From Bacillota bacterium (lineage in GTDB: Bacteria; Bacillota; Bacilli; Alicyclobacillales; SLC66), in the NCBI GenBank assembly GCA_021846285.1, contig JAJZCB010000004.1:1-64000 (forward strand): a stretch of 64,000 bases of DNA. The letters run 5' to 3'. Shown in pieces: positions 1 to 64,000 of this stretch. The stretch's first letter is position 1, and each line of letters opens with the position of its first letter. The notes beneath the pieces were generated by a model. It searched no databases, was not told the origin of the DNA, and saw only the letters and a list, made by a program, of their open reading frames with translations. The translations under genes and the position numbers were made by a program.

Positions 1-184
1 TTGACAGCGCCAAGGGAGTACAGAAATACCTTCTGGTAAAAGAGCTGGAGTTGAGCGAGCATAATCCGAATCGTACTTCGTACTTTTGAAATACGTGTTT
101 GCTCTGAGTTCGCCTGCCCGCTGCATCATGGTTCGTTCCCCTCCTTCACGGCCCAAATCCCGACTATGCGCGAGTGATGGAAAT

Positions 185-640
185 CTACTCGTGACTGAGC
201 AAGCGGCGAAAGAGAGCGACGATTTGCGTGGAGTCCGCGCCCAACCCGGCGAAGAAATCCCGGTCCACCTGTTCGACGAGCGTAATGGCGCGTTCCAGAA
301 CGCCGTGTCCCGCCTCCGTCACCGTCAGGACCTTTGCGCGCGTGTCCACGGGATGTTGCTCGCGGGTCAGCAACCCCTTCGCAACAAGTGTTCTCAGCAC
401 CTGCGATGTCATCATGACATCCGTTTTTGCGAATTGTGACAGGACAACCTGCGTCACGTCGTGGCCTTCTTGCGTCAGCCAAGCCAGAGTGGCCAGCAGA
501 ACAAACTGGACGTGGGTCAGGTCGACTTCCTTGAGCGCAACCCGTTGCTTTCGCTGCCATATATTTGTCACTTGCCACAGCAAAAACCCCGGACTGTCGG
601 ACGGCATTTCAAAATTGGACTGCAGTTTCTTCTGTTTCAA
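185..640 (-). CDS. MarR-family transcriptional regulator
   Basis: Winged-helix DNA-binding regulator of the MarR family, expected to act as a cytoplasmic dimer. The protein shows the family layout: an N-terminal helix, a recognition region around TDVMMTSQVLRTLVAKGLLTR, a wing containing D-T-R-A-K-V, and a C-terminal dimer helix. Length (about 150 aa) is normal. Start choice: an AAAGGGAG ribosome site at about 650-658 lies 9 nt before a TTG at 640. An ATG at 607 just after the stop of the upstream EVE gene has no visible ribosome site, and a GTG at 661 is also possible. The gene is downstream of and translationally coupled to the EVE-domain gene, so the two are probably co-transcribed. The ligand is unknown. 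Confidence 0.85.
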   Translation of the reverse strand: MKQKKLQSNFEMPSDSPGFLLWQVTNIWQRKQRVALKEVDLTHVQFVLLATLAWLTQEGHDVTQVVLSQFAKTDVMMTSQVLRTLVAKGLLTREQHPVDTRAKVLTVTEAGHGVLERAITLVEQVDRDFFAGLGADSTQIVALFRRLLSHE

Positions 641-1070
641 GAGCAAGGACTCCCTTTGCACACTTCATGGCATCGGCGATGGTCTGAAAATCGCTGACGG
701 AAATCTCGAAATGCCCGAAACGGAACTGGTAACCCCAGTACTTCAAGTCCTGCACGAAGGCCAACTGGGGCAAGAGGGGCTTAATGGGCGCCGCCTCACT
801 AGGCAGGTAGTTCACTCTCCGCCTGTATGGAACAAACGTTTCGCTCATTCGGAATGGATACACTTCATCATCGGGCAGTTGTCCCATAGCGGTAAACGCT
901 TGGACGATCTCTCCGCCCCCCAGCGCGCTTCTTGGCGAATAGTAGACCAGCCAATCCCCTCGGCCCATTCGCGCCAAGGGATTCCGCTTGCCGTGGCAGA
1001 GTTGGGCAAAGCCGCCGGCAACCCCACGCCGCACATGGTCCCTGGACGCTACGCCAATCCAGTATCTCAT
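609..1070 (-). CDS. EVE domain-containing protein (UPF0310 type)
   Basis: Small single-domain EVE protein of the PUA-like fold, a family that binds modified bases. The N-terminus MRYWIGVASRDHV is the hallmark of this subfamily, followed by G-D-W-L-V-Y-Y-S-P and a C-terminal region with F-E-I-S. The length of 153 aa is complete for the family. The ATG at 1070 was chosen because it gives the canonical N-terminus; a GTG four codons upstream (1082) is possible. The next gene, a MarR regulator, overlaps its 3' end, suggesting an operon. The cellular role of free-standing EVE proteins is not established. Confidence 0.85.
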   Translation of the reverse strand: MRYWIGVASRDHVRRGVAGGFAQLCHGKRNPLARMGRGDWLVYYSPRSALGGGEIVQAFTAMGQLPDDEVYPFRMSETFVPYRRRVNYLPSEAAPIKPLLPQLAFVQDLKYWGYQFRFGHFEISVSDFQTIADAMKCAKGVLALETEETAVQF

Positions 1071-1116
1071 GGAACTGTCCACCCCCTCTTGCGGCCCCTT
1101 TGCGCGGGTTGATCAA

Positions 1117-1549
1117 TCATACACCAACGTGAAGAGCATGGCGTACGAGCGAATCCATGGCTTCTGGAATGCCCTCCGTTATGGACGAGCCGATCTGAGG
1201 GCCGAGTGTGTCTGCCGCGGAACCATCAATTTCGACGCGATGTGTAACCTTCGTATTCCCAGATGGGGTTTCGCTCAAGGTGTGAATAAAGCGAATGACG
1301 ACCCCTGCTCCCGGTATTTCAGTCTCGTCCGAAAACCCTTTGCCTGGGGTGGCGTTGAGGATGCGGAAACGAACAGCGTCCTGCCCCATGGGGGGTGATT
1401 GTTCCCGTTGAGCCGACAGCAAATGGCCCGTCCAATTCTATGGCTGAGATGCCAGAATCCCAGACCGTCCATGTGGCTACATCGCTGTACAGCTTCCAAA
1501 TCGCCGCTGGGGACGCTGTTGTTTCAACTGCATGTTCAAAACTCCACAT
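1117..1549 (-). pseudogene. SRPBCC (polyketide cyclase-like) protein, frameshifted
   Basis: Two frames together give one START/SRPBCC-fold protein. The first (from ATG 1549, MWSFEHAVETTASPAAIWKL) runs to G-S-T-G-T-I-T-P. The second resumes with M-G-Q-D-A-V-R-F-R-I-L and continues to the stop at 1117. The break is at a run of six G (plus strand 1390-1395); removing one base restores a single protein of about 144 aa. A ribosome site with AGGA precedes ATG 1549. The stop of a TnpB transposase lies only 12 nt upstream, so the transposon inserted right at the 5' end and may have separated the gene from its promoter. It could be a true decayed gene or a homopolymer sequencing error. Confidence 0.7.
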
Positions 1550-1560
1550 ATCGATTCCTG

Positions 1561-2904
1561 CTATCCAAAATGTGTGCAATAGTGCGCAGCATTCTGTTCC
1601 TGCCCCGAAGCCCCTTGAAGGCCCGCTTCGTATCTGACAGGCGTGACTTTCCCGCCATTTGCCGGTCTTGCTCTTACACCGGCGCCTGTATCAGACGTCG
1701 CCGCCTGATTCGCCACGGGTAGCGCAGATGGTTCATTGGCAAAGCCAATCGAACAGGTTGCGAGCCTCTTGAGATTCTGCGCCGCATTCACGTCACGATC
1801 ATGATTCGTGCCGCACTGCGGGCAGGTCCACTCTCGAATGGACAACGAAAGCTCCGGCAGGATGTACCCACAGCATGAGCACCGTTTGGAGGATGGGAAA
1901 AAGCGATCGGCCACCACCACTGTCGTGCCGTATAACACGGATTTGTACTCCAGTTGCCGACGTATCTCGCCGAATCCGACATCGGATAGGGCCAGCGCCA
2001 ATCTGTGATTCTTGATCATTCCTTGCACGCACAGGTCCTCGATGCCGATGGCTTGGTTTTTGCGCACCAGCCGTGTTGTCAACTTGTGCGTAAAGTCGGA
2101 ACGGATATTCGCGATGCGTGCGTGGAGTCTTGCCAAGACCGCCGCATCTTGTCGCCGGTTGTTCGAGACGGGCAGTTTCACGCCTTTGGGAAGCTTGCCC
2201 TCGATCTTTGCCTCCCGCTTCGCCGCTTCCAGCTTCCTGCTCAGTCGCCGCTGCCGAATTCTAAGGCGGCGCAACGCTTTCTTCAGCGGCCTGGGGGAGT
2301 CGATCCCTTCGCCCGTAGAGAGAACCACGGCTGCCTTCACGCCGAGATCCATACCTTCCACAGGATGAGAAGTCCGCTTTCTCTTCGCCGCTCCCTTCGG
2401 TACATCCACCTGAATCGACACAAACCACCGATCGGCTGTCCGCGACACCGTGGCACTCAGAATCTTCCCCGTAAATCGCAGCGATTCCGTCATGTCCACC
2501 CAACCGATTTTGGGTAACTTGATGTGTGTTCCCTTCACGGCAAACTTGTCATTGGCCACATAGAACGAATCCAGGCACTGGCCTTTCTTCTTGAACTGAG
2601 GCTTGTGCACGTTCTTGCCCGCCTTCATGTCCGAGAAGAACTGTCCGGCCGTTTTGCCGAGGTTGGCGAAGGGTTGCGCATGGGCGTCTCGATGCACCTC
2701 TTTCATCCATGGAAAGGCTTCATACTTGATCGCGTTGAACCGCTTCTTCAATTGCGACCATGTAGGCGCATGACCCGCCTCAAAGTCCTCTGTCCAATTC
2801 GCCACCGCCCAATTCCACGTAAACCTGGCGCATCCGGCCGCCTGACGAAAATACGCCTCCTGCGGAGCGGTCGGGCGAAGCTGGATCCTGTGCGCCAGTT
2901 CCAT
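1561..2904 (-). CDS. tnpB: TnpB RNA-guided nuclease of an IS607/IS605-type element
   Basis: Transposon-encoded RuvC-like nuclease, ancestor type of Cas12. Visible parts: an N-terminal helical/WED region beginning MELAHRIQLRPTAPQ, RuvC motif I in GMDLGVKAAVV (Asp about 186), motif II in IGIEDLCVQG (Glu about 289), a zinc finger CSCCG...CPQCG, and motif III in DRDVNAAQNL (Asp about 371). All three acidic residues and four zinc cysteines are present, so the enzyme looks intact. Length is 447 aa. Start ATG 2904 follows GGAGGG by 8 nt; an in-frame ATG at 2913 lacks that spacing. The C-terminal 40 residues are low-complexity, as is common where the guide (omega/reRNA) scaffold overlaps the 3' end of tnpB. 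The upstream remnant of an IS607-type TnpA supports the IS607 assignment. Confidence 0.9.
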   Translation of the reverse strand: MELAHRIQLRPTAPQEAYFRQAAGCARFTWNWAVANWTEDFEAGHAPTWSQLKKRFNAIKYEAFPWMKEVHRDAHAQPFANLGKTAGQFFSDMKAGKNVHKPQFKKKGQCLDSFYVANDKFAVKGTHIKLPKIGWVDMTESLRFTGKILSATVSRTADRWFVSIQVDVPKGAAKRKRTSHPVEGMDLGVKAAVVLSTGEGIDSPRPLKKALRRLRIRQRRLSRKLEAAKREAKIEGKLPKGVKLPVSNNRRQDAAVLARLHARIANIRSDFTHKLTTRLVRKNQAIGIEDLCVQGMIKNHRLALALSDVGFGEIRRQLEYKSVLYGTTVVVADRFFPSSKRCSCCGYILPELSLSIREWTCPQCGTNHDRDVNAAQNLKRLATCSIGFANEPSALPVANQAATSDTGAGVRARPANGGKVTPVRYEAGLQGASGQEQNAAHYCTHFG

Positions 2905-3040
2905 TCGCCGCACCCTCCTTCAGCGCTTCATCGAGCTTGTTTCGGATCGGGATGCTTGTGAAAAGGGCCTTGATATCAGTATACCGAATGTATGTTCGGA
3001 TTGCAACGCCACTTGATGTTGAAGAGATCGTCACAGGGCG

Positions 3041-3241
3041 TCATGTCCAAACCACCCGAAGCCAAAGCGCGTGAGCCGATCCTTCAGGCGACGCTGATTC
3101 CGTCAATCGAGCCTTCGTGCCGCGCTCGATATACGACCATAGGTGACCTGTCTGGTTGCAATCCCGGACGCGTCGTTCCTCTTGATCCCGCCGTTGCATG
3201 GTCTTGACCGTCACGTCCAGCATCTTTGCTGTCCTGTTCAT
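3041..3241 (-). pseudogene. Remnant of IS607-type TnpA (serine recombinase) N-terminus
   Basis: The reading frame from ATG 3241 begins MNRTAKMLDVTVKTMQRRDQ, which matches the MerR-like helix-turn-helix at the start of IS607 transposases. A neighbouring frame contains P-M-V-V-Y-R-A-R, reminiscent of the start of the serine recombinase catalytic domain (V-V-Y-A-R-V-S). The catalytic remainder is missing and the reading frame is broken, so this is a decayed tnpA. It lies immediately upstream of tnpB in the same orientation, the normal IS607 order. The AT-rich segment at about 3290-3350, with the 12-bp palindrome at 3334-3345, may be its old promoter or terminal region. Confidence 0.6.
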
Positions 3242-3365
3242 GCCAACGATGTTCTTCATGAACACTATGATGCATCATTGGGTATCTATTTTATAACCAG
3301 AGTCTAGCTCTTTAATGTACTCACGCATATTATATATGTACATATTATATAGAGTCAAGCGCATG

Positions 3366-4487
3366 TCAGATGAACAGCCGCAGGATATTTTCCGCCGCGT
3401 CCACAACCAGGGCGTACGCGTTTGACATGGCAGACTCCTCGCTGATCGGCCCCGGACAAATGCTGAACAGACTGTCCACGCCCAGTTCATACAACAGTTC
3501 CCGACCGGACCCGAGAGCGCCGGACAGACACACCACGGTCTTGCCGCACGCCTTCGCACGCCGGGCGACCCCGGCCACCGCTTTCCCGTACGCGGTTTGC
3601 GCGTCTGTCCTGCCCTCCCCTGTGATGACGAGATCGGCATCCCGCACCGCCTCTTCAAAATGAAACAGATCGAGCATCACCGTGATGCCGGAATCCAGAC
3701 TGGCGCCGCAAAAAGCCGCCAACGCCGCGCCAACGCCCCCCGCTGCGCCCCCGCCCGGCAACCCAGACACGTCGATCCCGAGCGCGCGGTGAATCTGCTG
3801 TGCGACGTGTCGCAGATTGCCATCCAACAGTTCAATCATATCAGGAGTCGCACCTTTTTGCGGGCCGTACACGGCCGTGGCTCCCTGGGAACCGTAGAGC
3901 GGATTGGTGACATCGCACATGACCCGAATGGGCACTTTCTTTATTCTCGGATGGAGACCCTGTGTATCCAGTTCGACTATCTCCCCAACATGAATGCCGC
4001 CGAGTAAAACCTGCTCCCCGTCCGCGTCAAGCGCGCGCAACCCCAGCGCCTGCGCCATCCCAATGCCGCCGTCGTTGGTCGCGCTGCCGCCGATGCCCAC
4101 GATGATGGCCTCGACCTCGGGGCGGTCCAACGCATGACGAATCATTTCCCCCAAACCATACGAAGTTGTGTAAAGGGGGTTGCGTTCCTCCGTGGTCAAC
4201 AGAGTCAGTCCGGAGCAATGCGCCATCTCGATAATGGCTGTGTGCCCGGCCAGTCCATACTCCACAGAGATCTTCCTCCCCAGCGGGTCCGTCGCCTCGC
4301 ACTCCACCCGCTCGCCATGCAACGGTCCGAGGATCGCATCGAGAACGCCTTCGCCGCCGTCGGCGATGGGAATTCCCCTCACGGTCACGTTGCCGCAACG
4401 CGCCGCGGCTTCCTGAACGGCCCGAATGAAGTCGCTGGACGAGAGGCTGCCTTTATAGGAATCCGCAGCGACAAGAACATTCAACAT
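3366..4487 (-). CDS. glxK: Glycerate kinase
   Basis: Glycerate kinase of the GarK/GlxK family, cytoplasmic, ATP-dependent, making a phosphoglycerate (2- or 3-phospho form not decidable from sequence). The N-terminus MLNVLVAADSYKGSLSS, the motif IADGGEGVLD and the block IVGIGGSATNDGGIGMAQALG are diagnostic; GGAAGGVGAALAAF and ITGEGRTDAQT follow. The length of 373 aa is normal. The start ATG 4487 has an AGGAGG site at normal spacing. It is the last gene of the glc operon, 43 nt after glcD, with a hairpin in the gap. Together the operon would take glycolate to glyoxylate, and glycerate formed from glyoxylate elsewhere would be phosphorylated here. Confidence 0.92.
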   Translation of the reverse strand: MLNVLVAADSYKGSLSSSDFIRAVQEAAARCGNVTVRGIPIADGGEGVLDAILGPLHGERVECEATDPLGRKISVEYGLAGHTAIIEMAHCSGLTLLTTEERNPLYTTSYGLGEMIRHALDRPEVEAIIVGIGGSATNDGGIGMAQALGLRALDADGEQVLLGGIHVGEIVELDTQGLHPRIKKVPIRVMCDVTNPLYGSQGATAVYGPQKGATPDMIELLDGNLRHVAQQIHRALGIDVSGLPGGGAAGGVGAALAAFCGASLDSGITVMLDLFHFEEAVRDADLVITGEGRTDAQTAYGKAVAGVARRAKACGKTVVCLSGALGSGRELLYELGVDSLFSICPGPISEESAMSNAYALVVDAAENILRLFI

Positions 4488-4508
4488 GCCTCACACTCCT
4501 CCTGTCCT

Positions 4509-4532
4509 GAAAAACGCCGCAGGCGCTTTTTC
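4509..4532. repeat. Intercistronic hairpin, member of a dispersed repeat
   Basis: The gap between glcD and the glycerate kinase gene holds a hairpin: GAAAAA-CGCC, loop GCA, GGCG, a bulged C, then TTTTTC. A near-identical hairpin with a compensatory T/A pair is at 19524-19547. On the transcribed strand it could act as a partial terminator or processing site that sets glycerate kinase expression below glcD. Confidence 0.5.
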
Positions 4533-5970
4533 ATCCCAAGTTCTGTGGAGCGGTCGTCTGGGTATCGCGAAATTCTGCGCACCGTGCGGGATGTGGGATG
4601 AGTTTGCCTGAGTTGCACAGATCGCGCGGGTTGAACACCTCGCGCAATCGCCGTTGCGCCTCCAGGTCCGTGGCTGAAAACATGTACGCCATCTGCTCGA
4701 TCTTCTCCATGCCGACGCCGTGTTCGCCAGTGATGCTCCCCCCGACATCCACGCACAATTCCAGGATGCGTTCCCCGATCTTCATGGCCTGCTCGCGTTG
4801 CCCTGAGATACGCGCATCATAACAGATCAATGGATGGAGGTTCCCATCGCCCGCATGAAACACATTGGCAACCCGCAATCCATACTCACCGCTCAGTTGC
4901 GCGATGCGTCGCAGGACCTCCGTCAGTTTCGTGCGGGGAATCACCCCATCCTGAACGAGATAGTCAGGAGAAATTCGTCCGATCGCCGGAAACGCCATTT
5001 TGCGACTGCTCCACCACAGGGCGCGCTCCGCATCGTCCTTCACTGTCCGCACCGTGCGCACCTGATTCTTTTCGCAGATGCCCACCACACGCCGCGCCGT
5101 GTCTTCGACTCCGGCCGACAGACCATCCACTTCGACCAGCAGCGCCGCCTCGATGTCCACGGGGTAACCCACATGATAGCGACTCTTGTCGACCGCCTGC
5201 ATCACGAGTTTGTCCATCATTTCCACCGCTGCAGGGATGATCCCCGAGGAGATGATGTCGGACACCGTTCTGGACGCGTCGTCCACATGATCAAAATAGG
5301 CCAGCACCGTCTTCACGGCTTCCGGGCGCTTCAGGATCTTCACCGTGATCTCCGTGGCGATGCCGAGCGTTCCCTCCGATCCAACAATCACCCCGAGTAC
5401 ATCATAACCGACCGGATCGCCGAATGGGTTTCCGAAATCCACGACCTCGCCTGACGCAAGGACCACCTTCGCCGCCACCACGTGGTTGGTGGTGACACCG
5501 TATTTGAGACAATGCGACCCGCCCGCATTCTCCGCCAGATTGCCGCCAATCGTGCACACCGATTGACTGGAAGGATCGGGCGCATAATAGAATCCGCGTC
5601 GCGCGATCTCTTTCGTGAGCACAAGGTTCACAAAACCAGGTTGTACGACCGCTCGTTGATTGTCAAAGTCCACGGCGAGCAATTTGTCCATCCTGGCGAG
5701 GCTGATGACCAGTTCGCCGTTTCGCGGCGTCGCCCCGCCGCTCAGACCCGTGCCCGCGCCCCTGGGCAAAAACGGAATCGACTCCGCGTTGCACAGCTTC
5801 ACAATCCTCGCCACTTGGTCTGTCGATTCGGGAAACACGACGGCGCTCGGCAGCGATTTTTCAGCGACATAGGCGTCGCAGTCGTAGGCCTTCACCTGGT
5901 TGGGTTCAGACAGCACATTCTTTTGCGAGACAATCTCGCGCAATGCCGCAATGATGCGCTCCGCAAGCAT
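4531..5970 (-). CDS. glcD: Glycolate oxidase subunit GlcD (FAD-linked)
   Basis: FAD-binding PCMH-type oxidoreductase, catalytic subunit of glycolate dehydrogenase (glycolate to glyoxylate). The FAD region shows VVFPESTDQVARIVKLC, PRGAGTGLSGG and the segment around N-L-A-E-N-A-G-G-S-H-C-L-K-Y-G; the C-terminal FAD-oxidase domain ends with ITGEHGVGMEK and a cap near N-P-R-D-L-C-N-S-G-K. The length of 479 aa is normal. The start ATG 5970 follows AGGAGG by 9 nt and begins one base after the glcF stop; a longer upstream frame overlapping glcF lacks family similarity. The final residues after P-H-P-A-R lie next to a repeat-like segment and may not be part of the conserved protein. Confidence 0.93.
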   Translation of the reverse strand: MLAERIIAALREIVSQKNVLSEPNQVKAYDCDAYVAEKSLPSAVVFPESTDQVARIVKLCNAESIPFLPRGAGTGLSGGATPRNGELVISLARMDKLLAVDFDNQRAVVQPGFVNLVLTKEIARRGFYYAPDPSSQSVCTIGGNLAENAGGSHCLKYGVTTNHVVAAKVVLASGEVVDFGNPFGDPVGYDVLGVIVGSEGTLGIATEITVKILKRPEAVKTVLAYFDHVDDASRTVSDIISSGIIPAAVEMMDKLVMQAVDKSRYHVGYPVDIEAALLVEVDGLSAGVEDTARRVVGICEKNQVRTVRTVKDDAERALWWSSRKMAFPAIGRISPDYLVQDGVIPRTKLTEVLRRIAQLSGEYGLRVANVFHAGDGNLHPLICYDARISGQREQAMKIGERILELCVDVGGSITGEHGVGMEKIEQMAYMFSATDLEAQRRLREVFNPRDLCNSGKLIPHPARCAEFRDTQTTAPQNLG

Positions 5971-5971
5971 A

Positions 5972-7297
5972 TCAGCGCGCCTCCTTGGCATAGGCCATAT
6001 CAAGCAGTTCGACGGTGTGCAGCACGTCGATGTCCTGGTGGCGACGGTGCGCGCCAACCTTGATCTGCAGCATGCACCCTGGATTTCCCATGGCGATGGC
6101 GCTGACACCCTCGGGCACGTCATCCATCTTCCGTTCAAGAAGTTGCCCGGCCATCTGCGGATGAGTCAGATTGTAGCTCCCGGCGCCGCCGCAACACCGC
6201 TCCGAGTCCTGCATATCCACGACCTTCAGCCCAGGAATCGAGCGCAAAATGCGGCGCGGTTGATCGCGGATGTTCTGCGCATGGCAGAGGTGACAGGCAT
6301 CATGGTAGGTGATCACGTGATCCACCCGGCCTGTCGGAGCTTCGAACCCCACTTCGACGAGCAATTCACTGATATCCCGCACTCTCCCGGAAAACTCCTC
6401 CGCTTTGCTGTGGTACTCCGGGTCATCGCGAAACAGTTCCGGGTATTCCTTCAACGCCGCGCCGCAACCCGCCGCGTTGACGATCACGTACTCGGCTCCC
6501 GTCGCCAGGAACGCGTCGACGTTTTGGCGCGCGAGTTCGCGCGCCTGTTGACGGTCGCCCGCATGAATCTGCAGTGCGCCGCAACACAGTTGCTGCTTGG
6601 GCACCACGACCTCCAGACCGTTGCGGACCGCCACACGCGCCGTCGCTTCATTGATGGAAGCAAAGAATACGTCCATCACGCAGCCCGTGAAAAGTGCCGC
6701 AGTGGCCTTGCGCACGCCCTGGGCGGCCATGCGCGGCGGCAGGGTCTGCAGCGCCGGGCGCGCCTTGACGGCAGGAAGCACGGCTTCCATCTCCTGCACA
6801 TGTTGCGGCAGAATCCGCAACAGGCCAAGTCTGCGTAGAAGCCATCGCAGCCCTGCCCTCTGGTAAACTTTCAATAGCCCGCCGATCGCATACAGCCGTA
6901 CTGGATACGGGAAGATGTGTCGCAAGAAGAGTCTCTCCAATCGATCGTTTACACCGTGCGGCAATTGCGCCGCATGCGCCTGTCCACGAGTTTCCTCAAT
7001 CAACGCGCCCACCTGTACGCCGGAAGGACACACCGTCTCGCAAGCCCGACAGTCCAAACAGGTGTATACGGGATCAATCACAGCGGCATCAAGGGACAGG
7101 CGGCCCTCTGCGACTTCCTTGATGAGATAGACTCGTCCTCGCGGCGACTGGTTTTCATCAAACAACTCCTGATATGTCGGACAAACCTCCAGGCAAAACC
7201 CGCAATGGACGCAAACGGAATACTTGTCGGCGTCAGGCGTATCGGCAATCATAGAGGACAGGCTTGGCACTGACGTTTCAGCTGTCATGTACGCCAT
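5972..7297 (-). CDS. glcF: Glycolate oxidase iron-sulfur subunit GlcF
   Basis: Electron-transfer subunit of glycolate dehydrogenase. Two [4Fe-4S] motifs are plain: CVHCGFCLEVCP near residue 29 and CLDCRACETVCP near residue 80. Two cysteine-rich (CCG) domains follow, with Q-L-C-C-G-A-L-Q and S-E-R-C-C-G-G-A-G-S-Y as the double-cysteine signatures. The length of 441 aa fits the family. Start ATG 7297 has GGGAGG 8 nt upstream; the ATG at 7315 has poorer spacing. It follows the glcE stop by one base, so translation is probably coupled. Confidence 0.93.
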   Translation of the reverse strand: MAYMTAETSVPSLSSMIADTPDADKYSVCVHCGFCLEVCPTYQELFDENQSPRGRVYLIKEVAEGRLSLDAAVIDPVYTCLDCRACETVCPSGVQVGALIEETRGQAHAAQLPHGVNDRLERLFLRHIFPYPVRLYAIGGLLKVYQRAGLRWLLRRLGLLRILPQHVQEMEAVLPAVKARPALQTLPPRMAAQGVRKATAALFTGCVMDVFFASINEATARVAVRNGLEVVVPKQQLCCGALQIHAGDRQQARELARQNVDAFLATGAEYVIVNAAGCGAALKEYPELFRDDPEYHSKAEEFSGRVRDISELLVEVGFEAPTGRVDHVITYHDACHLCHAQNIRDQPRRILRSIPGLKVVDMQDSERCCGGAGSYNLTHPQMAGQLLERKMDDVPEGVSAIAMGNPGCMLQIKVGAHRRHQDIDVLHTVELLDMAYAKEAR

Positions 7298-7298
7298 C

Positions 7299-8633
7299 TC
7301 ATATCCCTCCCGCATATTTGCTTGGCGTCAACAGATTGCGCGGGTCAAAGGCCTGCTTGATCGACCGCATGACGGCAAGCTCCCCCTCACCGACACGACT
7401 GCTATGAAAACAGTCGTGGTGACGACGGACCTCCAGTGGAGCGCGTTCGATGACACTCACGCCAGCGAGTTCCCCGCACCGCTGGCGCACAGCACTGATT
7501 AAGTCAATGATCGCGGCGACATCTGTCACTTTCGCGAATATACGACCCGTTCCGCTGGACAGGGAAAACGAATGGAACGCCCTGACCTCATGGGCAGCGG
7601 CAAACGCGGCAATATCTTCAGCCAATGACGCCAGTTGCGTCGGAGGCGCCTGAATCCGCAGTACAAGTCCTGACGGCTCCAGTGTCTTGCGATAGCGCTC
7701 CCAAAATTGTACGACTTCCTCTTGCCGCAACACGGTGAGCGATGCGCCGACGACCGATGCCATCTGTTGCAGAGACCTGGTCTGAAATGCGGCGGCCTGC
7801 TCGCCCTCGTCAGAGCCAACGGCGAGCATCCACTGAGTTGAACTGTGGTCTGCCGCATGCCCGGCCTGTTCCGTCGCCAAAAGCTCCAGACTGCTCGGAA
7901 TCAGGTTTGAATCCATCACCCGTTTCCGGAGCGCGTCGACTTGCGTGATCGACCCGCCGAGCAGGCACAACTCCCGATATAGAGGAAGCGGCTTCAGTTT
8001 GAACGTGCACTCCGTCAAAATGCCCAAGGTGCCAAGAGAACCGACAAATAATTTGGACAGGTCGTATCCGGCGACATTTTTAACCACCTTGGCTCCCGTT
8101 CGAACGAGATCTCCATCGGCAAACGCGATACGCGTTCCAATGAGCATGTCGCGCAGCGTTCCGTACAAGACCCGCGCCGGTCCGGAAACTCCCGTTGCCA
8201 CCAATCCGCCGACAGTAGCCGTCGGGCTGCACACGGGATCGATACCAAGCATCTGTCCATGACTGGCCAATAGTCGTTGCAAGTCCGCGAAACGCATGCC
8301 GCTTTGCACAGTGACAACCATATCGGCTGGAGAATAATCGACGACCTGACACAGTCGCTCCGTACGCACGGCAACGGCGATCGGTTGCGCGATATTGCCG
8401 AAACCGAGTTGCGTTCCCGCCCCTACGGGCGCCACCTTCCAGCCATTCTGGCTGGCCAACCTTAAAACGGCGGCCACCTCATCGGCGGCGCCGGGAAACA
8501 CGCTGACGACCGGTTCCCGCTGTCCGCTAATGCGAGCGGCCAACTGGGAATCGACGCGCACATAATCTGAACCTGCGCAGGTCATGAGCGCGTCCTGTAT
8601 GCGCTGCTCAGGAATTTGAAAACTCTCCTCCAT
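7299..8633 (-). CDS. glcE: Glycolate oxidase FAD-binding subunit GlcE
   Basis: Second FAD-binding subunit of the glycolate dehydrogenase complex. It carries a PCMH FAD domain with V-A-P-V-G-A-G-T-Q-L-G-F-G and GLVATGVSGPARVLYGTLRD, then V-V-K-N-V-A-G-Y-D-L-S-K-L, characteristic of GlcE, and a C-terminal F-D-P-R-N-L-L-T-P. The length of 444 aa is somewhat longer than the E. coli protein. A GTG at 8636 directly precedes the ATG at 8633; a GAGGG site lies just upstream. First gene of the operon glcE-glcF-glcD-glxK; no malate synthase gene is linked. Confidence 0.9.
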   Translation of the reverse strand: MEESFQIPEQRIQDALMTCAGSDYVRVDSQLAARISGQREPVVSVFPGAADEVAAVLRLASQNGWKVAPVGAGTQLGFGNIAQPIAVAVRTERLCQVVDYSPADMVVTVQSGMRFADLQRLLASHGQMLGIDPVCSPTATVGGLVATGVSGPARVLYGTLRDMLIGTRIAFADGDLVRTGAKVVKNVAGYDLSKLFVGSLGTLGILTECTFKLKPLPLYRELCLLGGSITQVDALRKRVMDSNLIPSSLELLATEQAGHAADHSSTQWMLAVGSDEGEQAAAFQTRSLQQMASVVGASLTVLRQEEVVQFWERYRKTLEPSGLVLRIQAPPTQLASLAEDIAAFAAAHEVRAFHSFSLSSGTGRIFAKVTDVAAIIDLISAVRQRCGELAGVSVIERAPLEVRRHHDCFHSSRVGEGELAVMRSIKQAFDPRNLLTPSKYAGGI

Positions 8634-8636
8634 CAC

Positions 8637-9080
8637 TTCACCCTCTTACCCGAAAAATGTCGCCGCCATTCTGAGAAATACTGTCGTTCCTGCCGGTCGG
8701 ATTCCTGTGCGGTGCAGCGGCATGGGGTCGTCCAGGCACAACACCATGATTATTAAGCGTTTTCACCTTTGAGTATGAATACTACTATTCTATGACGAGT
8801 TTGTCTCAACATCACACAGGACTCCCCATCATCTACGTTCATGCGGTTTTCAGAGAAGCGCAGCCTCCCGTCTCCCGTCGCTCAGATTTTTCCGAATTCT
8901 CTCATGTATCTTCGTCCGACATGTGATAACGTAGAAATTGGTTGCGTTGTATATCTTCACAACATGTGTATACCCGTTATGGAAAGCCAGGCAAATCCAG
9001 TCTGCTTCCGCCATACTAGCGGCAGTGGTATTCAGTAATTCTATCACCAATACCGCGCCGACCAAATGGGGTGAATCCCT
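8637..9080. other. Divergent intergenic region
   Basis: 444 bp between the divergent glcE and EAL-globin-GGDEF genes. Apart from the palindrome at 8772 and likely promoters, I see no coding signal. A minus-strand frame at 8850-9227 overlaps the next gene and has no family character. Confidence 0.5.
8772..8783. promoter_or_regulatory. 12-bp palindrome upstream of the glc operon
   Basis: A perfect inverted repeat AGTATGAATACT lies about 140 bp before glcE. Glycolate operons are commonly controlled by GntR/FadR-type regulators that bind short palindromes, so this is a candidate operator; no regulator gene is adjacent. Confidence 0.3.
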
Positions 9081-10751
9081 GTGGTTCAATCTGACCATGG
9101 CGATCTGTACGTGGAACCAAGCATCGTGTATCAACCCATCGTAGATATTATGACAGGCAACGTGATTGGCTATGAAGCTCTCTCGCGGTTGGCAGGCCGC
9201 GAGGAGGACGGGTTCCGGCCGCTTCATGCGCTGGCCAGGAAGCGAAAATGCCTGCCCGCCACTCTATGCCGAGCGCAGGAACTGGCTCTTGATTTGGCCC
9301 ACGAAAGACCCGCGCGGACGATCCTGTTCGTCAACGCGACCTCTGCCTCGCTTCAGGATTTCACGCACATCGCGGTGCCGGATGAGCGGCCCTTCCAGGA
9401 TATTGTGTTTGAACTGCCCGAGCGCACAGGCGCATCCGCCAATTGGGGCGCGCTGTTGGCGCCCGCCCGCGCTTCGGGAGCGATGGTGGCGATTGACGAC
9501 TGGGGAATCGGTGAAGCAGACCCCCTGCGCATGATCCGATTGAAACCGGATTGGCTCAAAATAGATCGGTCTCTCGTCATCCATATCAATGAGGACCCAG
9601 ATGTAGCCAAATTGATCGAGGTGCTCGTGCAATGGGTCGATGTTCGGGGCGTGCGCATTATTGCGGAGGGATGCGAGACGTGGGAGCAGGTGGAACGCCT
9701 GCGATCGCTCGGCGTTCGTTACGCACAGGGGTTTGTGTTGGCCCGCCCAAGCCGCGAATGGATAACAACCGTGCACATGCCCGCCCCGGGACTGCGACTG
9801 GGACAATTGCATGGAGTTCCCCTGGCCTTGGCGCGCGCGGCCGAACTGACGGACGCGCATCTGGAGATCATCGAAAATGAGCAACGCCGCATAGAGAATC
9901 TTCTTTCCGCCGCCACGAGCGCCACTGTGTCCTGGATTCGCCGCTCAGCGGCAGGAGTCCATCTGGAGGATCCGGACGCCATGAAGCGATACGGTGCGGC
10001 GCTGACAAAGCATCTGCAGACCCTGACGCGCGGCCGCCTGAGTTTGCTTGACGTGGATCGCGCCCGCACCATTGTGCATGTGCATCAACGGTTGGGTCTG
10101 GATCTTTCCTGGTATGTCATGGCCTACCGGGAACTTCAGGCTTTCGTTGCCCAGAGGTTGCGCAGGAACCGCCAGACGAACCTCGCCGAAGCCATTCGCG
10201 GCCTCTTCGCGTGGGACATGGCGATCACGATGGAAGCATATCAATCGATGCTGGATCATGACGCGCTGACAGGCATCCTGACGCGCAGGGCGTTTTGGAC
10301 CAAGGGAGAGTATCTTCTGCACGCAGGGATGTCGCGCAATCAAGTGTGGGCGTTTGTTATCCTCGACGTCGACCAGTTCAAAGCGATCAATGATACGCTG
10401 GGCCACGTGGCGGGCGACAGCATCCTCGGGCAGATCGGGAGTGTGCTGCATGACTTCATGTCCCCGGATTTCCTCGCCGCCCGCCTCGGAGGCGACGAAT
10501 TCGCCGTACTGCTTCGCTATCGCACCGCGGCGCGATTGCAAACAACGGTGCAGGCGGTGCGGAGCGCAATCAGGCGATCTGTGAAAGGGGTGCGTCTCAC
10601 GGCGGGAATCGCCGTCTGGGGCCGTGACGGCGCCTCTCTCGATGCTCTCTACCAAGCGGCGGACGTACAACTGTACGCCGCGCGGCGGAAACAGAGGGGC
10701 GCAAAAGAACCTGCGCGCCCCGACGCTCTCGTCTCCTCTCAGCTCTCTTAG
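9081..10751 (+). CDS. EAL - globin-like sensor - GGDEF c-di-GMP protein
   Basis: Cyclic-di-GMP signalling protein, predicted cytoplasmic. Residues 1-245 are an EAL phosphodiesterase domain with YEALSRL (EAL signature), F-V-N-A-T, a D-D-W-G variant of DDFG near residue 139, K-I-D-R and I-A-E-G-C-E-T. Residues about 255-385 look like a globin-coupled sensor, with a central segment R-L-G-L-D-L-S-W-Y-V-M-A-Y typical of the protoglobin family. Residues about 390-535 are a GGDEF cyclase domain with intact GGDEF near residue 470 and D-V-D-Q-F-K-A-I-N-D. No RxxD inhibitory site is obvious. The EAL-first order is unusual. Start GTG 9081 follows GGGGTGA. Both activities may be functional, tuned by heme/oxygen (inference). 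Confidence 0.85.
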   Translation: MVQSDHGDLYVEPSIVYQPIVDIMTGNVIGYEALSRLAGREEDGFRPLHALARKRKCLPATLCRAQELALDLAHERPARTILFVNATSASLQDFTHIAVPDERPFQDIVFELPERTGASANWGALLAPARASGAMVAIDDWGIGEADPLRMIRLKPDWLKIDRSLVIHINEDPDVAKLIEVLVQWVDVRGVRIIAEGCETWEQVERLRSLGVRYAQGFVLARPSREWITTVHMPAPGLRLGQLHGVPLALARAAELTDAHLEIIENEQRRIENLLSAATSATVSWIRRSAAGVHLEDPDAMKRYGAALTKHLQTLTRGRLSLLDVDRARTIVHVHQRLGLDLSWYVMAYRELQAFVAQRLRRNRQTNLAEAIRGLFAWDMAITMEAYQSMLDHDALTGILTRRAFWTKGEYLLHAGMSRNQVWAFVILDVDQFKAINDTLGHVAGDSILGQIGSVLHDFMSPDFLAARLGGDEFAVLLRYRTAARLQTTVQAVRSAIRRSVKGVRLTAGIAVWGRDGASLDALYQAADVQLYAARRKQRGAKEPARPDALVSSQLS

Positions 10752-10823
10752 GCACCCCACATATAGAAGCAAAGTCTGTGACTGCATTTACACCAATTAT
10801 ATCGACTATTCCCTCGATCACAG

Positions 10824-10848
10824 GTTAACCGAACGTTTTGTTCCCGTC
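10824..10848 (+). promoter_or_regulatory. Candidate ECF sigma autoregulatory promoter
   Basis: GTTAAC at 10824-10829 and CGTC at 10845-10848, separated by 15 nt, resemble the AAC...CGT promoters used by ECF sigma factors. It lies 40 bp before the sigma gene, which is the usual place for autoregulation. Confidence 0.4.
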
Positions 10849-10887
10849 GAGCCAATATACCAAGAATGTGCGCGCGAGGAGGGTAGA

Positions 10888-11487
10888 ATGGGAGAGATGG
10901 CAGAAACTCCAGATGATTGGGCGGTTTTTGTGCACAGAGCCATCGCGGGGGATGAAGTTGCATTTGCCGCCATTTACGAACGGACTCGGGAAAATGTGTA
11001 TCGAACGGTCGCACTGCTGGTGAATCGACAGACGGATGCGAAGGAGATTACACAAGATGTGTATGAAGAACTGTGGCGAACTCTTCGACGCTACGACGAT
11101 GACCGCCCGTTTCTCCCTTGGCTTCATGGGATCGTGATTCGTCAGGTGCGAAATTACCGTCGGACCCAGTGGCGACATTGGCGGAAACTCAAGATGGTCA
11201 GGGAAAATCAACGGATCGATTTGCACGGCATGGCGCTCGATGAGGTGATCGTGATCAGTCAGCAGGGCGGACAACTCATGAGTATGGTGGATGCCCTGCC
11301 TCTCAAGCTGCGAGAAGTCATTCTGCTCCGCTACTTTCACGGGTATACACTGGCGGAGGCTGCGAAGATTCTGCACATCCCCGCGGGAACAGCCAGGTCT
11401 CGCCATCATCAAGCCATGCTGTGCTTGCGAGCAAGCTTTGACGAGGCGAAGGAGGGTGACAAAGCGTGCCTTTTGAACGAGAATTAG
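10888..11487 (+). CDS. RNA polymerase ECF-type sigma factor
   Basis: Sigma-70 family group 4 (ECF) factor. Region 2 spans E-V-A-F-A-A-I-Y-E-R-T through Q-D-V-Y-E-E-L-W and W-L-H-G-I-V-I-R-Q-V-R-N-Y-R-R; region 4 has LPLKLREVILLRYFHGYTLA and I-P-A-G-T-A-R-S-R. The length of 199 aa is normal. The start ATG 10888 follows GAGGAGGG; longer upstream frames have no similarity. Its 3' end overlaps the start of the anti-sigma-like gene, so the two are co-expressed. The regulon is unknown; extracytoplasmic stress is the usual role. Confidence 0.88.
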   Translation: MGEMAETPDDWAVFVHRAIAGDEVAFAAIYERTRENVYRTVALLVNRQTDAKEITQDVYEELWRTLRRYDDDRPFLPWLHGIVIRQVRNYRRTQWRHWRKLKMVRENQRIDLHGMALDEVIVISQQGGQLMSMVDALPLKLREVILLRYFHGYTLAEAAKILHIPAGTARSRHHQAMLCLRASFDEAKEGDKACLLNEN

Positions 11488-12872
11488 CGGAACAGCTTCG
11501 CCAAAGCGCGGCTGGGATCCACCCGCCCGCCGAGTTGGATCAATCGATCCGAGATGGGTACATGCGTTACACAATGCGGTCGCGGTCACGGTTGGCTTTG
11601 ATCCTTAAGATGTCGACATGGACAGTTACCGCGACGGTTCTGATCACAGGCGGCACCCTCGCTGCAGGGTTCGCATCCCCTGCAATAGCGCATGTGTTGC
11701 AGAAACTGCCTCTCATCGCAGGCGTCGCTGACGCTCTTTACGCAGAGGTTTCTCCCGGTGTGCAAAAGGCGCTTCAAAGCGGGTTTAACATTCCGATCGA
11801 CCAAGCCATCACCCGCCATGGCGTTACACTGACCATAACAAACGCTTACTTCGGACCGGAACAACTGTGGATCGGCGTGACAGAATCGTTTCCGAAGGGA
11901 ACGGGGAATCATCGGGCTGTGCCCTTTGGCAGGGTCAGCATTCGTCTGAACGGTCGCACCCCTGCCGTGTTCGGAACAGAATTCAAGCCCTTGGCCAAAG
12001 GAGGTTATGCAGGGACAATCAGCGTGGGGAACATGGTGTCTGATCCCTCACAAAAACTGACGGCAGCAGTAAGCATACATTTGGCGGGAGATGTCGGGGG
12101 AGCCTGGAATTTTCAATTTCCCCTTTCACGCGTATCAACAATCTCCGCAACCCGTACATGGAACCCGCGCGTTTCGCAATCCTTTGAAGGAAGCACGTGG
12201 AGTATCGATAAAGTGGAGGTTACGCCCGCGTCGATTCTCCTGTGGGGCAACATCACAATTCCGGGACATGTTCCGCCAAGTCTCGGGATAATCCGGGTGT
12301 ATGCGAAAGAGGGTGCATGGCCAAACGCCCCTGTCAACCAACTGACGTTCCTCCGGCGCACAAAACGTACGTCGACCTGGCAATACGCCATGTCCGTGGA
12401 CAGAGTCGCCCCCTTGCCGAAGGCCTTGTCGCTTGTGCCCGTGCTCTATTCACCAGACTACACGCTGCCTGTTCCAGGTATGTCATCGCAGATTTCGACT
12501 GCCTACACCTTCTTTCCAGGCACTGACCAGCAGATGACAATCACGCACATCTCCCGTTCGGTCGCAGCCATTAAAGTCTACTACTCAACTGTCGGGAGTC
12601 AATACAAAAAGTACAATGCTTACGAGTTGGCCATTTTCAATGGTGGAGAGACCCGATCCACGGCGCGCATCGCTTACCCGACGGGATTTCACATCGTGAA
12701 CAGCGCTCGTCACGAAGCCGTATTGGTGTTTCCGGGCCTCACGAACTGGAGACACGCAAGCATTCGATATTACCCTCCGGGACTCCCCTCCGATCCATTT
12801 GTCAATAGACATGGGGTGGTTGGAATGGAGGTGCCGGCTCCAAAGCTGACTCTCCATGTTTTCTTGCGTTAA
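11466..12872 (+). CDS. DUF4179-type membrane protein, probable anti-sigma factor
   Basis: Single-pass membrane protein. About 40 cytoplasmic residues are followed by one transmembrane segment (S-T-W-T-V-T-A-T-V-L-I-T-G-G-T-L-A-A-G-F) and a large extracytoplasmic region of about 400 residues starting with a DUF4179-like domain. Genes of this type sit directly after ECF sigma genes in Bacilli and act as anti-sigma factors; here the start GTG 11466 overlaps the sigma gene by 22 bp. The exterior part is beta-rich and would be the sensor. The signal sensed is unknown. Confidence 0.75.
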   Translation: MPFERELAEQLRQSAAGIHPPAELDQSIRDGYMRYTMRSRSRLALILKMSTWTVTATVLITGGTLAAGFASPAIAHVLQKLPLIAGVADALYAEVSPGVQKALQSGFNIPIDQAITRHGVTLTITNAYFGPEQLWIGVTESFPKGTGNHRAVPFGRVSIRLNGRTPAVFGTEFKPLAKGGYAGTISVGNMVSDPSQKLTAAVSIHLAGDVGGAWNFQFPLSRVSTISATRTWNPRVSQSFEGSTWSIDKVEVTPASILLWGNITIPGHVPPSLGIIRVYAKEGAWPNAPVNQLTFLRRTKRTSTWQYAMSVDRVAPLPKALSLVPVLYSPDYTLPVPGMSSQISTAYTFFPGTDQQMTITHISRSVAAIKVYYSTVGSQYKKYNAYELAIFNGGETRSTARIAYPTGFHIVNSARHEAVLVFPGLTNWRHASIRYYPPGLPSDPFVNRHGVVGMEVPAPKLTLHVFLR

Positions 12873-12930
12873 GCTGGATTCTGTGCAATTTGGTGGTCAG
12901 TATGTAAGGAAGAATACTAAAAAATGAATC

Positions 12931-12967
12931 AGTCCTAATGAGCGAGGATTACCTCGTTCATTAGGAC
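12931..12967 (-). terminator. Strong hairpin terminator
   Basis: A 17-bp stem with one wobble (AGTCCTAATGAGCGAGG, loop ATTA, then its complement). On the minus strand it is followed by GATTCATTTTTT, so it is a rho-independent terminator for the minus-strand gene at 13089-13537 and may also stop the converging anti-sigma transcript. Confidence 0.7.
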
Positions 12968-13088
12968 TGCCAATTCAGCATGACAAGATGGAGCCGCGCC
13001 TCGACGATGCACATTGACTGCCAAACCTGGAATTTGAATGCCTCTTAATTCATCGTCGATATGTTGGCAGGTGATTTCATCAGGTCGG

Positions 13089-13537
13089 TCAGCCGTTCCA
13101 ATACATCGATCCCTGGGCCGAAAGTGTTCCTCCCACGTTGTTTTGCAGATAGACATAGTAAGTTCCTTGCGGAACCGTAAACTGATTATTGAGCGCCTCA
13201 TAAGTTCCCCCAGGTTGTTGATAATACGATTGCTGACCCGTGTTGGCATTCACAAACTCCAAATCATAGCTTTCGGAGAACGTTCCGCCGATCGATACAT
13301 CATTGGAGTTGCCATTTGCGACGACGAGATAGGGGGTGGAGATTTCATAGCCGGTAGTCGGAGCAATGCTTGGAAAGTTGAAAGAATCACTTCCACTGGC
13401 CATGGGATAAAGATAACCCGAACTACTGACCTGTGATTTCTGGACCGTTGTGCCGTTAGTCGACGCTGCCATTGCAGCGCTTATGGGAAAAACATCAGAA
13501 ACAGAACAGGAACAATTGCACATACCAAATTTTTCAC
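13089..13537 (-). pseudogene. Secreted hypothetical protein with frameshifted signal peptide
   Basis: The mature part (from A-A-S-T-N-G-T-T-V-Q-K) is a beta-rich secreted protein of about 130 residues, high in Ser, Gly, Tyr and Gln, with no family I recognise. A good signal peptide, MKNLVCAIVPVLFLMFFP, starts at GTG 13537 with a GGGAG site 9 nt upstream. It is in a different frame and hits a stop just before the cleavage site. Adding one T to the T5 run (plus strand A5 at 13488-13492) joins the signal peptide to ISAAMAAS and restores one secreted protein. It may be a pseudogene, a sequencing error, or a slippage switch. Confidence 0.6.
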
Positions 13538-13619
13538 AATGATCACTCCCGAGATGTCTGTATTTGAGAAATTTTTCCGTTACACGTGTGTCTTCTTGCA
13601 GCGTTCTACCAACTTGCAC

Positions 13620-14178
13620 CCATTTTCCTGTGGTTACTACGTGTGGCTGCTCCTATCCTTAGGATGCCGATTGCACGGTCTTCGTCTCTAACGAATAATT
13701 TCTGGGTTACAATCCCCATCATCTCCGCAACCGCAAGAAAGACGCTCTTACTTTGCGGGACTGAGACACGTATGGGTTATCGTAAGACGTGATGAATCCA
13801 TACCAACTACATCCTCCGCACCCACCTTTCGGGTTGCCCTATGTCCTTGCAACTACCAAACATGAATCACCGTGAACTGGTCATAGTTTATGGGGAACGA
13901 ATCGCACGTGACCGATGTAGTCACCTATTTGACAACTGAAATCCGCACATATCCTGATTGCGTGGTTTGACCCCATAGACATGGTTGCGATAAAAGCTCA
14001 ACTACCGCGAGTGCAACGGTGACCTTGGAGGGATGCCGCATGACATTATTAAAAGAGGTGGAGAGATGCGCCACTGGGGCGGAGCGGCCAGGCGTCGTTC
14101 CACAGTTCCCTTCGACACTATACAGATAGAGGCAAAGTCCGCAAAATGGAAATAACTACGCATGGACGGATCATGGCG
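13620..14178. other. Long intergenic region without recognisable genes
   Basis: About 560 bp with no ORF showing codon bias, ribosome site or family similarity on either strand. No clear repeats, tRNA or riboswitch fold was seen. It may hold decayed sequence. Confidence 0.4.
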
Positions 14179-14208
14179 TAGACACAAAACAGGCGATAAC
14201 TGTATAAT
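14179..14208 (+). promoter_or_regulatory. Sigma-A promoter of the toxin-antitoxin operon
   Basis: TAGACA at 14179-14184 and a perfect TATAAT at 14203-14208, spacing 18, lie 31 bp before the antitoxin start. The adjoining ATGTATATAGAT is AT-rich and could be part of an autoregulatory operator. Confidence 0.6.
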
Positions 14209-14238
14209 GTATATAGATGATGTCGCGGAGGTGTACAA

Positions 14239-14454
14239 ATGGATCTTGTTCGAAAGCAAACTTACATCACACAGGATCAGGACCGGGCTCTGAAGCAGTT
14301 GGCGAATGAATACCAACTCAGTGAGGCGGAACTGGTGCGACGCGCTTTAGAGTATTGGCTGGCCACTCAGGAGACAAAGAACGACCCGTTTCAAGATTTG
14401 ATTGGGTGTTTTGACGGACCTGCACGAGGCGAACACGATGACATCTATCAGTGA
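14239..14454 (+). CDS. Ribbon-helix-helix antitoxin (CopG-like)
   Basis: 71-residue protein with a short beta strand (R-K-Q-T-Y-I-T) followed by two helices (Q-D-R-A-L-K-Q-L-A-N-E-Y-Q-L-S-E-A-E-L-V-R-R-A), the pattern of ribbon-helix-helix repressors. The acidic tail would bind the toxin. The start ATG 14239 follows a GGAGG site. It overlaps the PIN toxin gene by 17 bp, the common antitoxin-first arrangement. It should bind its own promoter and neutralise the toxin. Confidence 0.8.
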   Translation: MDLVRKQTYITQDQDRALKQLANEYQLSEAELVRRALEYWLATQETKNDPFQDLIGCFDGPARGEHDDIYQ

Positions 14455-14896
14455 ATTTCGTCGGATCCTGGTTGATACCTCGGCGTGGATCGCACTGATG
14501 AATCGAAAAGATCGGCTGCACGAGCGCGCAGCAGCGTTTCACCGCGAGTACGGGGCAAGTGTGCGGCGGGTGACAACCTGGGGGATCGTGTCAGAAACCT
14601 ACACATGGCTACGCTATCACATTGGGCATGAAGCCGGCCAACACTGGTTGCAGACCCAGGCTGCCTTGCAATCAACGGGTTTCCTGGAAGTGATCTATCC
14701 AACTCCAGAATTCGATTCCGGAGTTCGAGCGATTCTGAGCAGATACGCAGACCAGGACTTGTCGTATGTGGACGCATTTTCAATTCATGTAATTCGATCC
14801 AGCAAAGATCTGGACGCCGCCTTTGCGTTTGATCATCATTTCTCACTGGCGGGCGTACCCGTTGTTCCTGGAGACGGACAGGAACAGGTGACATAA
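14438..14896 (+). CDS. PIN-domain ribonuclease toxin (VapC-like)
   Basis: PIN-domain protein with the expected acidic residues: ILVDTSAWIALM at the N-terminus, a Glu in G-I-V-S-E-T-Y-T, and Y-V-D-A-F-S with a final F-D-H-H-F. VapC toxins cleave specific RNAs and are held in check by the partner antitoxin. The length of 152 aa from ATG 14438 is typical. A GAGGCG site precedes it. Upstream in-frame starts would extend farther into the antitoxin gene and are less likely. The RNA target is unknown. Confidence 0.82.
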   Translation: MTSISEFRRILVDTSAWIALMNRKDRLHERAAAFHREYGASVRRVTTWGIVSETYTWLRYHIGHEAGQHWLQTQAALQSTGFLEVIYPTPEFDSGVRAILSRYADQDLSYVDAFSIHVIRSSKDLDAAFAFDHHFSLAGVPVVPGDGQEQVT

Positions 14897-14899
14897 GGT

Positions 14900-14923
14900 T
14901 CAGGGGCGCAAACGCGCCCCTGA
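14900..14923 (+). terminator. Hairpin after the toxin gene
   Basis: A perfect 10-bp stem (TCAGGGGCGC, loop AAAC, GCGCCCCTGA) immediately after the toxin stop codon. The following T tract is weak, so termination may be partial. Confidence 0.55.
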
Positions 14924-15020
14924 TTGCCTGATGCCTGCAACCGCATCAACGAACCTGTTCATCGCCAAGCCAACTAAGCCAGACTACTTCGGTTCGCGTC
15001 ACTGATCATCCCACACAGAA

Positions 15021-16541
15021 TTAGACAGATGCGACCGACGTTCCCTCATAATCCGCGGGCGCCGTGCTGTCATTCCCTTTCGCCACGCCCATTGCATTGA
15101 ATATCACCGTGAGGACTGCCGCCACCGCGAAGTTCGCGATGAGCGCCCATACGGCCGCGTAACCGGGAATCACCAACCCGCCAAGGTGCAGCGGATAGAC
15201 GGAGGTCTTAAAGGCTTCCGCCCAAGCCATTCCCGTGCCAACGACCATTCCCACGAGCCAGCCGAGCAACAGTCCTACACGATGGAACCAGCGCGAATAG
15301 AGACCGACCACAACAGCCGGGAGCGTCTGCAGAATCCAGATGCCGCCGAGCGTTTGCAGGTAGATCGCCATCGTTGCCGGCAGCCATAAAACAAACGCGA
15401 GTGCGCCAAATTTGACCACAAGGCTCGTGATTTTCGCCACACGCGCCTGGTCCTGATCCGTGCAGTCCGGGCGAATATATTCACGATAGATGTTGCGCGT
15501 AAACAGATTGGAGGCTGCGATTGACATAATGGCCGCCGGCACAAGAGCGCCAATCGCGATAGCGGCAAAAGCAAAGCCAACGAACCAGGACGGAAACTCT
15601 TTCATCAAAAGCATGGGCACCGCGTCCGTCGGCGAGCTTGGATGAATGCCTGCCGCCAGCGCCATATACCCGAGAAGGGCCAGAAATCCCAACATGATCG
15701 AATAGACGGGCAACAGGGCCGCGTTACGCTTGATCACATTGCGCCCGCTCGAACTGAGAATCCCCGTAATCGAATGGGGATACAGCAACAGTGCGAGCGC
15801 CGAACCAAGGGCAAGCGTTGCGTACGCCGTATACGCCTTGGGTCCGACAATCAGCGTTCCGGGCGGCGTGTGCGTGGGCAATACCGTACCTGCCACCTGG
15901 AAAATATGTGCAAATCCTCCCAGCCGGGCCGGAATCACAATGACGGCCGCGATCACCGTGACGTAAATGAGCGTATCCTTGACCACCGCAATCAGCGCCG
16001 GCGCGCGCAGGCCGCTCTTGTAATCATACGCCGCCAGGATGACAAAGGCGATGATCAGAGGCAAGCTGCCCTGCAGGCCCATGGACCCAAGCACCGCCTG
16101 CATGCCAATCAACTGCAGCGCGATATAAGGCATGGTCGCGAGTACGCCCGTAATGGCCATCGCCAGCGCCAGGCCCCCTGAGTCGTACCGTCCCTTGACA
16201 AAGTCAGCGGCAGTGATGTAGCCGTTTTTTTTCGCCACCGACCAAAGTCGGGGAAACACCAAAAACAGGATTGGGAAAACCATCAGCGTGTACGGCAGCG
16301 CGAAAAATCCCAACGCTCCGGAAGCAAAAACGAGAGCCGGAACCGCGATAAACGTATACGCCGTATACAGATCACCGCCGAGCAAAAACCACGTGATCAC
16401 AGTTCCGAAACGACGACCGCCGAGCCCCCATTCACTCAGCAGTCCCATGTCTCCCTGCCGCCACCTGGACGCCACAAAACCCACGACAGTCACGAATATG
16501 AATAAGACAGTAAACACAATCAGAGCAGTCCAATGGATCAT
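15021..16541 (-). CDS. Sodium:solute symporter family permease
   Basis: Integral membrane transporter of the SSS (sodium/solute symporter) family with about 13 hydrophobic segments. Typical features are W-G-L-G-G-R-R-F-G in the first loop, the long helix pairs and the A-I-A-I-G-A-L-V-P-A-A-I-M-S-I-A-A-S-N-L segment. Closest in flavour to monocarboxylate/organic acid carriers, but the substrate cannot be read. Start ATG 16541 has GGGGAGGG 6 nt upstream, better placed than the earlier ATGs. It is downstream of a DUF3311 gene, a conserved pairing for this transporter type. Confidence 0.88.
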   Translation of the reverse strand: MIHWTALIVFTVLFIFVTVVGFVASRWRQGDMGLLSEWGLGGRRFGTVITWFLLGGDLYTAYTFIAVPALVFASGALGFFALPYTLMVFPILFLVFPRLWSVAKKNGYITAADFVKGRYDSGGLALAMAITGVLATMPYIALQLIGMQAVLGSMGLQGSLPLIIAFVILAAYDYKSGLRAPALIAVVKDTLIYVTVIAAVIVIPARLGGFAHIFQVAGTVLPTHTPPGTLIVGPKAYTAYATLALGSALALLLYPHSITGILSSSGRNVIKRNAALLPVYSIMLGFLALLGYMALAAGIHPSSPTDAVPMLLMKEFPSWFVGFAFAAIAIGALVPAAIMSIAASNLFTRNIYREYIRPDCTDQDQARVAKITSLVVKFGALAFVLWLPATMAIYLQTLGGIWILQTLPAVVVGLYSRWFHRVGLLLGWLVGMVVGTGMAWAEAFKTSVYPLHLGGLVIPGYAAVWALIANFAVAAVLTVIFNAMGVAKGNDSTAPADYEGTSVASV

Positions 16542-16624
16542 AATCATCCCTCCCCACAAGTTCCCCGGGCATCAGCCAACGCCGAGCGCCGCAATGACAA
16601 CGCTTTCATCGACGCCAAAAAAGC

Positions 16625-16822
16625 TTACTTAAACATCCAGTACACAGTGGCGGTCAGCACCGCTGAGATCACAATCCAGATGAATTGATAGAAATAAAAG
16701 TACGGAAAACCCGCGATGTTTGGCGTCGCCGACGCGTAAAACGGCGGCCACAGCACGGCTACCCAAGGTATGAAGAGCAACAGATTCCACCAACGGCTGC
16801 GCTTGTTGGCAGTCTCCCCCAT
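16625..16822 (-). CDS. DUF3311 small membrane protein
   Basis: 65-residue protein with two transmembrane helices and the DUF3311 pattern (L-L-F-I-P-W-V-A-V-L-W-P-P-F-Y ... P-Y-F-Y-F-Y-Q-F-I-W-I). Such proteins are encoded next to sodium:solute symporters and are probably an accessory subunit. A GGAGGG site precedes ATG 16822. It is first in the two-gene operon. Confidence 0.85.
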   Translation of the reverse strand: MGETANKRSRWWNLLLFIPWVAVLWPPFYASATPNIAGFPYFYFYQFIWIVISAVLTATVYWMFK

Positions 16823-16878
16823 GATCGATCCCTCCTCTCAACACATACTGCCAAGCCTAGAGCTTCTTAGTAGGTTGA

Positions 16879-16907
16879 ATTATGCCATAATTACGCCTGT
16901 AAGGCAA
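16879..16907 (-). promoter_or_regulatory. Promoter of the DUF3311-symporter operon
   Basis: On the minus strand, -35 TTGCCT (16902-16907) and -10 CATAAT (16879-16884) with a 17-nt spacer, 57 bp before the DUF3311 start. Confidence 0.55.
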
Positions 16908-17101
16908 GCATCTGTTAGAAGTCTCAGAGATCCCACAGCGCCGTCCAGAAGTTAGCATGGCCCGAAGTGCGCGCTCGCATGCGTGTCTTCGGGCCAGGAG
17001 ACGGAACACGAAACAGGGAACCTGTATTAGCTGCTGACGGCCGCCTTGACGATGGCCGCCAGTGAAGTGAGCTCATGCCTCGACAGTCCGGCGGATCAGG
17101 A

Positions 17102-19390
17102 TCAGTACCCCATCCCAGGCTGCATGAGCTGATGTTGCCCCTGCGCCAGCGCGTCAACGCCATACACGACAGACACGGCAGCCTGGGCCACCGTCAGGCC
17201 GGAAGACGCGTCAAAGTTCCCATTGATCAGAGAAAGCAGACCCAGTGAGTAGCAGATCGCGACTGCCGCATACTCCGACTGGGGAATGGACGCCGCGTCT
17301 TTCGCGGGCAAGCGAAACGCCTGAGGATGTGCCAGGATCGCGCCATAACCCAGCGCCCGCGCCAGCACATCAGCCGCAAATCCACGAGACGCGGGACGGT
17401 TTGGCTGAAACAACGGACCCGCGGGTAGAATGCCGCTCTCATAGGCAGACAGGATCGCCGAGAATGCCGGCGAGCGCGAAGACACGTCAGCCATGGAACC
17501 CTGAATTTTACTGGAGGAGTAGATCAAAGGCTGTGGACCACCCTGACCGATATTGAGCGCTCCAGTCACAAGCTGAATAAATTGCGAACGAGTCATGACG
17601 CGGTTTGGATGTACGTCGCCGGCAGCGCTCACCGTGAGCAGACCATGGTTGACAAGGAGTCGAATCTCAGGCGCCGCAGACGAATTGCCGATGTCCCTGA
17701 TCACCCCGGCATATACGGATGGAGTCTGTCCACCGAGCATCTTCCCGGTCAACGCGTCCACCATGCCGCCGTTCGCATACTGACCCAGGGGCGCGTAGAC
17801 CAGCACGACGTGAGCGGGCGGGTACTGTTTCGGCTTTTGCCCCGGAGGTTGTCCCGGTGTATTGTTTTGCGGCGGACTTGTCTGCAGATACATCAGTTGC
17901 AACGGCTCCGCCTGCAGCCACGTCCGCTTGGCTGCAGTCAGTGAGATCGCCTTGGACGGCGACGGAAACGGCCCGGTTTCACCCTGCTGGAGTGGGGAAT
18001 AGAAATTGCTGACCTGGCCAGTGATGGCATTGGCGGAGATATTGCCCGCGTTCGCCCCATCCGGAAGTCCGTTGATCAGGAATTGCAATGAGTAACTCTG
18101 CACCACACTGGCAGGAAGTTTCTTGAAAGCAAAGGCAGTGACCGAGATAGCGCCTGTATCTTGCGGAAACAGGCGTTCCAGAAACTGCTTGACCACGGCT
18201 GTCATGTGCGCCTGAGAATACCTTGCCTTGCCGGTGTACGGTCCGTTGCCCATGTAGGAGTTTTGCAAGAATCCGTATGTCGCGTCCACTTGCGCGTTGT
18301 ATTGTGACGTTTTGGCCTTGTCAGTCCACGTAAAGCTCCAGTTTACGTCGCCGTTGGGGAGAGTTCGGTTTTGGATTTGAGACGTCAAGCTGAAACCTGC
18401 CGGAATGTGTTCCACACGGGTGGCATAGGCGAGGGACTGCGCCTGTGTCCAATTGACTTTGTGCGTCAAAAATGGCGCCTGCGGACCACCGGGAACCAGC
18501 GGCGCAGGTTGTTTTGCGGGAGTGAGTGGATGCGCGACTCCATTGGCGTCGATGACTTTCCCTGTCTGCGCGTCAATGACCGGAATGCCGACGCCGTTTC
18601 CTTGATTGATGAACTGTCCGCCGACCCAAAACTGCGGATACGGCGCCATTGGCAACGAGTAGGCGAGCACAATCGCTGGGCCACTGGACGCCTGCCAGTC
18701 GTTTTGATAGGACAGTTCCAGCGGCAAACCGTCCGCGTAAGCCGTGTTGGCCTGCGTGAGCGACAGCGCTGGGTGAGCGGACGGGAATTTCACGGTCGAC
18801 CATGTCTCGTTGACGCTTGTGAGATGCCCGTTTTGGTCGATGGTAACGGCAATACCGTTAAATGGCGCCTGCACTCCGCCGACCATGCGAACGAAGTTGA
18901 AATTATACTGGACCGCCTGTGTGAGCGGCCCCATCTGCGGTGACAGGGGTTGAATCTGAACCTGGGAGTACAGATTGGGGTACAGTTTCTTGACCCATGC
19001 TATGGCCTTGGCTTTTGCCTGGCTCTCTGACACAGGCAACGGGTACACGAACGTATTTTGCAGCGATGAACGGTTGTAGTTGAGAATCGCCCCCGTCGTC
19101 GCGTCCACCGTAACATTGATGAACTGTTGCTGCTGTGTAGGGGTCGTGAAGCCATACGTGAGCCCATACGAGACCGGGTTACCCTGTCCTCCGGAATCGT
19201 ACGACTCCTGGGTTATCTTGTAATAGGATGGAATGTTGAACGTGTGCACGGCAATTTGCTCTGCCTGTGTGAGTGTCACCGTTGCTCGCGCAGCAGCACC
19301 GTTCGGCGATGCGGCCAACGTTGCCGTCGCCGGCGCCATCGCCAGCAGCAGCGAGGCAGCCATGGGCCACGCACGTTTCCTTTGAATCAT
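17102..19390 (-). CDS. YcdB/YcdC-domain surface protein with SLH region
   Basis: Large secreted protein (762 aa) with an N-terminal signal peptide (MIQRKRAWPMAASLLLAMAP, then A-T-L-A-A). Residues about 30-480 contain repeated PepSY/YcdB-like units, with segments of the type 'V-D-A-T-T-G-A-I-L-N-Y'. A Pro-Gln-rich linker follows (near P-G-Q-P-P-G-Q-K-P-K). The C-terminal 170 residues carry S-layer-homology-like motifs (e.g. V-N-H-G-L-L-T-V ... M-T-R-S-Q-F-I-Q-L-V) for cell-wall anchoring. Start ATG 19390 follows GGAGGAGG. Function is not known; a wall-attached protease-inhibitor or surface role is usual for the family. Confidence 0.75.
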   Translation of the reverse strand: MIQRKRAWPMAASLLLAMAPATATLAASPNGAAARATVTLTQAEQIAVHTFNIPSYYKITQESYDSGGQGNPVSYGLTYGFTTPTQQQQFINVTVDATTGAILNYNRSSLQNTFVYPLPVSESQAKAKAIAWVKKLYPNLYSQVQIQPLSPQMGPLTQAVQYNFNFVRMVGGVQAPFNGIAVTIDQNGHLTSVNETWSTVKFPSAHPALSLTQANTAYADGLPLELSYQNDWQASSGPAIVLAYSLPMAPYPQFWVGGQFINQGNGVGIPVIDAQTGKVIDANGVAHPLTPAKQPAPLVPGGPQAPFLTHKVNWTQAQSLAYATRVEHIPAGFSLTSQIQNRTLPNGDVNWSFTWTDKAKTSQYNAQVDATYGFLQNSYMGNGPYTGKARYSQAHMTAVVKQFLERLFPQDTGAISVTAFAFKKLPASVVQSYSLQFLINGLPDGANAGNISANAITGQVSNFYSPLQQGETGPFPSPSKAISLTAAKRTWLQAEPLQLMYLQTSPPQNNTPGQPPGQKPKQYPPAHVVLVYAPLGQYANGGMVDALTGKMLGGQTPSVYAGVIRDIGNSSAAPEIRLLVNHGLLTVSAAGDVHPNRVMTRSQFIQLVTGALNIGQGGPQPLIYSSSKIQGSMADVSSRSPAFSAILSAYESGILPAGPLFQPNRPASRGFAADVLARALGYGAILAHPQAFRLPAKDAASIPQSEYAAVAICYSLGLLSLINGNFDASSGLTVAQAAVSVVYGVDALAQGQHQLMQPGMGY

Positions 19391-19518
19391 GAGCGATGCC
19401 TCCTCCATGAGTTTCTCAATTGTGAGAAACAGTCGCCATATAGACGAATCAGCGTGAAAAAGGTTTCATCGCGAGAAGGATTGCCTCAATTCAAGCTCAG
19501 CGGCGATCGGCGCATCTC

Positions 19519-19606
19519 TCTATCCCGGAAAATCGCCGCAGGCGCATTTTCTTCCCGGTTGTTGGTGGCGCGAAGCGCCATGAAAGTCTATCCCGAAAAT
19601 GCCTTC
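19519..19606. repeat. Structured repeat with hairpins and short direct-repeat ends
   Basis: Starts CTATCCCGGAAAAT and ends CTATCCCGAAAATGCC, so short direct repeats flank it. Inside are two hairpins: GAAAAT-CGCC-GCA-GGCG-C-ATTTTC (same fold as at 4509-4532) and GGCGC-GAA-GCGCC. A related segment is at 28555-28674. Confidence 0.45.
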
Positions 19607-19613
19607 CCGGCCC

Positions 19614-19688
19614 GCCGGAACCGTATGCTGTGCCGCTTCTCAAACACGGCTGCGCCGAACTCGCCTCGGCACAGCATACGGTTCCGGC
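19614..19688. repeat. Palindromic repeat, copy A (22-bp stem)
   Basis: A perfect 22-bp inverted repeat (outer GCCGGAACC/GGTTCCGGC, inner TATGCTGTGCCG/CGGCACAGCATA) encloses 31 nt with a second small hairpin CGGC-TGC-GCCG. Two related copies are at 22325-22390 and 22405-22475. It lies between the surface protein gene and the thioredoxin-like gene and could be a terminator or REP-type element. Confidence 0.75.
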
Positions 19689-19736
19689 CAAGCAAGTTTT
19701 CATTCCTTCGATGGGGCCGCACAGCGCCAAGGGTGT

Positions 19737-20039
19737 CTAAGATCCTACAAACGCACGGACTTGAGGCTCGGGCCGGAAGCCAACGAGTTGATTGGCCACC
19801 TTCCCCTTCTTGAACAGGAGCAAAGTGGGCAATCCCATGACGCCATACGGCTGCGCAATGCCTGGATGTTTGTCCGTGTCCACATATAAGAACTGCACTC
19901 CGGTTGTCTCTTTTTCAACCTTTTCAACGACTGGACCCAGCCGCCTGCAATACGGTCACCAGTCAGCTGTAAAAAATGCCACGACCGAACCGCCGGCAGA
20001 CACGATTTGTTTAAATTCCGATTCATTCACGACCTTCAT
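19737..20039 (-). CDS. Thioredoxin-like protein with in-frame TGA at the active site (probable selenoprotein)
   Basis: Reading from ATG 20039 (AAAGGGG site 8 nt upstream) gives a complete 100-residue thioredoxin-fold protein. It begins MKVVNESEFKQIVSAGGSVV, has A-F-F-T-A-D-W before the active site, then F-L-Y-V-D-T-D-K-H-P, the cis-Pro loop M-G-L-P-T-L-L-L-F, and K-K-G-K-V. The only interruption is TGA at 19956-19958 (codon 28), exactly where the first Cys of W-C-P-Y-C should be: W-TGA-P-Y-C. The frame stays open for 72 codons after it to TAG at 19737. A SECIS-like hairpin follows the TGA (separate entry). The simplest reading is selenocysteine insertion giving W-U-P-Y-C, a cytoplasmic thiol/selenol oxidoreductase. 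The alternative is a single-base nonsense mutation of TGC or TGT. Confidence 0.75.
19928..19943 (-). promoter_or_regulatory. Candidate bacterial SECIS element
   Basis: Starting 12 nt after the in-frame TGA, the coding strand reads CGGCTG-GGTC-CAGTCG: a 6-bp stem (one G-U pair) closed by a GGUC loop, extendable by two G-U pairs. The loop begins 18 nt after TGA, the same distance and the same GGUC loop as in the E. coli fdhF SECIS (from memory of that element). It would bind SelB. Confidence 0.65.
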
Positions 20040-20083
20040 GACACGATCCCCTTTCAAGGCAAGTATGGAACTTTCCCTGTTCC

Positions 20084-20092
20084 AGTATATCA
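20084..20092 (-). promoter_or_regulatory. Extended -10 promoter of the thioredoxin-like gene
   Basis: Minus strand TGATATACT, an extended -10 (TGn plus TATACT), 45 bp before ATG 20039. The same TGATATAYTGG motif precedes two other genes (23168 and 24399). Confidence 0.45.
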
Positions 20093-20118
20093 CTTTTGGG
20101 GCATGCACTGCCCTTGCC

Positions 20119-20146
20119 CAGCGTGTGCGATGATCCGCACACGCTG
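20119..20146. terminator. 11-bp hairpin between two minus-strand genes
   Basis: CAGCGTGTGCG and CGCACACGCTG flank a 6-nt loop, 36 bp after the stop of the cupredoxin-like gene. No T tract follows, so it may be a processing or attenuating structure. Confidence 0.4.
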
Positions 20147-20182
20147 TTCTGTGGGAAGGTCGAGATGCGTCTGTCTACAGGG

Positions 20183-20965
20183 CTATTTGACCACGACCGT
20201 CATCTGTACATAGCTCATATCCTTCATCTGCACATGGTATGTTCCCGGCTTATTGAACGCGTACGTCCAGGATTGACCCATGCGGACAAGTGGCGATGTC
20301 GTTACGCCGCGAACCACAAAGTGGTCGGTTCCCATTCCATCAAACAAAAACTGCAAGCGTTGTCCTGTTTGCAGATGCACGATGCCGGGATTGAATTTCC
20401 CGTTTTTAACGACCACTTCCATTGCGCTGCTCGCCTGCATCATCGCAGGGGTCGTGATGACCCAGCCGACAGGAGCGCCGAGGTTGCCGTGCGTGAGCGT
20501 ATGACCCGCAATTTTCGGTTTTAGGGGATTCGCGAGAAGCTTGCCGGTGGGGGCCACATTCCAATATTCACTCTTCGCCGTAATCGCCGGATTCGTGAAT
20601 GAGACGACAACCGGTTTCTTGAATTTCCCGATCAACGTTCCTGTCTTCGTGTTCGTCACCTTGAACGCAAAGTCGATCAGCGCATTCTCTCCTTTGGGAG
20701 CCCTCATGGCAAACTGTTGAACCGGACCCTCAAGCAATTCAAATTGAACTTGCGAAGAAAATGCGCCTGCCGGCACATGAACGACAAGCTCCCCGTATTT
20801 GAGAGTCGCCGCATGGCCTGGACGGATTATTGTCGTCGCCGCCACTTTCGGAAACCCAAGATGTTGAAAATCAGGCGCGCTTGCAGCAAATACAGACCCC
20901 ACAGTCATAGCGAACGTTGCCGCTGACACCACCGTCGTTGCAGCGAATCTCTGCATCTTATTCAT
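20183..20965 (-). CDS. Secreted protein with C-terminal cupredoxin-like domain
   Basis: 260-residue exported protein. Signal peptide MNKMQRFAATTVVSAATFAM ending A-S-V-F-A-A-S-like. The middle (residues 35-165) is a beta-rich domain. The last 90 residues resemble a cupredoxin: V-V-V-K-N-G-K-F-N-P-G, G-T-D-H-F-V-V-R-G-V and N-K-P-G-T-Y-H-V-Q-M. The His of T-D-H and the His/Met near the end could bind copper, but the usual Cys ligand is missing, so metal binding is uncertain. A GGAGG-like site precedes ATG 20965. Its neighbour is the thioredoxin-like selenoprotein candidate, which might hint at redox or metal handling. Confidence 0.6.
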   Translation of the reverse strand: MNKMQRFAATTVVSAATFAMTVGSVFAASAPDFQHLGFPKVAATTIIRPGHAATLKYGELVVHVPAGAFSSQVQFELLEGPVQQFAMRAPKGENALIDFAFKVTNTKTGTLIGKFKKPVVVSFTNPAITAKSEYWNVAPTGKLLANPLKPKIAGHTLTHGNLGAPVGWVITTPAMMQASSAMEVVVKNGKFNPGIVHLQTGQRLQFLFDGMGTDHFVVRGVTTSPLVRMGQSWTYAFNKPGTYHVQMKDMSYVQMTVVVK

Positions 20966-21350
20966 CTATTGTGACCTCCTTGTATGTCGTTCAACTGATA
21001 TAACGAAGGAAAGTCACTATTGGTTTTTATAAATCTGTTTGCCCTATGTATGGCGATTGGCAATAGCGGGGACATCTGTTGAACTCTCGGAGTTGATCAT
21101 GAGGAGAAAAGCTACATGCCCTTACATTGGGTGGAGCGGGGAGTCTCCCCCAATGTAAGAGCAAGACCAATTTCAGGTAACCTCGATGATGTGACTCGAC
21201 TATAACGCCGCACTCTTGAAAATACCTTAAATCTATCCATCGGCTTATGTCGTATTACTGAACTGATCATCGTCGTGTGATTTTGCTCTCCCCTCTTTAA
21301 AGGGCATTTCAAGAAAGCTCCCTCAGAATTCCAGGCAGGGGTTAGGTCAC
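20966..21350. other. Divergent intergenic region with an inverted repeat
   Basis: 385 bp between divergent secreted-protein genes. It holds an 11-bp inverted repeat, CTTACATTGGG at 21121-21131 and CCCAATGTAAG at 21149-21159, with a GC-rich loop that can form a second stem. No coding signal was seen. Confidence 0.5.
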
Positions 21351-21368
21351 ATGAAAGGAGTGGGGACT

Positions 21369-22298
21369 TTGAAACAAGCACACAAGCTTTGGGCGACGGG
21401 AGCAGTGGCGGCGGTGATCGCGGTCAGCCCTCTGACCGCAGGGTTCGCATTCGCTGATACCACAGCGAACAGCGCATTCACCGTTTCTTACGAACATAAC
21501 GTCGGCATCGAATCGGGATTGATGCAACAGGCACAGACTGGCATGACCACCAGCGCGACTGCGCAGGAACAGGCGGCGCAGACTGCAGTGCAAATGGTGG
21601 CTGCGCAAGTGACGGCTCTCTACGGCGCAGAGCAGGCTCTTGCGGGAAGCGCGTCCACTTTGACAACCATCAATACCGCCAGCAACCCGCGCATCTCCGG
21701 TTCAATCGCATACATGTCCCGCCAGCGCGCAAATTTGCTCAATGCGGCGGATCGCGCCTGGCAACAGATGCGTCTCTTCAAGCGTCGTCACAATCGGGCC
21801 AAATACAAAAAAGCAGTCCACGCGCGCGCCGTGCTGGAGTCCAGGCTGGGAGTCCTCAACCGTGAAATTATTAAAGCCAAAGATCAATTGACAGCCACTT
21901 CTTGGAACGGTCATCCGTATGATTACGCACTGTCAAGCCTGCAACACACGATTTTGCAGCTACAACAGGCGCAAATTCACTATACCCGCACGTGGATCGC
22001 TCTTGAGCAGGCCGCATCCACCAGCACTCCGCCAGCTTCGAGTTCCGCGCCGACGCCAGGGTCCGTGAGTATCGCGGAGCCGTCAGGCATGCCGTTAGTC
22101 GCGCCGACTTCGATTGTGGCCGTATTCTCAATGAACGGTTCCGCCGTGCAACAGGTAGCGGTGCCTGTCACGGACTTCACCAACGGCATTGTGACGTTTG
22201 CCGCGCCGAGCGGTCTCGCCGCTGGAACGTATACGGTGACGGTCACCTTCACGGTGAACGGCGCCACGTACAGTTCGACGGGTTCGTACACAGTCTGA
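21369..22298 (+). CDS. Secreted hypothetical protein with helical core and beta tail
   Basis: Exported protein of about 309 residues. TTG 21369 preceded by AAAGGAG (8 nt) gives a classic signal peptide, MKQAHKLWATGAVAAVIAVS ending A-F-A-D; an ATG at 21351 would add six residues. Residues about 50-220 are Ala/Gln-rich, predicted alpha-helical and probably coiled coil. A Thr-Ser-Pro linker follows, then an Ig-like beta domain with T-Y-T-V-T-V-T-F-T-V-N-G-A-T-Y. Function unknown; a cell-surface or spore-coat structural role is possible. Confidence 0.6.
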   Translation: MKQAHKLWATGAVAAVIAVSPLTAGFAFADTTANSAFTVSYEHNVGIESGLMQQAQTGMTTSATAQEQAAQTAVQMVAAQVTALYGAEQALAGSASTLTTINTASNPRISGSIAYMSRQRANLLNAADRAWQQMRLFKRRHNRAKYKKAVHARAVLESRLGVLNREIIKAKDQLTATSWNGHPYDYALSSLQHTILQLQQAQIHYTRTWIALEQAASTSTPPASSSAPTPGSVSIAEPSGMPLVAPTSIVAVFSMNGSAVQQVAVPVTDFTNGIVTFAAPSGLAAGTYTVTVTFTVNGATYSSTGSYTV

Positions 22299-22324
22299 TA
22301 TTGACAGGACGCAGGTACAGCCGG

Positions 22325-22390
22325 GATCATATGCTGTGCCCCTGCTCAAACACGGCTACGCCGAACTCGCGACGGGCGCAGCATACGATC
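22325..22390. repeat. Palindromic repeat, copy B
   Basis: A 17-bp stem (GATCATATGCTGTGCCC and its partner, one mismatch and one wobble) around an inner hairpin CGGC-TAC-GCCG. It begins 27 bp after the stop of the upstream plus-strand gene. Confidence 0.7.
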
Positions 22391-22404
22391 ATCCCTGCCA
22401 GCCG

Positions 22405-22475
22405 GATTCATCATATGCTGCGCCCCTGCTCAGACACGGTTGCGCCGAACTCGCGACGGGCGCAGCATATGAATC
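22405..22475. repeat. Palindromic repeat, copy C
   Basis: A 14-bp perfect stem (CATATGCTGCGCCC / GGGCGCAGCATATG), flanked by GGATT and AATCC, with inner hairpin CGGT-TGC-GCCG. In tandem with copy B. Base changes between copies keep the pairing. Confidence 0.7.
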
Positions 22476-22502
22476 CTTACGGGCAGAATTTGAAACGAAA
22501 GG

Positions 22503-23147
22503 TCACAGCAGCGAATCGCAGAATGTCTTGCACAGATGCGTGACGCGATGCAAAATGTCCAGGGATGCTGTAATGTCACCTTCGATCTCCAGACTATGGT
22601 CGCCGCCCGCCACAACCTCCAGCTTGACATTAGAAAATCCAGAGATCTGTTCGACATCCGCTGCGCCAAACAGCGGATCACGGTCTCCAACGATTACGAT
22701 TGCATTCTCCGCCTGCCGAATGAACGAAATGGTTGCGCGCAACGGAGTCAAAAAAATGTGATTTTTAACGGGAAGAACCAGTCTCTCTGACACTTCGCAC
22801 AAAATCGCCGTTCCCATACTCTTGCCGATAAAGACACAGCGCTTGTATTGATCTGGAGGCGCCAGTCGCTCCAATGCGCCAGCCACTTCGTCGACGATTG
22901 CCGGAAAATCCCCGGAAACAATGGAAGAGCGGTTGGACTGAAACCCGTACTCCACTCCCAACACATCACACCCGGCCTCCAGTGCTGCCAGCTCTGCATA
23001 ATGCAGCAACGGCGCATCCAGGGTATATCCCTGCCCCGGGAGTAAGATGGCCAATTGTTCGTTGCCGCCTGCGCGTTTGGCCAACGAGTACCTAGCTGGT
23101 CGACCCCACCGCGATTGCACTTCATGATTCGAGTATTCTATCGGCAC
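22503..23147 (-). CDS. Alpha/beta hydrolase family protein
   Basis: 214-residue cytoplasmic protein with the alpha/beta hydrolase fold: L-A-I-L-L-P-G-Q-G-Y-T oxyanion loop, nucleophile elbow F-I-G-K-S-M-G-T-A, acidic turn V-G-D-R-D-P-L-F-G, and catalytic His in A-G-G-D-H-S-L-E. The substrate is unknown. Start GTG 23147 follows GGGAGGTG with 7-nt spacing; a longer frame to 23255 runs through the promoter and is unlikely. It is a single-gene unit with its own promoter at 23168. Confidence 0.8.
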   Translation of the reverse strand: MPIEYSNHEVQSRWGRPARYSLAKRAGGNEQLAILLPGQGYTLDAPLLHYAELAALEAGCDVLGVEYGFQSNRSSIVSGDFPAIVDEVAGALERLAPPDQYKRCVFIGKSMGTAILCEVSERLVLPVKNHIFLTPLRATISFIRQAENAIVIVGDRDPLFGAADVEQISGFSNVKLEVVAGGDHSLEIEGDITASLDILHRVTHLCKTFCDSLL

Positions 23148-23167
23148 TCGGACACCTCCCGTTTCCC

Positions 23168-23176
23168 AATATATCA
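23168..23176 (-). promoter_or_regulatory. Extended -10 promoter of the hydrolase gene
   Basis: Minus strand TGATATATT 21 bp before the GTG start, implying a short leader. The surrounding TTGTGTGATATATTGG is shared with the promoter at 24399. Confidence 0.45.
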
Positions 23177-23297
23177 CACAACCCGCCGTGGTCACAGCAA
23201 CTCTGATCGCATTACCTTCCCCATGAAATACGTTTGAGCGGCCGGCCATCATCATGCTCGCAGAGGAGATGCATGCGCTTATCAGCGGACCCTCTTC

Positions 23298-24350
23298 TTA
23301 AAGGATTTTGCACATGAGGAGATCATCCACATACACCCCATTCAGAAAGAACTCCCTTCGCAATCGTCCTTCCTCCATATAGCCGAGTCGGCGGTACAGA
23401 GAGACGGCGCCCGGATTCGAGGACAGCACTCGAAGCGCAACCTTGGTCTTGCCCTGTGCGCGCGCCTCTGCCTCGGCCGCTCGCAGCAAGGCGGTTGCAA
23501 TACCCCTGCGCTGATACCTGGGATGCACGGCGATATCCAGCATCAACACGTGCTGCTGACTGGGCAATGAAGGGGTGTTGACTCCCGCGTATCCGCAGAC
23601 CTGCCCATCCAGAACTGCCACAAGCCCCCGCCAATGTTGACGGTACATCCGATACTTCTCCAACGGTTCGGGCGGCGCCGGCGCTGGTGAATTGATCGGC
23701 GCCCAAGTCAGCAGGTCAACGTCCCGAATGCTTTCCAGGTCTTCATCCGTGCGTGCCCGAATCAGGAGGTGCGGGTGATCCACAGCGCGGTCACGCTGCA
23801 GGCCGATCCGCGATTCGCCATACCACTCCTGGTCCAGCATGCCAAAAATCAGAGTATCCCGCCACCCATCCCGGACTCGGCGTTCGTCGCGCACCCACCC
23901 TTCCTGCGTCATCCCAATCCGGCGCAGCACACTCGCGGACGCGTGGTTGCGGGGATCGCAGGTTGCAAATATGCGGTGGACATCGAGGTTCGCAAACCCG
24001 AAGCGCAGGAGCCCCTGCGCCGCCTCCTGCGCAAATCCTCGACCCCAATGCTCGGGGTGCAGGACGTATCCAATCTCTGCGGTGCGAAAACGCTGTCCCC
24101 GTACATGCAACTCGATCGCACCCATCAACAGATCACTGCCCAGTCCGACGATGGCTAACGCATATCGACGTCGGGGTACCTGCCTGGCCGCCTTTATGGC
24201 TTCCTGGACATAATCTTTCGTCTCCGTCTCCGTGTTGGGTCCCCATTGCTGATATCGACACACATCATCAAGCGCTGCGTATCGATGAACTGCTGTCCAA
24301 TCCTCCGAGACAAATTCCCGGAGGACCAGCCGTGGCGTGTGTATGATCAC
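23298..24350 (-). CDS. Tandem GNAT N-acetyltransferase
   Basis: Two GNAT domains in one chain. Residues about 1-170 resemble RimJ-type enzymes (I-I-H-T-P-R-L-V-L-R-E-F, then H-P-E-H-W-G-R-G-F-A-Q-E-A and N-H-A-S-A-S-V-L-R-R-I-G-M). Residues about 195-350 are a second GNAT with L-D-I-A-V-H-P-R-Y-Q-R-R-G-I-A-T-A and N-P-G-A-V-S-L-Y-R-R-L-G-Y. Both acetyl-CoA-binding loops look intact. Start GTG 24350 follows GAGAGGG (8 nt). The substrates (protein N-termini, a toxin or small amine) are unknown. Confidence 0.82.
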   Translation of the reverse strand: MIIHTPRLVLREFVSEDWTAVHRYAALDDVCRYQQWGPNTETETKDYVQEAIKAARQVPRRRYALAIVGLGSDLLMGAIELHVRGQRFRTAEIGYVLHPEHWGRGFAQEAAQGLLRFGFANLDVHRIFATCDPRNHASASVLRRIGMTQEGWVRDERRVRDGWRDTLIFGMLDQEWYGESRIGLQRDRAVDHPHLLIRARTDEDLESIRDVDLLTWAPINSPAPAPPEPLEKYRMYRQHWRGLVAVLDGQVCGYAGVNTPSLPSQQHVLMLDIAVHPRYQRRGIATALLRAAEAEARAQGKTKVALRVLSSNPGAVSLYRRLGYMEEGRLRREFFLNGVYVDDLLMCKIL

Positions 24351-24398
24351 CTCACGCACCCTCTCGTATCGTACGACTGCCGCCACTGCCAACTTTCC

Positions 24399-24407
24399 AA
24401 TATATCA
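24399..24407 (-). promoter_or_regulatory. Extended -10 promoter of the tandem GNAT gene
   Basis: Minus strand TGATATATT about 50 bp before the GTG start; a TTGACA lies only 10 nt upstream, too close to serve as its -35. Confidence 0.4.
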
Positions 24408-24518
24408 CACACAATGTCAAGGTTGCAGGAGTTCTGCAATTCCATCCCCACTCCGCGCCGACGGCGGCATGCATCCTCGTCAGAGTCTGATACCTGTAGA
24501 CCAGTGTGCCTCCATATA

Positions 24519-25199
24519 TTACTCAGATGGACTGCTTGCGGCCGATGTGGCGCCAAAGCCATCGATGCCTTGAGAAAAAGCTTCGAAAATAAGGGCCCCC
24601 ATCAATGCGCCTGCGTCCTCGTGACCAACTGATCGTTCGAAGTACCGACCTGCACGCCCTTGTTTCGCTTGCAGATGGATTGTATTTCGGAATCCTTCCC
24701 AAGCCGCAGCCCGTGCAAAATGACAGGCCTGCGCAAGTGAATCCCCCTGCTTCGCGGCCGCGTCCAATGCGTCTGCTCCCGCACTCAGGGCATCAAGAAT
24801 CGTTTTGTCTCCCATCCGGGCATGCCCCAACAAACTGATCGTGTCCACCATCGTCCGGCAGGAAGCGGCCAGATTCTCAAGGTTCAACTCCGGAACATCT
24901 TTCACACGATTTCCCGCTTTCAAGAATCCCCATCCCAGCAAAGTCCCCAGTGTCGACGGCGCCGCACTGGCAAGCGTCGTTCCCGCCAGCGCCAAAACGC
25001 TGCCGGGAGTCTCCTTGGCCGAATCCACCTGTTCAAGTGTTTTCCTGATTGCCCCGAAGCCTTTGCCCATGGATATGCCCAGATCGCCGTCTCCAAGGAT
25101 CGCGTCCAGGGAACCCAACTCGTCCGTCGCCTGGTTCACCAAATCAGCCAGCCTGTGCATAATGGCAATCGTCTGTTCGACGGAGAGTTTCGTAATCAT
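24519..25199 (-). CDS. dhaL: DhaL-type kinase subunit (dihydroxyacetone kinase family)
   Basis: ATP-binding subunit of a dihydroxyacetone-kinase-type enzyme. The ADP/Mg site shows ILGDGDLGISMGKGF (Leu where His is common), plus P-S-T-L-G-T-L-L-G-W-G-F, L-G-H-A-R-M-G-D-K-T and a C-terminal S-V-G-H-E-D-A-G-A. The length of 226 aa is slightly above the usual 210. Start ATG 25199 overlaps the DhaK stop (ATGA). No DhaM phosphotransferase gene is linked, so it probably uses ATP directly. Its ketose substrate in this locus is uncertain: dihydroxyacetone or a four-carbon ketose. Confidence 0.85.
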   Translation of the reverse strand: MITKLSVEQTIAIMHRLADLVNQATDELGSLDAILGDGDLGISMGKGFGAIRKTLEQVDSAKETPGSVLALAGTTLASAAPSTLGTLLGWGFLKAGNRVKDVPELNLENLAASCRTMVDTISLLGHARMGDKTILDALSAGADALDAAAKQGDSLAQACHFARAAAWEGFRNTIHLQAKQGRAGRYFERSVGHEDAGALMGALIFEAFSQGIDGFGATSAASSPSE

Positions 25200-26200
25200 G
25201 GGTCTTGCCTCCAAAAAGGAGTATCGCAGGGGGCGGCGACAAGCTCTTTCAATTCCTCGTCCAGCTCCATTATGCTGATTGACATTCCGGCCATCTCCAT
25301 GGAAGTGGCGAACTCGCCCACATAGGGGAATGCGACTGAGATTTGGCGTTCGGCCAGCCAGCGATGAACGTCCCGATAAACAATGTACAATTCCTCTTTC
25401 GACGTTGCTCCAAGTCCGTTGATCAACACCGACACCTCGGCCCCGGACTTTAGAGGGAGATCGCCTTCGATGGCCTCCATGATTCTCTGCACAATGCGCT
25501 TCGACGACTCCACAGGCAGTCGAATGATCCCCGGTTCCCCGTGGATTCCCATCCCAACCTCCATTTCATTCTCCCCAATGTTGAAAGACTCCTTCCCGTT
25601 GAAAGGAAGATAACAGGGAGAAAACGCGACGCCCATGGATCGCGTACGCTGCTTGGCCTTCTCCGCAACCCGTTTCACTTCCGAAAGAGACGCGCCTTGA
25701 TCGGCTTTTGCGCCAGCCACTTTGAACAGATAAAACAGACCGGCGATACCCCGTCGCTTGTCTTCCATTCCCTTGGGGGCAGACGCGACGTCATCGGCCC
25801 CCACCACGCTTTCGACAGCTATGCCTTCGGCTCTGGCCATTTCAGCAGCCATATCAAAGTTGAGAACATCCCCGCCGTAATTGCCGTAGAGGTAAAGAAC
25901 GCCGCTTCCACCGTTGATGCGCCGGGTCGCATCCAACATGACCGACGCGCTGGGAGACGCGAAAACATCTCCCACGGCGACCCCGTCCAACAACCCTTTC
26001 CCGACGTAGCCCAAAAAAAGAGGCAGGTGTCCTGAGCCGCCTCCTGTCGCCAAGCCCACTTTTCCGACTGCAGGACTCGTCAGACGGACAATGGCTCGAC
26101 GGTCGGCGGTGAGACTTTGAAGTTCATTGTCATGGGCAAGCAAGATGCCTTCCAACATGTCCGCCTCGAAAAGTTCCGGTTCGTTCATGAACTTTTTCAT
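25196..26200 (-). CDS. dhaK: DhaK-type kinase subunit
   Basis: Substrate-binding subunit partner of DhaL. Characteristic blocks: G-L-A-T-G-G-G-S-G-H-L-P-L-F-L-G-Y-V-G, Y-G-N-Y-G-G-D-V-L-N-F, D-D-V-A-S-A, and M-G-I-H-G-E-P-G with the His that forms a hemiaminal with the ketose. 334 aa, normal. Start ATG 26200 overlaps the mtnA-like stop. The product of the aldolase in this operon could be dihydroxyacetone phosphate, with DhaKL rescuing free dihydroxyacetone or a related ketose. Confidence 0.88.
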   Translation of the reverse strand: MKKFMNEPELFEADMLEGILLAHDNELQSLTADRRAIVRLTSPAVGKVGLATGGGSGHLPLFLGYVGKGLLDGVAVGDVFASPSASVMLDATRRINGGSGVLYLYGNYGGDVLNFDMAAEMARAEGIAVESVVGADDVASAPKGMEDKRRGIAGLFYLFKVAGAKADQGASLSEVKRVAEKAKQRTRSMGVAFSPCYLPFNGKESFNIGENEMEVGMGIHGEPGIIRLPVESSKRIVQRIMEAIEGDLPLKSGAEVSVLINGLGATSKEELYIVYRDVHRWLAERQISVAFPYVGEFATSMEMAGMSISIMELDEELKELVAAPCDTPFWRQDP

Positions 26201-27276
26201 GGGTTGACCTCCCTCACATGATCGCGCAGTGACACTGAATACGGTTTCCTGGCCACCCCTCTTTCCGTCACGATAGCCGTGATGTATGCGTGGGGCGTGA
26301 CGTCAAAAGCCGGATTGTACACAGATACACCCTCGGGCGCCGTTGCGACGCCAAACCCCTTGACGATTTCATCGGAAGGCCGCTGCTCAATGGGAATCTG
26401 CCGCCCAGTGGGAATCGCAAGATCCACAGTGGACAGGGGCGCCGCCACATAAAACGGAATTTCATAATGATGGGCCAGGAGCGCCACGCCAAGCGTGCCA
26501 ATTTTGTTGGCAACATCGCCGTTGCCCGCAATCCGGTCGGCCCCCACGATGACAGCGTCCACTTTGTGCTGACTCATGACGGTGGCGGCCATGTTGTCAC
26601 AGATCAGAGTGACGTCGACGCCGAGTTTCTGCAATTCCCATGCGGTCAAACGGGATCCTTGCAGTACGGGCCGCGTTTCGTCGACAAACACATGGAATTT
26701 TTCGCCTTTCTCGACTCCCACATAAATCGGGGACAGGGCCGTGCCGTATCGACTCGTCGCCAGTTGCCCGGCATTGCAGTGGGTCAATATACCGCGAGAT
26801 TTGCCCAGCAAACTCAACAGATGCTCCCCCATCGCGCGGCTTGCGTCTTCGTCTTCTCTCTGGATCAGAGCCGCCTCTTCGGCGAGAATATCTTGCAATA
26901 ACCCAACGGTCGCTTGATCGCCCTTCACGCTTCGTTCCGCTTTCGCAGTCATGCGGTTCACGGCCCAACTCAGGTTCACGGCGGTGGGCCGCGCGCTTGC
27001 GACGTAGTCTCGCGCCGCCTTCAATTCCTCCATAAATTCAGGAATGTCGCGGGCGAGACTCTGAGAGGCCCCGAGCGCCATACCCCACGCCGCGACAATC
27101 CCAATGGCCGGAGCCCCTCTGACCATCAGCGTTCGAATGGCCTGAAACACATCCTCCATCGTTTCAAGTACCACATAACTTTCCGCTTGCGGCAGTTTTC
27201 GCTGATCCATGATCAGCAAGCGGCCGTCCATCCATCGAACGGTAAACCACTCCCCTGCAACGGAAACAGACTTCAT
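26197..27276 (-). CDS. MtnA-family sugar-1-phosphate isomerase
   Basis: Aldose-1-phosphate to ketose-1-phosphate isomerase of the eIF2B-like MtnA family (the characterised members act on methylthioribose-1-phosphate or 5-deoxyribose-1-phosphate). Seen: T-L-M-V-R-G-A-P-A-I-G, the catalytic Cys about 167 in I-L-T-H-C-N-A-G, and Asp about 247 in V-G-A-D-R-I-A-G-N-G-D-V-A-N-K-I-G-T. 359 aa, complete. Start ATG 27276 has GGAGGAGG 5-8 nt upstream. It sits next to an MtnK-like kinase, but the other methionine-salvage genes (mtnW, mtnX, mtnB, mtnD) are absent, pointing to sugar disposal rather than methionine salvage. Confidence 0.87.
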   Translation of the reverse strand: MKSVSVAGEWFTVRWMDGRLLIMDQRKLPQAESYVVLETMEDVFQAIRTLMVRGAPAIGIVAAWGMALGASQSLARDIPEFMEELKAARDYVASARPTAVNLSWAVNRMTAKAERSVKGDQATVGLLQDILAEEAALIQREDEDASRAMGEHLLSLLGKSRGILTHCNAGQLATSRYGTALSPIYVGVEKGEKFHVFVDETRPVLQGSRLTAWELQKLGVDVTLICDNMAATVMSQHKVDAVIVGADRIAGNGDVANKIGTLGVALLAHHYEIPFYVAAPLSTVDLAIPTGRQIPIEQRPSDEIVKGFGVATAPEGVSVYNPAFDVTPHAYITAIVTERGVARKPYSVSLRDHVREVNP

Positions 27277-27306
27277 GTCAATTCCTCCTCCTGTTTCGAA
27301 CGGCCA

Positions 27307-28512
27307 TCACCAACGCTCTATGTCCGTCATCCAGCGATCGACGACCGCCAATACGGAATCGATGTCCTCATTGGTCTCATATCCTTTTATCAGATCGCGC
27401 CCCGCACCGAGCGCGGCCTCTTGAGCGTTTCTTCGAGACCCCTCGGGCTCAATCAGCGTCAAATCAGAAACCTGGGCCAATCCAATGGTGCGCCTTATCA
27501 TTTCACAGCCTGCGTAACCCCTCGCGTCCCTCAATACTCCCCGCAAATAAGTTCGTTCGATCTCAGAAGTGTGAAATATTCCATCGTAGGAAGTCTCCCT
27601 CCACAAGGCGGCAAATTCCCCGGCAAACTGCACCCACACCGTTTGCGCGGTCCGCCGCAGGTATTCAATGTGAGCTTTGGAAGTTTTTCGCGCCGCGTGT
27701 CCCAACATATTGAGAAACAGATTGGCCAGCAACAACCCTATGTCAAACCCCATGGGCCCATAAAAGGCGAACTCGGGGTCGATGACTCTCGTTTCTTCGG
27801 CTCCAACCATGATGCTTCCGGTATGCAGGTCTCCGTGCACCAAGGCTTGACCTGCGGTCATGAAGCGGTCTTTCAGGAAAAAGACTCTCTCCAAAACATG
27901 GCTGTCCCGCCAAAGCGCCTCCACAGCCTCGCCAAGGTATCCCTCAATACGATTGGTCTGGGCGTTATAAAAGGGGTCGGTGAAAATCAGCGCTTCGGTG
28001 ATGCGACACAATTCGGGATTTGTCATTTCCGCCGCGCGACGCTTTTTGTCTTCAATATGGCCAGACCGGTCTGAGCTCCAGAATAGCGTTTGTGCAAGAA
28101 AATGGGCAACATGTCCGGCGAACTTTGGAAATTGCCGACCTTCATTGAGAACTCCGCGCATGACTTTCAGGCGGCTCAAATCTTCCATCACAATGGCGTG
28201 ATCATCCGGGCTGTATGCGTACAATGCCGGAACATGCTCTGGAGCGACGCGCGCCTGGAATTCCAGGGCCTGCGCCTCAATCGACGCCCGTTCCTCCGTC
28301 AGGGGCCAGCTGTCGCCCACGACGCGAAGAAAAGGCACGGCTTTTTTGATAATGACGCTTCGGCCGCTTTCTTTCCCCGATAATCGGAAGACGTAGTTCA
28401 AGTTGCCATCGCCAATTTCCTCTCCGGCAAGACTGTCCTCAGCGCCATAGACACCCATGCGTTTCAAAAGAACACCCGCGTCTTCCACAGTCCAAACCTT
28501 GTCGGAAGCCAT
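27307..28512 (-). CDS. MtnK-family sugar kinase
   Basis: Aminoglycoside-phosphotransferase-fold kinase of the methylthioribose kinase family. Motifs: G-E-E-I-G-D-G-N-L-N-Y-V-F-R near the N-terminus, catalytic L-V-H-G-D-L-H-T-G-S-I, and I-D-P-E-F-A-F-Y-G-P-M-G-F-D-I-G. 401 aa from ATG 28512 (GAGGGGG 9 nt upstream), normal for MtnK. It would phosphorylate C1 of a 5-substituted or 5-deoxy ribose. The following gene is the matching isomerase. Which ribose derivative it uses cannot be told from sequence. Confidence 0.85.
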   Translation of the reverse strand: MASDKVWTVEDAGVLLKRMGVYGAEDSLAGEEIGDGNLNYVFRLSGKESGRSVIIKKAVPFLRVVGDSWPLTEERASIEAQALEFQARVAPEHVPALYAYSPDDHAIVMEDLSRLKVMRGVLNEGRQFPKFAGHVAHFLAQTLFWSSDRSGHIEDKKRRAAEMTNPELCRITEALIFTDPFYNAQTNRIEGYLGEAVEALWRDSHVLERVFFLKDRFMTAGQALVHGDLHTGSIMVGAEETRVIDPEFAFYGPMGFDIGLLLANLFLNMLGHAARKTSKAHIEYLRRTAQTVWVQFAGEFAALWRETSYDGIFHTSEIERTYLRGVLRDARGYAGCEMIRRTIGLAQVSDLTLIEPEGSRRNAQEAALGAGRDLIKGYETNEDIDSVLAVVDRWMTDIERW

Positions 28513-28554
28513 CCTCCTCATCCCCCTCAGTCTCGTGTCGAAACAGCATGGCAG

Positions 28555-28674
28555 TCTATCTTGAAAATGCGAGATCGCTTGTGCCATCGCAAGATCGTCT
28601 TCCTGATCAACCCGGATTTTCATGTTCTTCTGGTGGTTGGAAGAAGACGATCATGCGGGTCTATCGCGGAAATC
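28555..28674. repeat. Intercistronic structured segment
   Basis: The gap between the aldolase/dehydrogenase and kinase genes contains an inverted repeat GATCGTCTTC (28593-28602) / GAAGACGATC (28643-28652) and is bounded by GTCTATCTTGAAAAT and GTCTATCGCGGAAAT. Layout and bounding sequence resemble the repeat at 19519-19606. The last part overlaps the end of the aldolase gene. Confidence 0.4.
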
Positions 28675-30700
28675 CTTCACGAATGCCCGCGTCCACGGGC
28701 AGTACCGCGCCTGTTGTCTTGCTTGACCGCTCACTCACAAAAAATAAAACGCCTTCGGCCACGTCTTCCTCGGTCACGACGCGTTGCAGCAACGATCGAC
28801 GCCGGTAGAAATCTTCCAGGTCTTCTTCACGAATATTGTAGGCCTTGGCACGATCAGCACGAAGCTGAGGGCTCCACAAATCGGTCCAAATGGCGTCCGG
28901 ATTGATCATATTGACCCGAATTCCGTCAGCCCCATGTTCAATGGCGGCAATCCGGCCCAATTGCAATTCCGCCGCTTTGGCCACGCTGTATGCGCCGAAC
29001 TCGGGGCCAGGAACGAGTGCGTTTTTGCTCACGATAAAAACCACATTGCCACCCGCCCCCTGGCGGCTCATCAAGCGAAGGGCCTGACGGGCCACTAGAA
29101 AATGACCAGTCACATTTACCCGCAATGATGCCTCCCATTCCGCCAGGCTGATCTCGGTTAAGCGCCCCGTGGGCGCGGTTCCCGCGTTGGAGACCAAAAT
29201 GTCCAATCCTCCATAACTGCGCACGGTTGTCTCAAAAGCCTGCATCACCTGGTCCTCGTCCGAGACATCCATGACCACTGCAGACACCTGATCACTCTCT
29301 CCTTCCGCCGCCAGAACGTTGGCGACATCCCGCAGCCGTTCGCCGTTTCGATCCGCAATCACGACCACAGCGCCCGCCTTGGCCAAGCGCCTTGCAATCG
29401 CCGCCCCGATTCCCGCCGCCGCGCCCGTGACCATCGCGACTTTCCCCTGCAATTCCCGAGTGTGCGGACGAGTCGAGAGCTTATACAATTCCAGCGGCCA
29501 ATATTCGGCTTCGAAGGTTTCAGACTCGGATAGAGATTCATGGCGGCCAATTTTCTCCGTATTTTCCAATATAGAGACAGTATGTTGGTACATCTCCAGA
29601 GGAATCTGACTCAAGCTGGGACCGGAACCGGCTGACCACACTCCCACTCCTGGAATGATCACAAGAACCGGATCAGGGGATCGCATCACAAATTGGCCAG
29701 AATTATACCGTTCAAAATATCGGCGATAGCGCTCTCGATATTGTTCCATCCGATCTCTCACCATCTCGGCCAGATGCGAGTCTGCCATATCCGGTTGCGC
29801 CGGGATAATCAACGAAACATTCTTGGTATACAGGAGATGGTCTGGAGTTACCACTCCGAACTGAGCCATGTCTTCCAGGTCATCGCGCTCAGTGAAGGCC
29901 AAAAGCTGTTCGTTATCCGCAAAACGCAACACGACAGAATCGTTGGTTCCCAAATGACCGCGAATCAAAGGGGCTGTCCGTTGCACCAATTGATCGCGAA
30001 TGTCCGGCGACCATCTTGCTCTCCGGCCAACCTCCGGATATGGGTGATTCTCTAAAAACTCCTCGGCGCGTCGAACGATATCGATATGGGATTCGTATGC
30101 TTCCGTCGGCGTACGTCCCCAGGTCACAAGGCCGTGGTGAAGCAGCACCATGGCCTCGGCGCCGGGCACGCTGTCAACCGCTTGGGCCGCTGTTTTCGCC
30201 ATGGAAAATCCCGGCCGAATGTAGGGCACCACAACGATTCGATCTCCCAAAGCGGAGAGAATGACCTTTTCAGGATCCTTCACAATTGCCAATGCCAAAA
30301 TCGCGTCAGCGTGAGAATGAACCACGGCTCCGTACGGCAAGAAACCATGCAGCAATGTTTCGATGGACGGTCGAGGCCCCTGTGGGTCGAGCATACAATG
30401 AGCGAGATACGACACCATCTCGTCGTCATCCATGGCCTCCCTTTCCCGCAGGGCTCTGATGTCATCCAGACGTACGCCGGGAAAGTCGTTCACAGTCAGC
30501 GCCTTCATGTCGGCGCCGGTACCTTTGATGCGCAACACGGCTGCCGATTGGCCGCGATAATCGATTTCCTCGACTTTTACCGAGCTGTTTCCCCCACCCC
30601 ACAAAACATACCTTGTATCCTGGCCTATACTCCGGGACACTCGCACGAGCTCCTTCAGAACATCCTGCGCAGGTTCGGCATTTCTCATAGCATCCTTCAC
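28661..30700 (-). CDS. Bifunctional class II aldolase / short-chain dehydrogenase
   Basis: Two-domain enzyme. The N-terminal ~420 residues are a class II (zinc) aldolase of the AraD/FucA/RhaD group: L-W-G-G-G-N-S-S, metal ligands in V-V-H-S-H-A-D-A-I-L-A and L-L-H-H-G-L-V-T-W-G. The C-terminal ~250 residues are an NAD(P)-dependent SDR: V-T-G-A-A-A-G-I-G-A-A-I, N-A-G-T, and Y-S-V-A-K. Relatives act on rhamnulose-1-phosphate (aldolase) and lactaldehyde. Here, without rhamnose isomerase/kinase, it would more likely split a ketose-1-phosphate made by the neighbouring kinase and isomerase into DHAP and an aldehyde that the SDR oxidises or reduces. Start GTG 30700 has GGAGAGG 9 nt before; ATG 30688 is the alternative. 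Confidence 0.83.
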   Translation of the reverse strand: MKDAMRNAEPAQDVLKELVRVSRSIGQDTRYVLWGGGNSSVKVEEIDYRGQSAAVLRIKGTGADMKALTVNDFPGVRLDDIRALREREAMDDDEMVSYLAHCMLDPQGPRPSIETLLHGFLPYGAVVHSHADAILALAIVKDPEKVILSALGDRIVVVPYIRPGFSMAKTAAQAVDSVPGAEAMVLLHHGLVTWGRTPTEAYESHIDIVRRAEEFLENHPYPEVGRRARWSPDIRDQLVQRTAPLIRGHLGTNDSVVLRFADNEQLLAFTERDDLEDMAQFGVVTPDHLLYTKNVSLIIPAQPDMADSHLAEMVRDRMEQYRERYRRYFERYNSGQFVMRSPDPVLVIIPGVGVWSAGSGPSLSQIPLEMYQHTVSILENTEKIGRHESLSESETFEAEYWPLELYKLSTRPHTRELQGKVAMVTGAAAGIGAAIARRLAKAGAVVVIADRNGERLRDVANVLAAEGESDQVSAVVMDVSDEDQVMQAFETTVRSYGGLDILVSNAGTAPTGRLTEISLAEWEASLRVNVTGHFLVARQALRLMSRQGAGGNVVFIVSKNALVPGPEFGAYSVAKAAELQLGRIAAIEHGADGIRVNMINPDAIWTDLWSPQLRADRAKAYNIREEDLEDFYRRRSLLQRVVTEEDVAEGVLFFVSERSSKTTGAVLPVDAGIREGFPR

Positions 30701-30755
30701 CGACTGGCACCTCTCCTCTGTGGCGAAAATACGCCCTTTGGTCTTTCCGCCCCTG

Positions 30756-31772
30756 TCAACTGCGCGCCCCAAATCGCCGTTGAACCCACGCATCAATGGC
30801 GACGGCCACAAATATCACAATTCCTTGTATCGCCTGGTCCCAAAACGCCGACACGTTGCTAATGGCGAGGCCATTGTTCAGGACGCCGATCAGCAAGACC
30901 CCCAGCGCCGTGCCTGGCAATGTGCCGACCCCGCCAAACAGGGACGTTCCTCCGATAATCACCGCGGCAATGGTGCTCAGCGCCAGATCTTGACCGGCGA
31001 TCGGAATGGCCGAGGCCAGCCGCCCAACTTCAATAATGGAGGCCAAACCGGCCAGGCCGCCGCTGATCGCGAAAACCACGATGCCCACACCGACAACATT
31101 GACACCCGACAAGCGGGCTGCGGACACATTGCCGCCCACGGCGTAAACCTGTCGTCCAAAAGAAGTATACCGTAGTACCAGGTGACCCAGCACAAACACC
31201 AGAACCAATATGCCCACGGACACTGGAATGCCGCCGATTGTGGCGGAGCCCAACACGTTAAAACTGTTGGGGAACCCGAAAACCGTGCTGCCGTTCGTCA
31301 CGATCAGCGCCATGCCGCTGGCGAAGGACATCATGGCCAGTGTCACGATGAACGACGCCATTCTCCATATATAGGTAAATGTTCCGTTTATCACTCCGAT
31401 CGCCAAGCCAATGCCGACCGCGCCCAACATCGCAATCGGAACGGGCGCACCATTTAGAGCCCACGAAGCGGAAAGCACACCGGCCACCGCAATAACCGCG
31501 CCCACAGAGAGATCAATCCCGGCCAACAGGATGACCATCGTTTCTCCAACTGCCGCAATCCCCAAAACCGATACCTGGGATAAAATAGTTACCAAATTGT
31601 TAAAACTGAGGAAGTACTGCGTCGTCAAGCTGAAATATCCGCTCAACAGCACCAGCGCCAGCACAATGGGCCAATAGCGCGTCCGTATCGCGCGTTTCCA
31701 CCACGATTCCCGTGAAGAACGCCCCCCAACGGTTCCCGGGATCGCCGTTGTCCCGTCGTTGACTTGATTCAT
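30756..31772 (-). CDS. Ribose-type ABC transporter permease
   Basis: Integral membrane subunit of a CUT2-class sugar importer (RbsC-like): about 9 hydrophobic segments, with G-E-T-M-V-I-L-L-A-G-I-D-L-S-V-G-A and the conserved G-G-T-S-L-F-G-G-V-G-T-L-P-G-T-A-L-G-V. 338 aa. The start ATG 31772 overlaps the ATPase stop (ATGA). Works with the ATPase and binding protein upstream. Confidence 0.9.
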   Translation of the reverse strand: MNQVNDGTTAIPGTVGGRSSRESWWKRAIRTRYWPIVLALVLLSGYFSLTTQYFLSFNNLVTILSQVSVLGIAAVGETMVILLAGIDLSVGAVIAVAGVLSASWALNGAPVPIAMLGAVGIGLAIGVINGTFTYIWRMASFIVTLAMMSFASGMALIVTNGSTVFGFPNSFNVLGSATIGGIPVSVGILVLVFVLGHLVLRYTSFGRQVYAVGGNVSAARLSGVNVVGVGIVVFAISGGLAGLASIIEVGRLASAIPIAGQDLALSTIAAVIIGGTSLFGGVGTLPGTALGVLLIGVLNNGLAISNVSAFWDQAIQGIVIFVAVAIDAWVQRRFGARS

Positions 31773-33298
31773 TGCGCTTCCCCTCCCTCTTTCTGCTCTA
31801 TGGCAATTTGCAGCTCCCGCATGCTGATGCCATGAGAAATTTCCCGGACGATGGAGCCGTCTCGAAACACGTAAATCCGATCGGCCAACTGCACCATCTC
31901 TTCAAGGTCAGTGCTGACCAACACGACAGCCATGCCTTGATAGGTCATTTGCATCAGCAGATCGTACAATTCTCGCTTAGCGCCAATGTCCACGCCCCGC
32001 GTGGGATCATTCAAGACCAGAACCTGCGGCTTGAGCCGTTGATGGGCCATTTTGACGAATACCACTTTTTGCTGGTTCCCGCCGCTCAGAAATGCGACCG
32101 GACGCTCCGCCTGACCACGGAACATCACGGTTCGAAGCTGTTCCTCGCTCGAGATTTTCACACGCCGGTCAGTGATTATCCCCGCCATGTTTCGCAGCAG
32201 ATGAAGGATCGACAATCCTCCGTTGTCGTAAGAGTTCAGGGTCATGACCAAGCCTTCGCCCTTGCGGTCATTTGTGACGTAAGAAATACCTGCTTGCAAT
32301 CCTTGTCTGGAGTTGGCGACACGGCACGCTGCCCCATGAATTGCCACGGTGCCCGTATGGGGTGCCAGGCCGCACAAGGCCCGCGCCAAAGTGGTGGCGC
32401 CGCTGCCGGCCAAGCCAGCCAAAGCCACGATTTCTCCCGGCAGCACCGTGAGCGAGGCATTATGAACCGGGGCGCGATCGGCCTTCACTGTCAGATTGGC
32501 AACTGTAAGCAAGGGCGCGACCTCGGCGGCCACCCGGTTGTGCTTTGGGAAAAATTCCTTGATGTCACTTGCGACCATTTCGTGAACCAACTGCCGTACA
32601 TCCAACCCGCCTGTGGGCCCATCCCTGATGACTTCTCCGTCCCGCAACACCACAACGCGATCGCACAAATCAAGAATTTCCTCCAGATAATGAGATATAT
32701 AAATGATCGAGGCCCGTTGACGAAGATTGCGCACAATGCGGTAAAGCGCGGATTTTTCGCGCTGGCTCAACGCCGATGTCGGTTCGTCCAATATCAGCAC
32801 ATCAAGATTGCGGTGGATGGCTTTTGCGATTTCGACCAACTGCCGTTCCAATAGTGTCAGTTGGGCGACGGACTCCCGCGGATTGATGGGAATCCCCAAT
32901 TCTTCGAGCAATCGATCCGCCTCCCGGCGCATTCGCTCCTCGTCCACCACTCCCCACCGATTTCTGGGCATGTGACCAAGAAAGATGTTTTCGGCGACAG
33001 TGAGATTATGGCATAGACTCAGTTCCTGATAGATTGTCGCAATTCCGGCCCGCAGGGCATCCCGCGGATCCCGAAACTGAACCGGTTTGCCATGAAGCAG
33101 CATGTTTCCCCCATCAGGTTGATAGGCCCCCGCAATCAGTTTAATGAGCGTGCTCTTTCCCGCCCCGTTCTGGCCTACCAGACCCATGATTTCCCGCGGC
33201 ATGATTTTAAGGGATACTCGGTGAAGCACTTCAACATCGCCAAAGCGCTTGCCGAGATCATGCGCCTCCAAAATTGGTGCTGATTCCGTCGCGGTCAT
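31769..33298 (-). CDS. Ribose-type ABC transporter ATPase (two nucleotide-binding domains)
   Basis: RbsA-like fused ATPase. First domain: G-Q-N-G-A-G-K-S-T, Q-L-T-L-L-E-R-Q signature region and L-I-L-D-E-P-T-S-A-L. Second domain: degenerate Walker A G-L-A-G-S-G-A-T-T and F-L-S-G-G-N-Q-Q-K, L-V-L-N-D-P-T-R-G-V. One competent and one degenerate site is normal for this class. 509 aa from ATG 33298 (AAAGGAG 11 nt upstream); an ATG at 33325 is possible. Lies downstream of the binding-protein gene after a hairpin. Confidence 0.88.
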   Translation of the reverse strand: MTATESAPILEAHDLGKRFGDVEVLHRVSLKIMPREIMGLVGQNGAGKSTLIKLIAGAYQPDGGNMLLHGKPVQFRDPRDALRAGIATIYQELSLCHNLTVAENIFLGHMPRNRWGVVDEERMRREADRLLEELGIPINPRESVAQLTLLERQLVEIAKAIHRNLDVLILDEPTSALSQREKSALYRIVRNLRQRASIIYISHYLEEILDLCDRVVVLRDGEVIRDGPTGGLDVRQLVHEMVASDIKEFFPKHNRVAAEVAPLLTVANLTVKADRAPVHNASLTVLPGEIVALAGLAGSGATTLARALCGLAPHTGTVAIHGAACRVANSRQGLQAGISYVTNDRKGEGLVMTLNSYDNGGLSILHLLRNMAGIITDRRVKISSEEQLRTVMFRGQAERPVAFLSGGNQQKVVFVKMAHQRLKPQVLVLNDPTRGVDIGAKRELYDLLMQMTYQGMAVVLVSTDLEEMVQLADRIYVFRDGSIVREISHGISMRELQIAIEQKEGGEAQ

Positions 33299-33358
33299 TT
33301 TTAGCTGCGCTCCTTTCCCTTGCAAGTACCTTTCTCATTGTCACGGAGGACAATCAAC

Positions 33359-33394
33359 GCGGCATCCCCGATGCGCTTCCACCGGGGATGCCGC
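33359..33394. terminator. Hairpin between binding-protein and ATPase genes
   Basis: GCGGCATCCCC and GGGGATGCCGC, 11-bp stem, in the 250-bp gap. No T run follows on the minus strand, so it probably stabilises the upstream mRNA and gives partial read-through, allowing more binding protein than transporter. Confidence 0.6.
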
Positions 33395-33548
33395 GCGACG
33401 TTCATTTGGCGAGCCTGTCCAGTGGAACCGTGCTGGTTGGAGTCAGGCATTGCCTCTGCAAAATCCGCGCTGCCGCGCAACTCGCCACGAGCACAATGCA
33501 TGACTCCTCCCCAGGCGGGCCTGGTACCCGTGAAGAACTTTGCGACCC

Positions 33549-34685
33549 CTACTTCTTGACGGCGTGGTAGAGCGGCGTGTAAGATCCGGCGACATGTCCC
33601 GACGCCGTGTAGATCGGGAGGGAATTCATGTTTGGAATGTTCCCGATCTTCGGATTATTGAGATCAAGCGACCACAAACCATAGCTCTTGACGGCCGCGG
33701 AGTTGATGTTGTGCGCGGTGATCAGCATGTGAGGCCACCGCACGTTGGCCGGAATCGACTTGCCCTCGATCTTCTCCACCGCCATTTGAACGGCCGCTTC
33801 GGCTTCCTTCATCGGATTCTGGGCCACGGTCATGTCCTGGGAACCCGACTTGATCGCCGCCAGCCCTTGGGAGGTGCCGTCCATTCCAGTGACAAAGATG
33901 TGCTTGCGCGACGATGCAGGATAGGAGAGCCCCGCCGCTGCAATGGCGCGCTCCGCTCCGATGGAGTTGTCGTCATTGGCGTTGAACACGCCGTCGATCT
34001 GTTTGCCGCTGTTCGCCCGGATGGCGTCGGTCATCATGTTGTAGGCCTGGGATTGGTCAAAGTTCCCCGGAAGGGTCGCGACCACATGAATGTTCGGGTA
34101 CTTTTTCATGATGTCCATAAACCCTTTTTGGCGGGCCTGTCCGGGGCTGGTGCTCATCAATCCCTCCAGATCAACGACATTGCCTCGATAACTGCCATAG
34201 CGGGCTTTCAATTGGTTGGCCAGCCATTGGCCTGCGGCCTGAGCCATCTGCATGCTGCTCACGCGGACAAAGCTGGCGATCTTCCCGCCAAACGCCGTCC
34301 GGTCCAGGGTAATGACGGGAATATTCGCGCGGTTCGCCTGTTCCACAGCCGGGGTGATCCCATTGGCGTCAATGGGGTTCAGGATGATGGCGTTCACATG
34401 CTGGCTGACCATCTCCTCGACCTGGTTCAACTGCGTGCCCGGGCTGCCGTTGGCGCTGTCAAAAATCAGATGCACCCCCAGGGCTTTGGCCTCTCTCTCA
34501 ACACCCTGAGTCAAACCGACGAAAAATTGGTTCTGGAGCGTGGAAACCGAATATCCGATCGTAATGTCCTTCAATGGAATCACGTGTGAAGGACTGGCGG
34601 CGAACGACGGGGTAGCTCCGTAACCCGAGACCATCATAGCCGCTAATCCAAGACTCGTGATGACTGCAACACTTTTTCTGCGCAT
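33549..34685 (-). CDS. Ribose-type ABC substrate-binding protein
   Basis: Periplasmic-binding-type (peripla_BP_4) lipoprotein/secreted protein, RbsB-like. The N-terminal signal peptide (M-R-R-K-S-V-A-V-I-T-S-L-G-L-A-A-M-M-V-S-G-Y) lacks a clear lipobox Cys, so it may be secreted and wall-retained. Domain signatures: D-I-T-I-G-Y-S-V-S-T-L-Q-N-Q-F-F-V-G, A-I-I-L-N-P-I-D-A-N-G-I, G-V-F-N-A-N-D-D-N-S-I-G-A, T-G-M-D-G. 378 aa. First gene of the sugar operon; a GGAGGAG site precedes ATG 34685. Ligand unknown; not close enough to LsrB for me to call AI-2 binding. Confidence 0.88.
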   Translation of the reverse strand: MRRKSVAVITSLGLAAMMVSGYGATPSFAASPSHVIPLKDITIGYSVSTLQNQFFVGLTQGVEREAKALGVHLIFDSANGSPGTQLNQVEEMVSQHVNAIILNPIDANGITPAVEQANRANIPVITLDRTAFGGKIASFVRVSSMQMAQAAGQWLANQLKARYGSYRGNVVDLEGLMSTSPGQARQKGFMDIMKKYPNIHVVATLPGNFDQSQAYNMMTDAIRANSGKQIDGVFNANDDNSIGAERAIAAAGLSYPASSRKHIFVTGMDGTSQGLAAIKSGSQDMTVAQNPMKEAEAAVQMAVEKIEGKSIPANVRWPHMLITAHNINSAAVKSYGLWSLDLNNPKIGNIPNMNSLPIYTASGHVAGSYTPLYHAVKK

Positions 34686-34921
34686 TTAACCTCTCCTCCA
34701 ATTGGCTTGCCATTTTATGGATACTACTTCTTTACACATGGACCGGATGGTCAGGCGCGCATCATTGCCCGTCTCGCCGCATCGCGGTACTTGCAGTACG
34801 CAGTACTTAAATATTGGACCAACGAGAACGCTCTCCCTCAACCGTTCCTGGACAGAGGGGGGTGAAAGCTTATGGATGCGCTTTCATCGATTGGTTAGCA
34901 AATCCCTGATCGCAAGGCGCT

Positions 34922-35722
34922 TTACCCGCCGCGTACCCCCGCAACAACGAGCGGAACGTTCGCTTTTCGCATCGTGAGCTCGACCGCCGGATCAATACGG
35001 CTGTCTGTCACCACGGCGTCAAACTCAGCCAACGGCGAAACTTTGATCAGCCCACGATGCATTATTTTTGAAGAATCAGCCAAGAGATACCTCTTCTTGC
35101 TGTTGCGTAACATCAGTTGCTTCATATGCACTTCGTCCGGGCTATTGTCCATTAGACCCGCATCCAAATCCACCGCAGTTCCCGACACGAATACTTTGGT
35201 GAACGCAAATTGCATCACAGTATGTTCAGCCAGCGGACCCACGGTGGAAAAGGCCTCCCTGCGCAAATAACCTCCCGCGAAAACCAACTCAACCGGAGAC
35301 GAAGCCAATATATTGGCTACCATAAAATTGTTGGTGACCACTGTCACATCTCGCAAGTTGGCGATGTGTTTCGCTAACTCCACAACCGTCGTGCTTGCAT
35401 CCAGCGCCACGTAATCCCCTGGCTGGATAAACCGCATGGCCTCTTTTGCGATCGCACTTTTTTCCTCGACATTATAAGTCTGGCGCACATCGACATCGTA
35501 GTCGCGAAGGATGCCGTCTCGAGCCACCACCCCCCCCTGAGTTCGAACCACAAGGCCTTTTGCTTCAAGTTCCGTCAAATCCCGACGGATCGTCATCGCT
35601 GACGTTCCAAAGAGAGCTGCCAGTTCCGCCACCCGGGCGGTTCCTTCTTTTTGGACAATGTCGTAGATTCTAACGAGACGTTCTTTTGGCAGAAAGGCGG
35701 AAGACCCCAATCTAGTATTCAT
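34922..35722 (-). CDS. DeoR-family sugar operon regulator
   Basis: DeoR-type repressor: N-terminal helix-turn-helix (R-V-A-E-L-A-A-L-F-G-T-S-A-M-T-I-R-R-D-L) and a C-terminal sugar-phosphate sensor domain with D-A-S-T-T-V-V-E-L-A and A-D-S-S-K. 266 aa from ATG 35722, preceded by GGAGG. It lies directly upstream of the sugar operon and divergent from the LsrF-like gene, so it probably controls both, released by a phosphorylated intermediate. Confidence 0.88.
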   Translation of the reverse strand: MNTRLGSSAFLPKERLVRIYDIVQKEGTARVAELAALFGTSAMTIRRDLTELEAKGLVVRTQGGVVARDGILRDYDVDVRQTYNVEEKSAIAKEAMRFIQPGDYVALDASTTVVELAKHIANLRDVTVVTNNFMVANILASSPVELVFAGGYLRREAFSTVGPLAEHTVMQFAFTKVFVSGTAVDLDAGLMDNSPDEVHMKQLMLRNSKKRYLLADSSKIMHRGLIKVSPLAEFDAVVTDSRIDPAVELTMRKANVPLVVAGVRGG

Positions 35723-35772
35723 ACAACCTCCGTACACGATAATATTTGTTCGTTTGTGTGCGACTGATTTCA

Positions 35773-35802
35773 ACTCTAGCAGCGGATCGGCGCGTTTGTC
35801 AA
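35773..35802 (-). promoter_or_regulatory. Promoter of the deoR-type gene
   Basis: Minus strand TTGACA (35797-35802), 18-nt spacer, TAGAGT (35773-35778). Repeated ACAAACG sequences nearby (GACAAACGCG, CACAAACGAACAAA) could be DeoR-binding boxes. Confidence 0.4.
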
Positions 35803-35984
35803 TAGCCTTTTTTTCGAGTTCGAACAAAATCGTCAGTCATTTGGCTTATCTGAGGGATATCGCGATTCATAAACTCTTGACACGGTCAGCCAGCGTGATT
35901 ATCATTGCTCTAGGAAATGAACATAATCGCACATGGAGAATCATCGGAAACAAAATACGTCTGCGGTGATTTTTCGGAATCGAC

Positions 35985-36015
35985 TTTCATGCCTGAGTTT
36001 TGCGAGGCAAGAGCT
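35985..36015 (+). repeat. Dispersed repeat element, second copy
   Basis: GACTTTCATGCCTGAGTTTTG followed by CGAGGC matches, nearly base for base, the minus-strand arm of the inverted repeat at 44612-44664 (GGCTTTCATGTCTGAG...). It lies about 100 bp before the LsrF-like gene. Confidence 0.45.
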
Positions 36016-36100
36016 CACTTGCGCAGCACCATCAACAGAATGAAAGCTCGCGTGGCCCGAGGCCAAGCAATATTTTTGGAATGGACGAGGAGGAGAGAGC

Positions 36101-37006
36101 ATGCCGGATGTTGATGACGCATCAACGAGCAGATTCTATGAAAATGTCCCCGTTTCCCGAAGGGAGTTCTTTCTGAAAGGCAGCGGTTCCTACGACTGGG
36201 GCATGAAAAACCGTTTGGCGCGGATCTTCAGACCGTCAGACGGGCGCACCGTGATGCTGGCCATTGATCACGGATATTTTCAGGGACCTGTGAGAGGACT
36301 GGAACGCGTTGACCTGAACATCGTGCCTCTGCTTCCCCAAGTCGATGCACTCATGCTGACACGCGGGATGTTGCGGACCACCGTTCCCGCGGAGGCGCAG
36401 AACCCGATTGTGCTGCGAGCCACAGGCGGTCCCAGCATTCTCAAGGAGCTTTCCGACGAAGAAATTGCTGTAGACATCGAGGATGCTGCGAGGCTCAACG
36501 TATCGGCTGTGGCCGTGCAAGTCTACGTCGGAGGCGATTACGAGACCAAAACCATACACAGCTTAACCAAACTCGTCGATGCCGGATTAAAGTTTGGGAT
36601 ACCGGTTTTGGGCGTTACAGCGGTAGGACGCAATATGGCGCGCGATGCGAAATACTTCAGATTGGCGTGCCGGATTTGCGCTGAATTGGGGGCGCAGTTT
36701 GTAAAAACGTATTATGTTCCAGAGGATTTTGGCACTGTGGTGGCGTCGTGTCCGGTGCCCATCATCGTAGCGGGAGGCAAGAAGGTTGAGGAATTTGAAG
36801 CCCTGAAAATGGTGGAACGGGCCATGGAGGAAGGGGCCGCAGGAGTGGACATGGGAAGAAATGTATTTCAGTCCGAAAAACCCCGGACTATGCTCGACGC
36901 CCTCAATCACATCGTGCATGATGGATGGACTGCCGACCAAGCCATGCAGCTCTTTCAGTCAAGTTCGGAAGGGTCGTCGGGATCGGCACCCGCGAGGGAT
37001 GAGTGA
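36101..37006 (+). CDS. LsrF-like class I aldolase/thiolase
   Basis: Class I (Schiff-base) aldolase of the LsrF/DhnA family, TIM barrel. Strong agreement with E. coli LsrF by memory: F-x-L-K-G-x-G-x-x-D-W-G-M, [31 protein letters not shown] (Schiff-base Lys), P-I-I-V-A-G-G-K-K and [10 protein letters not shown]. LsrF acts on the phosphorylated autoinducer-2 breakdown product. 301 aa. The start ATG 36101 has GAGGAGG upstream. Followed by rpe; divergent from deoR. No lsrK, lsrG or luxS is linked, so an AI-2 role is not shown; a related 5-carbon diketone or deoxyketose phosphate is also possible. Confidence 0.8.
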
Positions 37007-37098
37007 CGAGGGGATGAACGCGAGGACGCGAGGTCTCAAATGGACATGGAATAACGCCGATCCACAAGACTGGAAGACGGCAGAAAGCAGGCGATTTC

Positions 37099-37749
37099 AT
37101 GAGACCTGTGCAAATAGCTCCTTCGATATTGTCGGCTGACCTTGGACATCTTGCCGAGGCCTGCGAGATTGTCGGCAGATCCGCTGACATGTTGCACCTG
37201 GACGTCATGGACGGACATTTCGTTCCCAATTTCACTATTGGCCCCGATGTCGTCGCGGCTGTAAGGCGCAGCACATCTCTTCCTCTGGATGTTCATCTCA
37301 TGGCGGAAGAACCCGAACCATTCTTGTCGTTGTTTCACGACGCAGGAGCAGACAGAATTGCTGTTCATTGGGAAGCGTGCGCGAATCCGGAGCACACGCT
37401 CAGCCAGATTCAAAAGCTCGGCGTTTCGGTCGGCATTGCTCTGAAAGTGGACACAGCGGTTGATGTCCTCAAAGACTTGCTGCATGCTGTGGATTACGTC
37501 GTCATCTTGAGCGTCGATCTGGAGCCCGGCAAGAAAAATTTTCGACCGTTGGCCGTTGAGAAGGTCAGGCGGTTGGCGACGCTCCGCGGCGATCACTCCC
37601 GACCCCTCATCGAGGTTGACGGCGGCGTCAGTCGCGAAACCGCGGCGCTCTTTAAAGCCGCCGGCGGAGACATTCTTGTCGCGGGCGCCGCGGTGTTCCG
37701 GGCAGATGATCCCGTGGCAGCGATTCAAATGCTCCGGGATGCGTGGTGA
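37099..37749 (+). CDS. rpe: Ribulose-phosphate 3-epimerase
   Basis: TIM-barrel epimerase (D-ribulose-5-phosphate to D-xylulose-5-phosphate, or a relative acting on allulose-6-phosphate). Motifs: I-A-P-S-I-L-S-A-D-L-G-H-L, L-H-L-D-V-M-D-G-H-F-V-P-N, D-V-H-L-M, and V-D-G-G-V-S-R-E-T at the phosphate-binding end. 216 aa. Starts 92 bp after the LsrF-like gene; probably a second, operon-specific copy. Its stop codon lies inside a 56-bp duplication of the end of the neighbouring permease gene. Confidence 0.88.
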   Translation: MRPVQIAPSILSADLGHLAEACEIVGRSADMLHLDVMDGHFVPNFTIGPDVVAAVRRSTSLPLDVHLMAEEPEPFLSLFHDAGADRIAVHWEACANPEHTLSQIQKLGVSVGIALKVDTAVDVLKDLLHAVDYVVILSVDLEPGKKNFRPLAVEKVRRLATLRGDHSRPLIEVDGGVSRETAALFKAAGGDILVAGAAVFRADDPVAAIQMLRDAW

Positions 37750-37797
37750 CACCTCGCACGAAGAAACGCTGAAACACCAGAAACAGGATGGCGATAG
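37742..37797. repeat. 56-bp duplicated segment (copy 1 of 2)
   Basis: Matches 38008-38063 at 55 of 56 positions in direct orientation. Copy 2 is the 3' end of the MalG-type permease gene; copy 1 holds the rpe stop codon. Confidence 0.85.
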
Positions 37798-37992
37798 ACG
37801 GATTTCAAAATCCCTCCAGACCAGCACTTCGGGCGCGGTTTTCAAGTCTTACAAAGGATATCCACCCGATTATAGGCAGCAATAACCCCATCGCAATAAT
37901 GAAGATGGGCTGGGGAGAGTGGTCCGGCTCCGCTGGCTGCGAAACCGGTTGCGCTTCACTCCCAGATCATCGCGCCGGGCTGGCGCCGCCGG

Positions 37993-38841
37993 CTACTTCA
38001 GTCCCGTCGTGGTGACACCTCGCACGAAGAAACGCTGAAAGACCAGAAACAGGATGGCGATAGGCAGAGTGGCCAGTACGCTGCCCGCCATGAGATAGGG
38101 CCAATTGACAAAGTACTCCTGTTGAAACATCACGATGCCAAGAGGCACCGTCCACAAATGGGATCTGTTCGCAACCAACAGAGGTAGAAGGAAATTATTC
38201 CAGGACCCCATAAAGATCATCAGCGCCAACGTCATCAGATTCGGGATGACCATGGGCAGAGCAATTTGCCAAAACATACGCAAACGACCCGCCCCATCGA
38301 TCATCGCCGCATCTTCCAATTCCTGCGGAACGGTCAAAAACGCCTGTCTCATGAGAAACACACCCATCGCAGACACGAGCACGGGAACGATCATTCCACC
38401 ATAATTGTCTAACAGTCCGAGCCACCTCAGCAAAATGTAAACGGGCAGCATGACCGACTGAAACGGAATCATCAGCATCGAAACGATCCCCAAGTGAAGA
38501 ACGTTTCTCCCCCGAAATGGAATCCGTGCGAGCGCGTATCCCGCCAGGGAGTCAATAATGAGATTCCCGATCGTAACGCTCACCGCCACTATGGCGCTGT
38601 TGAGAAACCAGCGCGCGAGCGGCACCATGGTCCAGATGACGGTAAAATTGCTCCAGTCAAAGGGGTGCGGCCACCAAACAGGAGGATAGGCCATCGATTC
38701 GCCCAGCGGCTTTAGGGAAGTCGAGAGGCTCCAAGCAAAAGGAATCAGCATCGCCAAAGCGCCCAGCGTTAGAATCAGCAGATATATGACGCGCACCAGC
38801 CTGTAGGAAAACGTGTTGCGGGCGCCAACCACAAGCTTCAC
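37993..38841 (-). CDS. MalG-type ABC sugar permease
   Basis: Inner subunit of a CUT1-class carbohydrate importer: six transmembrane helices and the EAA loop L-E-D-A-A-M-I-D-G-A-G-R-L-R-M-F-W-Q-I-A-L-P. 282 aa, ending F-V-R-G-V-T-T-T-G-L-K. Starts 3 bp after the preceding permease stop. Last gene of the operon; its 3' end has been duplicated downstream. Confidence 0.9.
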   Translation of the reverse strand: MKLVVGARNTFSYRLVRVIYLLILTLGALAMLIPFAWSLSTSLKPLGESMAYPPVWWPHPFDWSNFTVIWTMVPLARWFLNSAIVAVSVTIGNLIIDSLAGYALARIPFRGRNVLHLGIVSMLMIPFQSVMLPVYILLRWLGLLDNYGGMIVPVLVSAMGVFLMRQAFLTVPQELEDAAMIDGAGRLRMFWQIALPMVIPNLMTLALMIFMGSWNNFLLPLLVANRSHLWTVPLGIVMFQQEYFVNWPYLMAGSVLATLPIAILFLVFQRFFVRGVTTTGLK

Positions 38842-38844
38842 CCC

Positions 38845-39786
38845 CTATAAGTAATCGAGCTTCCGCTTGAACCACCAGTTTGTCGCCAACGTGGCGAGTA
38901 AAATAAGCAGGAACAACAGTACAGTAGCAGCAGCGCCATATCCGACTTGTCCATAGGAGAAGATAAATTGGTATATCAATAACACAATGGTGGTCGTTGA
39001 GTTGAGTGGACCACCTGTGCCCTGTGACATAATGAAAGACTGATCAAACATTTGCAGTGTGCCAACGATTCCCATCACCACGATGAAGAAGGTAGAGGGA
39101 CTCAGCAGGGGAACCGTGATTCGCGAGAAGCTTCTCCACCGACCCGCTCCGTCGATGGCCGCCGCTTCGTACATCTCCGCAGGGATTGCCTGCAGCCCTG
39201 CCAGGAATACGACCATAAAATAGCCCGATGTCGTCCAGATATTCAAAAGCATGATGGACGACAGGGCAAACGATGGATTGCCCAGCCAGTCCGGTCCGAC
39301 AATGCCGAAGACAGACAGAAAACCGTTTAGAAGACCAAATTTGTTGTAGATCCACATGAAGATGATCGATATCACAGCCGATGAACTCACTGCCGGAAAG
39401 AAGAACGCCAAACGGAAAAAACCGCGCGCCGGAAGATTTTGATTGAGGATCGCCGCCAATAAAAGCGCTACCACGGTTTGCGTGGGCACCACAACTAACG
39501 CAAATACAACGGAATTACGAACCGAGATCCAGAACAGAGGCATCTGAAAAAGTTGTACAAAGTTTTGCCAGCCGACAAAATGCATGTGATTCAGCAGCGA
39601 CCATGAAAAAAAACTCAGATACAGCGAGTACAGCGCCGGACCCAAAGTAAACAGAAAGAGAAGCAAGACTGAGGGCAGGGTAAACATATACCCCACCCCT
39701 AACTCACGACGGGCCCGACGGCGAAATGCGTTACCCTTAGGGAACGCCGGGAGTGAAGAACTCCCGGCGCCTTCTATGCTAGCCAT
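38845..39786 (-). CDS. MalF-type ABC sugar permease
   Basis: Partner permease with about six helices and EAA loop M-Y-E-A-A-A-I-D-G-A-G-R-W-R-S-F-S-R-I-T-V-P. 313 aa. It begins 6 bp after the binding-protein stop. Forms the membrane channel with the MalG-type subunit; the ATPase is not in the operon, so a shared MsmX-type ATPase is likely. Confidence 0.9.
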   Translation of the reverse strand: MASIEGAGSSSLPAFPKGNAFRRRARRELGVGYMFTLPSVLLLFLFTLGPALYSLYLSFFSWSLLNHMHFVGWQNFVQLFQMPLFWISVRNSVVFALVVVPTQTVVALLLAAILNQNLPARGFFRLAFFFPAVSSSAVISIIFMWIYNKFGLLNGFLSVFGIVGPDWLGNPSFALSSIMLLNIWTTSGYFMVVFLAGLQAIPAEMYEAAAIDGAGRWRSFSRITVPLLSPSTFFIVVMGIVGTLQMFDQSFIMSQGTGGPLNSTTTIVLLIYQFIFSYGQVGYGAAATVLLFLLILLATLATNWWFKRKLDYL

Positions 39787-39792
39787 TCGAAG

Positions 39793-41076
39793 TCAGCTCC
39801 CTGAATGCAATATGGCCATGCCGCCTTGCTGCATATTGGCCAAAGCCTGGGCAGGCGTCTCTTTGCCCATGATGGCCAGTGTGGTCTCATTGGTCATCGT
39901 GGTGCTGGACAATTGCGAGAACCCGGCCGGAAAAGTCCACGGAACTGAGACGGACAGGTCTGCGAGCAACCCTTTCAAGACCGGATGTTGCTTGTAGTAC
40001 GGCAAAGCCAGCAGGGATTTGCGCGAGGGCAATGCGAGCCCCAGATTCATCCATTTGGTCATGCCTTGCCGACTCGTCAGATAGCGAATCAGATCCCAGG
40101 AAGCTTGTGGATTTGTGGAATCTCTGGTAATCCCATAGGCGACGGGGAAGGTGAGCGTTTCCGCATTCTTCGGACCCTTAGGCATGGGCACGACGGCAAA
40201 GGGCGTCTTCGGATACGTCTGTTCCAGGAACGGCACCAGCCAGTTTCCGGACAACGTCATCGCGGCCCGCTGCATGCCAAACGCCTGCCCGCCCCAGGGA
40301 GCTCCGACGGTTCCAGGAAGAGCCGCCGATCCGTTCCGATAGAGATTCACGAAGAAGCTGAATCCTTGCAGCGCTGCTTTGGTGTTGAGCGTCATCTTGG
40401 TCATCGCGGGGTTCATCACGCTTCCGCCCGCCTCATAGACAAATTCTGCCCAGCGCGGCTCCTGCGCGGAATTGATCAAGCCGTAGCGATGCACTTTAAC
40501 ATCCGTCAACCGATGCGCATCGGCCGCAAGTTGGGCCCATGTGGTCGGAGGAGATTTGATCCCTGCCTGGCGGAACATCACCGGGTTATAGAAGAGTGAA
40601 AGTGGAGACTGATCCTTGGGAATGCCGTACACGCTTCCATGATAGCGAAACAGATTCAGGGCGCCAGGGAAGAAATCCTGCAACGGAAAGTGCGACGCCT
40701 TAATGTATTTGTTTAACGGCAACAAATCCCCATTCTTCATGAAAGAACTGGATTGCCCACCGTTGTTCACGTAGATGACGTCAGGAGCGTCTCCCGCCAC
40801 AAAACGGGTCTTCAAAATCGCCTCATAGTTGCCGCTGATCGGGCGATAGTTGACGTGGATCCATGGGTACGCCTTTTCGAAGTACGTCAGTTCTTTAGCC
40901 ATCAATGTCGCTTCCACTGGCGATGATGTCCATCCGCCAAGCGTGATGGTGACCTGAGCATGAGTTGCCTTCGCGGCAGCCTGCTCAGGCAAGCCAAAGC
41001 CGACCAGAGCGGTTCCGAGCACGACACAGGCTCCGCCAGCGACCACAGTTGTCCACTTTCTATTGACCTGCTTCAT
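39793..41076 (-). CDS. Sugar ABC transporter binding protein (MalE-type)
   Basis: Extracellular solute-binding protein family 1. A signal peptide, MKQVNRKWTTVVAGGACVVL, has a Cys in G-G-A-C but no classical lipobox, followed by I-T-L-G-G-W-T-S-S-P-V-E and the mature domain (A-P-D-V-I-Y-V-N-N-G-G; A-A-M-T-L-S-G-N-W). 427 aa from ATG 41076, GGGGGAGG about 10 nt upstream. 120 bp after the glycosidase gene. Ligand probably an oligosaccharide with alpha-glucosidic links, judging from the glycosidase. Confidence 0.88.
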   Translation of the reverse strand: MKQVNRKWTTVVAGGACVVLGTALVGFGLPEQAAAKATHAQVTITLGGWTSSPVEATLMAKELTYFEKAYPWIHVNYRPISGNYEAILKTRFVAGDAPDVIYVNNGGQSSSFMKNGDLLPLNKYIKASHFPLQDFFPGALNLFRYHGSVYGIPKDQSPLSLFYNPVMFRQAGIKSPPTTWAQLAADAHRLTDVKVHRYGLINSAQEPRWAEFVYEAGGSVMNPAMTKMTLNTKAALQGFSFFVNLYRNGSAALPGTVGAPWGGQAFGMQRAAMTLSGNWLVPFLEQTYPKTPFAVVPMPKGPKNAETLTFPVAYGITRDSTNPQASWDLIRYLTSRQGMTKWMNLGLALPSRKSLLALPYYKQHPVLKGLLADLSVSVPWTFPAGFSQLSSTTMTNETTLAIMGKETPAQALANMQQGGMAILHSGS

Positions 41077-41196
41077 GAATGTTTGACCTCCCCCATATGA
41101 ATCGAACATGTGACGCATTGACCCTTGTTGCGATGAAACCGCTGCCACGAAGGGCGGGCAGAAACGGCAGTTGCACAGATATTCTCTCTGGTCGCA

Positions 41197-43413
41197 TCAC
41201 CCCCTTGATAACGTCAACTCTTCGGCTTTTACATACTTCCATCCGGTAGTATTGTTGATCACGGACACCGACAGCCCTTCTGAGGTCGCGCGTTCCACTA
41301 TAATGTCAACCGTTCCTTCTCCCAGAGCAAGACCTGTCACGGTCAGATGGTTCATACCGGGCAACAGCGAGGGATCGCATGTAAAAGCCGGCCGATCCGG
41401 ATACACCTTCACGCCCAGCAACGCGCGCAACGTGAGCAGCGGCGCCGCCGACGCCCATGCTTGCGGTGAGCATGACACCCGATACGGTACGGGCGCCTCG
41501 TCAGGTTCGGCCGTGTATCCGCCAAACAGTTCCGGCAGACGCATCTGTGGAAAATGTCCGGCCGCGCGCAACAGCCCCTGCGCAACCTGCGCCGTGGCGT
41601 CGACGTATCCATATTGCGACATGCCAAACAGGATGAGCGCGTTGTCATGCGGCCAAACGGATCCGTTATGATAACTGAGCGGGTGGTAGGCGGCTTCGAG
41701 CGTCGACAACGTCCGCACTCCAAATCCCGAAAACAAATCGGGTTGGAGAAGTCTGGCGACCAGCTTTCCAGCCAAATCGTCAGGCAGAATTCCACTCCAC
41801 AAAACCTGGCCCATGTTGGATGTCACGACGCGCAGCGGTATTTTGTGGCCGTCCAGGGCAAGAGCCACGATCGAATCATCAGCAATCCAAAACGTTTCGA
41901 CAAATCGTTCCCGCAGTCTCTGCGCCTTCTGCTCGCAGTGTTGCGCCTCCACAGGCCGCTCCAGGCTTCGGTACAAATGCGCCCAGCTCCGGTAAGCCTT
42001 GTACACATACCCCTGCACTTCACACAAGGCGATCGGGCCCGCAGCCAAGCGACCATCTTTATGCATGATCGAGTCTCCCGAATCCTTCCATCCCTGATTG
42101 GCGATTCCTCCATCGGCCTGTTGATAATATTCAACAAACCCGTCTCCATCCCGGTCCCCGTAAATTTCAATCCACTCAAAGGCCCGCCTCACATGCTCCA
42201 AAAGACCCCTGACAAATGGCTGATCCCCCGTCCAATCTGCGTATTCGGCGGCAAGTACGAGGAACAGCGGCGTTGCGTCGATCGAACCATAATACGGTCC
42301 AAACGGAACCTTCCCGGTGCGCGTCATCTCTCCCATGCGCAGTTCATGCATCATTTTGCCGGGTTCTTCGTCACGGCCAACATTGAGTTGCTGTCCTTGA
42401 AACGCCGCCATTGTAGCGAGCGTCCCCCTGACCAGTTGTGGTTGAATGTGCAGCGCCTGAAACGCGGTCAGCAAACTATCTCGCCCGAAAGGTACAGCAA
42501 ACCAGGGAACCCCAGCGACCGGAAAAGGTCCATACCCGATATCGGTCACCAGCATGCGCAGATCCCGCAACCCTTGCCCATACCACCGCTCAAAATCCAC
42601 CTGCGTTTTAATCTGAGGCGCCGTTGCGCTCCATTCGGCGTAGCTGCTCTGCAGTTCCCGTTCAAGAACAGCAAACGGAACTGCCGCTCCTATCGCAGGC
42701 GACGCCGCTCCCGGGGCAGCTCCGCCAACCTCCGCGTTCACCATAACGCGCATCCGCCACGTTGTCGATTGCCTGGCGTCCACGCGAAGTTTACCGCGTA
42801 TCCGGAGACCTGATTGCGCTGAAGGCACGCCGTCCACTGGTGATTCTTCAGTTGATACGCTGATATCCGCATCGTTCCCCTCACCACACTCCAGACGGAC
42901 CATGGTGGTCATCACCTGTCCGTCGGACGCCTCATAAGAAAACACGGCGGTTCCGTCGACAGTAGATATCCGAATCGTTTTGGAAAGTGACGCAGAAGAA
43001 TATCCCCTGACCTCAAACATATCGCTGAAATCCGCGTCCACCAGGTAACTCAGTGGCAGCTCCATATCCTGATCGCCATAATTTTCACAGACCGTTTCCT
43101 CGACAAGCCCGCCGTGACCGTCGACCAGTTGACGCCTGCTAATGATCAGCGTGTCCCCGTTTAACGCGGATCCCGTTCCTGACGTTGACACGTCATTGCC
43201 ATACCGGTATATACCTTCATAATTGCGGCTGGTATCGGCGCCCAACAGGTGGAAAGACACACCGTCGATGAACCAGTAAAACTGGGACAGAACGCGCGTA
43301 TCCTTTGTAAACAAACCGTAGGCAAAATCGTTGCGTTGCGGATGCCCTACGTCTCCCTGATTGTCTGTGACGAGAAACAGATCGTCTTCCTTGATCACCC
43401 GGAACCAATTCAT
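41197..43413 (-). CDS. Glycogen-debranching-type glycosidase
   Basis: Amylo-alpha-1,6-glucosidase-like protein: an N-terminal beta domain (residues 1-270; F-L-V-T-D-N-Q-G-D-V; G-L-F-T-K-D-T-R-V-L-S) and an (alpha/alpha)6 barrel with V-P-W-F-A-V-P-F-G-R-D-S-L-L-T, I-E-I-Y-G-D-R-D-G-D-G-F-V-E-Y and Y-H-N-G-S-V-W-P-H-D-N-A-L-I. No signal peptide, so it acts on imported sugar. 738 aa from ATG 43413. It follows lacI and precedes the transporter genes. The exact linkage cleaved is not predictable. Confidence 0.85.
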   Translation of the reverse strand: MNWFRVIKEDDLFLVTDNQGDVGHPQRNDFAYGLFTKDTRVLSQFYWFIDGVSFHLLGADTSRNYEGIYRYGNDVSTSGTGSALNGDTLIISRRQLVDGHGGLVEETVCENYGDQDMELPLSYLVDADFSDMFEVRGYSSASLSKTIRISTVDGTAVFSYEASDGQVMTTMVRLECGEGNDADISVSTEESPVDGVPSAQSGLRIRGKLRVDARQSTTWRMRVMVNAEVGGAAPGAASPAIGAAVPFAVLERELQSSYAEWSATAPQIKTQVDFERWYGQGLRDLRMLVTDIGYGPFPVAGVPWFAVPFGRDSLLTAFQALHIQPQLVRGTLATMAAFQGQQLNVGRDEEPGKMMHELRMGEMTRTGKVPFGPYYGSIDATPLFLVLAAEYADWTGDQPFVRGLLEHVRRAFEWIEIYGDRDGDGFVEYYQQADGGIANQGWKDSGDSIMHKDGRLAAGPIALCEVQGYVYKAYRSWAHLYRSLERPVEAQHCEQKAQRLRERFVETFWIADDSIVALALDGHKIPLRVVTSNMGQVLWSGILPDDLAGKLVARLLQPDLFSGFGVRTLSTLEAAYHPLSYHNGSVWPHDNALILFGMSQYGYVDATAQVAQGLLRAAGHFPQMRLPELFGGYTAEPDEAPVPYRVSCSPQAWASAAPLLTLRALLGVKVYPDRPAFTCDPSLLPGMNHLTVTGLALGEGTVDIIVERATSEGLSVSVINNTTGWKYVKAEELTLSRG

Positions 43414-43428
43414 CGCGTTCTCTTCTTT

Positions 43429-43442
43429 CCAAAACCTTTTGG
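43429..43442. promoter_or_regulatory. LacI-type operator before the glycosidase gene
   Basis: Palindrome CCAAAACCTTTTGG, 16 bp before the start codon, overlapping the leader. It matches the palindrome upstream of the lacI gene (CTAAAACGTTTTGG). Confidence 0.6.
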
Positions 43443-43504
43443 ATTTTTGTCGTGGTGTGTGGTCATTTTCGATCCTCAACGGACTCAACGGACCTTAGAA
43501 CTCT

Positions 43505-44509
43505 TCAAGTGGTATCCCTGACAACCAATTCGGGAGCCAGAAGAACACCCTGAGGCGCAGCGTGATCCTTCATCATGGCCACAACCATTTCAGCCGCTCG
43601 CATGCCCATCTCGCTGCGTTTTTGACGTATAGTCGTCAAGCGCGGAGTCGAAAATTCCGCCAGTTCAATGTCGTCGTATCCCACAATCGCCAACTCCTCA
43701 GGACTGCGGATTCCTGACTCCCGCGCGTACTGGAGACCGCCGATCGCCATCAGGTCGCTGGCGAAAAACACGGCCGTCATGTCAGGATGACACTGCAACA
43801 GGTGTTTCAAGCCGTCTGCGCCGCCCTGCAGTGTGAAGTCCGCTTCATGGACCTGCGTATCGTCATACCCGAGACCAGCCTGCAGCATGCCTTCCTCATA
43901 ACCCCTTTTACGGTCCCGGCTTACAGCCGCCTGACTGTGCCCGTTGACAAAGCCAATCTTACGGTGTCCTCTGCCTGCCAGGTGCCGAATCACCAACTTT
44001 GCGCCATGCACGTTATCCGTCATCACATACCCACAGTGGTCGCTGAGCAACGGCAGGTCAATCACGACGCTTGGCAGGGGCGAATCAACCACCTCCTGAA
44101 TGTACGGGTCATCAAGGCGTATTCCCATGACAATCACTCCATCCAGACGGCGTTCCATGCAAAAATCAAGATAAGACACCAGTCGCTGACGAGCGGTCGT
44201 TGTACTGACCAGAATCAGATCATAACCGAGTTCCGCAAGCCGATCATGCATGCCATACAGTACCTGAAACATGAAATAATGCCCTGCGCGCTCCTTCGTC
44301 AGCTCCGAAACCAGCAGGCCGACCGTTCTCGTCTGATTCATGACAAGGCTGCGAGCAACCGCACTGGGGCGATAGTTCAACTCTTCTGCAATACGCGTAA
44401 CCTTTCTGCGCGTCTTTTCACCAACATCGGAGTAGCCGTTTAAAGCCCGCGACACCGTCGTGATGGACACTCCCGCAGCCTTCGCCACATCCCGAATCGT
44501 GACTGGCAA
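43505..44509 (-). CDS. LacI-family transcriptional regulator
   Basis: N-terminal helix-turn-helix M-P-V-T-I-R-D-V-A-K-A-A-G-V-S-I-T-T-V-S and hinge N-Y-R-P-S-A-V-A-R-S-L, then a periplasmic-binding-like effector domain (F-F-A-S-D-L-M-A-I-G; I-V-G-Y-D-D-I-E-L-A). 334 aa. Located just upstream of the glycosidase/transporter genes with two matching operators; expected to repress itself and the operon until a sugar binds. Confidence 0.92.
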   Translation of the reverse strand: MPVTIRDVAKAAGVSITTVSRALNGYSDVGEKTRRKVTRIAEELNYRPSAVARSLVMNQTRTVGLLVSELTKERAGHYFMFQVLYGMHDRLAELGYDLILVSTTTARQRLVSYLDFCMERRLDGVIVMGIRLDDPYIQEVVDSPLPSVVIDLPLLSDHCGYVMTDNVHGAKLVIRHLAGRGHRKIGFVNGHSQAAVSRDRKRGYEEGMLQAGLGYDDTQVHEADFTLQGGADGLKHLLQCHPDMTAVFFASDLMAIGGLQYARESGIRSPEELAIVGYDDIELAEFSTPRLTTIRQKRSEMGMRAAEMVVAMMKDHAAPQGVLLAPELVVRDTT

Positions 44510-44560
44510 GCAATCATCACCTCAATAAACAAACCGCCATAACACTTACAGTCAGTCTAG

Positions 44561-44574
44561 CTAAAACGTTTTGG
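44561..44574. promoter_or_regulatory. LacI-type operator upstream of lacI
   Basis: CTAAAACGTTTTGG, with the central AAAACGTTTT a perfect palindrome, 52 bp before the lacI start: an autoregulatory site. Confidence 0.6.
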
Positions 44575-44611
44575 ATTTGCAACACTTGCAGGCAATTATT
44601 TTATAGAAACC

Positions 44612-44664
44612 CATGTTTGAGTTTTGCGAGCGGGTGAGATTTTGCTTCGCAAAACTCAGACATG
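44612..44664. repeat. 18-bp inverted repeat downstream of the HxlR gene
   Basis: CATGTTTGAGTTTTGCGA and TCGCAAAACTCAGACATG pair with one wobble around a 17-nt loop. It sits 5 bp after the HxlR stop and may terminate that transcript. The arm sequence recurs at 35985-36015. Confidence 0.6.
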
Positions 44665-44669
44665 AAAGC

Positions 44670-45137
44670 CTAGCCCCACAGCGCGCCCCATTTCTTCATC
44701 TCTTTGAGCACACCGTGAAAGGCGGCGCCCTTCTCGGTCACCGAATACTCTACGGTCACGGGAACGGTCGCAAACGCCCGACGCGAGACGACTCCGTGCT
44801 CCTCCAGGTGACGCAGTGCATCTGTCAGGGACTTCGGACTGACTGCGCCCAACTGGCGCCGCAACTCGTTGAACCGTTGCGGTTCGTGGTACAGCTCACG
44901 CAGGATGAGAAACGACCATTTGCCGCCAATAATGGCCAATGCTTTCTCGATCGAACACTCCGGAACGGAAACGTCGTCAGACACCGCCTCATCGTCCGCA
45001 GCGGAATAGAGAAGCATGGGTGAGTGCGTGTCCACCGCTGAACGATCCGCAACTTCTTCCTGAGCCTCGGTATGTACACCCGGTACAGCACGCACGGCAC
45101 GCATGCCTGTTACAGTACGACCGCTCAAGACTGCCAC
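44670..45137 (-). CDS. HxlR-family transcriptional regulator
   Basis: Winged-helix regulator of the HxlR type. Conserved block C-S-I-E-K-A-L-A-I-I-G-G-K-W-S-F-L-I-L-R-E-L, then R-F-N-E-L-R-R-Q-L and S-P-K-S-L-T-D-A-L-R-H-L-E. The single Cys before the helix is where HxlR redox sensors such as YodB react. The first ~55 residues are not conserved, so the true start may be downstream of GTG 45137. Divergent from two aldo/keto reductases, which it probably regulates in response to electrophiles. Confidence 0.8.
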   Translation of the reverse strand: MAVLSGRTVTGMRAVRAVPGVHTEAQEEVADRSAVDTHSPMLLYSAADDEAVSDDVSVPECSIEKALAIIGGKWSFLILRELYHEPQRFNELRRQLGAVSPKSLTDALRHLEEHGVVSRRAFATVPVTVEYSVTEKGAAFHGVLKEMKKWGALWG

Positions 45138-45154
45138 CTCACCGTTTTGATATT

Positions 45155-45183
45155 TAGTATACTATTTGTAATTATATCACCTG
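45155..45183. promoter_or_regulatory. Candidate HxlR/YodB-type operator
   Basis: Contains the perfect palindrome TAGTATACTA (45155-45164) and TACTATTTGTAAT, which resembles YodB-family sites (TACTAT...). It lies in the divergent region between the regulator and the reductase genes. Confidence 0.4.
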
Positions 45184-45270
45184 TACGATACTCCTTCAAA
45201 TCGGGTACCAAGCTTGATACAATAGCGGCGGGGAGTCATTTCACCATTCATACGCAAAGGAGAGATCATC

Positions 45271-46287
45271 ATGCGGTACCGCTTTATGGGCAAGACCGGC
45301 CTGAAGGTCAGTGAACTGTGCCTGGGGGCCATGACGTTTGGCCGCGAGATGGACACCGGGGAAAGCCACCGCATGCTCGACCGCTTTGTCGAGGCAGGCG
45401 GCAACTTTATAGACACGGCTGACGTGTACACGCAAGGGGCGTCGGAGGAGATCGTCGGGTCCTGGCTGAGAGGAAAGAATCGTCACGACTACATCATCGC
45501 GACAAAGGTTCGCTTTGCAATGGGAAGTGGTCAAAATGATCTTGGCCTCAGCCGCAAGCATATTCTGGACGGGATCGAGGCCAGCCTGCGCCGGCTGGGT
45601 ACAGAGTACATAGATCTCTATCAGGTGCATGCGTGGGATCCAGTCGTCCCCTTGGAAGAGACCCTTTCTACACTCAACGACCTGGTCAGACGCGGATTGG
45701 TCCGCTACATCGGCGCGAGCAACTTCCGTGCCTGGCAGTTACAGAAGGCCGTCCACATCAGCCGGCAGAACGGCTGGGAAGCGTTCACCTGTTTGCAGCC
45801 GCAGTACAATCTGCTGTCGCGCGCGACAGAGTATGAACTGTTGCCACTGTGCGAGGCGGAAGGCCTCGGCGTCATCCCGTGGAGTCCTCTGCGCGGCGGC
45901 TGGCTGTCTGGCAAATTTCACCGTGACATGTCAGCGCCCCCGGAAGACACGCGCGTGGCGGCCGCAGAGAAGCACGGATGGGGCGAGAACTGGACCAACT
46001 ACAACAACGAGTATACCTGGCGTGTTCTCGACGCGCTCTATGCAGTTGCCAAAGAAGCAGAGAGGACGCCGGCGCAAGTGGCGATCAACTGGCTGCTCTC
46101 CCGTTCGGCTGTCACCGCGCCGATCATCGGTGCGCGCACCATGGCGCAATTCACCGATAACCTTGGAACTGCTGACTGGTCTCTCTCTGCGGAACAGGTG
46201 TCCAGACTGGATCGCGTCAGCGCGCTGCCTGTCACTTATCCGTACGATGACGCAGCTGAACGCCAGCAGCGCGCAGGACGGGAGTAG
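45271..46287 (+). CDS. Aldo/keto reductase (YajO/YakC type)
   Basis: NADPH-dependent (alpha/beta)8 reductase. [24 protein letters not shown], catalytic Asp-Tyr in F-I-D-T-A-D-V-Y, Lys in I-I-A-T-K-V-R, His in Y-Q-V-H-A-W-D. 338 aa. Excellent AAAGGAG site before ATG 45271. Promoter-like TTCAAA/TACAAT (17 nt) upstream. Probably reduces reactive aldehydes or ketones under HxlR control. Confidence 0.9.
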
Positions 46288-46368
46288 GCTGCGGTGCGCA
46301 AGTGACCGGCGAAACCGTCACCCGTGATTCAAAATGACAACTCACCAAATTTCGGAGGTTGATTCCCA

Positions 46369-47343
46369 TTGAACAAACGTAAACTCGGCAAGACGAATCT
46401 GCTCGTATCGGAGATCGGGTACGGCGCATGGGGCATCGGCAACAGCGGCTGGCGCGGCGCGGACGACAAGGAATCGATCAACGCGCTGCACCGTGCGATC
46501 GAACTCGGAGTAAATTTCATCGACACAGCCCTGGTCTATGGCGAAGGACATAGCGAGAGGCTCGTAGGCCAAGTGGTGCGCGAGCACTCAGAGACCATTC
46601 ACGTCGCGTCGAAAGTTCCACCTGCCAACCGGCAGTGGCCTGCCCGTTCCGGAGTTCCGGCCAGCGCGACGTTCTCCGCCGCGCACGTGATTCAGTCCAC
46701 TGAAACATCGCTGAAGAATCTCGGACTGGACACGATTGACGTGCAACAGTTTCATGTGTGGTCGGATGAATGGATGGGGCAGGGAGACTGGATGGAAGGA
46801 GTACGAAAACTGAAAGAGCAGGGTAAAATTCGCTTTTTCGGTGTATCGATTAACGACCACCAGCCGGCCAACGCCCTCCGCCTGATTGAGACTGGTCTTG
46901 TCGACACTGTACAGGTGATCTACAACCTGTTTGATCAAAGCCCGGAGGATGAACTGTTTCCAGCATGCCTGAAATACGACATTGGCGTTATCGTGCGCGT
47001 TGCACTTGATGAAGGCGGGCTCACCGGCAAGATCACGCCTGAGACCACCTTCCCGGACGATGATTTTCGCAATCGATACTTCAAAGGCGACCGTAAGCGG
47101 GAAGTGTACGAGCGGGTGCAGGCGATCACGGCGGACCTTGGCATGAGCATGGAGCAGGCGGCTGAAATCGCCCTGCGCTATACACTGAGCCACAGCGCCG
47201 TCTCCACTGTCATCCCGGGAATGCGCACCGTCGCCAATGTGGAACGCAACTGCGCCCTCGGCGACGGCCGCGGGTTGCCGCAAGAGCAGGTGGAGAAGCT
47301 CAAAGCGCACCGCTGGATCCGCAACTTCTATCAGGGTGATTGA
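46369..47343 (+). CDS. Aldo/keto reductase, second copy
   Basis: Second AKR-fold protein, 324 aa, start TTG 46369 after GGAGG (10 nt). Motifs: [37 protein letters not shown]. Only distantly similar to the first. Separated by 81 bp, probably one transcript. Substrate unknown. Confidence 0.9.
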
Positions 47344-47387
47344 CAGGGTGACGGAAGGCCGGAACCCGAACTCTGAGCTCGTACTCA

Positions 47388-47411
47388 TGGCCGGGGTGCA
47401 ACCCCCGGCCA
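47388..47411. terminator. GC-rich hairpin after the aldo/keto reductase operon
   Basis: TGGCCGGGG and CCCCGGCCA pair around a 6-nt loop; 45 bp after the second reductase. It can serve converging transcripts from both sides, though no long T run follows. Confidence 0.55.
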
Positions 47412-47532
47412 AACGGTTCGGTAACGATACACAATCCATCCGTTGAGGATGGCAAGAACGATGGCCGTGCACGCGATCCCCGGCGACCGTTTCTGAATGA
47501 AAAATGCAGCCGCATAGGGAAGGCAACGGACA
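47390..47532 (-). pseudogene. Possible 3' remnant of a membrane protein gene
   Basis: A minus-strand frame reads Y-A-A-A-F-F-I-Q-K-R-S-P-G-I-A-C-T-A-I-V-L-A-I-L-N-G-W-I-V-Y-R-Y and ends at a stop near 47390. It has one hydrophobic helix and no start of its own, and begins right after the stop of the next gene. It may be the tail of a permease cut by the insertion of the island. Weak evidence. Confidence 0.25.
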
Positions 47533-47534
47533 CC

Positions 47535-48815
47535 TCAGCGCTCTGCAAGCCATTCAGCTAGTTCATTCGCACCGCGAATCCTAAACACCGTATCCATATA
47601 AGCCGCTTGCTGCTCCCTATTTCTCTGGATCGCACTTTCATCATAAAGTAGCTGTGAGAAAGCAGACTGAGCCTTTTCGTGATCAAACATTTCCACTTTA
47701 TTTAGGACATCAAAATATGGGTTTCCTGACATGAGCGTCTCCAACTCAGAGATCCATCCATTCGGATAGACGTAAAAGGGATATATCGCGCCTATATAAT
47801 CATGCCATCTATGAACAATTGCCGACAACTCGTTAGAAACGATCGTGTGTAAGTTCGCAGAAGAAACACTCGAGTTAATCAACGCAATGCCAGGAACATG
47901 TCCGAACATCGCTTTGGCAAGGGACGCAGAAGTAATATTATCACTGACAAATAGGTCGCTTGACATCAATAATTCTTGGTAGCGGACGAAGTCTAAAAAA
48001 GGTAGATTCACAAAATCCAACTGTCCTAAAGTGCCTGTGTGAAAGCATTTCTCCGGTGAAACGCCCACAACAACCACCTTCTCACAACAATCAGACAAAT
48101 ACGTACTCAACGAATCTCTTAGAAAATCTTCGTAAAAGTAAGGAATGCCAGTAGAACTTTGCGCTTTTTTCATTAGCCTCATTTTTACAGGTAAATGGGC
48201 CCACGCTGCTTTTGCGAATACGACAAGTTTATGTCCATCGGCCACACACCCAAATCTACTCCTTACGCTTTGACGAACCCTTGAGTCGATTTCGATGGGT
48301 CGATCATACAAGCGCACCGCTTTAATCCGTGATCCTATATCAACCGGGCCATTAAGAGGGCATGTTCTTATGATCTTCATGAAGTCTGGAACTTCTCGAA
48401 GCGTCGTTCCCCTTAGCATACGATTACCAGGTAAATCATCGGTAAAAAAGGCATTTTCCAAGCGCTTTGCTTCCGGCGCAAACGCTAATGAATCGATGGT
48501 GGCCACAGGAACACGGACATTAGACAGAGTGTCCAATTCTATTAAAGGCGGCTCCAGGTCAAGATTATGATAATCCGCTAAGATGATTGCATGGGGTCGA
48601 AAAGTGTTCACATGCTCCGAAATCACTGCTGTTTGCCTCGTCTGTCTGCGCATACCATACGCATCCAAACCACAAGCTCGAATATACGATAGACGTTCCT
48701 CACTGGCAAGAAATCGCGTTTTCACCCCTGCATTCTCCATATTGCGAGCCAAAAGTGTTGCGTTATGCAATTCACCAATACTGAACATGCTGGGGGAAAT
48801 AAACAATATACGCAA
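47535..48815 (-). CDS. DUF6365-like protein, glycosyltransferase-type fold
   Basis: 426-residue protein beginning M-R-I-L-F-I-S-P-S-M-F-S-I-G-E-L at TTG 48815 (GGAGG 8 nt upstream). The N-terminus resembles a Rossmann-fold GT-B start; a central H-K-L-V-V-F-A-K-A-A-W and a C-terminal L-L-M-S-S-D-L-F-V-S-D-N segment are like the nucleotide-sugar side of GT-B enzymes. I recall DUF6365 for proteins of this look but am not certain. Codon use is AT-richer than the flanks. It is the last gene of the biosynthetic array, so it may glycosylate the product; function unproven. Confidence 0.5.
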   Translation of the reverse strand: MRILFISPSMFSIGELHNATLLARNMENAGVKTRFLASEERLSYIRACGLDAYGMRRQTRQTAVISEHVNTFRPHAIILADYHNLDLEPPLIELDTLSNVRVPVATIDSLAFAPEAKRLENAFFTDDLPGNRMLRGTTLREVPDFMKIIRTCPLNGPVDIGSRIKAVRLYDRPIEIDSRVRQSVRSRFGCVADGHKLVVFAKAAWAHLPVKMRLMKKAQSSTGIPYFYEDFLRDSLSTYLSDCCEKVVVVGVSPEKCFHTGTLGQLDFVNLPFLDFVRYQELLMSSDLFVSDNITSASLAKAMFGHVPGIALINSSVSSANLHTIVSNELSAIVHRWHDYIGAIYPFYVYPNGWISELETLMSGNPYFDVLNKVEMFDHEKAQSAFSQLLYDESAIQRNREQQAAYMDTVFRIRGANELAEWLAER

Positions 48816-48869
48816 ACAACATTCCTCCGATTCAATCGCTTTGCACAAGCGAACGATCACTTCGCTATG

Positions 48870-49031
48870 TCATTTTTTCCTGAGCAATCCGTTAAGGCCG
48901 ACCACGATCAAAATAATCGGCCACAATTTCCCTGCCAAAGACCATGAAACCAAATTGAACGTCGCCAACAAAAAGTACACACCCAAAATAACAAGCAAAA
49001 CAGCCCAAGTCTTCTCATTTGTCCAACGCAT
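48870..49031 (-). CDS. 53-residue two-helix membrane protein
   Basis: Short frame M-R-W-T-N-E-K-T-W-A-V-L-L-V-I-L-G-V-Y-F-L-L ending L-L-R-K-K. Two hydrophobic helices separated by N-L-V-S-W-S-L-A-G-K, like LiaF/DUF5668-type transmembrane units. GAGAGGG lies 7 nt before ATG 49031, which is 12 bp after the ketosynthase stop. Probably co-translated in the array. Role unknown. Confidence 0.65.
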   Translation of the reverse strand: MRWTNEKTWAVLLVILGVYFLLATFNLVSWSLAGKLWPIILIVVGLNGLLRKK

Positions 49032-49043
49032 GTCATCACCCTC

Positions 49044-51485
49044 TCAGATTGTTTTTAGCACCAGCGACTGATAGTTTCCTCCAGTCGAAAATGAACTTAT
49101 TAATACGGTCTGTACGTCCTGCTTGCGGTTCTTGTCTACGACATAATCTAATGCAAATTCCCGCAGAGGTCGGCGCAGTCCGCAGATTGAAGGAATGACT
49201 CCACCATTTAACGAAAACAAGCCTGTCAATACATTGATGCCACCTGCAGAACCGCTTGTTTCCCCAAACATCCCCTTCGGGGCTGTCACTGGGATTCCCT
49301 GCCCAAACACTCGATAAATTGCTGCTGCTTCAGCTAGATCGTAGACGCGATGGCCATTCGCGGCTCCCACAACGAGATCAGCTTCACTCTCAACTATTCC
49401 AGCATCCGCGAGTGCCTTACGAAACGACTCTTCCCACTCGACGCCTTGTGGATTTATATCTGAAATACGATAACTATCAGAAGTCATTCCAAACCCACAC
49501 ACCTCCGCATAAATCCTTGCCCCCCTTCTACGTGCGGAGTCGAGGGTTTCTAAAAGAAACGCTGTACTTGCTTCAGCAAGATTTGTGCCACACCGCTCTT
49601 CATCAAACGGTCTTAATGCTTCATTCGTTAAACTTCCCCGGATACGGCTGTATCCAACCTGTAAAGGTACATTCAATTCATCTGAACTCACAACTAACAT
49701 TTGCTCTGTTACCCTATTCTTAAGCAATAACTGCGCATACAGCAGCGCATTTATAAGAGAAACTCCGCCTGTCGTAAGAGTTGAAGTCGGACCCTTAAGT
49801 TTAAAGTTCAAACCAATATGCCCTGCCGCAGCATTCATTACAGTATTTGGAAACAGGTTCGCATTTGCCGCCTTTACTCCCTGTTCAACAATCACCCGAT
49901 GGAAAGACTCAACGGTCTCAATAGGACCGGTTCCAGTTGCAAAGATGACACCAATGTGATCGCGGCTATCTCGAGTTGTCCTAATATCTGCATCGTCCAA
50001 AGCCTGCCGACTTGTAGCGACTGCCATCTTACTTATTGAATCCATCCTTCTCAAGAAGATGGGATTAATCCATTTACCATATGGTATAGCGGGTATTTTG
50101 CCGCCCAGTTTGAACGGAATCTCTGAATCAAGAAATTCCTTTACTTCTCTGACTTGTGATTCCTGCGAAAGCAATCTTTCATAGAATTCTTTTATACCAA
50201 CTGCACCAGCAGCTAAGACCCCAACACCACTGATAACAATACGATTCTGCTCAACTGACGATACTGATCTATCACGCAACTTTCCAAAAACGATAGATGC
50301 GTTATTACCCCCAAAAGCAAACGAATTGGACAAAACATTCTCTAGGGGTACGCTCCGTGACTCATTGGGAACAAAGTCCATATCAAAGTTCGCATTCTCC
50401 GCATGAAAGTTAGCGGTAGGCGGCACGATATCTGATTTGATTGCAAGAACCGAAATTACTGCTTCAATAGCTCCTGCTGCACCAAGTGCATGACCGGTCA
50501 TTGATTTTGTTGAACTAATCGGTATTGGCTCCCTCCTGATGACAGAGCGAATAGCCTTTGGTTCAGACAAATCATTTGATGGTGTACCGGTGCCGTGACC
50601 ATTTATATAACTCAGTTCCTCCACGGATACTCCAGCACGGACTAACGCTTCACTCATGGCCCGTATAGCACCACTGCCACCTGGATCGGGTGCCGTCTGA
50701 TGATAGGCATCTGCCGATAACGAATAACCAAGTACCTCAGACAAAATTTCCGCCCCACGTTGCTGTGCATGTTCTAAACTCTCCAGCATCAGAAAGCCTG
50801 CACCTTCACCAATACTCAGTCCTTCACTTTTGCTGTATGGTGAGCAAGGTCCTTTGGACAGAGCCTTCAGACTGTTAAATCCGGCGAAAGAAAACAGGGA
50901 AAGTGGATCAACACCTCCCGCTAAAACGCAATCCACGCGATTATCGCAAATAAGTTCAAAGGCAAACCCAATCGCATTAGTCCCAGCCGCGCAGGCGTTC
51001 GATATGACAGTTCTAGGACCTGTGATTCCTAAATCATGTGCTACATTATCAGCCGCAGTATGAATCGGATAGGTCAACAACAATGCTGTATTTGCTTTTT
51101 TTAGACCCTTCTGAATCCATTGACGATGAAATGCCTCACCGCTCCGCATACCACCAAGCGATGTTCCTACGACGAGCCCTACCCGAAACCTATCTATTGT
51201 CTCCAATGATAGCTTAGCATTGTGAACAGCCTCGCGCGCAGCGACGACTGCGTACTGCCCGCATATGTCCATCAGACCCAATTGTTTCTTGGAAAAATGA
51301 TCGGTTGGAGAAAATCCCGTGATCTCGCCACCAAATTCAGTCATAAGATCAGCAGTACTGATCGAATGGATCGTTTTGATGCCGCTTCGTCCACCCGATA
51401 TATTCCCCCAAAAATCGCGAACATTACACCCATTTGAACAAATTACTCCCAACCCGGTCACCACGACACGCACAGCAGGTCGCAT
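49044..51485 (-). CDS. Ketosynthase - chain-length-factor-like fusion
   Basis: Two beta-ketoacyl synthase domains in one chain (813 aa). Domain 1 (about 1-405) has the full catalytic set: Cys165 in S-N-A-C-A-A-G-T, His297 in I-N-G-H-G-T-G-T-P, His332 in K-S-M-T-G-H-A-L-G-A-A-G. Domain 2 (about 413-813) keeps the fold but lacks Cys (T-L-T-T-G-G-V-S) and the second His (K-G-M-F-G-E-T-S-G), as in chain-length factors. In type II polyketide systems KS and CLF are separate proteins; here they are fused. The partners needed for chain building (MAT, KR, ACP, DH) are encoded just upstream. The start ATG 51485 is 12 nt after GGGGAGG. Confidence 0.85.
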   Translation of the reverse strand: MRPAVRVVVTGLGVICSNGCNVRDFWGNISGGRSGIKTIHSISTADLMTEFGGEITGFSPTDHFSKKQLGLMDICGQYAVVAAREAVHNAKLSLETIDRFRVGLVVGTSLGGMRSGEAFHRQWIQKGLKKANTALLLTYPIHTAADNVAHDLGITGPRTVISNACAAGTNAIGFAFELICDNRVDCVLAGGVDPLSLFSFAGFNSLKALSKGPCSPYSKSEGLSIGEGAGFLMLESLEHAQQRGAEILSEVLGYSLSADAYHQTAPDPGGSGAIRAMSEALVRAGVSVEELSYINGHGTGTPSNDLSEPKAIRSVIRREPIPISSTKSMTGHALGAAGAIEAVISVLAIKSDIVPPTANFHAENANFDMDFVPNESRSVPLENVLSNSFAFGGNNASIVFGKLRDRSVSSVEQNRIVISGVGVLAAGAVGIKEFYERLLSQESQVREVKEFLDSEIPFKLGGKIPAIPYGKWINPIFLRRMDSISKMAVATSRQALDDADIRTTRDSRDHIGVIFATGTGPIETVESFHRVIVEQGVKAANANLFPNTVMNAAAGHIGLNFKLKGPTSTLTTGGVSLINALLYAQLLLKNRVTEQMLVVSSDELNVPLQVGYSRIRGSLTNEALRPFDEERCGTNLAEASTAFLLETLDSARRRGARIYAEVCGFGMTSDSYRISDINPQGVEWEESFRKALADAGIVESEADLVVGAANGHRVYDLAEAAAIYRVFGQGIPVTAPKGMFGETSGSAGGINVLTGLFSLNGGVIPSICGLRRPLREFALDYVVDKNRKQDVQTVLISSFSTGGNYQSLVLKTI

Positions 51486-51521
51486 CGACGCATTCCACCT
51501 CCCCTAATGTTTTTGCTCGGG

Positions 51522-51757
51522 ATATTTGACGCTAAAACCACGAGAACTTCTCACGATCACTGTCGGTAGCTTAGCGTGATGGTTGGCACATGCCTCTGAG
51601 TGTCGACTCACCCCTTCTGTTCAGTCCGTCAAGGCATGTTTCTCAGTGTTGACAGACGTCTTGACAAGCCCAAACCGGTCTACGTGCTCGGAGCCACGCA
51701 CCTGTGGATTCGACCTAGCCACAACTGAGTGGCGGTGAGAATAATCCCGTCAAATAA
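51522..51757. mobile_element. Possible MITE (non-autonomous element) within the biosynthetic array
   Basis: A noncoding stretch whose ends are inverted: ATATTTGACG...TTCTCAC on the plus strand at 51522 and TTATTTGACG...TTCTCAC on the minus strand from 51757. It is GC-richer than the flanking genes and carries internal repeats (ACACTGAGAAACATG / ACACTCAGAGGCATG). It separates the KS gene from the rest and may carry or block a promoter. Confidence 0.5.
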
Positions 51758-51773
51758 CGTGAACGGAGACATC

Positions 51774-52883
51774 CTAAATCATTTTGATGGACCATGACAT
51801 AGGAACAACATATGGAGCCGACACCGTAAGGATCTCTGAACGACCACCATCACCGTTGACAACATCAAAAACTAACCCTGGCACCGCAAATGGTAGACGC
51901 AGCAGTGCCAACCCGACCAGTTTCTGAAGAATCGGGCTCTCTTGAACCACGATTACTTTCCCAACAAATTGACCATCCACAGATACATCTGCACCATTCT
52001 TCATCTGGACGTGCATGTCTGCATTAAATCCAATTAAACGTTCCGAAGCGTCCTCAACTACTTGCCGTAACACCTCATTCCGACCGATAAAATCTTCCTT
52101 ATTAAAGTCAATTAGCCAGTGCAGACCAGCCTGAATTGGGGAGATATCGAACTGAGACATTTCACGGTTAGGATGCCGCACTTCCGTCATACACATTTCA
52201 AGACCCGAATATCCGACGGGTATCCCATCGAATCTCGAGCGAAGTAGTTCCAACATATGATCCCAAAATCCTTGAGCAAGACGGTCCGGAACAAGGATTT
52301 TGTAACCATACTCCCCTGTACTGCCCGTCCTAACAAGTAGAAGAGATTTTCCTTCCCACGAAAAATTCAGAAACGTCTGAAATGACAGCGTACTGACTTC
52401 GAAATCCAACAGCGTCTGTGCCACTTTCCAAGCATTGGGCCCCTCAAATCCTATCAGACCCAAGTCATAGGATTGATCAATCACCACCGCATCGAACCTG
52501 CCCACATACATTTGCAGATGCGTCTTAACTTTTTCATAGTTAGACTGTGAGGTTTCTAAAAGCACACAATCTTCGAGCTTGTACAAAACGACCAAATCAA
52601 CAAAAGTTCCTTCTACACTCAAAAGCAGTGCGGATATCACTTGACCGTATTCCATAAATTCTATATTTTTTGTAACAAGAAAATTGAGAAAGTCGATGGA
52701 CTCTCGCCCTTCAATTCGAAATATGCCAGTTGCCGTGTAGTCGAGCAAACCCACCTTCTTGCGCAGTGCATAATACTCACTGATTTGATCTTCAAATACT
52801 AATACTCGTTGGGATTCACCCTCCGTTACTCGAGCCAGCTTGTGTGTCTCGTGGCCATTCAGTTTAGTGATTAACACGGTCAT
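51774..52883 (-). CDS. GcvT-like folate-binding aminomethyltransferase homologue
   Basis: 369 aa protein of the GcvT/YgfZ fold: Y-Y-A-L-R-K-K-V-G-L-L-D-Y-T-A-T-G-I-F-R-I-E-G, G-S-T-G-E-Y-G-Y-K-I-L-V, and M-C-M-T-E-V-R-H-P-N-R-E-M near the end. GcvT enzymes bind tetrahydrofolate and transfer one-carbon units. In a fatty-acid/polyketide array it could methylate, demethylate or formylate the product (inference). It overlaps the GNAT-fusion stop by 20 bp, showing co-translation. Confidence 0.75.
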   Translation of the reverse strand: MTVLITKLNGHETHKLARVTEGESQRVLVFEDQISEYYALRKKVGLLDYTATGIFRIEGRESIDFLNFLVTKNIEFMEYGQVISALLLSVEGTFVDLVVLYKLEDCVLLETSQSNYEKVKTHLQMYVGRFDAVVIDQSYDLGLIGFEGPNAWKVAQTLLDFEVSTLSFQTFLNFSWEGKSLLLVRTGSTGEYGYKILVPDRLAQGFWDHMLELLRSRFDGIPVGYSGLEMCMTEVRHPNREMSQFDISPIQAGLHWLIDFNKEDFIGRNEVLRQVVEDASERLIGFNADMHVQMKNGADVSVDGQFVGKVIVVQESPILQKLVGLALLRLPFAVPGLVFDVVNGDGGRSEILTVSAPYVVPMSWSIKMI

Positions 52884-55800
52884 ATCCCCCCATTTTATTT
52901 AACTGAGCGAGAGCTTCCTCGAAAGATTGTGACACAGATAAATCCCAGTACGTGCTATTAGTCAGTTGATCCGATAAAGGAATGAACACGACAATTTGCA
53001 TCCCGTACCCAGGCCATTCGTATGCGGCAATCTGACTATCACTCTGATTGACCGCCACACTCACAAACATGTTTGACCCTAAACGAATTATTGCTCTTCG
53101 ATTACTGTATATCTTGTTTCTCACCCCCCCTTCAGTGAATAAAAACCACCGATCTCCACGGAAAAAATAAAATGTAATAGGAAACTTTGCGTTAACAGGT
53201 TGAAAATAGAGGTTCCACGCTATAGTTTGCCGTCGTGTATCCACCGAGTGGCGTCGTACCGTTAAGAGGCGGAGAACCGCTTCATCACGCAAGAGAACCA
53301 CTTCGTTCTTAAATAACGGCGTATCCATGACAAGACCTGCGCGATCCTCTGACCGAAACACTTTTACCGATGAAGGCTTCAATTTTCCCATGTCTTCACG
53401 ATCAATTACTATCACTCCACGTTGTAGATCAACCTGCCCATCAATCAGTTGAGGATATATCCCTCCCAACCAGATTGGATGCTGTCCAAATACCTTATGG
53501 GTAGCCAGATGCTTTGAAAATGCGCATCTAAGCAAATTCAAGCCGCCAAATCTGAGGGAGACCAAACCACCGTTATACTCCGGCGCAACCTCTGCTTCCA
53601 GAAACGCACTTCGTATCACGTGGACTGGTTGAAACTTCCTGCTCGTTTCTTCAATGCTGAGTACTCTCTCGTGTGATGGTTCTTCCACTTCTACAAATAC
53701 GTCTGAGGTGCATCCGGGCGATACAAAGGCAATTACCAGTCGCGCGTGCTGTTGGGGTTCCATATGCAAAAACTCGATCTCCCATTCTTGCGGATTCGAT
53801 TTCGTAATGTTCTTTACCTCAACAGTAAAACACTCACCAGTCGATATGCGTTCAACCATGATAACCCCAGAATGGGCACCCTCAAGAAGCGTGGACACCG
53901 TTCCACTAAGATGAACCCGTTGAATTCCCACAAGCGCATAACATTTTTGGACGGATATCTCGTACCGACCCCGCATAGTGTTCGACCAGGATGCACCCAC
54001 TAGACCACGGCCATGGGAACCGTATAACTCGACCCACAATGCCCGTATATGTTGGATGCCGCCCGCACCGATGTAGTAACTGTAACGAATTTTGCGATTG
54101 AATGGCACCTCATGATGCTTGTCTGCAAATACCAGCGATGGCATCCAGTGCAAACCAAACCGGAATTCATCGGCCCCGTTCCACAAAAGCCCGACAGTCT
54201 GATTCTCTGCTTCAAATACTGTCCACTCTTCCAAAAGTTCCTCGCTTCGATAGGGCATCTGGCGACCTCGCAATGCTTCATAGTCGTGAACACTAAACGG
54301 GAACTCTTCATAATTCAGGGGAGTTTTCAATAACCCATGACGCAGTGGCACGATTATAGATGCGGTGTTCAACGAGCACCACGAATTCACTTTCAATGTC
54401 GTTGGGCAATCACGCGTACTGACACTTAGATGTTGTTCCACATGCAACAAGCCATCCTGTCCCAATGCCAGCTTCTTCGTTAGCGTGTACTCATCTCGCT
54501 CCTCAACAACAATCAATTCAGAGCGAGCAGCATCATTCTGGCACGTAGTACACAGCGAACGAGAAATGGATTTTTTTATACCATTTATATAGGGAGGACC
54601 AACATCAGACCACGGCTCCTGAATCACCACTTCTCCAGTTAATGGATTGCGAATTATCAATAATCCATTCTCTTGATGCACGCGGACTTGCATTACGCTA
54701 TTTTCAAGAAGTGCTTCGCGTTCATCACAGAAAGCTATAGGCATCGTAGGCTGGCGAACAGGAATATCACTTTTAGCACAAAAAACTACTCCACTTGATT
54801 GAGATTCTAAACTCCAGTCGACACGATACACGCCTTCATGTTCCGGTGCACGAATAGTATACTTGATTGGTACGTTAGCATTTCCCGGTACATGCAAAGG
54901 TTCCGTACCTATCGTGACCTCGACTCCCTTAGCATCGGCCACCCGTAAGCGCACCACTTGCATCACTTCTTCTCTATTAATAACGCGGCCGGACAACATA
55001 TAATCCCGACCGGCCACCAGTGCCGAGATCATCGGCATCTCAACTTCCAGTGGCGCAGAGACCGTAACACCGACTCCTACAGGCAATTGAATAGCGTCAA
55101 GAACTATCTCACCGCGAATCATTTTCTTGCCCGTAGTTTCAAACTGGGTCGTAATGACTTTACGTAGGTTCTGCCGAGGTTTAACCAGTCCTTCATAAAC
55201 CAGTACTTGTTGCCCGACCGATTGATGCAAGTAAATAGCCAACGAGCGTTCTAATTTAGACTTATTCGTAAATTCGCAAATAACATCAATATCTTGTTGA
55301 AGATGAAATGACTGCCTATTCGTTACTGTCCACGAAACTTGAAATTCTTCCATTTGGATAGCAACGATCTCCTGTCCAAATACATCCACATGAGCGATGA
55401 TACGCTCTTTATCAATCCGGAGATCATATTTAACGACCTCAACACCGTTAAATATGAATGAATCCCGATCTAGCGAACGGAGATTCGCCGGAGCAAACAA
55501 ATCTCGCCAGCCACTCGATAAGCTAACATTTCCATTAAGACCTGCAAGCCTCAATACGGAGTTGAAATAACTCAGCACGTAAGGCAAGTACGATCGAAGT
55601 TCAAGATAACCGTCATAGTCTACATAGGATCGGCTTGTTCTGAACAATCCAACTCTCTTATAGAGTGCTAACGCAGATAAATTTTCAGGTGATACCTCAC
55701 TATCAAGGTACTTAATTCCTTGCTCAGTCATGTAAGCAATCGACCTGGTGAACATGATGCCAGGAATTTGTCCTCTACGAAACTCAGGGTGAATGAAAAA

Positions 55801-56058
55801 ACTGCCAGCCCATATCGCGTCTGGGTCGGCTGCCTTTTGTCCTGATATGGAGAAGAAACCCATAGTACCAACGATGCTTCCCCCATAACTAGCAATCAGG
55901 AATAGATGCGTTCCCCGCTCCACAAGCGAGCGCAGTAGATCGTCTGCGGTTAACGAAAAACCCCAAGAGGCGGATCCATATCCGAACCTGTTATATAACG
56001 CAACCACCTGCTCAGCATCAGCGGGAACGAATTCGCGGATATCAATCTCCAATGGCAC
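52864..56058 (-). CDS. GNAT acyltransferase fused to a large beta-rich protein
   Basis: 1064 residues. Residues 1-170 are a GNAT domain (I-R-E-F-V-P-A-D-A-E-Q-V-V-A-L-Y, I-H-P-E-F-R-R-G-Q-I-P-G-I-M-F, N-L-S-A-L-A-L-Y-K-R-V-G-L). Residues about 180-430 look like tandem beta-sandwich units; about 430-1060 resemble a carbohydrate-active beta-sandwich/scaffold (P-P-Y-I-N-G; W-L-G-G-I-Y-P-Q-L-I-D-G-Q) that I cannot assign. No signal peptide. The start is GTG 56058, with GAGGGGG about 10 nt upstream. Fusion of a GNAT to such a domain next to ACP and KS genes suggests an acyl transfer from ACP to an amine (inference). Confidence 0.6.
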   Translation of the reverse strand: MPLEIDIREFVPADAEQVVALYNRFGYGSASWGFSLTADDLLRSLVERGTHLFLIASYGGSIVGTMGFFSISGQKAADPDAIWAGSFFIHPEFRRGQIPGIMFTRSIAYMTEQGIKYLDSEVSPENLSALALYKRVGLFRTSRSYVDYDGYLELRSYLPYVLSYFNSVLRLAGLNGNVSLSSGWRDLFAPANLRSLDRDSFIFNGVEVVKYDLRIDKERIIAHVDVFGQEIVAIQMEEFQVSWTVTNRQSFHLQQDIDVICEFTNKSKLERSLAIYLHQSVGQQVLVYEGLVKPRQNLRKVITTQFETTGKKMIRGEIVLDAIQLPVGVGVTVSAPLEVEMPMISALVAGRDYMLSGRVINREEVMQVVRLRVADAKGVEVTIGTEPLHVPGNANVPIKYTIRAPEHEGVYRVDWSLESQSSGVVFCAKSDIPVRQPTMPIAFCDEREALLENSVMQVRVHQENGLLIIRNPLTGEVVIQEPWSDVGPPYINGIKKSISRSLCTTCQNDAARSELIVVEERDEYTLTKKLALGQDGLLHVEQHLSVSTRDCPTTLKVNSWCSLNTASIIVPLRHGLLKTPLNYEEFPFSVHDYEALRGRQMPYRSEELLEEWTVFEAENQTVGLLWNGADEFRFGLHWMPSLVFADKHHEVPFNRKIRYSYYIGAGGIQHIRALWVELYGSHGRGLVGASWSNTMRGRYEISVQKCYALVGIQRVHLSGTVSTLLEGAHSGVIMVERISTGECFTVEVKNITKSNPQEWEIEFLHMEPQQHARLVIAFVSPGCTSDVFVEVEEPSHERVLSIEETSRKFQPVHVIRSAFLEAEVAPEYNGGLVSLRFGGLNLLRCAFSKHLATHKVFGQHPIWLGGIYPQLIDGQVDLQRGVIVIDREDMGKLKPSSVKVFRSEDRAGLVMDTPLFKNEVVLLRDEAVLRLLTVRRHSVDTRRQTIAWNLYFQPVNAKFPITFYFFRGDRWFLFTEGGVRNKIYSNRRAIIRLGSNMFVSVAVNQSDSQIAAYEWPGYGMQIVVFIPLSDQLTNSTYWDLSVSQSFEEALAQLNKMGGYDRVNH

Positions 56059-56063
56059 GTTCG

Positions 56064-56615
56064 CTAGGCCCCCTCATTTGCGGGTCGCTGAGAAACAATC
56101 AAAACACCCTCTGCGGCGATCTCGGAACGGATATGAGCAGTAACACTCACTTGCGAAAGTATTCCAAATGTCGATAAGATCCTACTTTTCAATACCAATT
56201 GATCTCCAGGCACAGCAGGTCGTTTGAATTTCATTGCTTTAATAGCAACCAAGTAGCCCACCAGCGATGAGATTTGAATGTCCGAAACATCCGGTTCCTT
56301 TGCGTCAAATTTTCCAACCAGTGGACCTACGGGCGTCTCCAACTGACTGCTGGTACTTGTCGCCGCAATTTCTGACAACACGCCCTGGCAATATACAATT
56401 GCTGTCAACTGAGCTAGTGCCTCGACAATTAAAACTCCAGGCATGATATACTCGTGTGGAAAGTGCCCTTGAAAATACGGCTCGTTGACTGACACATTCT
56501 TGATGCCCGTTGCTGCTTTCCCAGGATCCAGTTCAATCACTCGGTCGAGTAGGAGAAACGGCCATCGATGCGGAAGCAGCTGCCTGATTTCATCTGCAGA
56601 CAACACGGTTCTCAT
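56064..56615 (-). CDS. FabZ-like hydroxyacyl-ACP dehydratase
   Basis: Hot-dog-fold dehydratase: [13 protein letters not shown] and catalytic His51/Glu65 in [19 protein letters not shown]. 183 aa, longer than housekeeping FabZ (about 145), with an insertion after residue 80. ATGA overlap with the ACP gene. Confidence 0.88.
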
Positions 56616-56914
56616 AGTACCGGAACTCCCCCTAATTGGTCTATGATATAATCCGCAAGCTTATTAACTGACCCAAACACCTCCATATCACCATCGTAGA
56701 TTGATACATTGAACATATCTTCCACGCCGACCACCAATTCAAGCGCATCAATGGAGTCTAATCCTAAGCCTCTTCCGAAGAGTGATTGATCATCAGTCAA
56801 GTGATCCAAACTCATATCCAAACCCAGTCGTTCAATCAGAACCGCTTTAATTCTCCTATTAAGTTCCATTCTTTGTATCGCTAATCTTTCAGTTTCCTCG
56901 TAAGACAATGTCAT
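56612..56914 (-). CDS. Acyl carrier protein
   Basis: 100-residue ACP with phosphopantetheine Ser54 in [12 protein letters not shown]. It is longer at the N-terminus than housekeeping ACP and has G-L-D-S-I-D (not G-A-D-S-L-D), as in secondary-metabolite carriers. Carries the growing chain. Confidence 0.9.
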
Positions 56915-56941
56915 ACTAACTTCCTCCCTGCGAGTTTAGGT

Positions 56942-57688
56942 CTAAATTGGGGTTAACCCACCATCAATCACAAAACTCTTACCAGTTATATACGCTGCTT
57001 TGTCAGAAACCAAGAAAGACACAAGTGCGGCCACCTCTTCTGGAGTACCTAAACGCCTGAGCGGGATCATCTCGATGTACTTGAGTAGCAACTCTCTCGG
57101 AATCTGTTTGGTCATCTCTGTATCAATAAATCCCGGACACACAACATTTGCCCTGATACTGTTCTTGGCAGCTTCCCGAGCCAACCCTTTCGTGAAGGTA
57201 ATAATCCCCCCTTTAGATGCTGAATAGTTCAATTGACCATCTTGCCCAGTCAATCCACTCGTGGACGAAAGGTTTACGATCACTCCTTTATTCCTGCGTG
57301 CCATCAGTTTCATCCCTTCACGACAACACAGAAACACACTTCGCAAATTCGCCGCGATTACTTTATCCCACTTCTGCGAGCTCATCATCATCAGGAATCC
57401 GTCATCTGTAATCCCAGCATTATTAACCAGAGCGTGTAACTCACCAAACTTCTGTTTGATCCCACGAAACAGTGATACTACATCCTCTTCCTTCGCCACG
57501 TCCGCACACATGGCAAACGCCGTACCACCAGCCTGCGTGATCTCTGCGACAACATTCGCAGCATCAGCCTCCCTGGACTTATAATTTACAAGTACCGTGT
57601 ATTTCTGTTTTGCTAAATCTAATGCGATGGCACGCCCAATTCCTCGCGAAGCACCGGTAACCAACGCCACCTGTAACGGTTCAGTCAA
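56942..57688 (-). CDS. 3-oxoacyl-ACP reductase (FabG-like)
   Basis: SDR: V-T-G-A-S-R-G-I-G-R-A-I, N-N-A-G-I-T, S-S-T-S-G, Y-S-A-S-K, and C-P-G-F-I-D-T. 248 aa. It overlaps the malonyltransferase gene by 8 bp. Reduces the beta-keto group before the dehydratase acts. Confidence 0.9.
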   Translation of the reverse strand: MTEPLQVALVTGASRGIGRAIALDLAKQKYTVLVNYKSREADAANVVAEITQAGGTAFAMCADVAKEEDVVSLFRGIKQKFGELHALVNNAGITDDGFLMMMSSQKWDKVIAANLRSVFLCCREGMKLMARRNKGVIVNLSSTSGLTGQDGQLNYSASKGGIITFTKGLAREAAKNSIRANVVCPGFIDTEMTKQIPRELLLKYIEMIPLRRLGTPEEVAALVSFLVSDKAAYITGKSFVIDGGLTPI

Positions 57689-58622
57689 GGCTCCCGCCTC
57701 CAGCCAACAGTTGCTTCAGATTAGCGCGGAAATGAGCCACAGACTCTGTTCCAAGAGTTTTTGCCCTCGTATTAAATGCTCGGTTCAGCCCCTGCAGTCT
57801 TCGCGACACACCCGTCTCAACAAAGGTCTCAACACCTTGCTCTACCATAAACTCAACACCAAGCCCCCAACGGACAGGCGAAGTAAATTGTTCAACCAAG
57901 TCTTTCTGAATCTTCAATGCATTCGTTTCAGATGCTCCCGTGCTATTCAGGACAACGGGTATCCGTGCATTTTCAAATGATACACTCGTGAGATACTGCT
58001 GAAATGCTGATTTTGCTTCTTCCATTAAACGGGAGTGAAAAGCATGGCCTACATTCAGCAATACTATTTGTGTACCCCGCCAATCCCTCAGGCGGTCCAT
58101 CACTCTGCGGATGCGCTTGTCCTCGCCAGAAATAATGATTTGCGATTGTGAATTGTAGCACCCTATTTCCACCGATTCTTCCTCGAGAACAGCGGCCACA
58201 TCCGCAAGTCGCGCTTCATTTGCAACTGTCACCCCCGCCATTAACCCCGGTGCTTGCACCTGGTTCATTAGTCGACCTCTCTCCCGAACAACCAAAATTG
58301 CATCAGCAAACCCGATAACGCCTGCTGTCACTAAAGCAGCAAAGGTTCCAACACTATGACCAGATACATAACAGGGATCAACACCGTTTTCTAAATAGAG
58401 AAGGCTTATCGCATAATCCACGGTGACAATTGCAGGCTGTGCATTAATAGTGTGTGTAAGACGAGTGAGTGGTCCAGAAAAACATAAAGTAGCCAAATCG
58501 ATGCCTAGCACTTCATCGGCCAACTTGAACACTGAAGCAACTGTATCGAATTTCTCAGCAAATTCCTTACCCATTCCAACCTGTTGGGAACCTTGACCTG
58601 GATAGAGAAATGCGATCAACAT
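57681..58622 (-). CDS. Malonyl-CoA:ACP transacylase (FabD-like)
   Basis: Acyltransferase with L-Y-P-G-Q-G-S-Q-Q-V-G-M-G, nucleophile Ser in G-H-S-V-G-T-F-A-A-L, Arg in V-V-R-E-R-G, and the His of L-N-V-G-H-A-F-H-S. 313 aa. Loads extender units on the ACP. Confidence 0.9.
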   Translation of the reverse strand: MLIAFLYPGQGSQQVGMGKEFAEKFDTVASVFKLADEVLGIDLATLCFSGPLTRLTHTINAQPAIVTVDYAISLLYLENGVDPCYVSGHSVGTFAALVTAGVIGFADAILVVRERGRLMNQVQAPGLMAGVTVANEARLADVAAVLEEESVEIGCYNSQSQIIISGEDKRIRRVMDRLRDWRGTQIVLLNVGHAFHSRLMEEAKSAFQQYLTSVSFENARIPVVLNSTGASETNALKIQKDLVEQFTSPVRWGLGVEFMVEQGVETFVETGVSRRLQGLNRAFNTRAKTLGTESVAHFRANLKQLLAGGGSLD

Positions 58623-58625
58623 ACC

Positions 58626-59042
58626 TCACCCCTGCAAAAAACAATCAATCGTATACTTAATGTCTATTGGAATGTGCCACAGGACTTCTTGATTTTCCGT
58701 CAACAACACATGCGAACTGGACCCCTCTGCCAATAACCGCCTTGCGCGAACACGTTTGATTCTATAAATGAACTCAAATCTTGCTGCCTTAACCGGTTTC
58801 AATGCAGTTCCAATAATAATTCTGTCACCGAATTTTGCAGATGCACAAAAGCTACCCTCACAATTAACGACTGGAAATAGAATCGACAACTCCCGCTTCT
58901 TGAGTAGTGCATCCAGTCCAGAAGCCTTCGACCATGCTATTCGACCAACTTCAAACCACACAAAATAGTGGCTATGATGAGCAACTCCCATCGGGTCGCA
59001 TTCAACGTATCGAACGTCAAGTTCTTCAAAGACCCACCGCAT
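58626..59042 (-). CDS. 4HBT hot-dog thioesterase (YbgC-like)
   Basis: 138 aa hot-dog protein: V-R-Y-V-E-C-D-P-M-G-V-A-H-H-S-H-Y-F-V-W-F-E, the YbgC/4HBT active-site helix with the catalytic Asp. 3 bp before the malonyltransferase start. Could hydrolyse or release the finished chain. Confidence 0.82.
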   Translation of the reverse strand: MRWVFEELDVRYVECDPMGVAHHSHYFVWFEVGRIAWSKASGLDALLKKRELSILFPVVNCEGSFCASAKFGDRIIIGTALKPVKAARFEFIYRIKRVRARRLLAEGSSSHVLLTENQEVLWHIPIDIKYTIDCFLQG

Positions 59043-59054
59043 CGCTCGACTCCT

Positions 59055-60299
59055 TTAGTCCCAACGAAATCGCCATAGTGCAATGGAAAAGAATAATAAC
59101 CCCATGACCACTAGAGCAGTGACTGAAGGTAGTATGGCTGACAGTCCGTTACCATACACCAAAAGCTGATTAAAGCCATCCATCGACCAGGCAGTCAACG
59201 TAATATGCGCAAAAGTTTGCATCCAGTGAGGAACGATATACAGCGGCCACCATGATCCACCCAGAGCTGAAGATGTTAAAATAATAAGAATTGACAGCCC
59301 TGTCGCCTGTGAGCGCGTCTTCGACAGCGCGGCAATCAACATGCCGAGTCCTGTTGCCGAAAACGCTGTTACAATGATCAACAAACACAGCCCGGCAAGG
59401 CTGTTCCCCAACCACATCCCAAATACCAGTCGTCCCACAGCGAAGAGAATCGCGGCTTGCAACAGCGCCACAATAAAATTGCTCGACAGCTTTCCGCCTA
59501 TAATGTCGACTCTGCGTATGGGCAAACTACGTAATTTTAGCAGCGTTCCCGATTCTTTCTCCGACAGGAGCGAGGCTCCTGCAAAACTCGTTCCAAAAAG
59601 CATGAACATGACCGCGTATCCCGGCACATTGGACTGAAAAGCGGATGGCGTATGCGCTGCGTCACTGATCACGCTCTGAGCTTGTATCCGCAGTTGACCA
59701 TGCGCAATGATCGCCTGCGAACTTCGGGCAATCTGTGCAGGGTTGAGGCGAAAGCGCAACGGATGGCCCACTTGTGCAGACAGCGCGGCAACAGCGTTCG
59801 ACTCACCCTGTATCTCCGCGCGCACAGCGATGTCATGCAACTGTATGCCTGCAACGATTTTAGACAGGATATTGCTGACAACCGATGGAACCACCTTGTC
59901 AGTCGGGTCCTGCAATACGATAAGAGCAGCCTGCTTCCCGTTCGCCACATCCCGAGAGAAACCCTGTGGGATAACGATCGCCGCCTTGTCTGACTGAACC
60001 TTGGTCCTGGCTTGCTGAATCGTCAGTGGAACGACTTTCCCGGCTCCGTTCATGGCCGTCGTCTCAATGTGCAACGCAGATAATTTCCTCAAATTCGAGA
60101 CAATTTGATTGGCAACCTTGCCATGGTCCAATTGCACCACAGGTACAGTGAACACCTGATAGGTGGGATTAAACAAACCCGACAGCGCGAAACTCGCCAC
60201 CGTGATCACGATGATCGGCGTCACAAACAGCCATATCAGTCCAACCCAATCACCGAGTTGCAAACGGATGTCTTTCCACGCGATAGTAATCCATGCCAT
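59055..60299 (-). CDS. ABC-2 type transporter permease
   Basis: Membrane protein with an N-terminal helix (L-I-W-L-F-V-T-P-I-I-V-I-T-V), a large extracellular loop, and five C-terminal helices (I-I-L-T-S-S-A-L-G-G-S-W-W-P-L). 414 aa from ATG 60299, GAGG 8 nt upstream. Exporter partner of the ATPase. GC content returns toward the flank value here. Confidence 0.85.
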   Translation of the reverse strand: MAWITIAWKDIRLQLGDWVGLIWLFVTPIIVITVASFALSGLFNPTYQVFTVPVVQLDHGKVANQIVSNLRKLSALHIETTAMNGAGKVVPLTIQQARTKVQSDKAAIVIPQGFSRDVANGKQAALIVLQDPTDKVVPSVVSNILSKIVAGIQLHDIAVRAEIQGESNAVAALSAQVGHPLRFRLNPAQIARSSQAIIAHGQLRIQAQSVISDAAHTPSAFQSNVPGYAVMFMLFGTSFAGASLLSEKESGTLLKLRSLPIRRVDIIGGKLSSNFIVALLQAAILFAVGRLVFGMWLGNSLAGLCLLIIVTAFSATGLGMLIAALSKTRSQATGLSILIILTSSALGGSWWPLYIVPHWMQTFAHITLTAWSMDGFNQLLVYGNGLSAILPSVTALVVMGLLFFSIALWRFRWD

Positions 60300-60309
60300 A
60301 CAGCGCACC

Positions 60310-61260
60310 TCAGTCCCTCAGACTTCGACCTGTAAGCGCCAAGAAAACAGATTCCAAACTCGCGCCGCTGACTCGCAGAGATGTCGGCTGCACAACAGTC
60401 CGCAACCGCGCAACCACCGTTCCGACAATATCAACGGCCGAATCGGTGAAGAGTTCCAGACTATTCATTCGCACTACGGCGTTTGACACGTTTGGCAACC
60501 CCTTCAGACTCGCCAACACATCCTCAGTCAGTTCGCCGTCAAAACCGATTGTTATCGTCTGTCCACCGCTTCTTGCCACCAAATCTTGCGGTCGATCGCA
60601 GGCTGTAATCCGGCCATCGACGTAAATCGCAACGCGATCGCAGAGGTGTTCGGCTTCTTCCATATAGTGTGTCGTATAGATGACCGCAATCTTTCTCTCA
60701 CGCACCAGATTCTTGATGGATTCGAAAATATGGTTCCGCGACTGAGGATCGACACCCACCGTTGGTTCGTCAAGCAACAGAACCGCGGGTCGATTCAACA
60801 GTCCGACTGCCAGGTTCAACCGTCTTTTCATACCTCCCGAATACGTTCTAACCTTTTTGCCCGCCCATCCACTGAGTTGCACAATGTCCAAAACATCCGA
60901 GATCCGTTCTGCGCGCTCACGTCCTTTCAGACCATACAGACTCGCAAAAAAAGAAAGGTTTTGATAGCCGCTTAATTCGGGATACACGGCAAGATCCTGC
61001 GGAACGAAACCGACAATCTGCTTGACTCTCGCAGAATCCCTGACGATGTCCATTCCCGCAACGAATGCCTGTCCACCGCTCGGTTCCAAAATCCCCGCCA
61101 ACATGGATACGAGAGAAGTCTTTCCCGCTCCGTTAGGGCCAAGCAGACCGACAATTTCCCCTTCCCGAACAGTAAAATCGACCTCGTTAACGGCTACAAG
61201 ATTGCCATATCGCTTGGTCAGTCCACGTGTCTCTAAAATCTCCTCCATGCTCAAATACAC
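60310..61260 (-). CDS. ABC transporter ATPase
   Basis: ATP-binding protein with G-L-L-G-P-N-G-A-G-K-T-S-L, Q-loop F-V-P-Q-D-L-A-V-Y-P, signature Y-S-G-G-M-K-R-R-L-N, Walker B L-L-L-D-E-P-T-V-G-V-D, and a C-terminal regulatory part. 316 aa (GTG 61260; the exact start is uncertain, ATG 61248 is also possible). First gene after the promoter at 61299. Confidence 0.9.
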   Translation of the reverse strand: MYLSMEEILETRGLTKRYGNLVAVNEVDFTVREGEIVGLLGPNGAGKTSLVSMLAGILEPSGGQAFVAGMDIVRDSARVKQIVGFVPQDLAVYPELSGYQNLSFFASLYGLKGRERAERISDVLDIVQLSGWAGKKVRTYSGGMKRRLNLAVGLLNRPAVLLLDEPTVGVDPQSRNHIFESIKNLVRERKIAVIYTTHYMEEAEHLCDRVAIYVDGRITACDRPQDLVARSGGQTITIGFDGELTEDVLASLKGLPNVSNAVVRMNSLELFTDSAVDIVGTVVARLRTVVQPTSLRVSGASLESVFLALTGRSLRD

Positions 61261-61298
61261 ATCACCACCTTCGCATGCCTGTATTTCTACTTACATAC

Positions 61299-61327
61299 AT
61301 AATAGTTTTTATTTATACCATTTGCAA
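61299..61327 (-). promoter_or_regulatory. Promoter of the exporter/biosynthetic array
   Basis: Minus strand -35 TTGCAA (61322-61327), 17-nt spacer, -10 TATTAT (61299-61304), 39 bp before the ATPase start. The following TTATGTATGTAAGTA could be a repressor site. Confidence 0.6.
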
Positions 61328-61519
61328 CAGTCTTTTTGGACTATAGAACCGGGAAATTGGACGCTCGAATGGAGAACAACCAAGAGCGTGGTGGTCGTGA
61401 CGCTGAAGGTATAGTGGATCCGGTAATTGTAATAGACCTTTCGATCACTTCTTCATCCGCGTAGTCTATTCCGACAATATGATGATTCCTGCCCGCAAGG
61501 ATGGTGTACTGCAATCCGG

Positions 61520-61825
61520 TCAATCGTCGCCTCGACGATATTTCCGGACATTGAGAGCCTCCTTCAACGCGAAGCACCGCTCCAGGTCAATCTGGTAAAC
61601 ATTTGCGAGAGCAGCAACATAGTACAATACGTCGGATAACTCTTCCTCAACCGTTCCTTTAATCTCCCCGTCGTCGGTCATCCGGAGATCCTTGCGCAAC
61701 ACCTCAGCCAACTCCCCGACTTCCTCGACCAGTTTCTGAAAGTATCCGTGCCTGGCCTGCAGATTGAAGTCCTTCCCCTGAATATAGTCCTGCAGTGCGC
61801 GCAAGGTCATGGCCGAGTTCAACAC
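61520..61825 (-). CDS. MazG-like nucleotide pyrophosphohydrolase
   Basis: About 101 residues; the helical MazG/DUF fold with K-L-V-E-E-V-G-E-L-A-E-V-L-R-K and V-E-E-E-L-S-D-V-L-Y-Y (E-x-x-E ... E-x-x-D metal motif). House-cleaning of abnormal NTPs is the usual role. Start GTG 61825 follows GGAGG (9 nt); ATG 61810 is the alternative. Confidence 0.78.
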   Translation of the reverse strand: MLNSAMTLRALQDYIQGKDFNLQARHGYFQKLVEEVGELAEVLRKDLRMTDDGEIKGTVEEELSDVLYYVAALANVYQIDLERCFALKEALNVRKYRRGDD

Positions 61826-61946
61826 GCTGTCTCGCCTCCGCTGTCTCGATAAAATCACCACTATTATATCAATACTCAGGAATGAGAACTCACTTGGGGA
61901 GACGCTTATTTTTGCCGCCGATGCAACGGCTTCTGAACTGATCCAC

Positions 61947-64000: not shown

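Follow-up and report, generated by a model that had tools for sequence, protein, structure and literature searches.

The locus at positions 19737..20039 of the 64,000-nucleotide stretch analysed here (the window) raises the question of whether a thioredoxin frame interrupted by TGA at its active site is a functional gene whose UGA is read as selenocysteine (Sec). The window belongs to a genome assembly of 3.89 Mb in 164 contigs with an estimated completeness of 98%. Based on comparison of sequences, we assign a probability of about 94% to the locus being a functional selenoprotein gene.

The interrupted thioredoxin frame

The gene is encoded by the minus strand, left unstated in the first-pass annotation, and runs from an ATG at 20039-20037 through 100 codons to a TAG stop at 19739-19737. 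The sole in-frame stop is the TGA of codon 28 (19956..19958) in the context FFTADW-U-PYCRRLGPVV, with 72 open codons following. Reading of the frame bore out the annotation on both counts, that the only interruption is at the first active-site Cys position and that 72 codons remain open beyond it. The match to the thioredoxin family PF00085 runs straight through the TGA (69.5 bits, profile positions 2-101 of 103, one TGA), and in a separate domain test the protein scored 78 bits against a gathering cut-off of 23.5. The in-frame UGA occupies the first position of a U-x-x-C motif, here U-P-Y-C; every Sec-type member of the family has its TGA at this codon, and the TGC of codon 31 (19947..19949), encoding the resolving Cys, is invariant in the family alignment. 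Modeled with Cys in place of Sec, the product adopts a complete thioredoxin fold with a mean pLDDT of 96 and a TM score of about 0.9 against solved thioredoxins. Standard gene callers end or mis-frame the gene at the TGA.

A Shine-Dalgarno-like AAAGGGG (20048..20054), located 8 nt before the ATG, is conserved in the window's genome and in the two other genomes of the same genus (G001 and G002). Further upstream, a leader element at 20066..20089 comprises a possible -10 sequence (TATACT) overlapping the palindrome TGGAAC-N7-GTTCCA and is kept in G001 and mostly in G002. The element is a candidate promoter or operator, a function that is a guess; a promoter and terminator scan at the locus found neither. 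The neighboring genes in the window encode a cupredoxin-like protein and a YcdB/S-layer-type protein.

A frame interrupted by TGA is also what would be expected if the thioredoxin gene had decayed to a pseudogene and its active site had acquired a nonsense mutation by chance, for which the first-pass annotation had proposed random stops and frameshifts in close relatives as the sign. The proteins of G001 and G002 are 98 and 97% identical to that of the window, and both genes keep the frame and the same single TGA with no other lesion. The gene is identical to that of G002 at 282 of 303 bases (93%) between unrelated flanks, with the 5' leader and its Shine-Dalgarno sequence also kept despite the unrelated further flanks. 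The 21 codons that differ are distributed on both sides of the TGA, and 19 of the differences are synonymous and only 2 change the amino acid; by this computation the gene is shown to be under purifying selection. A distant homologue (G124) does carry a further TAG, which replaces the Trp codon directly before the TGA with the hairpin described below intact, and which may be either a recent lesion or a sequencing error. Nevertheless, since over 20 distinct homologues, spread over many Bacilli families, retain the same TGA and the hairpin is conserved, the comparative data leave a pseudogene with next to no likelihood and it was rejected.

A SECIS-type hairpin downstream of the UGA

Folding and family conservation identified a SECIS-type hairpin at 19926..19945, with an 8-bp stem that includes a conserved 6-bp core (19928-19943) and the loop GGUC (19934-19937), in agreement with the stem-loop and 18-nt distance from the UGA reported in the first-pass annotation. 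The bSECIS model, as quoted in PMC13188914, specifies an apical loop of 3-9 nt, an upper stem of 4-16 bp, G in the first two loop positions, a UGA-to-loop distance of 16-37 nt and a minimum free energy of at most -7.5 kcal/mol. The hairpin falls within all of these limits, with a loop of 4 nt, a stem of 8 bp, G in the first two positions of GGUC, a spacer of 18 nt and a free energy of -9.5 kcal/mol. Taken alone, the hairpin was no better than chance against dinucleotide shuffles, 36 of 200 folding as well, and an equal stem was obtained in 233 of 5000 synonymous recodings; the hairpin of this single gene was accordingly given no weight as evidence.

The homologues were more informative. Nine distinct sequences, that of the window gene included, share this hairpin (type A), for which pairing was found in 54/54 cells. 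A second hairpin (type B; GAGACC-GGU-GGUCUC), with the loop 5 nt further on, is present in 17 sequences and is paired in 102/102 cells. In 5000 trials of random synonymous codon choice, in which relatedness is not modeled, the maxima were 46 for type A and 67 for type B, and the observed pairing was never reached. All 17 of the 17 type B genes share the codons CCG GTG GTC, and at most of the other conserved residues codon use is mixed. Compensatory changes were found in both types, GC to AU in type A and CG to UA in type B, the latter in the diverged gene of G091, with moderate support from column shuffles (29/500 and 38/500, respectively). None of the codon differences from G002 touches the 6-bp core. 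The conservation of the hairpin across diverged homologues is far beyond that attributable to synonymous codon choice. Since types A and B encode almost the same stretch, L-x-P-V-V, the results indicate that one family uses two hairpins, and the family provides a compact natural data set for the evolution of SECIS hairpins under coding constraint.

The selenocysteine pathway of the window's genome

The first-pass annotation had inferred Sec insertion and named selA, selB, selC and selD as the genes to look for. Intact selA and selB were found in the window's genome together with two different selD genes (C33:15619-16545 and C112:2510-3427), so that the absence of the pathway, which that annotation held would tell against its claim, does not apply. 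Each selD contains one TGA located at the U-x-x-K active site (SGUGCKIGP and GAUACKVGS) and followed by a hairpin, results suggesting that the genome uses UGA as Sec elsewhere too. The second selD adjoins a gene for a LysR regulator that resembles the selenium-associated family and scores under the family cut-off.

The remaining component, selC (tRNA-Sec), was not found in the assembly by the Rfam model, by a 1-kb query from G001 or by a motif pattern, the T-arm of which is too strict for this lineage; the sel loci also gave no Rfam matches (E up to 0.1). In contrast, ARAGORN identified tRNA-Sec in 9 of 9 relatives checked that carry the TGA gene, these being both same-genus genomes and seven others. 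The selC genes of G001 and G002 differ by one base, and one 154-bp stretch containing selC is 98% identical. We interpret the missing selC as a gap in the assembly. A different reading is that the lineage does have a true selenoprotein gene here and this strain has recently lost selC, such that its own copy is no longer fully expressed, as the three failed searches in an assembly estimated at 98% completeness would allow. However, selC is only one gene of 97 nt in an assembly of 164 contigs and is present in both same-genus genomes, and there is no decay of selA, selB, either selD or the Sec-thioredoxin gene, which makes a recent loss very unlikely.

The open frame past the TGA is neutral as to the residue inserted, and the UGA might instead be read as a residue other than Sec through a changed genetic code or readthrough by a Trp or Cys tRNA. 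The other genes of the window end normally at standard stops, and a code change was rejected on the comparative data. Arguing further against any non-Sec reading are the conserved hairpin, the presence of the Sec machinery and the occurrence of all 21 carrier genomes within the 85 genomes containing selA (hypergeometric 9e-16, relatedness ignored). In more distant homologues, aligned as the first-pass annotation had suggested, codon 28 itself is TGA, with Cys in a few cases. A non-Sec residue is therefore exceedingly unlikely, and insertion of Sec is the reading supported by the machinery and the homologues. We propose that the UGA of codon 28 would be decoded as Sec by SelB and tRNA-Sec under the direction of the hairpin, with its spacer of 18 nt before the loop.

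A subfamily of Bacilli and its possible role

Beyond the two same-genus genomes, a protein about 61% identical to that of the window and likewise with TGA was found in G008, and proteins about 39-47% identical with one TGA each were found in six further genomes. Among 399 Bacilli genomes, the best 20 profile matches (162 to 109 bits) all contain TGA, and the match ranked next, at 94 bits, is without any stop. A 21st, more diverged member, that of G091 with the motif T-D-S-U-F-S-C, was confirmed from its sequence. For the distribution beyond Bacilli, 398 genomes sampled from the phylum were searched at E up to 1e-26; the only match with TGA was that of the window's own genome, the other 12 being without a stop. 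The named carriers are Ferroacidibacillus organovorans, Paenibacillus filicis, Planococcus salinus, Aneurinibacillus sp., Sediminibacillus halophilus, S. terrae and Virgibacillus senegalensis. Since G007 belongs to the same taxonomic family as the window and its protein is that of F. organovorans, the window probably derives from a relative of that acidophile, and the gene adds a conserved selenoprotein to an acidophilic lineage of Bacillota. The motif is mostly W-U-P-x-C. In a tree with few columns and many weak forks, the Sec clade includes CPGC (Cys) proteins from Oceanobacillus and Planococcus, the familiar exchange of Sec and Cys. The gene is assigned to a small, conserved and apparently unnamed subfamily in Bacilli genomes that keep the Sec pathway. 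Three homologues have N-G-U-G-P-C in place of D-W-U-P-x-C, with loss of the active-site Trp and the motif U-G-P-C.

Thioredoxins containing Sec are already a known kind. One of PF00085 with U-x-x-C (WP_010956703.1) is listed as experimentally verified (PMC13188914), and the kind is also counted in PMC1794560. The window protein agrees with WP_010956703.1 in fold, in Pfam assignment and in having Sec as the first redox residue; its family is set apart by the motif U-P-x-C, occurrence in Bacilli, a clade of its own and two characteristic hairpins. Ordinary TrxA (TIGR01068) has the same fold, but the window protein has Sec in place of Cys and P-x in place of G-P between the redox residues, scores 81 bits against a cut-off of 96.8, and is about 37% identical to the CGPC thioredoxin encoded at C33:12131-12415 near selA in the same genome. 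The gene for the latter (C33:12122-12421) is located approximately 2 kb upstream of selA, and the arrangement in G001 is similar. SaoT (NF040730) and the HUIPC-motif protein (NF047660) are, like the window protein, small thioredoxin-like selenoproteins with U-x-x-C (PMC13188914); at E up to 0.001, ten family members gave no match to either model. No model of NCBIfam 20.0 reaches its cut-off on the window protein, and no report on the Bacilli subfamily or its host genera was found in open-access papers. By these comparisons we place the window gene in a new subfamily within the known Sec-thioredoxins.

The product is predicted to be a thioredoxin of 100 residues without a signal peptide and with U-P-Y-C as the redox site. 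In thioredoxin chemistry the first active-site residue acts as the nucleophile and the second Cys resolves; Sec at the nucleophile position has a lower pKa and gives faster attack and reduction. Thus, Sec28 would attack the oxidized substrate and Cys31 would resolve the selenenylsulfide. Since a separate, ordinary CGPC thioredoxin is encoded in the genome, the Sec protein is probably a specialized reductase, most likely in selenium metabolism or oxidant defence, and first guesses at its substrates are selenium compounds or oxidized peroxiredoxins.

The gene neighborhoods of relatives are consistent with the first of these roles. The neighbors of the gene in P. filicis, Planococcus, Sediminibacillus and Virgibacillus are genes for a PhnCDE-type ABC transporter, selD, a gene for a family-4 glycosyltransferase that resembles SenB below the cut-off, and one for a polysaccharide deacetylase. 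The transporter binding protein of Sediminibacillus matches a 'putative selenate' model at 172 bits, below the cut-off of 250, and a LysR regulator of P. filicis passes the cut-off of the selenium-associated family. In G142 the island extends further, to tRNA-Sec, selB and selA, all within 10 kb. In those species this selenium island connects the protein with selenium metabolism, and by inference in that of the window; for several Bacilli it associates the Sec-thioredoxin with the uptake of selenium and the synthesis of selenophosphate, a testable role. The island is possibly a pathway for a selenosugar or another small selenium compound. More tentatively, and with the odds somewhat against it, the subfamily, with one codon served by two hairpins, could be dedicated to selenium handling, for example reduction of selenite or selenotrisulfide feeding SelD, within an island that in several relatives unites selD, selB, selA, tRNA-Sec, the selenate-type transporter and the SenB-like glycosyltransferase.

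The window also contains three copies of a repeat with the core CTCAAACACGGCTGCGCCGAACTCGC (19615-19687, 22345-22370 and 22429-22454), with none expected by chance. The copy just downstream of the Sec-thioredoxin gene sits in a 21-bp inverted repeat formed by 19615-19635 with 19667-19687.
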